A stretch of 34,807 nt of DNA from Paracoccaceae bacterium. GTDB lineage: Bacteria; Pseudomonadota; Alphaproteobacteria; Rhodobacterales; Rhodobacteraceae. Below are positions 1 through 34,807 of this stretch, one piece after another. Where the stretch lies: positions 1-34,807 of the forward strand of contig JAFGWK010000048.1 of the NCBI GenBank assembly GCA_016937195.1, given 5' to 3'. Made by a program: the position numbers and the translations under genes. The notes below the pieces were generated by a model. The model ran no database searches. It saw nothing but the letters and a program-made list of their open reading frames with translations, and had not been told where the DNA came from. Each line of letters opens with the position of its first letter. Position 1 is the stretch's first letter.

Positions 1-7
1 CGCAGCT

Positions 8-47
8 AAATGCCTTCCACTGGAAGGCATTTTCGGCCCGTCGGGCC
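8..47 (-). terminator. Two tandem palindromes downstream of guaA; candidate transcription terminator
   Basis: AAATGCCTTCCA-c-TGGAAGGCATTT (8-32, 12-bp arms) and GGCCCG-t-CGGGCC (35-47), immediately after the guaA stop on the minus strand. No long U-tract, so termination is uncertain. Confidence 0.4.
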
Positions 48-55
48 ACCGCTGC

Positions 56-1621
56 TCACTCCCACTCGATCGTGCCGGGAGGCTTGGATGTGATATCGTA
101 GGTCACGCGATTGATGCCCTTGACCTCGTTGATGATCCGCGTCGCCGTTTCGCCCAAGAATTCATGGCTGAAAGGGTAATAGTCGGCGGTCATACCATCG
201 ACGCTGGTCACCGCGCGCAGCGCACAGGCGAAATCATAGGTCCGTCCGTCGCCCATCACGCCCACGGTGCGCACCGGCAAGATCGCGACGAAAGCCTGCC
301 AGATCTCATCATACAGCCCATGCTTGCGGATCTGGTCGATATAGACCGCATCAGCCTTGCGCAAAATATCCAGCTTTTCGCGGGTGATTTCGCCGGGGCA
401 GCGGATCGCCAGACCGGGTCCGGGGAAGGGGTGGCGACCGATGAACGAAGCGGGCAGGCCCAACTCATGACCCAAAGCGCGCACCTCGTCCTTGAACAGC
501 TCGCGCAGCGGTTCAACCAGTTTCAGGCCCATCTTCTCGGGCAGGCCGCCGACATTGTGGTGGCTCTTGATCGTGACCGAAGGGCCACCGGAAAACGACA
601 CCGATTCAATGACATCAGGGTAAAGCGTGCCCTGCGCCAGATACTCGGCATCCTTGATTTCATTGGCGTATTTCTGAAACACATCGATGAAGAGCCGCCC
701 GATGGTCTTGCGCTTCACCTCGGGGTCAGAAACGCCTTCCAAAGCGCCCAAGAACAGATCGCTCTCATCGGCGGCGATCAGCTTGATATTGTAGTTGTCG
801 CGAAACATCTTGACCACTTCCGTGGCCTCGTTCTGGCGCAGCAACCCGTGATCAACAAAGACGCAGGTCAGCTGATCGCCAATCGCCTCATGCAGCAAAA
901 TCGCGGTGACCGAGCTGTCCACGCCCCCCGACAGGCCGCAAATGACATGCGCATCGCCCACCTGTTCGCGGATCGCGTCGATCGCTTGCTGGCGATAGCC
1001 CGCCATCGTCCAGTCGCCCGTAAAGCCCGCATCGCGCACGAAATTCTCATACAAGGTCGCGCCATTGGGGGTGTGATGCACCTCGGGGTGGAACTGCACG
1101 GCATAAAAGCGGCGGCTCAGATCGGCGGTGATCGCGTAGGGCGCGCCCGGCGAGGTTCCGTAAACCTCAAATCCCGGCGCAAGACGGCTGACGTGGTCGC
1201 CGTGGCTCATCCAGACCTGTTCACGCCCGGTGCCATCCATGAACCAGCCCTTGAGCAGGTCGATGCGGGTTTGTGTCGGCGTGACGTAAGCGCGGCCAAA
1301 TTCGGCCGTGTGGCTTTGACCGGCCTCAACCAAACCGCCCAGATCCTGCATCATGACCTGTTGACCATAGCAGATGCCAAGAATTGGCACGCCCATTTCA
1401 TAGGCGCTTTTGGGCGGGCGCGGAGAGCCCTCACGCGTCACGCTATCAGGGCCGCCCGAAAAGATAATCGCCATCGGGGCGAAGTCTTTCAGGAACGCGT
1501 CGGTGACGTTCTGATAGGGGTGGATTTCGCAATAGACGTTGAGTTCACGCAGGCGACGCGCGATGAGCTGCGTAACCTGAGAGCCAAAGTCGATGATAAG
1601 AAGGCGCTGATGCTTTGTCAT
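56..1621 (-). CDS. guaA: GMP synthase (glutamine-hydrolysing)
   Basis: 521 aa; GATase class I motif [20 protein letters not shown]-loop SGGVDSSV, C-terminal ...KPPGTIEWE. Confidence 0.98.
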
Positions 1622-1676
1622 AACTTCGCATTAGGGCGCGTTGATCGCAAAAGCAAGAGGCCCACGGGCCCCGAAA

Positions 1677-1973
1677 TCACCGTTTATAGCAGCGCGAACG
1701 CGATCCGAACCCTGCGGGCGAGCAGACATAGCTGCCATTGCCCAAGGATCGGGCTTGTGCGGTGCGGGTCGGGGCTTGCGTCTTGCCGCTGCGCGCCGAG
1801 GCCAGCCAGTCAAACCGGGCAGCCCCCTTGCCGGCAACGGTTTTCACCGCCATGCGGGGCGGGTTCAGTGTCATGACCGCGGATTGCTGTGCGACAGTGG
1901 GCGCGCCGATCAATGCAATAGACATAGCGATACAGATCGCGCCAACGCGTTGGGAAACCTTGGAAATCATCAT
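1677..1973 (-). CDS. Small secreted protein of unknown function with conserved-looking C-terminal GNGSYVCSPAGFGSRSRCYKR
   Basis: 98 aa; N-terminal signal peptide (MMISKVSQRVGAICIAMSIALIGAPTVAQQ); paired Cys near the C-terminus; purine-rich sequence upstream of the ATG. Confidence 0.6.
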   Translation of the reverse strand: MMISKVSQRVGAICIAMSIALIGAPTVAQQSAVMTLNPPRMAVKTVAGKGAARFDWLASARSGKTQAPTRTAQARSLGNGSYVCSPAGFGSRSRCYKR

Positions 1974-2128
1974 TCTGCTCAGCCTTTCTTGCGGTCTTCA
2001 CACCCATCCCGGACGTGTAGGAACGGTTCTCCGTTCGCATTAAACGTATGAATGGTTGATAAAAGGCTAAGCGTCAATGTCGGCCTTGACGCGGCGGCAA
2101 GGTGGCAAAATCAGGGCAAAGAAAAAAT

Positions 2129-2156
2129 AGCGCGCGCAAAAATATTTGCGCGCGCT
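2129..2156 (-). terminator. Rho-independent terminator of the polysaccharide operon
   Basis: AGCGCGCGCAAA-aata-TTTGCGCGCGCT perfect 12-bp stem; on the minus strand followed by TATTTTTTC; about 57 bp past the stop of the last gene. Confidence 0.9.
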
Positions 2157-2213
2157 TTCAAAGTGTTATGCTGCATATAGCGTGTCGGCGAATTCTTGCC
2201 ACCAAGGATGGTG

Positions 2214-3122
2214 TTATTGCAAGACCTGATTCTTGATGCGCCAATCGGGTGTGCCAAAGCCCTCGGGCCAAGGATAAACCTCGTTCTGGTTGAAGTAGAC
2301 CACGCCGACCAGATTGGGGTAGGCGGGCTTCTCGACCCGCACGCTTTCTTTCCACAAATCGATATAGCTCTGATCGCCGACATAGCCGAGTTCGGCCACC
2401 ACGACAGGCTTGCCGAAAGCGGCCGCGCGTTTATAGCGGGGGGCAAAAATGTCGTCAAAGCTGCGATCTGCGCCATATTTCGCGCGATCCCACGCTTGCA
2501 GTCCGAACACCGACAGCCCGACCAGATCGACGAAATCATCGCCGGGGTAATATTGCGCCATGTCTTCATCGCCCAGCGGCGACCACATCAAGGTGATCTT
2601 GGGTGCGGATTGTTTGCAGATCCCGGTCATGCGCCGATAGGCTGATATGTAATCTTCGGGCGACCAACCTGCCCAAATGAATTGCCCGCTCGCATCATCC
2701 ATTTCATGGGCAAAGCGCAAGGTGACCGGGCTTTGCAAGCCCCCCAGCACCTCGCAAACGGCGGTCATGTTGGCATCATATTCGCCCCGCGCGATACCGC
2801 GGCGCAGATATTGCGCGGTGTTGCGTTCCGAACGTGACCATGTCCAGGGTTCAAGCGTGACCAGCAGCGCGCGGCCGCGCTCTTTGGCATAGGCATCAGC
2901 ATCATTGAGCGAGGGCAGGTAGACATCCTCCCAAGGCAGAAACAGATGCTCGATTACGACAGGCGTTTTCTCTGAGAAATCACCATCGGGGTCATACACG
3001 CCAAAAGGCAGGGTGCCCGGAGGGACCTCGACAGGCCCCGCCTGTGCTGCGAGTGCCGTAAGCGAAACCGCCAGCGCGCCAAGCGTTGTGCGCCATTTTG
3101 AAATTCCATATTTCTTTAGCAT
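2214..3122 (-). CDS. Secreted GH26-like glycoside hydrolase (beta-mannanase / beta-1,3-xylanase-type fold)
   Basis: 302 aa; signal peptide; LRFAHEMD (putative acid/base Glu) and VVVAELGYVG (putative nucleophile Glu) in GH26-like context; RBS GGAGGGG before ATG. Confidence 0.75.
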   Translation of the reverse strand: MLKKYGISKWRTTLGALAVSLTALAAQAGPVEVPPGTLPFGVYDPDGDFSEKTPVVIEHLFLPWEDVYLPSLNDADAYAKERGRALLVTLEPWTWSRSERNTAQYLRRGIARGEYDANMTAVCEVLGGLQSPVTLRFAHEMDDASGQFIWAGWSPEDYISAYRRMTGICKQSAPKITLMWSPLGDEDMAQYYPGDDFVDLVGLSVFGLQAWDRAKYGADRSFDDIFAPRYKRAAAFGKPVVVAELGYVGDQSYIDLWKESVRVEKPAYPNLVGVVYFNQNEVYPWPEGFGTPDWRIKNQVLQ

Positions 3123-3153
3123 TTACGTCCCCTCCAAGTCTGCCTCAGGCCAA

Positions 3154-4968
3154 TCAGTGTGTTGACCAGCCCGGAGATATTCGAAACTGCGCCTTGCCCG
3201 GCGCGCCCATGCCCGCACCCGAGGCGACATATTGCACCCGCGTGAGATGGACGGGTTCCAGCCCGATCAGTAGCGCATGCAGGCTTTCTTCGCCCCGCGC
3301 CACCAGCGCACCCAGCGTCATCGCGCCAATCACCGCAAGCGTGGCAAATTGCGCCGCCAGATCGCGGCTGGCCCAATTGGGGCGCGCATGGCGCAATGGC
3401 TCGGCGATGGCCAAGGCCAGCAGCGTCGCGAAAACCGCCGCATTGAGCAGCGAGAGCAGGTAAAACCCGCGCGCCTCGCCTGCATCTGCCACCATCAGCA
3501 CCGGCAGCAGCGCGCCAATCGCCAAAGCAGCATACACCATCAGCACCTTTCGCGGCAGCTGTGTGTGCGCGGCCTCGCCCTTGGGCGTGATGCGGAAGTC
3601 GACGAAATGGCCGCTCAGGCGGTCGCGCATCGCCATCACGCAGCCCCAAAGCACCCAAGGCCATTGCATCATCGGAAACAGTATCCGCTCCCATCCCAGC
3701 ACCTTCGCATCCATAGGGCGCAGCAATCCATCGGCGCGCAAACGATAGGCGAAGGCCAGCAGCACCAGCCCGGCAGGCAGCGCATGGGCGAGAAATTCAG
3801 GAAAAGTTACATCGGCAAAGCGGGTGCCAAGGCTGAGCGCTGCAATCGGCATCAGATACATGCAGCCCATCACCAGCGCAAAGATCAAATACCAGCTCTG
3901 GCAGAGCAGGAACAACACGCGCAAGCGCAGCGGCAAGGTGCGCAAGTAGCGCCGGGTATGAGCCAGTAGCAGCGTCATCAGAGAGCGTGACCACTGAAAT
4001 TCCTGTGTCACCAGATCGGGCAGGCTGGCAGGACCATCGCCAATCGCGATTGCATCAATCGCATGCACCCCGCGCCAGCCCGTAGCCGCGATCAGCATCG
4101 TGGTCGAGTGATCCTCGGCCAGATCGGGGCCAAGCCCGCCCGCCTGTTTCAGCGCCCGCGTGCGTACAGCGTAATGCGAGCCGATACACATCGGCGTCAG
4201 CACGCCGCTATAGCCCGCCTGCAACATGCCGTGAAAGGCGGCCTCGGAATGCAGCCGCGCACGTGCCGCCCAACTGGATTTGGCATTGGCCGCACAGATT
4301 GAGGGCGCGCTGACATAGCCCACCGTGTCGTCGCTGAACGGACGCAGCATTTCGCGCAAATACCCCGGTTGAGGCACGTGATCGGCATCAAGCTGGCTGA
4401 CGATGTCGTAGTCGCGATAGCCCCAGTGGTCGTAGAAATAGGCGAGGTTACCTTCTTTGCAGCGGGTGCGGCGTGGCCATGTCGGGCGATGATACTCGGC
4501 CACGTTTTGACGGCTGGAAATGCGCACACCGTTTGCTTTGCACCACGCGCGGGTGGCGGCGTCGGGGGCCTCATCGGCCAGCCATGTGTCATGGGGATAA
4601 TCCTGCGCCAGCATCGCCTCAAGCGTCGGGCGCAGGACAGAAAACGGCTCAGACGGGGTTTTTGTCACGATCATTGCGACGCGCCAGCGCGCGGGGGCTG
4701 GATCGGGCGAGGACGGGCGGCGCGCGTTCAGTGCAATCGTCAGGAAATATGCCTGCATCGCGCTGAGCCAGATCAGCGCAAGCGTGATCAGTACAAACCG
4801 GCCCCAGCCGATCACATGCAACGGATCAAGCCACCAAAGCCAGAACCACGCCGCAGCCACAACCCACGCGCCAAAAAGCGCGCGATAGCGCAACGCCTGG
4901 GTCGAACTGAGCAGCGGGACGAGATGGCCTTGCGCTTCGGCCGTGCGCGTTTCGCGCCGGATCAGCAT
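3154..4968 (-). CDS. Membrane glycosyltransferase family 2, cellulose-synthase-like
   Basis: Start refined to ATG at 4968, overlapping the upstream stop (ATGCTGA). Multiple TM segments; LDADHVP (DxD-type), LAEDHST (TED-like), QEFQWSRS (QxxRW-position motif). Confidence 0.88.
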   Translation of the reverse strand: MLIRRETRTAEAQGHLVPLLSSTQALRYRALFGAWVVAAAWFWLWWLDPLHVIGWGRFVLITLALIWLSAMQAYFLTIALNARRPSSPDPAPARWRVAMIVTKTPSEPFSVLRPTLEAMLAQDYPHDTWLADEAPDAATRAWCKANGVRISSRQNVAEYHRPTWPRRTRCKEGNLAYFYDHWGYRDYDIVSQLDADHVPQPGYLREMLRPFSDDTVGYVSAPSICAANAKSSWAARARLHSEAAFHGMLQAGYSGVLTPMCIGSHYAVRTRALKQAGGLGPDLAEDHSTTMLIAATGWRGVHAIDAIAIGDGPASLPDLVTQEFQWSRSLMTLLLAHTRRYLRTLPLRLRVLFLLCQSWYLIFALVMGCMYLMPIAALSLGTRFADVTFPEFLAHALPAGLVLLAFAYRLRADGLLRPMDAKVLGWERILFPMMQWPWVLWGCVMAMRDRLSGHFVDFRITPKGEAAHTQLPRKVLMVYAALAIGALLPVLMVADAGEARGFYLLSLLNAAVFATLLALAIAEPLRHARPNWASRDLAAQFATLAVIGAMTLGALVARGEESLHALLIGLEPVHLTRVQYVASGAGMGAPGKAQFRISPGWSTH

Positions 4969-5978
4969 GAGGCCATCCCACACGTGGTTTGCGCACTCAG
5001 CCCAAACCACGGCGCCGCATGGGCAATCATCTGGTCCAGTTCGCCATAGGCGGGCGCAAATCCGATCAGGTTGGCGGCACGGGTGGGATCGGCGGTCAGC
5101 TCGGGTGGGTCGCCCGCGCGCCGGGGCCCCAATCGCAGCGGCACACCGCGCCCCGTGACCCTCTCAACCGCAGCGACCACGTCAAAGATCGAAGCGCCCC
5201 GACCCGTGCCCAAATTCAGCGCGACATTGGCGCCGCCATTATCAAGGTGATCGAGCGCACAAAGATGGGCACGCGCAAGATCGCTGACATGGATGTAATC
5301 GCGAATGCAGGTGCCATCGGGTGTCGCGTAATCGCTACCAAAGACCTGAAGCGGCGGGCCTAGACCGGCCGCCGCCATCAGCGCGAGCGGGATCAGATGG
5401 GTTTCGGGCGCGTGACGCTCTCCCAGATCGCCTTCTGGATCAGCGCCCGCCGCATTGAAATAGCGCAACGCGGCATAGCGCAGCCCATGGGCTGTCGCGG
5501 CATCGCGCAACATCCATTCCCCGATCAGTTTCGTGCGCCCATACGGGTTGATCGGGTTTTGCGCACTGTCTTCGGTGATCGGCAGATCGGCGGGCGTGCC
5601 ATAGGTTGCGCAGCTTGACGAAAACAAGATCCGTTCGCAGCCAACTTCTAGCATGGCATTCAAAAGCGCCCGCATGCCGTTCACATTCACATCGTAATAT
5701 CCCAGCGGATCACGCACGCTTTCCCCGACATAGGCGAGGGCGGCAAAATGGATCACCGCATCAATGCGCTCTTCGCGCAGCGTTTGCGCCAGACGATCAG
5801 AGTCGCGGATGTCGCCAGCAATCAGTGGCCCCCAGCGCACCGCGTCGGCATGCCCGCGCGAGAGGTTGTCATAGGCAATCGGCAGCCGCCCAGCCTGGGC
5901 CAGCGCCTTGCAGCAATGCGAGCCGATGTAGCCCGCACCGCCGGTGACCAGCACCCGCTCTGCGCGCCACATACTCAT
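4962..5978 (-). CDS. galE: UDP-glucose 4-epimerase
   Basis: [72 protein letters not shown]. Confidence 0.93.
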
Positions 5979-7015
5979 GCGAAGGCGGCTTCCTGCGCCG
6001 CTGGCTGGCCCAAAAGCTGGGATTGGAAATAGGCGATGGTGGGTACCAGACCGGTGCGCAGATCGACCTTGGGCTGCCAGTTCAGCAGCGTGCGGGCGCG
6101 GGTGATATCGGGGCGGCGCTGGCGCGGATCATCCACTGGTAAATCGCAATGAATCAGCTTTGATCGCGACCCGGTCATCTCACAGACCACCTGCGCGATT
6201 TGCGCCACCGAGAACTCTACCGGATTGCCCAGATTAACCGGGGCAGGGCCGATATCGTTGTTTTCCATCAACGCCTGCATGCCATCCAGCAAGTCATCGA
6301 CATAACACAGTGATCGCGTTTGCAGCCCTGCGCCATACAGCGTGATCGGCACGCCTTGCAGCGCTTGCATCACGAAATTAGAGACCACGCGACCATCATT
6401 CGGGTCCATGCGCGGCCCGTAGGTGTTGAAGATTCGCATGATGCGAATATCGGTGCCATGGGCGTGGAAATGGTCATGAAACAGGGTTTCGGCCGCGCGT
6501 TTTCCTTCGTCATAGCAGGCGCGCGGGCCAAACGTGTTGACCTGTCCGCGATAGCTTTCGGGTTGAGGCGATATCTCGGGATCGCCATAGACTTCCGAGG
6601 TCGAGGCCTGCAAAATCCGCGCGCCCTTGCGACGCGCCAACTCTAGCACATTCATCGCCCCGATCACCGAGGTTTGGAACGTATGGATCGGGTCGAGCTG
6701 GTATTTCGGCGGCGACGCCGGGCAGGCAAGGTTGTAAATTCGCTCAAGGCGACCATCGATGTCAAAGGGCACGATCACGTCATGTTTCACAAAGGCGAAA
6801 TTGGGATGCGTGCGCAGATGGGCGATGTTTTCAAGGCGCCCCGTGAGCAGGTTATCAAGGCATATGACCCGATGCCCAGCCGCCAAAAGCCGCTCGCAAA
6901 GGTTGGACCCCAAGAACCCGGCGCCCCCGGTAATCAGGATGCGGTGGTGCTTAGAACGGTCCTGTTTAGAGCGCACCGGAAAATACGGCGCAAAGATACG
7001 CGGAACGTCAGTCAT
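5975..7015 (-). CDS. UDP-glucuronate decarboxylase (UDP-xylose synthase) family SDR
   Basis: [67 protein letters not shown]. Start refined to ATG 7015 with GGAGGGAGG upstream; 4-nt ATGA overlap with galE. Confidence 0.92.
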
Positions 7016-7180
7016 CGTCCTCCCTCCCCACTGGAAGAACAGCACGTCTCAGTCACGCTCATTGACCACGAGCGCGCCCGACCCCGGTGCACAAATTGCC
7101 GGGGAGTGCCTAGTTATGTGCTTGTTCTTCAAGCCTAAGCGCAAGGTTAGGGAGGGCTCAAGAAAATGTGAGCGGGGCGA

Positions 7181-7236
7181 TCAAATTCTGACCGCTTGGT
7201 CTACATAACCTTAATCAAATGTTAACCGCTTGATCT
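7181..7236. repeat. Two direct repeats TCAAATnnnnACCGCTTGrTCT, 34-bp periodicity
   Basis: 7181-7202 TCAAATTCTGACCGCTTGGTCT and 7215-7236 TCAAATGTTAACCGCTTGATCT; 18/22 identical; upstream of the polysaccharide operon. Confidence 0.75.
7211..7226. promoter_or_regulatory. Candidate CtrA-binding box TTAA-N7-TTAAC
   Basis: TTAATCAAATGTTAAC is an exact match to the alphaproteobacterial full CtrA consensus, about 200 bp upstream of the uxs-like start. Confidence 0.6.
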
Positions 7237-7321
7237 GCTTGAATAGCCTGCCTGGCTAGCGGCTCGCCTAAAAAATGTGCAAAAAAGGCGGCGAATCGGG
7301 GGCATCTTGATGTCTTTGGGC

Positions 7322-8137
7322 TTACAGGAACGCCTTGCGCAGCATGTTCAGCGCCACCAGCATCAGGAAGACGGCAAAGACCCGCTTGAGCTTTTTCGGG
7401 TCCAGCTTATGGGCCAGCGTTGCACCAATCGGGGCTGTGATCATGGTCATTGCGATCACGATCAGGAAGGCGGGAATGTTGATTGCCCCGATGGAGCCCC
7501 AAGGCGCATCCGGCACCGGCGTTAGCAGAAATCCAATGGCCGAGGGCAGGGCGATGGTCACGCCAAACCCCGCCGAGGTCGCCACAGCGCGGTGAATCGG
7601 GACGCCGTGTAACGTCTGCATCGGCGTGCCAATCGAGCCGCCGCCAATCCCCAGCAGCACCGAGAGAAACCCCATCAGCGGCCCGAACCATGCCCGAAAA
7701 AGCCCTCCCGGCAGCCCGTCGGAAATCCGCCAACTCGATTTGCCAAACATCATATAGCTGGCGATCACCATCACCATCACCGCAAAGATGATCTGCATCG
7801 TGCTTGTGCTCAGTTGATGCACCACCAGCACCCCGATCACCGCGCCAATCGCAATTGGCACCACCCATTGGCGCAAGATCTGCCAATCGACCGCTCCGCG
7901 TTTGTTATGCGCCATCACCGAGCGGATCGAAGTCACGATAATTGTCGCCAGCGAGGTCGCCACGCAGACCTGCATCAGGTCATCCGAGCCATAGCCCAGC
8001 CCGCTGAACAGATAGAAAAACGCTGGCACCAGAACGATGCCGCCGCCTACACCCAGCAACCCGGCCAAAACGCCCGCAAACGCCCCCACTGCCATCAGAA
8101 TTGCGACAAGCGGCAGCAGCGTGGACAGATCGGGCAT
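7322..8137 (-). CDS. Sulfite exporter TauE/SafE (TSUP) family permease
   Basis: 271 aa polytopic; GVLAGLLGVGGGIVLVPAF and GFLSVLLGIGGGSIGTPMQTLHGVPIHRAVATSA repeated glycine-rich motifs. Confidence 0.92.
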   Translation of the reverse strand: MPDLSTLLPLVAILMAVGAFAGVLAGLLGVGGGIVLVPAFFYLFSGLGYGSDDLMQVCVATSLATIIVTSIRSVMAHNKRGAVDWQILRQWVVPIAIGAVIGVLVVHQLSTSTMQIIFAVMVMVIASYMMFGKSSWRISDGLPGGLFRAWFGPLMGFLSVLLGIGGGSIGTPMQTLHGVPIHRAVATSAGFGVTIALPSAIGFLLTPVPDAPWGSIGAINIPAFLIVIAMTMITAPIGATLAHKLDPKKLKRVFAVFLMLVALNMLRKAFL

Positions 8138-8154
8138 GGGGGAGCTCCTCAGGG

Positions 8155-9183
8155 TTACGCTTCGTTAGCCTGCTCACGCGGGGCTGACAATGCGCTCTCG
8201 AAAAGTTCAAGCCCTGCGCCCTCGCGCGTGGCCCCTTCTGAGAGGATCTGGCGAAAACGGCGCGCACCGGGACGGGCGTGAAACAGGCCCAGCATATGGC
8301 GCGTGATCTGGTGCAGCCGCCCGCCATTTTGCAGGTGGAGCGCGATATAAGGCTTCATCGCCTCGGCGACTTCGAACGGATCAGCGGGGTGACCATCGCC
8401 CCAGATCTCGGCATCTGCGGCCCCTAGCGCCTCCATCGGCTGATGATAGGCCGCGCGCCCGATCATCACCCCGTCCAGCCCCTGCGCCAGCTCGGCCTGC
8501 GCCGCCGAGAGCGTGCCAATCCCGCCATTGATCGACAGGTGGAGCTGGGGAAATTGTGCCTTCATCCTATGCACCAGCGCATAATCGAGCGGCGGGATTT
8601 CGCGATTATCCTTGGGCGAGAGACCTTGCAGCCACGCCTTTCGCGCATGGATCGTGACGCGCCGCACCCCTGCGGCGGCGATCTTGGACAGGAAATCGGG
8701 CAGCACATCTTCGGGCGTCTGATCATCCACGCCGATCCGGCATTTCACGGTGACTTCAATGGGTTGTGCGGCGATCATGGCGGCCACGCACTCCGCTACC
8801 AGATCAGGCGATTTCATCAACACCGCACCAAAGGCGCCCGATTGTACCCGATCCGAGGGGCAGCCGCAGTTGAGATTGATCTCATCATAGCCCCAATCCG
8901 CCCCGATCGACGCCGCCTGCGCCAGTTGTGCCGGGTCCGAGCCGCCCAGTTGCAGCGCGACAGGATGCTCATGTGCATCAAAGCCCAGCAGCTTGTCGCG
9001 ATCCCCATGAATAACGGCAGGCGCGGTGACCATCTCGGAATACAGCAACGCATGGCGTGAAATTGCGCGGTGAAACATCCGGCAATGACGATCTGTCCAG
9101 TCCATCATCGGGGCAACGGACAGGCGCGCGGCGCTGTCGAGGGCCGCGCTTTTTTGATTTTCTGGCGTAGCCGTCTTGGTCAT
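8155..9183 (-). CDS. dusA: tRNA-dihydrouridine(20/20a) synthase
   Basis: LSVAPMMDWTDRHCRMFHRAIS, EINLNCGCPSDRVQSGAFGAVLM, VTVKCRIGVDD, SINGGIG, DGVMIGRAAYHQP. Start refined to 9183 (GGAGAAG upstream). Confidence 0.96.
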   Translation of the reverse strand: MTKTATPENQKSAALDSAARLSVAPMMDWTDRHCRMFHRAISRHALLYSEMVTAPAVIHGDRDKLLGFDAHEHPVALQLGGSDPAQLAQAASIGADWGYDEINLNCGCPSDRVQSGAFGAVLMKSPDLVAECVAAMIAAQPIEVTVKCRIGVDDQTPEDVLPDFLSKIAAAGVRRVTIHARKAWLQGLSPKDNREIPPLDYALVHRMKAQFPQLHLSINGGIGTLSAAQAELAQGLDGVMIGRAAYHQPMEALGAADAEIWGDGHPADPFEVAEAMKPYIALHLQNGGRLHQITRHMLGLFHARPGARRFRQILSEGATREGAGLELFESALSAPREQANEA

Positions 9184-9425
9184 CGTTGTGGTCTTCTCCA
9201 AATGTTGCCCCGTTGCGTGTGCGTTCGCGCAAACGTGATGAATAGGCATGGCCCGCGCGGAGTTCGTTTAGCACCACTTGTCGCGTAGTTCTATGCTGGA
9301 CGCTTTGGGTACAAGGAACCGCTTGGTTATTTGGCGCTCGGTATGTGGGAGTCCGAAAAGCCTGCCTAAATTTGACCGACTATAAAAAAACAATTGATTT
9401 GTACGCGCGAATTGCGGAGCTATTG

Positions 9426-9470
9426 TCACACGACTTTCACATGACGCTCGTAGGGGTCATGTGCTTGTGA
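9426..9470. promoter_or_regulatory. Inverted repeat upstream of ABC transporter operon; candidate operator or leader hairpin
   Basis: TCACA...CACATGAC-N10-GTCATGTG...TGTGA (inner arms 9438-9445 / 9456-9463; outer TCACA/TGTGA 9426-9430 / 9466-9470). Confidence 0.5.
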
Positions 9471-9603
9471 TCTGCGCGTGTCGCGATCGGGGGCAAACCC
9501 GACGCAAAAACGGATAACGCTGCGCGTCAGATTAATATTCTCGGGTGACACATCGGCAGCAAAGCTGCCCGAATGCCCGATCAACAACTGGGGGAAGACC
9601 AAT

Positions 9604-10710
9604 ATGACGTCCAAATTCCAACTTGCCCTGAGCGCAAGCGTGGTGGCTCTGGCGACCAGCGCAAGCCTCGCTTCGGCTGATACGCTTGGTGATCTTTACG
9701 CTGCTGCTAAAGAAGAAGGCAGCCTGACGACGATCGCGCTGCCCCATTCGTGGTGCAATTACGCGGGCGTGATTGATGGCTTCAAAGCCAAATATCCCGG
9801 CATCACCGTGAACGAGCTGAACCCCGATGCGGGCTCTGCTGACGAAGTTCAGGCGATCCGCGCCAACAAAGACAACAAAGGCCCGCAAGCGCCCGACGTT
9901 ATCGATGTGGGTCTGTCCTTCGGGCCTGCTGCCAAGGAAGAGGGGCTGATCCAGCCCTATAAAGTGTCGACCTGGGACACGATCCCCGACAGCGCCAAAG
10001 ATGCTGACGGTTACTGGTATGGCGATTATTATGGCGTGCTGTCCTTTGCGGTGAACAAGGATCTCGTGGATAACGTCCCGCAGGACTGGGCCGATCTGCT
10101 CAAGCCCGAATATGCGAATTCGGTTGCGCTGGCAGGTGATCCGCGCGCCTCGAACCAAGCTATTCTGGCCGTTCTGGCCGCAGGCGTTGCCAATGGTGGC
10201 GCTGCGGGCAAAGCTTCGGGCGAAGCAGGTCTGAAATACTTTGCCGAGATGAACAAGAACGGCAATTTCGTGCCCGTCATCGGCAAAACCGGGACGCTGG
10301 CCCAAGGCGCAACCCCGATCGTAATCGAGTGGGATTACAACGCGCTGGCCGGGCGTGACACGCTCAAGGGCAATCCGCCCGTGGACGTGGTCGTGCCGCA
10401 ATCGGGTGTGGTCGCCGGTGTTTATGTGCAGGCGATTTCGGCCTATGCGCCCCATCCCAATGCTGCGAAACTGTGGATGGAGTATCTCTATTCCGACGAG
10501 GGGCAGCTTGGCTGGCTCAAGGGCTATTGCCACCCGATCCGGTTCAACGATCTGGCCGAAAAAGGTAAGGTTCCTCAAGAGATGCTGGACGCGATGCCCC
10601 CCGCTGAGGGCTATGCCAAGGCGATCTTCCCGACTCTTGATGAACAGGCTGCCAACAAAGAGGTCGTGACCTCCGGTTGGGATAGCGTCGTCGGTTCCAA
10701 CGTTCAGTAA
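9604..10710 (+). CDS. ABC transporter extracellular solute-binding protein (family 1; Fe3+/polyamine-type)
   Basis: Start refined to ATG 9604 (GGGGGAAG upstream); signal peptide MTSKFQLALSASVVALATSASLASA; followed by two permeases and an ATPase. Confidence 0.9.
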   Translation: MTSKFQLALSASVVALATSASLASADTLGDLYAAAKEEGSLTTIALPHSWCNYAGVIDGFKAKYPGITVNELNPDAGSADEVQAIRANKDNKGPQAPDVIDVGLSFGPAAKEEGLIQPYKVSTWDTIPDSAKDADGYWYGDYYGVLSFAVNKDLVDNVPQDWADLLKPEYANSVALAGDPRASNQAILAVLAAGVANGGAAGKASGEAGLKYFAEMNKNGNFVPVIGKTGTLAQGATPIVIEWDYNALAGRDTLKGNPPVDVVVPQSGVVAGVYVQAISAYAPHPNAAKLWMEYLYSDEGQLGWLKGYCHPIRFNDLAEKGKVPQEMLDAMPPAEGYAKAIFPTLDEQAANKEVVTSGWDSVVGSNVQ

Positions 10711-10726
10711 CGTCTTGAACGCATTA

Positions 10727-10758
10727 ACCCGCCCCGTGCCATCTGGCGCGGGGCGGGT
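10727..10758 (+). repeat. GC-rich stem-loop between SBP and permease genes
   Basis: ACCCGCCCCGTGCCA-tc-TGGCGCGGGGCGGGT, 15-bp stem with a single G-U; no U-tract. Confidence 0.8.
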
Positions 10759-10784
10759 CACTTTGATTCGAAAGATATCCCAAT

Positions 10785-11654
10785 ATGGCTGACATCACTG
10801 TCCCCCGACGCCGGTTACCGCTTACGTGGGTCGGAATGATGCCGTTCGCGATCTTTGCTGCGCTGTTCCTGATCTTGCCCACAATGTATATCGTGATCGG
10901 TGCCTTCCGATCTGCCGATGGCGGTTTCACCTTTGCCAATCTTGTGAACCTGTTTCAGCCCTCGATCCTCGCGTCCTATTGGATTTCCATCAAGATCAGT
11001 CTCGCGACAGCGGTGTTTGGCTGTTTGATCGGTTTTGGCATGGCCGCTGCCGTCACGCTTGGCGGTCTGCCGAACTGGCTGCGCGGACCGATCATGACTT
11101 TTTCGGGGGTGGCCTCGAACTTTGCTGGCGTGCCGCTGGCTTTTGCGTTTCTCGCGACGCTGGGTCGGCTGGGGCTAGTGACGGTCGTCCTCAAGCAATG
11201 GTTCGGCTTTAATATATATGCCCACGGCTTCAATCTGCTGAGCTTTTTCGGGCTGACGATTACCTATCTGTTCTTCCAGATCCCGTTGATGATCCTGATC
11301 ATCACGCCCGCGCTGGACGGGCTCAAGCGCGAGTGGAAAGAGGCCGCCTCGATCCTTGGGGCAAGCGGGTTTCAATACTGGCGCATCGTCGCGCTGCCGA
11401 TTTTGTGGCCCTCGCTGCTGGGCACGCTGGCGCTGCTGTTTGCCAATAGTTTCGGGGCCGTTGCCACGGCTTACGCGCTGACGGGATCATCACTGTCGAT
11501 TGTGCCGATCATGCTGTATGCGCAGATCCGCGGCGACGTGCTGCAAGACCCCCATCTTGGTTATGCTTTGGCCTTCGGTATGATCGTCATCACGGGGATC
11601 GCGAATTTCGTCTATGTCTGGCTGCGGGTCCGGTCTGAGAGGTGGGTAAAATGA
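10785..11654 (+). CDS. ABC transporter permease (PotB/FbpB-like)
   Basis: 289 aa polytopic; EAA-type loop EWKEAASILGASGFQYWRIVALPILWP. Confidence 0.92.
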   Translation: MADITVPRRRLPLTWVGMMPFAIFAALFLILPTMYIVIGAFRSADGGFTFANLVNLFQPSILASYWISIKISLATAVFGCLIGFGMAAAVTLGGLPNWLRGPIMTFSGVASNFAGVPLAFAFLATLGRLGLVTVVLKQWFGFNIYAHGFNLLSFFGLTITYLFFQIPLMILIITPALDGLKREWKEAASILGASGFQYWRIVALPILWPSLLGTLALLFANSFGAVATAYALTGSSLSIVPIMLYAQIRGDVLQDPHLGYALAFGMIVITGIANFVYVWLRVRSERWVK

Positions 11655-12439
11655 GGGTGCAACGGTTCTGGTCCATCATCGCGCTGATCTTTGGTTTCAC
11701 CTATTTCGCGCTGCCCTTGATTGGCACGTTGGAGTTTTCGCTACGCGCGCGGCGCGGGGTTTACTCGCTGGATGCCTATCGCTCGGTGCTCAGCGATCCG
11801 CAATTCCGCGAGACGTTCAGCTATTCGATCGTGATGGCAATCTTTACCATCTTCGTTGGCGCGCTGATCGTCGTGCCGACGGCTTACTGGGTGCGCCTCA
11901 AACTGCCGCGTCTGCGTCCGGTGGTTGAATTCATTACCCTGTTGCCGCTGGTGATCCCGCCAATCGTGATCGTTTTCGGTTATATCCGGCTTTACAATAC
12001 CTCGTCGTTTCTGCCGATGACCGGGTCGGTGACGGGCACCAATATCCTTTTGATGCTGGGCTACACGACGCTGTCGCTGCCCTACATGTATCGCGCGGTG
12101 GACACCGGACTGCGCACGCTGGACGTGGCCACGCTGACCGAAGCAGCCCAAAGCCTTGGCGCAGGGTGGACCACGATCATTGCGCGGTTAATCCTGCCCA
12201 ACGTACTGGTTGCGGTGCTGTCAGGGGCATTCATCACCTTCGCCATCGTCATCGGCGAATTCGTTCTCGCCTCGCTGCTCAACCGGCCTGCCTTTGGTCC
12301 CTATATGCAGCTTGTCGGTGCCAACAAGGCCTATGAGCCTGCGGCGCTGGCGGTGATTGCCTTCTCTATCACTTGGATCTGCATGGGGCTGATCCAGCTT
12401 GTCACCCGATTTTCGAAACATACGAAAGCACAACGGTAA
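11642..12439 (+). CDS. ABC transporter permease (PotC-like)
   Basis: Polytopic; EAA loop TLTEAAQSLGAGWTTIIARLILPNV; overlaps previous ORF. An internal ATG at 11651 (MRVQRFW) is the more likely start. Confidence 0.9.
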   Translation: MGKMRVQRFWSIIALIFGFTYFALPLIGTLEFSLRARRGVYSLDAYRSVLSDPQFRETFSYSIVMAIFTIFVGALIVVPTAYWVRLKLPRLRPVVEFITLLPLVIPPIVIVFGYIRLYNTSSFLPMTGSVTGTNILLMLGYTTLSLPYMYRAVDTGLRTLDVATLTEAAQSLGAGWTTIIARLILPNVLVAVLSGAFITFAIVIGEFVLASLLNRPAFGPYMQLVGANKAYEPAALAVIAFSITWICMGLIQLVTRFSKHTKAQR

Positions 12440-12442
12440 CTC

Positions 12443-13504
12443 ATGGCCTTTCTCAACATTGAGCATCTTGAAAAATTCTTCGGCACCAATCGTGTGGTGA
12501 AGGATTTCAACCTGGCCATCGAACAGGGGGAGTTCGTCTCGCTTCTGGGGCCATCTGGGTGCGGTAAGACAACCGTGCTGCGCATGGTCGCGGGGTTCGA
12601 GACGACCTCGTCCGGGGCGATCACGATTGACGGGCAGGATGTCACGCATCTGCGCCCGAACCAGCGCAACATTGGCATGGTGTTCCAGTCCTATGCGCTG
12701 TTTCCCAACCTGACCGTGGCGCAGAATGTCGGCTTTGGCATGCGCGTGGCGGGGCACCCGAAATCTGAAATCAAGGCGCGCGTGGATGAAATGCTGCGCT
12801 TGATCGGCCTGCCCAAGTTAGGCAATCGCTATCCGTTCCAGCTTTCGGGCGGGCAGCAACAGCGTGTCGCGCTGGCCCGCGCGCTTGCGGTGCAGCCGCG
12901 CGTTCTATTGCTGGATGAACCGCTCTCGGCACTGGACGCCAAGATCCGGGTGTCATTGCGCGAAGAAATTCGTGAAATTCAGCGCGAGCTGGGCATCACC
13001 ACGATCTTCGTCACCCACGATCAGGAAGAAGCACTGTCGATGTCGGATCGCGTGGTGGTGATGAATGGCGGTGTGGCCGAACAGACCGGGGCGCCGTTTG
13101 AAATCTACAACCACCCCACGACCCGGTTTGTGGCGCAATTCGTCGGCACGCTGAACACGCTGTCGGCCACCGTCATTGACGCCAAGACGGGCCAGGTGGC
13201 CGTGGGCGAGACGCCGATTGCGCTTAACCGTCCGCTTCCCGGTGCAGAGGTAGGGGGCGCTATTAATCTCGCGCTGCGCCCTGAGGTCGTCTCGCTCGGT
13301 CGCAAGGAAGGGCGCGACACGATTCTTGCCGGGCGCCTTGCCGAGGTGCATTTCCTTGGCTCGACGATCCGTATGCGTGTCGATGTTGGTGGCACGCTGA
13401 TATCGTTGGATACGTTCAACACCCCCGACACCCCGCCGCCGCGGATTGGTGAGGCCGTGGAGTTGAGTCTGGCCGAGCGTGATCTGCTGGTTCTAACAGA
13501 TTAA
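12443..13504 (+). CDS. ABC transporter ATP-binding protein (PotA/FbpC-like)
   Basis: Walker A GPSGCGKTT, signature LSGGQQQRVALARAL, Walker B VLLLDEPLSALD, H-loop FVTHDQEEAL, C-terminal TOBE-like region. Confidence 0.96.
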   Translation: MAFLNIEHLEKFFGTNRVVKDFNLAIEQGEFVSLLGPSGCGKTTVLRMVAGFETTSSGAITIDGQDVTHLRPNQRNIGMVFQSYALFPNLTVAQNVGFGMRVAGHPKSEIKARVDEMLRLIGLPKLGNRYPFQLSGGQQQRVALARALAVQPRVLLLDEPLSALDAKIRVSLREEIREIQRELGITTIFVTHDQEEALSMSDRVVVMNGGVAEQTGAPFEIYNHPTTRFVAQFVGTLNTLSATVIDAKTGQVAVGETPIALNRPLPGAEVGGAINLALRPEVVSLGRKEGRDTILAGRLAEVHFLGSTIRMRVDVGGTLISLDTFNTPDTPPPRIGEAVELSLAERDLLVLTD

Positions 13505-13719
13505 AACCCTGCGCGGCCTTTCGGGGCGGTACTGCACATGGCTTGCCGCAAGACGTTTTTGCGAATGAGGTGAACGACTTTGTCGGCGCGCCTAGTTGCG
13601 TGGCGCGCTGGCGGATTTGACCTTGGGCGCCGCGCGCGCTCATGTCGGCGTAAATCGAGATGCGTTTGGCCGCGTTGATCGGTCTGGTGGATGTATCGCG
13701 TTCGCCGTCCCACGGGCGC

Positions 13720-14049
13720 TTAACCGATCATGGGCGATGCACCGAGCAATGCAGATCGTCGGGCGTCTTTTCCTTGAACATGTCGCCATTCAAGATCCCG
13801 GCCGACGCTATAGGCGCGCAGGACCGGGCGCAGATCGTAAAAAAGCCACCGCAAACGCGCAGCAACGCGAGAGTTGCGCATGATCGTCCAGCGGGCCTGG
13901 AAAGAGCCGTAAACGCCTAGGCCGAGATTATAGGCAGGCTTAAGGCCAGAATGCGCAACCGCCGCAGGTCCAGCGGGGGCAAGGGCGACGGCAATCGTGG
14001 TAAGAAGAACGCCACCACGCGAAAGACTATTGCGTTTCAGGCTGTTCAT
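13720..14049 (-). pseudogene. Probable remnant of an FMN-binding glutamate synthase-family gene (N-terminal part only)
   Basis: Minus-strand peptide MNSLKRNSLSRGGVLLTTIAVALA...GLGVYGSFQARWTIMRNSRVAARLRWLFYDLRPVLRAYSVGRDLEW resembles the N-terminus of that family, then continuity is lost; no catalytic domain in the window. Confidence 0.35.
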
Positions 14050-14262
14050 GCGCTTTGGCCCTGCTTCTCTCAGTCTCTGGTTGGAAAGGGACCTTGCCGC
14101 GTCGGCGCGTGCTTGCATGTTCCCGAGATCGACACGTCGAAGTGCTGATCGCGCCGAATGGGCATAGCGGTGGTGTCAAAATGGTGAGCAGAGGCGCGTG
14201 AAGGGCGCTTTATTGCAAGTGCTGCGTTTCAAGGATTGCCGTTTTGTGTTACAGGTTTTTCT

Positions 14263-14278
14263 TGATCATAAAGATCAT
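14263..14278. promoter_or_regulatory. Short palindromic/direct repeat just upstream of paaX
   Basis: TGATCataaaGATCA inverted repeat, also readable as GATCAT-aaa-GATCAT; 22 bp before the likely paaX ATG. Confidence 0.3.
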
Positions 14279-14299
14279 GTAATGTTTAGGCTGGGTGTC

Positions 14300-15151
14300 A
14301 TGCATCAAAACAAGACTTCTGCTCTGTCTGATGCGCTGACGGTACCGCGTGCACCATCCTTCATTGTGACTCTCTACGGTGATATCGTAGCGCCGCGCGC
14401 TGGGGGGCTTTGGATCGGAACGTTGATCGAATGCTGCGAAGCGCATGGTTTGAGCGAAGGCTTGGTGCGCACAGCGGTTTCGCGGCTTGTCAGCTCTGGG
14501 CGCCTTGAGGGCGAGCGCATTGGGCGAAAGAGCTATTATCGCCTTACTGACATGGCCAAAGAAGAATTCGAAGCGGCTGCGCGGGTGCTTTATGCGCCGC
14601 CACCGCAACCGACCGGGTGGCTTGTGACCTTGAGCGAGGCAGAAACTGTCTCGACGGATTGGCAGCCGATTGGGCCCAAGTCCTTCATCGCACCGCGTCG
14701 CAATGATGTGCTACGCCCTGATGCAGCGGTGTTATCTTGCGATACGGTTGCAGGGATAGGGGCGCTGCGGGGATTTGCGGCCCAAGCTTGGCCTTTGGCC
14801 GAGGTAGGCGCGAAATATGACGCGTTTCTTTCGGTGTTCGCGCCGATTTTGGCACATGTGTGGGAGGCCGGCGCGCCGCCGGGGCCAGACGCGCTTGCGC
14901 TTCGGCTGCAGCTTGTTCACGCCTATCGCCATGCGGCGCTTGTTGATCCGCGCCTGCCCGAGGCGGCTTTGCCTGACGGGTGGCCGGGGGGGCGGGCGCG
15001 TGCGCTTTTCGTGCGCGGATACTTGGCGCTGACTCGGGCGGCCGACGAGCATGTCGGTCTGACATTCCACGATTCGCGCGGGTTGTTGGCGGCAGCGACG
15101 GCAGCCACAGAGCTTCGCGAAGATCGTCTGCGTCGGGAGCTTTTGAGTTAA
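14300..15151 (+). CDS. paaX: Phenylacetic acid degradation operon regulator PaaX
   Basis: PSFIVTLYGDIVAPRAGGLWIGTLIECCEAHGLSEGLVRTAVSRLVSSGRLEGERIGRKSYYRLTD is characteristic of PaaX; adjacent to paa genes. Start chosen at MHQNK. Confidence 0.93.
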   Translation: MHQNKTSALSDALTVPRAPSFIVTLYGDIVAPRAGGLWIGTLIECCEAHGLSEGLVRTAVSRLVSSGRLEGERIGRKSYYRLTDMAKEEFEAAARVLYAPPPQPTGWLVTLSEAETVSTDWQPIGPKSFIAPRRNDVLRPDAAVLSCDTVAGIGALRGFAAQAWPLAEVGAKYDAFLSVFAPILAHVWEAGAPPGPDALALRLQLVHAYRHAALVDPRLPEAALPDGWPGGRARALFVRGYLALTRAADEHVGLTFHDSRGLLAAATAATELREDRLRRELLS

Positions 15152-15216
15152 GTTGCTGACTTTTCGTAACATATTCCGACGCACGTAAACGTATTACGGA
15201 TTTTGGCAGGTTTCTC

Positions 15217-15245
15217 TTTTCATGTGATATGATTCTTTCTATATT
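15217..15245 (+). promoter_or_regulatory. Putative sigma-70-type promoter for paaJABCDE operon
   Basis: TTTTCA - 17 bp - TATATT, immediately followed by the PaaR-type operator. Confidence 0.5.
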
Positions 15246-15247
15246 AG

Positions 15248-15266
15248 TGACCGAACGGTCGGTTTA
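15248..15266 (+). promoter_or_regulatory. PaaR (TetR-family)-type operator, copy A
   Basis: TGACCGAACGGTCGGTTTA; matches two further copies at 23795 and 26462. Confidence 0.75.
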
Positions 15267-15299
15267 TTCTGTTCGCGCTGAGGAATAGGGGAGGATTCT

Positions 15300-16505
15300 A
15301 TGAGCGAGGCCTTTATTTGTGACGCCATTCGCACGCCAATCGGGCGTTATGGCGGCGCTTTGTCTGGCGTGCGTGCCGATGATCTGGCCGCAATTCCGCT
15401 GCGGGCCTTGCAAGAGCGCAATCCCGGTGTCGACTGGACACAGGTTGATGACGTGATCATGGGCTGCGCCAACCAAGCTGGCGAGGACAACCGAAATGTT
15501 GCGCGCATGGCTACGTTGCTGGCCGGGCTGCCGGTCGAAGTTCCCGGCACGACCGTGAACCGACTTTGCGGGTCGGGCATGGATGCGATTGGCCTTGCCG
15601 CGCGCACGGTACGGGCGGGCGATGGCGATCTGATGCTGGCAGGCGGTGTCGAAAGCATGAGCCGTGCGCCTTTCGTCGTGGCCAAGGCCGAGACGGCGTT
15701 TTCACGCAATGGCGAAATGTATGACACGACAATCGGGTGGCGTTTTCCCAACCCGAAAATGGATGCGGCCTATGGCACCCATACGATGCCGCAAACCGCA
15801 GATAACGTCGCCGCCGATTACAATATCAGCCGTGAGGATCAGGATCGGTTTGCCGCCGAAAGCCAGCGCCGCTGGGACGCGGCGCAGACGGCCGGGATTT
15901 TCGCAGAAGAAATCGTGCCGGTGACCATTCCCCAGCGCAAGGGCGAGCCGAAAGTCGTCGATACCGATGAGCATCCGCGCCCCGGCACAACGGCAGAGCT
16001 GTTGGCCAAGCTGCGTGGCGTGAACGGTGCGGATCTGACAGTGACGGCGGGCAATGCCTCGGGTGTCAATGATGGTGCGGCCGGCGCGATTGTCGCCTCG
16101 GAGGGGGCAGCGAAACGCCATGGGCTGACACCCAGAGCGCGGGTCGTGGCGATGGCTGCTGCCGGTGTGCCGCCCCGGATCATGGGCGTGGGTCCGGTGC
16201 CTGCGACACGCCGGGTGCTGGAGCGCGCGGGGCTGCGCCTTGAGCAGATGGATGTGATCGAGCTGAACGAGGCATTCGCGGCGCAATCTTTGGCGGTGCT
16301 GCGCGAATTGGGTCTGCCCGATGACGCCCCCTTTGTGAACGCGAATGGCGGGGCGATCGCGATGGGGCATCCTTTGGGAATGTCGGGCGCGCGGCTGGTG
16401 CTGCACGCAAGCAATCAACTTCACCGCACCGGTGGGCGCTATGCGCTGTGCACGATGTGCGTTGGGGTCGGGCAGGGGATCGCCATGATCCTCGAACGGG
16501 TCTGA
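15300..16505 (+). CDS. paaJ: 3-oxoadipyl-CoA / 3-oxo-5,6-dehydrosuberyl-CoA thiolase
   Basis: Thiolase motifs [41 protein letters not shown]; first gene of paa operon. Confidence 0.95.
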
Positions 16506-16519
16506 AGGGAGATCGCAAC

Positions 16520-17512
16520 ATGTATGCTCAAATGGTCAAATCCACTGGTGATGCCGTTAAATCGCGCGAAGACATGAGCGATGACGAACGCCATTTCCAA
16601 GACAAGGTCGACGCCAATATCAAGGTCGAGCCGCGCGACTGGATGCCCGATGATTACCGCAAGACGCTGATCCGCCAGATCGGTCAGCACGCGCATTCCG
16701 AAATCGTGGGCCAGCTTCCCGAGGGCAATTGGATCACCCGCGCCCCGACGCTGGAGCGCAAGGCGATCCTGCTCGCGAAGGTGCAAGATGAGGCCGGGCA
16801 CGGTCTGTATCTGTATTGCGCTGCCGAAACGCTGGGGGTCACGCGCGACGAGCTGACCGAAAAGCTGCTGTCGGGGCGGATGAAATATTCCTCGATCTTC
16901 AATTATCCGACCCTGACTTGGGCGGATATGGGCGCTGTGGGCTGGCTGGTCGATGGCGCGGCGATCATGAACCAGGTGCCGTTGCAGCGCACGTCCTACG
17001 GGCCGTATTCGCGCGCGATGGTTCGGATCTGCAAGGAAGAGAGCTTTCATCAGCGCCAAGGCTACGCGATCATGATGAAGATGGCGCAGGGGTCACCAGC
17101 GCAGCGCAAGATGGCGCAGGATGCGCTCAACCGGATGTGGTATCCGTCCTTGATGATGTTTGGCCCTTCGGACAAGGACAGCGTGCATTCCGCGCAGTCC
17201 ATGGCCTGGAAAATCAAGATCAACACCAATGACGAACTGCGCCAGAAATTCGTCAATGAGACAGTGCCGCAAGCGGAATATCTTGGGCTTACCATTCCCG
17301 ATGAGAACCTGAAATTCAACGAAGAGACGGGCAATTACGACTTTTCGCAGCCCGACTGGGATGAGTTCTTCGAGGTTCTTAAAGGCAACGGCCCCTGCAA
17401 CACCGATCGGCTGAATGCGCGCCGCAAGGCGTGGGACGACGGCGCATGGGTGCGTGAAGGGCTTTTGGCGCATGCCGAGAAGCGGGCAGCAGCCAAAGTT
17501 GCAGCGGAATAA
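16520..17512 (+). CDS. paaA: 1,2-phenylacetyl-CoA epoxidase, catalytic subunit PaaA
   Basis: [54 protein letters not shown]...; DEAGH and EESFH motifs. Start refined to 16520. Confidence 0.98.
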
Positions 17513-17534
17513 TCGTGTTTCGGAGGAGAAAGAC

Positions 17535-17819
17535 ATGAAAAAGGAATGGCCGCTTTGGGAAGTGTTCATCCGTGGTCAGCACGGCTTGAACCACCGTCAT
17601 GTCGGGTCGCTGCACGCACCCGATGCGGAAACTGCAATCCTTAACGCGCGCGATGTTTACACGCGGCGCAATGAGGGGCTGTCGATCTGGGTTGTCGAGG
17701 CGCGCCATATCTCGGCCTCTGCGCCGGGTGACAAGGGCCCGCTTTTCGAGCCCTCGGAAAGCAAGGTTTATCGCCACCCAACCTTTTATGACATCCCCAA
17801 AGACGTGGGGCATATGTGA
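17535..17819 (+). CDS. paaB: 1,2-phenylacetyl-CoA epoxidase subunit PaaB
   Basis: 94 aa MKKEWPLWEVFIRGQHGLNHRHVGSLHAPDAETAILNARDVYTRRNEGLSIWVVEA; RBS GGAGGAG. Confidence 0.97.
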   Translation: MKKEWPLWEVFIRGQHGLNHRHVGSLHAPDAETAILNARDVYTRRNEGLSIWVVEARHISASAPGDKGPLFEPSESKVYRHPTFYDIPKDVGHM

Positions 17820-18586
17820 TGGCACAGGTCGATCAAAAGGCATTGCTGGAATTCGTGCTGCGGCAGGGGGACAACACGTTGGTCCTTGGCCATCGGGTGT
17901 CTGAATGGTGCGGTCACGCGCCTGTTCTTGAAGAAGATATCGCGCTGGCCAATACCGCGCTTGATCTGATCGGGCAGACGCAGATGTGGCTGGGCCTCGC
18001 CGCCGAGATCGAGGGCGAAGGTCACAGCGCAGACGACATGGCGTATTTGCGCGATGCGTGGGATTTCCGCAATTTGCTGCTGGTGGAACTGCCCAATGGC
18101 GATTTCGGCCGCACGATTTTGCGCCAGTTCCTGTTTGACGCCTTCAGCGCGATCTATTTGCCGCTTTTGACCAAAAGCGCAGACCCGCGCGTTGCGGAAA
18201 TCGCGGCCAAGGCCACCAAGGAAGTCGCCTATCATCTTGAAAGATCGGCGCAAACTGTTGTCGGTCTGGGCGACGGGTCTGAGGAAAGTCATGCGCGCAT
18301 GCAAGAGGCGCTGGACTATCTGTGGCCCTATGTCGGCGAGATGTTTGCCAGCGATAGCGTTGATCAGGCCATGGCCGAGGCCGGTATCGGCCCCGATCCA
18401 GCAGGTCTGCGCGCCGAATATGACGCGTTGATTGGTCGCGTTTTGAGCGAGGCGACATTGCGCATTCCCGAAGACAGTTTTGCCCATAAGGGCGGGCGCA
18501 ACGGCTATATGCATACCGAACATCTGGGCCATCTTCTGACGCAGATGCAGTGGTTGCAGCGCGCCTATCCCGGCTGTGAGTGGTAA
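17819..18586 (+). CDS. paaC: 1,2-phenylacetyl-CoA epoxidase subunit PaaC
   Basis: LRQGDNTLVLGHRVSEWCGHAPVLEEDIALANTALDLIGQ; TGATG overlap with paaB. Confidence 0.97.
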   Translation: MAQVDQKALLEFVLRQGDNTLVLGHRVSEWCGHAPVLEEDIALANTALDLIGQTQMWLGLAAEIEGEGHSADDMAYLRDAWDFRNLLLVELPNGDFGRTILRQFLFDAFSAIYLPLLTKSADPRVAEIAAKATKEVAYHLERSAQTVVGLGDGSEESHARMQEALDYLWPYVGEMFASDSVDQAMAEAGIGPDPAGLRAEYDALIGRVLSEATLRIPEDSFAHKGGRNGYMHTEHLGHLLTQMQWLQRAYPGCEW

Positions 18587-18589
18587 GCC

Positions 18590-19105
18590 ATGTCACGCCC
18601 CAGTGTGGAACAGATCTGGGAATGGCTTGACGGCGTTCCCGACCCCGAAATCCCTGTGATCTCGGTTGTCGATCTTGGGATCGTGCGAGATGTGGAATGG
18701 CAAGGCGATACGCTGGCCGTGAAAATCACGCCGACCTATTCGGGGTGTCCTGCGACCAGCGTGATCTCGTTTGATGTCGAGGCCGCCTTGCGCGCGCATG
18801 GCATCGACAAGATCGAGATCCAGCGCCAGCTTAGCCCGGCATGGACGACCGATTGGCTGACCGAGTCCGGGCGCGAAAAGCTGCGCGAATTTGGTATCGC
18901 CCCGCCCATCGACGGCACGGCAGCAGATGGCGTGTTGGCCGGGCGGATTTCAAAGCTGACCGGTGAGGGCAATCTCAGCGTTGCCTGCCCACGCTGCGGA
19001 TCGACCAATACCGAAAAAGTGAGTCAATTCGGCTCCACCCCCTGCAAGGCGTCCTACAGATGCAAGGATTGCCTCGAACCGTTCGACTATTTCAAGTGCA
19101 TCTGA
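18590..19105 (+). CDS. paaD: PaaD, MIP18/DUF59-type protein with C-terminal Cys-rich motif
   Basis: WLDGVPDPEIPVISVVDLGIVRDVEW; CPRCGSTNTEKVSQFGSTPCKASYRCKDCLEPFDYFKCI. Confidence 0.96.
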   Translation: MSRPSVEQIWEWLDGVPDPEIPVISVVDLGIVRDVEWQGDTLAVKITPTYSGCPATSVISFDVEAALRAHGIDKIEIQRQLSPAWTTDWLTESGREKLREFGIAPPIDGTAADGVLAGRISKLTGEGNLSVACPRCGSTNTEKVSQFGSTPCKASYRCKDCLEPFDYFKCI

Positions 19106-19124
19106 GCCAAAGGAGGAGAGGCTC

Positions 19125-20201
19125 ATGGCCCGTTTCTACCCGCTGGAAGTGACCGAGGTGCGCAAGGAAACGCGCGATGCGGTCGTTGTGACGCTGAAGC
19201 CGCAACCGGATGCGGCTGCGCAATTTGACTTCACCCAAGGTCAGTATCTGACCTTTCGCCACGCGTTCGACGGTCAAGAGTTGCGCCGATCCTATTCGAT
19301 CTGTGCCGGTCTTGATGAGGGCTGCCTGAAAGTCGGCATCAAGCGCGTGGACGGGGGCGCGTTCTCGACTTGGGCGAATGAAGCCCTCAAGCCTGGGGAC
19401 GTGATCGAAGCGATGCCGCCGATGGGCAAGTTTTACACCCCGCTGGACCCGGCGCAGGCCAAAACCTACCTTGGCTTTGCGGGCGGATCAGGGATCACGC
19501 CGTTGCTTTCGATCGTGAAAACTGTCCTTGCGCGCGAGCCGCAATCGACCTTCACGCTGGTCTATGCCAACCGTCAGGTCGGCTCGATCATGTTTCGCGA
19601 AGAGCTGGAAGATCTGAAGAATACCTATCTGGGCCGCTTCTCGTTGATCCATATCCTCGAAAGCGAAAGTCAGGATATCGAGCTGTTCACCGGTCGCATT
19701 GACGCTGAGAAGATGGAGGCCTTGTTCCGGCTGTGGATTGACGCCGAAACCGTCGATACCGCGTTCATCTGCGGACCCGAGCCGATGATGCTGACGATTG
19801 CGGACAGTCTGCGCAAGCACGGTCTGGATGACAGTCAGATCAAGTTTGAGCTGTTTGCGTCCTCGCAGCCGGGGCGTGCAAAAACCCGTGCCGTGTCGCA
19901 AGACAGCGCGAGCACGGCCAATAGTTGTGAAGTGTCGATCACGCTGGATGGCGCGACGCGCAGCTTTGCGATGGCCAAGGATGGCACGGCTATTTTGGAT
20001 GCAGCCCTCGCGCAAAAGATGGATGCGCCCTTTGCCTGCAAGGCCGGGGTCTGTTCGACCTGCCGCGCCAAAGTGCTTGAGGGAGAGGTCGAGATGGACG
20101 TCAACCACGCGCTTGAGGATTACGAAGTGCGCGCCGGATATGTGCTGTCGTGCCAATGTATCCCGCTCTCGGACAAGGTGGTGCTGAGCTATGACGAATG
20201 A
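19125..20201 (+). CDS. paaE: 1,2-phenylacetyl-CoA epoxidase reductase PaaE
   Basis: FNR-type domain (GGSGITPLLSIVK) plus plant-type [2Fe-2S] CKAGVCSTCRAKV...C. Confidence 0.97.
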   Translation: MARFYPLEVTEVRKETRDAVVVTLKPQPDAAAQFDFTQGQYLTFRHAFDGQELRRSYSICAGLDEGCLKVGIKRVDGGAFSTWANEALKPGDVIEAMPPMGKFYTPLDPAQAKTYLGFAGGSGITPLLSIVKTVLAREPQSTFTLVYANRQVGSIMFREELEDLKNTYLGRFSLIHILESESQDIELFTGRIDAEKMEALFRLWIDAETVDTAFICGPEPMMLTIADSLRKHGLDDSQIKFELFASSQPGRAKTRAVSQDSASTANSCEVSITLDGATRSFAMAKDGTAILDAALAQKMDAPFACKAGVCSTCRAKVLEGEVEMDVNHALEDYEVRAGYVLSCQCIPLSDKVVLSYDE

Positions 20202-20955
20202 TGCAGAAACGATGTCGGTCGCAGATTATCTCGCGCAGGGTGGCAAGGTCACGTCGCCTGAAAATGTCTCGCCGCGCTATCGCGCAGAGCTGATGCGCAT
20301 GATGTCCTCCTTTGTTGACAGCGAGTTGGCGGGGTCGGCGGGATTTGCCAATGCAATCAACTGGGCACCCGGAATCAAGGAACGGATCGCGGCCAGCCGG
20401 ATTACCTTGGAAAAAGCGTCCAACGCGGAAAAAGTGCTGGATCTGATGGAAGATTTCGGCACCGATAAGGCGCTGTATAACCAAAGCCACGATTGGGCGG
20501 CGCGTGGGTCGCGCGAGGATCGAAGCGCTCCGACCCGCCGGGGTGGCGACATGCGGTTGTCGGTGTTCCACTACCCGTTGTCGGGCTGGGTTGATGCCTG
20601 CGTGATGAACGCGTTGATGGGTCTTGCGACCTGTGTGCAGCTCGAAGAAATGGTGAAGGTTTCCTACACCCCGCTGGCCGAGGTGATGCGCGAAATCACC
20701 CCGATTGAGACCCGCCATATGGAGCTGGGTTTCGAGGGGCTCGAACGGATCGCTGCTACAGCCGACGGCAAAGCCGACATCGCGGCCTCGCTTGCCTATT
20801 GGCGCGACCGCGTGGCCGAGACCTTTGGTGTTGCTGGCTCGGAAAGGTTCGATCGCCTCTCCGCAATGGGGCTGCGCCACGATACGAATGAAGTGCTTTT
20901 GGCGCGCTGGCAGGCCCGCAGTGCCGAGGCGCTGGCAGCACTTGGACTCGCATGA
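20191..20955 (+). CDS. PaaA/PaaC-superfamily paralog of unknown function
   Basis: 254 aa; YRAELMRMMSSFVDSELAG...NAINWAP and LSVFHYPLSGW...IETRHMELGF align without gaps to PaaA in this window; overlaps the paaE stop by 11 nt. Confidence 0.85.
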   Translation: MTNDAETMSVADYLAQGGKVTSPENVSPRYRAELMRMMSSFVDSELAGSAGFANAINWAPGIKERIAASRITLEKASNAEKVLDLMEDFGTDKALYNQSHDWAARGSREDRSAPTRRGGDMRLSVFHYPLSGWVDACVMNALMGLATCVQLEEMVKVSYTPLAEVMREITPIETRHMELGFEGLERIAATADGKADIAASLAYWRDRVAETFGVAGSERFDRLSAMGLRHDTNEVLLARWQARSAEALAALGLA

Positions 20956-20971
20956 CATGGAAGGACAAGGC

Positions 20972-23035
20972 ATGAAGGATACGGCTGTGAAACCACGCCG
21001 CCTGCAAAGCTATCTTGACGGAGCGTGGCGTGCAGGCACGGGCGAGGGGCGCCCGGTTTACAATGCCGCGACCGGTCAGATCCACGCGCTGATCGGAACC
21101 GAGGGGCTTGATTTCAAGGCCGCACTCGAATGGGGCCGTCGCGTCGGCGGGCCTGCTCTGCGCAAGCACACGATCCACGAGCGGGCCTTGATGCTCAAGG
21201 CCATCGGTTTGAAGCTGATGGAGATGAAAGAGGAGTTCTACCTCGAGAACTTCGCCACCGGTGCGACCCGCAAGGATGGCTGGATCGACATTGATGGCGG
21301 GATCGGCACGATGCTGACCTTTTCGTCCAAGGCGCGCCTGGAACTGCCCAATGCGAAACTGATCACCGAAGGCGCGGTCGAGAGACTGTCGCGCGACGGA
21401 TCGTTTGTTGCCCAGCATGTTCTCAGCCCGATGGAAGGCGTCGCGGTCCATATTAACGCGTTCAACTTCCCGATCTGGGGGATGCTGGAAAAAATCGCGC
21501 CGTCGCTGATCGCGGGGATGCCCTGTATCGTAAAACCGGCATCGCAAACCGCTTATCTCACCGAGCTGGTGGTGCGCCGGATTCTGGAAACGGGGCTGCT
21601 GCCGGAAGGCGCGTTGCAGTTGGTGACGGGCTCGGCTGGGGATCTGCTCGATCATGTGAGCGAGCAGGACGTGGTGACATTCACCGGCTCTGCGGGAACG
21701 GGGCGGATGCTTAAGGCGACGCCAGCCATCGTGCACAATTCGGTGCGCTTCACGATGGAGGCGGACAGTCTGAACGCTGCCGTTCTTGGGGCCGATGCCG
21801 GTCCGGGCACGCCGGAATTCGATCTGTTCGCCAAGGAAGTCGCGCGTGAAATGACGGTCAAGGCGGGGCAGAAATGCACTGCGATCCGGCGCGCGATCGT
21901 TCCAAGCCGCTTCGAAGATGCCGTGATCGAGGCGCTCTCGGCGCGTTTGGCCAAAACCTCGATTGGCCTGCCCGACGGCGAAGGCGTGCAGATGGGGGCG
22001 CTGGTTTCGCGCAAGGACCGCGACGGTGTGCGCGAGAAGATCCGCGAGATTGCGGCCGATTGCGAGATCGTTTCGGGCGACCCTGAAAACGTCACGCTTG
22101 TGTGCGGCGATGCCGGGCAGGGTGCGTTTATGGCTCCGGTTCTGATGCGCGCACGCGACCCGATGTCGGCGGATGCGGCGCATGGCATCGAAGCGTTCGG
22201 TCCGGTCGCCACGGTGATGGGCTATCACGACGCAGAGGAGGCGGTGGCGCTGGCGCGTAAGGGGCGCGGCTCGCTCGTGTCCTCGCTGTTCACCAATGAT
22301 CGCGATATTGCGCGCGAGATCGTCACGGGGCTTGCGCCTTATCACGGTCGCGTCTTGATCGGTAATCGTGGCTCGGCCAAGACCTCGACGGGGCATGGCT
22401 CGCCGCTCGCACCTTTGGTGCATGGCGGACCGGGGCGCGCCGGTGGTGGCGAGGAAATGGGCGGCATCCGTGGCGTCAAACACTTCATGCAGCGCACCGC
22501 CGTGCAGGGCACGCCCGAGATGTTGTCGGCCGTGACCGGGCAATGGGTCGAGGGCGCGCCTGCGCAATCCGATGGCCATCCGTTCCGCAAATCGCTTGCA
22601 GAGCTGCGCATCGGCGATCAGGTCATCACCAAGTCGCGCGAAGTCACGCAAGAGGATGTCGAGCATTTCGCCCAATTCACGGGTGATACGTTTTACGCCC
22701 ATATGGATAGCGACGCGGCCAAGGCAAATCCCTTCTTCGAGGATCGCGTGGCGCATGGCTATCTGATCGCGTCTTTCGCAGCGGGTCTGTTTGTCGATCC
22801 CGCGCCGGGCCCGGTTCTGGCCAATTACGGCGTGGATAATCTGCGCTTTCTGACCCCGGTCTATTTCGGGGACAGCCTGCAAGTGCGTCTGACCTGCAAG
22901 GCGATCAATCCGCGTGCCAATGGCGATTACGGCGAGGTGCGCTGGGATTGTCGGGTGAGCAATCAAAAAGACGAGGTCGTCGCGCAGTATGACGTTCTGA
23001 CCATGGTGGCCAAAACATGGCCGCAAGTGGCCTGA
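20972..23035 (+). CDS. paaZ: Bifunctional oxepin-CoA hydrolase / 3-oxo-5,6-dehydrosuberyl-CoA semialdehyde dehydrogenase
   Basis: N-terminal ALDH (MEADSLNAAVLG, VKAGQKCTAIRRAIV) fused to MaoC-like hydratase (FTGDTFYAHMDSDAAKANPFFEDRVAHGYL). Start refined to MKDTAVKPRRLQSYLDGAW. Confidence 0.97.
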   Translation: MKDTAVKPRRLQSYLDGAWRAGTGEGRPVYNAATGQIHALIGTEGLDFKAALEWGRRVGGPALRKHTIHERALMLKAIGLKLMEMKEEFYLENFATGATRKDGWIDIDGGIGTMLTFSSKARLELPNAKLITEGAVERLSRDGSFVAQHVLSPMEGVAVHINAFNFPIWGMLEKIAPSLIAGMPCIVKPASQTAYLTELVVRRILETGLLPEGALQLVTGSAGDLLDHVSEQDVVTFTGSAGTGRMLKATPAIVHNSVRFTMEADSLNAAVLGADAGPGTPEFDLFAKEVAREMTVKAGQKCTAIRRAIVPSRFEDAVIEALSARLAKTSIGLPDGEGVQMGALVSRKDRDGVREKIREIAADCEIVSGDPENVTLVCGDAGQGAFMAPVLMRARDPMSADAAHGIEAFGPVATVMGYHDAEEAVALARKGRGSLVSSLFTNDRDIAREIVTGLAPYHGRVLIGNRGSAKTSTGHGSPLAPLVHGGPGRAGGGEEMGGIRGVKHFMQRTAVQGTPEMLSAVTGQWVEGAPAQSDGHPFRKSLAELRIGDQVITKSREVTQEDVEHFAQFTGDTFYAHMDSDAAKANPFFEDRVAHGYLIASFAAGLFVDPAPGPVLANYGVDNLRFLTPVYFGDSLQVRLTCKAINPRANGDYGEVRWDCRVSNQKDEVVAQYDVLTMVAKTWPQVA

Positions 23036-23060
23036 TTTACGCGGATGCTGCGACACCAAA

Positions 23061-23088
23061 AAGGGCCCGGAGAGAACTTCGGGCCCTT
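23061..23088 (-). terminator. Intrinsic terminator between convergent paaZ and paaR
   Basis: AAGGGCCCG-N10-CGGGCCCTT; on the minus strand followed by a T run (TTTTTGG). Confidence 0.75.
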
Positions 23089-23120
23089 GTGCTATCTCGT
23101 GTGCTCTTGCGCGCTCGACC

Positions 23121-23720
23121 CTAGCGAACGGCTTTGACGCCTTCCAGGATCAGCGTGGTGGCAACATCGGCGTAATCCTCGCGCGAGATTGGCCCGCCTT
23201 CCTTGAACCACATATAGACCCAGTTCATCATGCCAAACAGCGACATCGTCACGGGCATTACCAGCGGGCGCTCTGGGCGGTCGAGCTCGGGATGGATCGC
23301 GCGCAGCACGTTTGAGAAATAGCCCACGATCTTGCGTTCAAGTTTGGTCAGTTCTGCCTTCTGCGCATCCGAAAGCGCCGGTCCGGCATTCAGCTGAACC
23401 TTGTGCTGATCGTCAGCGCCACGATAGGCATCCAGCACCACCATCACCAAAGCCTTGAGCTGCTCATGGGGGGGTAGCGTGGTGTCATTTGCCTCGGCCA
23501 ATGCGTAATCAAGGTCTTCAAGATGGGCCTGAATGATTGCGAAAATCAGCGCGTCTTTCGAGGGGTAATAATGATAGAGCAGCGATTTCGACACGCCCGC
23601 CTCAAGCGCGATTTGCGACATCGAGGCTTTCTCCATACCTTGAGAGGCAAAGACTCGGGCGGCATCGAGCAACAGGTTATGTTGCTTTTCTTCAAAATCG
23701 CTGGCGCGTGTTCTGGCCAT
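23121..23720 (-). CDS. paaR: TetR-family regulator, PaaR-type
   Basis: TetR HTH FASQGMEKASMSQIALEAGVSKSLLYHYYPSKDAL; directly downstream of paaK. Start refined to MARTRAS. Confidence 0.85.
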   Translation of the reverse strand: MARTRASDFEEKQHNLLLDAARVFASQGMEKASMSQIALEAGVSKSLLYHYYPSKDALIFAIIQAHLEDLDYALAEANDTTLPPHEQLKALVMVVLDAYRGADDQHKVQLNAGPALSDAQKAELTKLERKIVGYFSNVLRAIHPELDRPERPLVMPVTMSLFGMMNWVYMWFKEGGPISREDYADVATTLILEGVKAVR

Positions 23721-23749
23721 GGGGGGCAGTCTCCTGATGGGCCTGAATG

Positions 23750-23777
23750 CTATAGGGGGCAAGTTTGCCCCCTATAG
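23750..23777. repeat. 28-bp perfect palindrome in the paaR leader
   Basis: CTATAGGGGGCAA-gt-TTGCCCCCTATAG, 13-bp arms; no U-tract on either side. Confidence 0.85.
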
Positions 23778-23794
23778 ACTAGTGCGTATGTGAT

Positions 23795-23813
23795 TGACCA
23801 GTCGGTCGGGTTA
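23795..23813 (+). promoter_or_regulatory. PaaR-type operator, copy B (overlaps paaK stop, upstream of paaR)
   Basis: TGACCAGTCGGTCGGGTTA. Confidence 0.7.
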
Positions 23814-25121
23814 TTCTTTGGGGCGATTGTCAATGACACGTTTGGCTTTGCCCTCAGAGCGCGCGATCTGTTCGGGATCGTGCACTTCGATCTTTGAGGA
23901 CACACCGACCACCGATTTGATGTGATGGGCGAGCTCTTTGGACGCCGCAGCGCGGGCCTCGGCCGAGGCCCGCTCCGGCGTGGCTTCGACATGCACGATC
24001 ATCGCATCCATCCGACCCGCGCGCACCAGCTCGATCTGGAAATGCGGCGCAAGGCCTTTGACCTTCAGGATTTGCTCTTCGATCTGCGTCGGGAAGACGT
24101 TGACGCCACGCAGGATCATCATGTCGTCGCTGCGCCCGGTGATCTTTTCGATCCGCCGCATCGAGCGCGCAGTGCCCGGCAAAAGACGCGTCAGATCGCG
24201 GGTGCGATAGCGCACCATCGGCAGCCCTTCCTTGGTGAGCGTGGTAAAGACAAGCTCGCCCATCTCGCCATCGGGCAGCACCTCGCCGGTGACGGGGTCG
24301 ATGATCTCGGGGTAGAAGTGATCCTCCCAGACATGCAGCCCGTCTTTAGTCTCGACACATTCATTTGCAACGCCTGGCCCCATCACTTCAGATAGTCCAT
24401 AAATATCAACGGCATGCATATCAAAAGCCTGCTCGATCTCTTCGCGCATCTTGTTGGTCCAGGGCTCGGCGCCAAAAATGCCGACCTTGAGAGAACTTTC
24501 GCGCGGATCAATCCCCTGACGGCGGAATTCGTCAAGGATCGAGAGCATATAGGACGGAGTCACCATGATGATTTCTGGCTTGAAATCTTGCATCAAGGTC
24601 ACCTGACGCTCTGTCATCCCGCCCGAGATCGGCACAACCGTGCAGCCCAAGCGTTCCGCGCCGTAATGGGCCCCAAGCCCGCCGGTGAACAGCCCATAGC
24701 CATAGGCGATGTGGCAGATGTCGCCGGGCCGCCCGCCCGAGGCGCGGATAGAACGCGCGACGACATCGGCCCAGACATCGATATCGCCCTTGGTATAGCC
24801 CACCACCGTGGGTTTGCCGGTCGTGCCTGACGACCCATGCACGCGTACCAATTCCTTGCGCGGGACGGCGAACATGTCGAACGGGTAGTTGTCGCGCAGG
24901 TCCTGCTTGTAGGTGAAGGGGAATTTAGACAGATCGGACAGCGATTTGAGATCTTCGGGATGCACGCCATGCTCGTCAAAGCGTTTGCGATAGAAGGGTG
25001 AGTTTTCATAGGAATGCGTCAGCGAGCGCCGCATCCGGTGAAACTGCAGCGCCGAGATTTCGTCACGCGAGGCGGTCTCGATCGGATCGAGCATATCCTT
25101 GCTGGGGCTTAGGTTGATCAT
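23811..25121 (-). CDS. paaK: Phenylacetate-CoA ligase
   Basis: VHGSSGTTGKPTVVGYT, YGYGLFTGGLGAHYGAERLG, YGLSEVMGPGVANEC, YRTRDLTRLLPG. Start refined to 25121 with GGAGG upstream. Confidence 0.97.
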   Translation of the reverse strand: MINLSPSKDMLDPIETASRDEISALQFHRMRRSLTHSYENSPFYRKRFDEHGVHPEDLKSLSDLSKFPFTYKQDLRDNYPFDMFAVPRKELVRVHGSSGTTGKPTVVGYTKGDIDVWADVVARSIRASGGRPGDICHIAYGYGLFTGGLGAHYGAERLGCTVVPISGGMTERQVTLMQDFKPEIIMVTPSYMLSILDEFRRQGIDPRESSLKVGIFGAEPWTNKMREEIEQAFDMHAVDIYGLSEVMGPGVANECVETKDGLHVWEDHFYPEIIDPVTGEVLPDGEMGELVFTTLTKEGLPMVRYRTRDLTRLLPGTARSMRRIEKITGRSDDMMILRGVNVFPTQIEEQILKVKGLAPHFQIELVRAGRMDAMIVHVEATPERASAEARAAASKELAHHIKSVVGVSSKIEVHDPEQIARSEGKAKRVIDNRPKE

Positions 25122-25139
25122 CTGGTTTCCTCCCAAAAA

Positions 25140-25616
25140 TCATATGTCTTTTGTCGGCGTTTCATCCGACAAATGCGGTGTCCCGAGGCTGCGCGAATGG
25201 CCGCGAAACTCTGCGATCAAGGTTCCGTCTGCGCGCGCGATATGCACGTCATAGATGCCCGAGCGCCCGCGCCGTGACACCTCCCGAGCGGTGGCAATCA
25301 ACTGATCACCGCTTGCCCCCGGCGCGATGTAGGTGATCGAGCAATGCTGCGCGACGGTGACTTGATTGTAGGTGTTGCAGGCAAAGGCAAAGGCGCTGTC
25401 GGCCAGTGTGAAAATGTAGCCGCCATGCGCCGTGCCGTGCCCGTTGGTCATGGCTTTGGTGATGGTCATCGCCAAAGTGGCGGCGCCCGGTGCGATGTGG
25501 CGCAACTCCATATCAAGGCGTTGCGAGGCGGAATCGTCGTTCCACATCGTGGCGGCGCAGGCCTCGGCAAGCTCTTGCGGTGTCATATCAGCGAGTGGTT
25601 TGAGATCTTTGGCCAT
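25140..25616 (-). CDS. paaI: Hydroxyphenylacetyl-CoA thioesterase PaaI (hotdog fold)
   Basis: MTITKAMTNGHGTAHGGYIFTLADSAFAFACNTY; RRGRSGIYDVHIARADGTLIAEFRGHSRSLG. Confidence 0.94.
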   Translation of the reverse strand: MAKDLKPLADMTPQELAEACAATMWNDDSASQRLDMELRHIAPGAATLAMTITKAMTNGHGTAHGGYIFTLADSAFAFACNTYNQVTVAQHCSITYIAPGASGDQLIATAREVSRRGRSGIYDVHIARADGTLIAEFRGHSRSLGTPHLSDETPTKDI

Positions 25617-25618
25617 GT

Positions 25619-26413
25619 TCAGCGCCCCGTGAAGTTTGCGGGACGTTTTTCCAGAAAGGCGGTGACGCCTTCGGCATAATCGTCAGTGAACCCGGCTTCG
25701 CGCTGGCAGTCGCGTTCCCGATCAAGATGTGTGTCAAGATCGCTTGTCGCAGCCTCCTGAATAAGGCGTTTGGTCAGGCCCAGACCCTTGGTCGGACCGG
25801 AAGCGAGTTTATTTGCAATGGCCAAGGCTTCGGTTTCCAGCGCATCATCGGCCACGGCGCGCCAGATTAGCCCCCAATCCGCCGCCATCTGCGCGGGCAG
25901 GGGTTCGGCCAGAAGGGTGAGGGCCTTGGCGCGCGGCTCGCCTAGAATGCGCGCCAGCGACCAACTTCCGCCGGCATCCGGGATCAACCCGATCTTGGAA
26001 AACGCCTGAATGAACTTTGCTGATTGCGCCGCCAGAACGATGTCGCAGGCAAAGGCAATATTCGCACCCGCTCCCGCGGCCACGCCATTGACCGCGCAAA
26101 TGATCGGCTTTTCCAGGCTGCGGATCAGCCGCAGAAGCGGGTTGTAAAACGTCTCGATTGTCGCGCCCAGATCGGGCTTGGGGCCTCCCTTGCGCGGGTC
26201 GCGGTCACCCAGATCCTGGCCCGCGCAAAACCCCCGTCCGGCCCCCGTCAAAAGCACCGCGCGAATCGCGTCATCGTCGCGGGCGCGTTCCAGTGCGCTG
26301 CGCAGTGCGAGATGCATCTCTTCGTTAAAAGAGTTCAATTTTTCCGGGCGGTTGAGCGTTAGCTTTAAAACGCCAGCCTCCTGAAAGGAAAGCAAAGTTT
26401 GTGATGATGTCAT
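25619..26413 (-). CDS. paaG: 2-(1,2-epoxy-1,2-dihydrophenyl)acetyl-CoA isomerase
   Basis: Crotonase fold; LTGAGRGFCAGQDLGDRDPRKGG, FSKIGLIPDAGGSWSLARILG. Start refined to MTSSQTLLSFQ (26413). Confidence 0.94.
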   Translation of the reverse strand: MTSSQTLLSFQEAGVLKLTLNRPEKLNSFNEEMHLALRSALERARDDDAIRAVLLTGAGRGFCAGQDLGDRDPRKGGPKPDLGATIETFYNPLLRLIRSLEKPIICAVNGVAAGAGANIAFACDIVLAAQSAKFIQAFSKIGLIPDAGGSWSLARILGEPRAKALTLLAEPLPAQMAADWGLIWRAVADDALETEALAIANKLASGPTKGLGLTKRLIQEAATSDLDTHLDRERDCQREAGFTDDYAEGVTAFLEKRPANFTGR

Positions 26414-26461
26414 GTCTGTCTCCCAGGCTCTTTTTTCGAGCCCCTCAAACAAATAGTTGCA

Positions 26462-26480
26462 TAAACCGTCCGGTCGGTCA
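26462..26480 (-). promoter_or_regulatory. PaaR-type operator, copy C, in the divergent paaG / paaN intergenic region
   Basis: Minus strand TGACCGACCGGACGGTTTA. Confidence 0.75.
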
Positions 26481-26509
26481 ATGATACGAATCGAACTCTG
26501 GGAGGAGAC

Positions 26510-28162
26510 ATGACGGATTTCTTTGATCGCCATCGCGACTTGCTGGATCGTGCCGTGCATGCGTGGCGCGCGCGTGAATTCTGGACGCCTTTTCCCGAAA
26601 CGCCTAGCACTAAAATTTACGGGGCCGATGCGCGCCGCGATGGTCATGCGGCTTATGAGGCGCTGCTTGGCACTACGTTTGCGTTGCCCGGCCATCCCGA
26701 AACCGCGCGCCTTGGGGCAGAGCGGTCTCCTTGGGGGCAAGATGTAGCCATTAGCTATCCTGCCGCCCCTCCGGCCGCGCTGATCGCGGCATCGAAGGCG
26801 GCGGGCGGCCAGTGGGCCAAAGCTTCGATGGAAGCGCGCGTTGGGGCGCTGATCGAGGCGCTGATCCGCCTGAACCAGATGTCATTCCTGATCGGCGAGG
26901 CCACGATGCACGCCACGGGCCAAGCCTTTGCGATGGCGTTTCAGGCCGGCGGCCCGCATGCCCAAGATCGTGGGCTTGAGGCAATCGCGGCCGCTTGGTT
27001 CGAGATGACGGCAACGGCACAAACGGCGATTTGGGAGAAGCTGCAGGGCAAATCCGATCCGCTGGTGATCGAAAAGCGCTGGCAATTGGTGCCGCGCGGC
27101 GTGGCGTTGGCAATCGGGTGCAATACCTTTCCGACGTGGAACAGCTATTCGGGTGTGTTTGCCAGTTTGGCGACGGGAAACACGGTGATCATAAAGCCGC
27201 ACCCGCACGCGATCTTGCCGCTTGCGCTGACGGTCAAGGTCTTGCGTGAGGTGTTCGCCGAGGCCGGATTGCCACAGGACGCGGTGCTGCTGGCTGTCGA
27301 TGCGCCCGGTGCCGAAATCACCAAGGAACTCGCAACCGACCCGGCTGTGGCGATTATCGACTACACGGGCTCATCCAGCTTTGCGGATTGGTTGCGCGCC
27401 AATGCCACTCAGGCGATTGTTTTCACAGAAGAAACCGGCGTTAACTCGTTAGTGATCACAGGCACCGACGATTTTGCGGGGATGTGCGCCAATCTCGCGT
27501 TTTCACTGTCGCTGTACTCGGGACAGATGTGTACCGCGCCGCAAAATATCTACATCCCGCGCGGTGGCATCGAAACCGCCGAGGGCAAAACGAGCTTTGA
27601 CGCTGTGGTCGTGGGGATCGTGGCGGCAATCGACACCTTGCTGGCGGACGCCCAAGCCGCGTCGGCAATTTGCGGCACCATCGTGAACCCCGCGACGCTG
27701 GAACGTGTCGCGGCGGCGCGTCAAGCGGGGCAAGTGGTGCGCGAGAGCGGTCAGACAGGGGTAGGGCGCTCGGCCACGCCGCTTGTGGTGATGGTGGATG
27801 GGTCGGGGCCGGGCCTGCAAGACGACGAATGCTTTGGCCCGGTGAGCTTTGTAATCCCTTGCGATGATGCGCAAGATGCGATTGCGCGTGCCTCAGACAT
27901 CGCGATGCGCAAAGGCGCGATTACCGCCGCGCTTTACGCCAATGACCCGGACTTGATCGCGCAGGCCGCGATGGCCTTTGCTGCAGCCGGGGTCAATCTG
28001 TCAGTCAATCTAACCGGCAATATCTATGTCAATCAGTCCGCTGCATTTTCCGACTTTCACGTCACCGGAGCCAATCCGGCAGGGAATGCCAGTTTGACTG
28101 ACACCGCCTTCGTCGCGTCCCGGTTCCGGCGCGTGATGATCCGCTGGCCGAAAGCGTCCTAA
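26510..28162 (+). CDS. paaN: Phenylacetic acid degradation protein PaaN (aldehyde dehydrogenase family)
   Basis: 550 aa ALDH with FTEETGVNSLVI and SGQMCTAPQNIYIP; N-terminal MTDFFDRHRDLLDRAVHAWRAREFWTPFPETPSTKIYG typical of PaaN. Confidence 0.92.
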   Translation: MTDFFDRHRDLLDRAVHAWRAREFWTPFPETPSTKIYGADARRDGHAAYEALLGTTFALPGHPETARLGAERSPWGQDVAISYPAAPPAALIAASKAAGGQWAKASMEARVGALIEALIRLNQMSFLIGEATMHATGQAFAMAFQAGGPHAQDRGLEAIAAAWFEMTATAQTAIWEKLQGKSDPLVIEKRWQLVPRGVALAIGCNTFPTWNSYSGVFASLATGNTVIIKPHPHAILPLALTVKVLREVFAEAGLPQDAVLLAVDAPGAEITKELATDPAVAIIDYTGSSSFADWLRANATQAIVFTEETGVNSLVITGTDDFAGMCANLAFSLSLYSGQMCTAPQNIYIPRGGIETAEGKTSFDAVVVGIVAAIDTLLADAQAASAICGTIVNPATLERVAAARQAGQVVRESGQTGVGRSATPLVVMVDGSGPGLQDDECFGPVSFVIPCDDAQDAIARASDIAMRKGAITAALYANDPDLIAQAAMAFAAAGVNLSVNLTGNIYVNQSAAFSDFHVTGANPAGNASLTDTAFVASRFRRVMIRWPKAS

Positions 28163-28214
28163 GGAGAGACGCCAACAGCAAGCTTTGGTTTTGGAGAGTA
28201 TGGGAGGACTATCT

Positions 28215-29351
28215 ATGAAACTGTTAATGACAACGGCTGTAAGCGCACTTGTGGTGTTGGGAAGCACTGCGGCGATGGCAGATATCAAGCTGGGGGCAAG
28301 CCTGTCGGCTTCGGGCCCGGCGGCGTTCTTGGGCGATCCCGAGGCCAAGACCATCGAAATGATGGTTGATCAGATCAACGAAGCTGGCGGGATCAACGGC
28401 GAAAAGATTGATCTGGTGCTGTATGATGATGGCGGCGACCCGAACAAGGCGCGCACCTTTGCCACGCGCTTGGTTGAGGATGACGAGGTTGTCGCAATCA
28501 TCGGCGGGTCGACCACCGGGACGACGATGTCGATCCTGTCGGTTGCCGAGGATGCCGAAGTTCCGTTTATCTCGCTGGCGGGTGCCATCCAGATTATTGA
28601 TCCGGTGCGTAGATGGGTGTTCAAAACCCCCCATACAGATCGTATGGCCTGTGAAAAGATTTTCAGCGACATGCAGCAAAAAGGGATCACCAAGATCGGC
28701 ATGATCTCGGGGACGGACGGATTTGGCGCCTCGATGCAGGCGCAATGCAAAGACGTTGCGCCCAAATACGCAATCGAGATCCTCGCGGACGAAACCTACG
28801 GTCCTCAAGACGCGGATATGACCCCGCAATTGACCAAAATCCGCAATACGGACGGGGTTCAGGCCATTCTCAACCCCGGTTTCGGTCAAGGCCCGGCCAT
28901 CGTGACGCGTAACAAGGCCCAGCTCGGCATTGATCTGCCGCTTTATGAAAGCCATGGCGTTGCGTCAGATGGGTTCATCAAGCTCGCTGGGGCTGCAGCA
29001 GCCGAAGGTGTGCGCCTGCCGGGCACCGCGCTGCTGGTCGCCGCGATCCTACCCGATAGCGATCCGCAAAAGCCCGTCGTGACGGCCTATAAGGCTGCCT
29101 ATGAGGCGAAATACGGTGAGACGGTTTCGACCTTTGGCGGCTATGCCCATGACGCGGTCGATTTGATGACCAATGCGATGAAGACGGGCGGCAGTGATCC
29201 TGCGGCCATTCGCGATGCGCTTGAGGCCACGCAAGGCTATGTCGGCACCACGGGCATCTACAGCTTCTCGCCCGAGGATCACCTTGGTCTCGATCTGTCG
29301 GCCTTCAAGATGCTTGAGATCCGCGACGGCGGCTGGACGCTGATCGACTAA
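28215..29351 (+). CDS. Branched-chain amino acid-type ABC transporter substrate-binding protein
   Basis: Signal peptide MKLLMTTAVSALVVLGSTAAMA; periplasmic-binding type 1 fold GASLSASGPAAFLGDPEAKTIEMMVDQINEAGGINGEKIDLVLYDDGGDP. Confidence 0.94.
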   Translation: MKLLMTTAVSALVVLGSTAAMADIKLGASLSASGPAAFLGDPEAKTIEMMVDQINEAGGINGEKIDLVLYDDGGDPNKARTFATRLVEDDEVVAIIGGSTTGTTMSILSVAEDAEVPFISLAGAIQIIDPVRRWVFKTPHTDRMACEKIFSDMQQKGITKIGMISGTDGFGASMQAQCKDVAPKYAIEILADETYGPQDADMTPQLTKIRNTDGVQAILNPGFGQGPAIVTRNKAQLGIDLPLYESHGVASDGFIKLAGAAAAEGVRLPGTALLVAAILPDSDPQKPVVTAYKAAYEAKYGETVSTFGGYAHDAVDLMTNAMKTGGSDPAAIRDALEATQGYVGTTGIYSFSPEDHLGLDLSAFKMLEIRDGGWTLID

Positions 29352-29373
29352 TCCACAGGCCAGGTTCCTGAGG

Positions 29374-29399
29374 CCGGGGCGGTTTTGCGATCGCCCCGG
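29374..29399 (+). repeat. GC-rich stem-loop between SBP and livH-like permease
   Basis: CCGGGGCG-N10-CGCCCCGG. Confidence 0.7.
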
Positions 29400-29428
29400 A
29401 CATGGCCCAGACTTCATCGGAGACGTTC

Positions 29429-30301
29429 ATGGACGCCTTGTTGCAATTTATGCTGTCCGGCGTGACGGTTGGCGCGGTTTATGCGCTGGTCGCGCTTGGG
29501 TTTACGATCATCTACAACGCCTCCGACGTGGTGAATTTCGCGCAAGGCGAATTCGTTATGCTGGGCGGGATGATCACGGTTTTCACCTATCAGGCAGGGC
29601 TGCCCTTACCCCTTGCGGCGGTTCTTGCGATTGCGATCACATCGCTGGTCGGGGTTGCGCTGAACAAGCTTGCGCTGGAACCCGCGCGCGGCGCACCCGT
29701 GGTGTCGCTGATCATCATCACCATCGGCGCCTCGATCTTTATCCGTGGCGCCGCGCAGCTGATCTTTGACAAGCAACTGCACCGCTTTCCGTCCTTTTCG
29801 GGCGATGCGCCGATCCACATCTTTGGCGCGACACTCGTGCCGCAAAGCCTGTGGGTGATTGGGGGCGCGGTGCTTGTTTTCATCGCTCTGTGGCTGTTCT
29901 TCACCAAGACGCTGACGGGCAAAGCGGTGCTGGCAACCGCAAATAACCGTCTTGCCGCGCAGCTTGTGGGCATCAATACCGGCTGGGTCATGACGCTGTC
30001 CTTCGCGCTTTCGGCGGCGATCGGGGCGCTGGCGGGCGTGCTTGTTACGCCGATCACGCTGGTGGGCTATGACGTGGGTGTCGGGCTCGCGCTCAAGGGC
30101 TTTGCCGCTGCGATGCTGGGCGGCATGGGCAACCCCAAGGGGGCGTTGGTCGGTGGTATCTCGCTGGGTCTGCTAGAGGCGCTGACCGCTGGCTACCTGA
30201 GTTCTCAATACAAAGACGCGGTCGCCTTCATCGTGATCCTCGCGGTGCTGTTCGTGATGCCTCAGGGCCTGTTCGGCAAAAGCACGACGGAGAGGGTCTA
30301 A
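29429..30301 (+). CDS. livH: LivH-type branched-chain ABC permease
   Basis: Polytopic; LVALGFTIIYNASDVVNFAQGEFVMLGGM; GGMGNPKGALVGGISLGLLEAL. Confidence 0.94.
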   Translation: MDALLQFMLSGVTVGAVYALVALGFTIIYNASDVVNFAQGEFVMLGGMITVFTYQAGLPLPLAAVLAIAITSLVGVALNKLALEPARGAPVVSLIIITIGASIFIRGAAQLIFDKQLHRFPSFSGDAPIHIFGATLVPQSLWVIGGAVLVFIALWLFFTKTLTGKAVLATANNRLAAQLVGINTGWVMTLSFALSAAIGALAGVLVTPITLVGYDVGVGLALKGFAAAMLGGMGNPKGALVGGISLGLLEALTAGYLSSQYKDAVAFIVILAVLFVMPQGLFGKSTTERV

Positions 30302-30304
30302 ACC

Positions 30305-31261
30305 ATGAAACTGTCTTCGAAATGGATGCAATTGGCTGCACTCGCGGTGCTGGTTGCCGTGCTGCCGCTGTTCTTTCCCTCGGGCTATTATTACCGGGTC
30401 GGGGCGCTGATTTTTGTGAACGGGCTGGCGGTGACCGGGCTTGTGATCTTGATCGGCTATGCCGGGCAGATCAGCCTTGGCCATGCCGGTTTTGCCGGGA
30501 TCGGCGGCTATGCCTGCGCGCTTGCGCCCGCCCATCTGGGCCTGCCGCCGTCACTGTCGATCCTTCTGGGGGCGGTGATCTCTGCGCTGCTGGCGATGTT
30601 GATCGGCAAGCCGATCCTTCGGTTGCGCGGCTATTATCTGGCGGTCGCGACGCTGGGCTTTGGCATCTTGGTCAGCATGGTGCTGACGAATGAGCGCGCC
30701 CTGACCGGGGGGCCCGACGGGATGGCGGTGCAAGGTCTTGCGCTGCGCAAAATCCTGCGGGGATGGGGTTGGAAGCTGACGAGCGGAGAGTTCTGGTATA
30801 TCCTAAGTGCGCTGGCGATGCTGGTGGGCGTCTGGATCGCGCTCAATCTGTTCCAAAGCGCCACTGGGCGCGCCATGCGCGCGCTGCACGGCTCCGAGGT
30901 GGCGGCGCGCACCGTGGGCATTGATGTGGCCCGACTCAAGCTACAAGCCTTTGTTATCTCTGCCGTCTACGCATCGGTCGCGGGCTCGCTTCTGGCGCTG
31001 CAAAACCAGTTTGTCACGCCCGATATCGCAGGTTTCATGCACTCGATTGAGATGGTGACGATGGCGGTTCTTGGCGGCGTCGGTTCTGTCCTTGGCGCGG
31101 TGACGGGCAGTGCAATCCTGACGCTGCTGCCGCAGGTTCTGACGGTCTTTGCCGAATACGAACAGCTTGTGCTGGGGCTGGTGATGATCCTTGTGATGAT
31201 TTTCCTGCCCCGTGGGCTGTTGCCCTCGATCGCGGCGAAGTTGAAGGGGAGGGGCGAATGA
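30305..31261 (+). CDS. livM: LivM-type branched-chain ABC permease
   Basis: LIGYAGQISLGHAGFAGIGGYACA; GGVGSVLGAVTGSAILTLLPQVL; ATGA overlap with next gene. Confidence 0.95.
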   Translation: MKLSSKWMQLAALAVLVAVLPLFFPSGYYYRVGALIFVNGLAVTGLVILIGYAGQISLGHAGFAGIGGYACALAPAHLGLPPSLSILLGAVISALLAMLIGKPILRLRGYYLAVATLGFGILVSMVLTNERALTGGPDGMAVQGLALRKILRGWGWKLTSGEFWYILSALAMLVGVWIALNLFQSATGRAMRALHGSEVAARTVGIDVARLKLQAFVISAVYASVAGSLLALQNQFVTPDIAGFMHSIEMVTMAVLGGVGSVLGAVTGSAILTLLPQVLTVFAEYEQLVLGLVMILVMIFLPRGLLPSIAAKLKGRGE

Positions 31262-32043
31262 GCTTGCTGGAAGTATCGGGCCTTGGCATCGGCTTTGGCG
31301 GATTGCGTGCGGTCGATAATGTCGGGTTCTCCGCGCAGCCGGGTGAGATCGTGTCGATCATCGGCCCCAACGGCGCTGGAAAGACCACCTTGTTCAACAT
31401 GATTTCGGGTGTCTATCTGCCCGATAGCGGCCATGTGCGCCTTGACGGGAAAGACGTGACCGCAGCCGAGCCGCATCGCCTTGCGCGCATGGGGCTGACC
31501 CGCACCTTTCAAAACCTGCAAATTTTTCAGGAAATGACGGTTCTTGAAAACGTGATCGTGGGCTTTCACCAAAGCGAAAGCGGCTCGTTGATCGCCGATC
31601 TGTTGGCTTTGCCTGCCGCGCGTCGACGCGCCCAGGCAGCGCGTGCTCAGGCCCAAGAGCTTCTCAAACGGGTGCGTCTGGACAAGGCCGCCGAAGAACT
31701 GGCGGGTAACCTGTCTTACGGCGCGCTCAAACGCCTTGAGATTGCACGCGCGCTTGCGATGCAGCCGCGCGTCTTGCTGCTGGATGAGCCCGCCGCAGGC
31801 TGCAACGCGGTCGAGACCGAAGAGATCGACCATCTGATCGCGGAACTGGCAAAGTCGGGCATTGCGATCTTGCTGGTCGAGCATGACATGAAGATGGTCA
31901 TGCGGATCTCGAACCATATCGTCGTGCTCGATCACGGTGAAAAGATCGCCGAGGGCAGCCCCGAGAGCGTGTCGAAAAACCCTGCGGTGATCGCGGCCTA
32001 TCTGGGCGCGGGAGATGAGGAGAGTGTCGATGCTGACAGTTGA
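31258..32043 (+). CDS. livG: LivG-type ABC ATPase
   Basis: Walker A GPNGAGKTTLFNMISG; RTFQNLQIF; LSYGALKRLEIARALAMQPRVLLLDEPAAG. Confidence 0.96.
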   Translation: MSLLEVSGLGIGFGGLRAVDNVGFSAQPGEIVSIIGPNGAGKTTLFNMISGVYLPDSGHVRLDGKDVTAAEPHRLARMGLTRTFQNLQIFQEMTVLENVIVGFHQSESGSLIADLLALPAARRRAQAARAQAQELLKRVRLDKAAEELAGNLSYGALKRLEIARALAMQPRVLLLDEPAAGCNAVETEEIDHLIAELAKSGIAILLVEHDMKMVMRISNHIVVLDHGEKIAEGSPESVSKNPAVIAAYLGAGDEESVDADS

Positions 32044-32731
32044 GGGGCTACGCTCGGCCTATGGGCGCATCGAGGTGTTGCACGGCGTAGACCTAGAGGT
32101 CCGCTCGGGCGAAATCGTCACCGTTGTGGGCGCGAATGGCGCAGGCAAGACGACGCTGTTGCACTGCTTGTCGGGCACGCAGCCGGTCAGTGCGGGGCGC
32201 ATTCATTTTCGCGGCGATGAGCTGACCACGGTGCCTGCTTATCGCCGCTTGCGGCGCGGATTGGCGCAATCGCCCGAGGGGCGGCAGATTTTCACCAACC
32301 TGTCGGTCGAGGAAAACCTGCGGCTGGGCGCGTTCCTGTTCACTGACGAGCGGGTCGAGCGCGATATGCAGGATGCTTTTGCGATGTTCCCGATCCTGCG
32401 CGAAAAGCGCAATCTGGTTGCGGGCGGATTGTCCGGCGGGCAGCAGCAGATGCTGGCGATTGCGCGCGCCTTGATGGGACGGCCGCATTGCCTGTTGCTT
32501 GATGAACCCTCGATGGGGCTGGCACCGCTGATTGTTGCGCAAATCTTTGAGGTGGTGGAAAGTCTGCGCGCGCGCGATGTCACGATCCTGCTGGTCGAAC
32601 AAAATGCCTATGGCGCGCTCAAGATTGCGGATCGTGGCTATGTCATGGAAACCGGCCAGATCACGATGACCGGTCCCGCCGCCGAGTTGATCGCGGACCC
32701 GCGCATCCGCGAAGCCTATCTGGGAATCTGA
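32030..32731 (+). CDS. livF: LivF-type ABC ATPase
   Basis: GANGAGKTTLLHCLSG; SPEGRQIFTNLSVEENL; LSGGQQQMLAIARALMGRPHCLLLDEPSMGLAP. Confidence 0.96.
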   Translation: MLTVEGLRSAYGRIEVLHGVDLEVRSGEIVTVVGANGAGKTTLLHCLSGTQPVSAGRIHFRGDELTTVPAYRRLRRGLAQSPEGRQIFTNLSVEENLRLGAFLFTDERVERDMQDAFAMFPILREKRNLVAGGLSGGQQQMLAIARALMGRPHCLLLDEPSMGLAPLIVAQIFEVVESLRARDVTILLVEQNAYGALKIADRGYVMETGQITMTGPAAELIADPRIREAYLGI

Positions 32732-32741
32732 AGAGGCCAAT

Positions 32742-34685
32742 ATGAACACTCCCGTTTCGATCCGTCCGCAGGGCGATATCGCCATCGTCACGCTCGACAA
32801 CCCGCCCGTCAATGCGATCTCGGCGGCGGTGCGCAAAGCGCTGTGGCAGGCCGTCGAGGAGATCGATGCCGATCCGACCTTGCGCGCGGCAATCCTGATC
32901 TGTGAGGGCCGCACGTTCATTGCGGGCGCGGATGTGCGCGAATTCGGTCAGACCCCGGAGCCGCCGCATCTGCCCGATTTGGTGGATCATATCGAAGCCG
33001 CGCGCGTGCCTTGGATCGCCGCGATCCATGGTGCGGCCTTGGGCGGCGGGTTTGAGATCGCGATGGGGTGTCGGTTTCGCGTGGCCGTGCCGCAGGCAAA
33101 GATCGGCCTGCCAGAGGTCACGCTTGGGATCATCCCCGGTGCGTCGGGCACGGTGCGCACGCCGCGTCTGGCCGGGGTCGAGGTGGCGGTCGATCTGGTG
33201 ACATCGGGCAAACCGATGGCGGCACCCAAGGCGCGCGAACACGGGCTGATTGATGCGGTGATTGAGGGCGATCTGGAGGCAGGCGCGATTGCTTTTGCCA
33301 AGGCGGCTTTGGCCAAACCCCTACCTGCGCCGATTTCAGAGCGCCCGGTCGCGGCGATGGATGACGCGTTCTGGGAGGCCAAGCGCAAACTGGCGGCAAA
33401 GCAGGGCCATCGCGCGCCGCTTGAGGCGCTGGCCGCGATCCGCCGGGCGACCGAGCTGCCTTTCACGGAGGCCATGGCCGCCGAGCGCGAGAGCTTTCTT
33501 GCGCTGCGCAGTTCGGATGAGGCGGCAGCATTGCGCGCGGTCTTCTTTGCCGAGCGCGCCGCGCCACGCCCCGACACGCTGCGCGACGTGAGCCCGCGTA
33601 AGCTGGCGCAGGTCGGCGTCGTGGGCGGTGGCACGATGGGGGCAGGGATCGCCGCAGCCCTGCGTAGCGCCGGGCTGCCGGTGGTGCTGATCGAGCGCGA
33701 CGATCAGGCGCTGGCACGTGGGATCGACACGCTGGCCAAGACCTTTGCGGGTGCGATCAAGCGGGGCAAATTGACCGAAGAGGCGCGCGATGCGCTGATG
33801 GCCGGGGTCACGGGGGCCACCGATTATGCGGCCCTGTCAGAATGTGATCTGGTGATCGAGGCAGTTTTCGAGGAGTTGTCCGTCAAGCGTCAGGTCTTTG
33901 AAAGCCTGATCACGCACTGTCGTCGCGATGCGATCTTGGCCACGAACACCTCTTATATAGACCCGCGCGAGATTTTTGCGGGATTGCCGGGGGCTGAGCG
34001 CTTTATCGGGCTGCATTTCTTCAGCCCCGCCCAGATCATGAAGCTGCTGGAAATCGTACCGCTGCCAGAGACGGCGCCCGAGGTGCTGGCCACAGCCTTC
34101 GCGCTGGCCAAGCAGTTGAATAAAATCCCGGTTCGCGCTGGCATCTGCGAGGGGTTCATCGGCAATCGCATTCTCAAACGCTACCGCGCTGAGGCCGAAA
34201 CTCTCGTGCGGGACAGTGTGCCGATTGCGCAGATCGACGCCGCGATGCGCGGCTATGGCTTTCGAATGGGGCCGTTTGAGGCGCAGGATCTGGGCGGGCT
34301 TGATATCGCCTATTTGCAACGCGAGGGCGCGCGCGCTGCGGGTCAGGACGTGCCTGAGACGCTCGGCGATATGCTCGTCAGGGCAGGGCGCAAAGGACAA
34401 AAAACCGGCGGCGGCTGGTATGATTACAGCCAAGGCGATCGCACGCCCCAGCCCTCAACGCGCGTGGCAGAGCTGCTTGCAGGCCATATCGCCAAGGACG
34501 CGCCCGCTTATGAAAATGCTCAGATCGCCGCGCAACTGATTGCCGCGATGGCAGCCGAAGGCGAGGCCATTCTTGACGAAGGGATCGCCGACAAGGCCAG
34601 CGATATCGATCTGGTCGAGATCCACGGCTACGGGTTCCCGCGCTGGAAAGGTGGCCCGATGTTTGCGAGTGGAAAACACCGCTAG
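32742..34685 (+). CDS. Fused enoyl-CoA hydratase / 3-hydroxyacyl-CoA dehydrogenase (FadB/FadJ-like; candidate PaaF+PaaH function)
   Basis: N-terminal crotonase (GRTFIAGADVREFG, HGAALGGGFEIAMGCRFRVA), Rossmann VGVVGGGTMGAGIAAALRSAG, HFFSPAQIMKLLEIVP, NRILKRYRAEA. C-terminus ends abruptly at GGPMFASGKHR. Confidence 0.93.
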   Translation: MNTPVSIRPQGDIAIVTLDNPPVNAISAAVRKALWQAVEEIDADPTLRAAILICEGRTFIAGADVREFGQTPEPPHLPDLVDHIEAARVPWIAAIHGAALGGGFEIAMGCRFRVAVPQAKIGLPEVTLGIIPGASGTVRTPRLAGVEVAVDLVTSGKPMAAPKAREHGLIDAVIEGDLEAGAIAFAKAALAKPLPAPISERPVAAMDDAFWEAKRKLAAKQGHRAPLEALAAIRRATELPFTEAMAAERESFLALRSSDEAAALRAVFFAERAAPRPDTLRDVSPRKLAQVGVVGGGTMGAGIAAALRSAGLPVVLIERDDQALARGIDTLAKTFAGAIKRGKLTEEARDALMAGVTGATDYAALSECDLVIEAVFEELSVKRQVFESLITHCRRDAILATNTSYIDPREIFAGLPGAERFIGLHFFSPAQIMKLLEIVPLPETAPEVLATAFALAKQLNKIPVRAGICEGFIGNRILKRYRAEAETLVRDSVPIAQIDAAMRGYGFRMGPFEAQDLGGLDIAYLQREGARAAGQDVPETLGDMLVRAGRKGQKTGGGWYDYSQGDRTPQPSTRVAELLAGHIAKDAPAYENAQIAAQLIAAMAAEGEAILDEGIADKASDIDLVEIHGYGFPRWKGGPMFASGKHR

Positions 34686-34705
34686 AGCGCTCAGCCGCGC
34701 CTGTC

Positions 34706-34807
34706 CTAAGCCATTGCTTTGACAAGCGCGTCTGCCTTGGGTTTGAACTTGCGGATTGCGTCCTCTTTTACCGGGCCGTAGCCGCGAAATTGCATTGGTA
34801 TTGCAAG
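34706..34807 (-). CDS. Partial C-terminus of an indolepyruvate:ferredoxin oxidoreductase-like protein (gene continues beyond window)
   Basis: Minus-strand translation LAIPMQFRGYGPVKEDAIRKFKPKADALVKAMA*; the RGYGPVKE motif resembles the C-terminal signature of fused indolepyruvate oxidoreductases. Confidence 0.6.
   Translation of the reverse strand, partial: LAIPMQFRGYGPVKEDAIRKFKPKADALVKAMA

Follow-up and report, generated by a model that had tools for sequence, protein, structure and literature searches.

Organization of the locus

The window analysed herein, i.e., the whole 34,807-nucleotide stretch of DNA, belongs to a draft genome that is 91.7% complete, so that the gene absences reported below are provisional. 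The host is a marine bacterium and a close relative of Thioclava, being nearest to Thioclava indica (93% identity in the GT2 enzyme described below). On its minus strand the window carries four genes that form one operon, as a preliminary description of this DNA had proposed: uxs (5975..7015), encoding a UDP-glucuronate decarboxylase/UDP-xylose synthase of 346 residues; uxe (4962..5978), encoding a GalE-family epimerase of 338 residues; apsS (3154..4968), encoding a BcsA-like membrane GT2 enzyme of 604 residues; and apsE (2214..3122), encoding a GH26 hydrolase of 302 residues. Read from the sequence, the stop of uxs and the start of the epimerase gene share ATGA (5978-5975), and the stop of the epimerase gene and the start of the GT2 gene share ATGCTGA (4968-4962), an overlap that makes ATG 4968, and not GTG 5010, the probable GT2 start. 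The GT2 and GH26 genes are instead separated by a 31-nt gap (3153-3123) that holds a GGAGGGG ribosome-binding site. The translational coupling previously described for the whole operon thus applies to the first three genes, while the fourth is closely spaced.

Downstream of the GH26 gene, the operon is closed by a strong intrinsic terminator (2129..2156, minus strand), which had also been noted before and is real by prediction: a GC-rich hairpin of 12 bp (2156-2129) is followed by a T-rich tail, with a computed energy of −22.9 kcal/mol and z = −4.6. Upstream of uxs, the neighboring gene encodes a TauE-type transporter (7322-8137, minus strand) and lies 306 nt away; on the basis of this gap, 7016..7321 (minus strand) is presumed to hold the operon promoter.

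Nucleotide-sugar enzymes

The supply of UDP-xylose by a UDP-GlcA decarboxylase, as first suggested, is borne out by full-length similarity to UXS enzymes, which was our test for a UDP-xylose synthase: the match of Uxs to human UXS1 (E = 1.6e-108) spans nearly the full length, and the enzyme is 59% identical to Uxs1 of Sinorhizobium meliloti. The epimerase had been called GalE-like, and at 408 bits it does score above the TIGR01179 GalE cut-off in a profile search. It is, however, not a plain GalE, a candidate assignment that we rejected on the basis of a tree rooted on S. meliloti ExoB (in which the long-branch rows L104 and L108 were placed with low certainty). There the window epimerase falls into one clade with S. 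meliloti Uxe, to which it is 59% identical, and with other operon epimerases (support 98/86), whereas a second full-length GalE of the host, on contig C63, groups apart from it with other canonical GalEs (support 100/100). The Uxe placement makes a supply of UDP-arabinose likelier than one of UDP-galactose alone, and the uxe product would thus probably be a UDP-xylose 4-epimerase that has UDP-glucose 4-epimerase activity besides. The genome contains one full-length NDP-sugar (UDP-sugar) dehydrogenase, on contig C255.

Correspondence to the APS operon of Sinorhizobium meliloti

The arabinose-containing polysaccharide (APS) is an arabinose-rich biofilm polymer of S. meliloti that binds Congo red. 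In a 2019 paper the polymer is reportedly solely or mainly arabinose, and Uxe is said to act on UDP-xylose as well as on UDP-glucose; the title of that paper and that of one from 2011 are in accord with the enzyme claims. A tblastn search against plasmids placed a counterpart of the window GT2 on pSymB of S. meliloti (53% identity), where the gene order is AraC regulator, UDP-GlcA decarboxylase, GalE, glycosyltransferase, DUF995, GH26, and DUF995. Past the divergent AraC-type regulator, each gene corresponds in turn to the published APS operon, uxs1-uxe-apsS-apsH1-apsE-apsH2 (PMC7902896). The gene set and its order, as opposed to locus tags, were the basis on which the pSymB locus was equated with that operon. 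The window operon has homologous uxs, uxe, apsS, and apsE in the same order and on one strand, at 47–59% identity (47% for the GH26 enzyme against ApsE), and its epimerase is of the Uxe type and not a canonical GalE. The window GT2 also shares the motifs of ApsS, including QEFQW, and none of the DAD, ED, and QEFQW motifs varies among 36 aligned GT2 sequences. Since processive GT2 enzymes usually carry QxxRW, the variant QxxQW marks the ApsS family. As judged by sequence, the window operon is therefore the counterpart of the described APS system and not a new system, and such a match to a characterised polysaccharide system is what the preliminary description had named as refuting its proposal.

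Two components of the S. meliloti system set it apart from the window operon. The first is the pair of DUF995 proteins, ApsH1 and ApsH2: a search that recovers both in S. meliloti detected no such protein in the host genome, nor in four genomes of Thioclava. Two loci of rhizobial type (L045, L058) do have DUF995 genes beside the operon, and some roseobacter operons have weaker matches nearby, while most Rhodobacterales loci are devoid of them. The second is CuxR, through which c-di-GMP activates the APS operon (PMC9495663); no orthologue was found in the 80 related loci, none adjoins the window operon, and the best match in its own genome scores 21 bits. DUF995 proteins are not established as defining for APS, and CuxR is a regulator outside the biosynthetic set. 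Without ApsH1/H2 and CuxR, regulation may be unlike that in S. meliloti, and the product or its export may be different if ApsH1/H2 are essential there.

Distribution and conservation

The arrangement uxs-uxe-GT2-GH26 occurs on one strand in 71 of the 80 related loci, nearly all from Rhodobacterales, and this identical gene order rules out a chance arrangement. Among the exceptions, the epimerase gene is missing from the operon in six loci, the GH26 gene in L026 and both sugar genes in L062 (with a contig end at each of these two), and L081 has its uxs elsewhere in the genome. Two of the six genomes with an epimerase-less operon, those of T. pacifica and T. sediminum, have a Uxe-clade epimerase at another location, and two (L055, L066) have only a canonical-type GalE. 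UXS is found beside the synthase in 77 of the 80 loci, including those six, and wherever the flank is complete, no other set of genes has taken its place. It is thus the most strictly kept of the sugar genes, and its retention is the best sequence evidence for the involvement of a pentose.

An orthologue with more than 50% identity is present in roughly 15 genomes out of a sample of 150 drawn from genera of the family, the host genome included. These data place a pentose-polymer system known from rhizobia in Rhodobacterales as well, where it is scattered but widespread and many of its carriers are marine, with the four-gene core representing the parts common to both groups. In T. pacifica, a second uxs-uxe pair (L121:6498-8455) lies off the synthase locus, and the surrounding 17 kb has no GT2 match. 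In relatives, further genes are repeatedly found at distances of up to 10 kb from the operon, encoding a Sel1-repeat protein (18 loci, e.g., L043:3260-4699), a PF11790 glycosyl hydrolase (16 loci, e.g., L050:15144-15974), and a sulfatase-family membrane protein (8 loci, e.g., L079:5482-7854). These are possible accessory genes for export or processing, and none of the three clusters has a member from the window.

Proposed pathway and alternative products

We consider it about 85% probable that the operon represents the APS operon as it occurs in Rhodobacterales, because it matches gene by gene and in order, its epimerase belongs to the Uxe clade, the layout recurs across the related loci, UXS is retained, the genome has one full-length dehydrogenase, and the catalytic motifs of synthase and hydrolase are invariant. 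The likely product is then a polymer of pentose (arabinose) that ApsS synthesises and ApsE trims. In such a pathway, the single full-length dehydrogenase would convert UDP-glucose to UDP-GlcA, Uxs would convert UDP-glucuronate to UDP-xylose, and Uxe would interconvert UDP-xylose and UDP-arabinose, and probably UDP-glucose and UDP-galactose too. ApsS would polymerise the pentose and pass the chain across the inner membrane, and the secreted ApsE would cut or trim the polymer during export, much as BcsZ does for cellulose. We infer the sugar, the linkage, the transport, and a role in biofilms from S. meliloti. The pentose-containing polymer suggested in the preliminary description remains probable, although, if the APS chemistry carries over, an arabinose-rich chain is to be favored over a glucan-like one with some xylose. 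Our search of the literature found no polymer analysis for Rhodobacterales operons of the APS kind.

The same enzyme set could also make a pentose polymer unlike that of S. meliloti, for example a xylose-rich or a mixed xylose/galactose one. The six loci that keep UXS without an operon epimerase, two of them in genomes with only a canonical-type GalE, and the DUF995 proteins not found in the genome point in this direction; however, Uxe stays in the operon in the great majority of loci, T. pacifica and T. sediminum retain a Uxe-clade enzyme elsewhere, and ApsS shares over half of its residues and its motifs with the S. meliloti enzyme, which leaves such a product unlikely. A broader proposal, that Rhodobacterales operate a minimal four-gene APS pathway without ApsH1/H2 and CuxR, with a different pentose polymer and with other control such as CtrA, is doubtful.

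With regard to such control, a CtrA-like site of the form TTAA-N7-TTAAC (TTAATCAAATGTTAAC, 7211..7226, plus strand) lies about 196–211 nt upstream of the uxs start and is the sole occurrence of TTAA-N7-TTAA in the window (0.04 expected). The pattern is present in 7 of 80 operon upstream regions, against 0.3–0.4 expected, and is confined to few related genera; the operons preceded by it include those of T. indica, a few Celeribacter, Shimia, and one rhizobial-type locus. Across the genome there was no clear enrichment (14 occurrences vs. 11 for the reversed control), and we treat putative CtrA control of the operon as a weak lead. The genome also encodes GGDEF proteins.

Comparison with cellulose and mixed-linkage glucan systems

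The GT2 enzyme had been described as a cellulose-synthase-like processive enzyme, and it does resemble BcsA by sequence as well as in its predicted fold (pLDDT 84), for which a Foldseek search returned BcsA as the nearest solved structures. A processive-type GT2 with a transmembrane domain, together with a secreted glycanase, is also the combination seen in BcsA and BcsZ. One may hence propose that the locus makes a beta-glucan, either cellulose or of mixed linkage, and that UXS and the epimerase serve other glycans. Nevertheless, the GT2 reaches only 67.8 bits with the TIGR03030 CelA profile, far under the cut-off of 699.1, it has QxxQW in place of QxxRW, and a domain profile search found no PilZ domain, in agreement with the preliminary description. 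The operon also lacks BcsB and BcsC, and its hydrolase is a GH26 whereas BcsZ is a GH8. No further match to the window GT2 was found in the genome at E ≤ 0.001, and the genome thus has no detectable BcsA. The BgsA/BgsB system for mixed-linkage beta-glucan likewise employs a BcsA-related GT2 without PilZ in Alphaproteobacteria, but no membrane-fusion protein such as BgsB adjoins the window GT2, whose neighbors are Uxe and GH26; UXS is part of the same operon, and the nearest S. meliloti relative of the GT2 is ApsS. Given the low profile score, the missing partners, and the retention of UXS beside the synthase, we rejected both glucan readings, and a beta-glucan product is very improbable even with the resemblance of the hydrolase to a lichenase that is described below.

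The GH26 hydrolase

The hydrolase was correctly described as secreted and GH26-like: it passes the Pfam GH26 profile (28.6 bits, cut-off 20.2), has a signal peptide-like N-terminal segment, and carries the two catalytic glutamates of the family (E140 and E244), which are invariant in the alignment. Its structural model (pLDDT 87) is nearest to a solved lichenase, CtLic26A (endoglucanase H), with which both glutamates align at only about 22% overall identity. As lichenase is a glucan enzyme, this predicted fold counts against the APS reading, although the natural substrate of the window GH26 is presumably the operon's own polymer, unlike that of CtLic26A.

GH26 genes of Celeribacter have been listed as endo-beta-1,3-1,4-glucanase or beta-1,3-xylanase under biomass degradation (PMC8874975), in line with a catabolic unit that degrades algal or plant glucan or xylan for scavenging; such a unit is barely credible here, since in the 71 conserved loci the genes that precede GH26 encode a synthase and nucleotide-sugar enzymes, with no importers or sugar kinases among them, and the GH26 gene matches ApsE from a biosynthetic operon. 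The APS assignment instead suggests that Rhodobacterales GH26 genes now listed as biomass-degrading may belong to biosynthesis. The operon GH26 of Celeribacter sp. PS-C1 (L034) is probably the gene that PMC8874975 lists as beta-1,3-xylanase.

Other features of the window

Beyond the operon, positions 9478-13504 hold an ABC transporter operon with a solute-binding protein and an ATPase with a TOBE domain, between which lie two ORFs that appear permease-like from sequence. Positions 14198-34685 appear to form a phenylacetate degradation region, including a PaaX regulator, a thiolase, PaaA/PaaC-type proteins, a ferredoxin-type reductase, and a CoA ligase, as well as an aldehyde dehydrogenase, a branched-chain-type ABC transporter, and a hydroxyacyl-CoA dehydrogenase.
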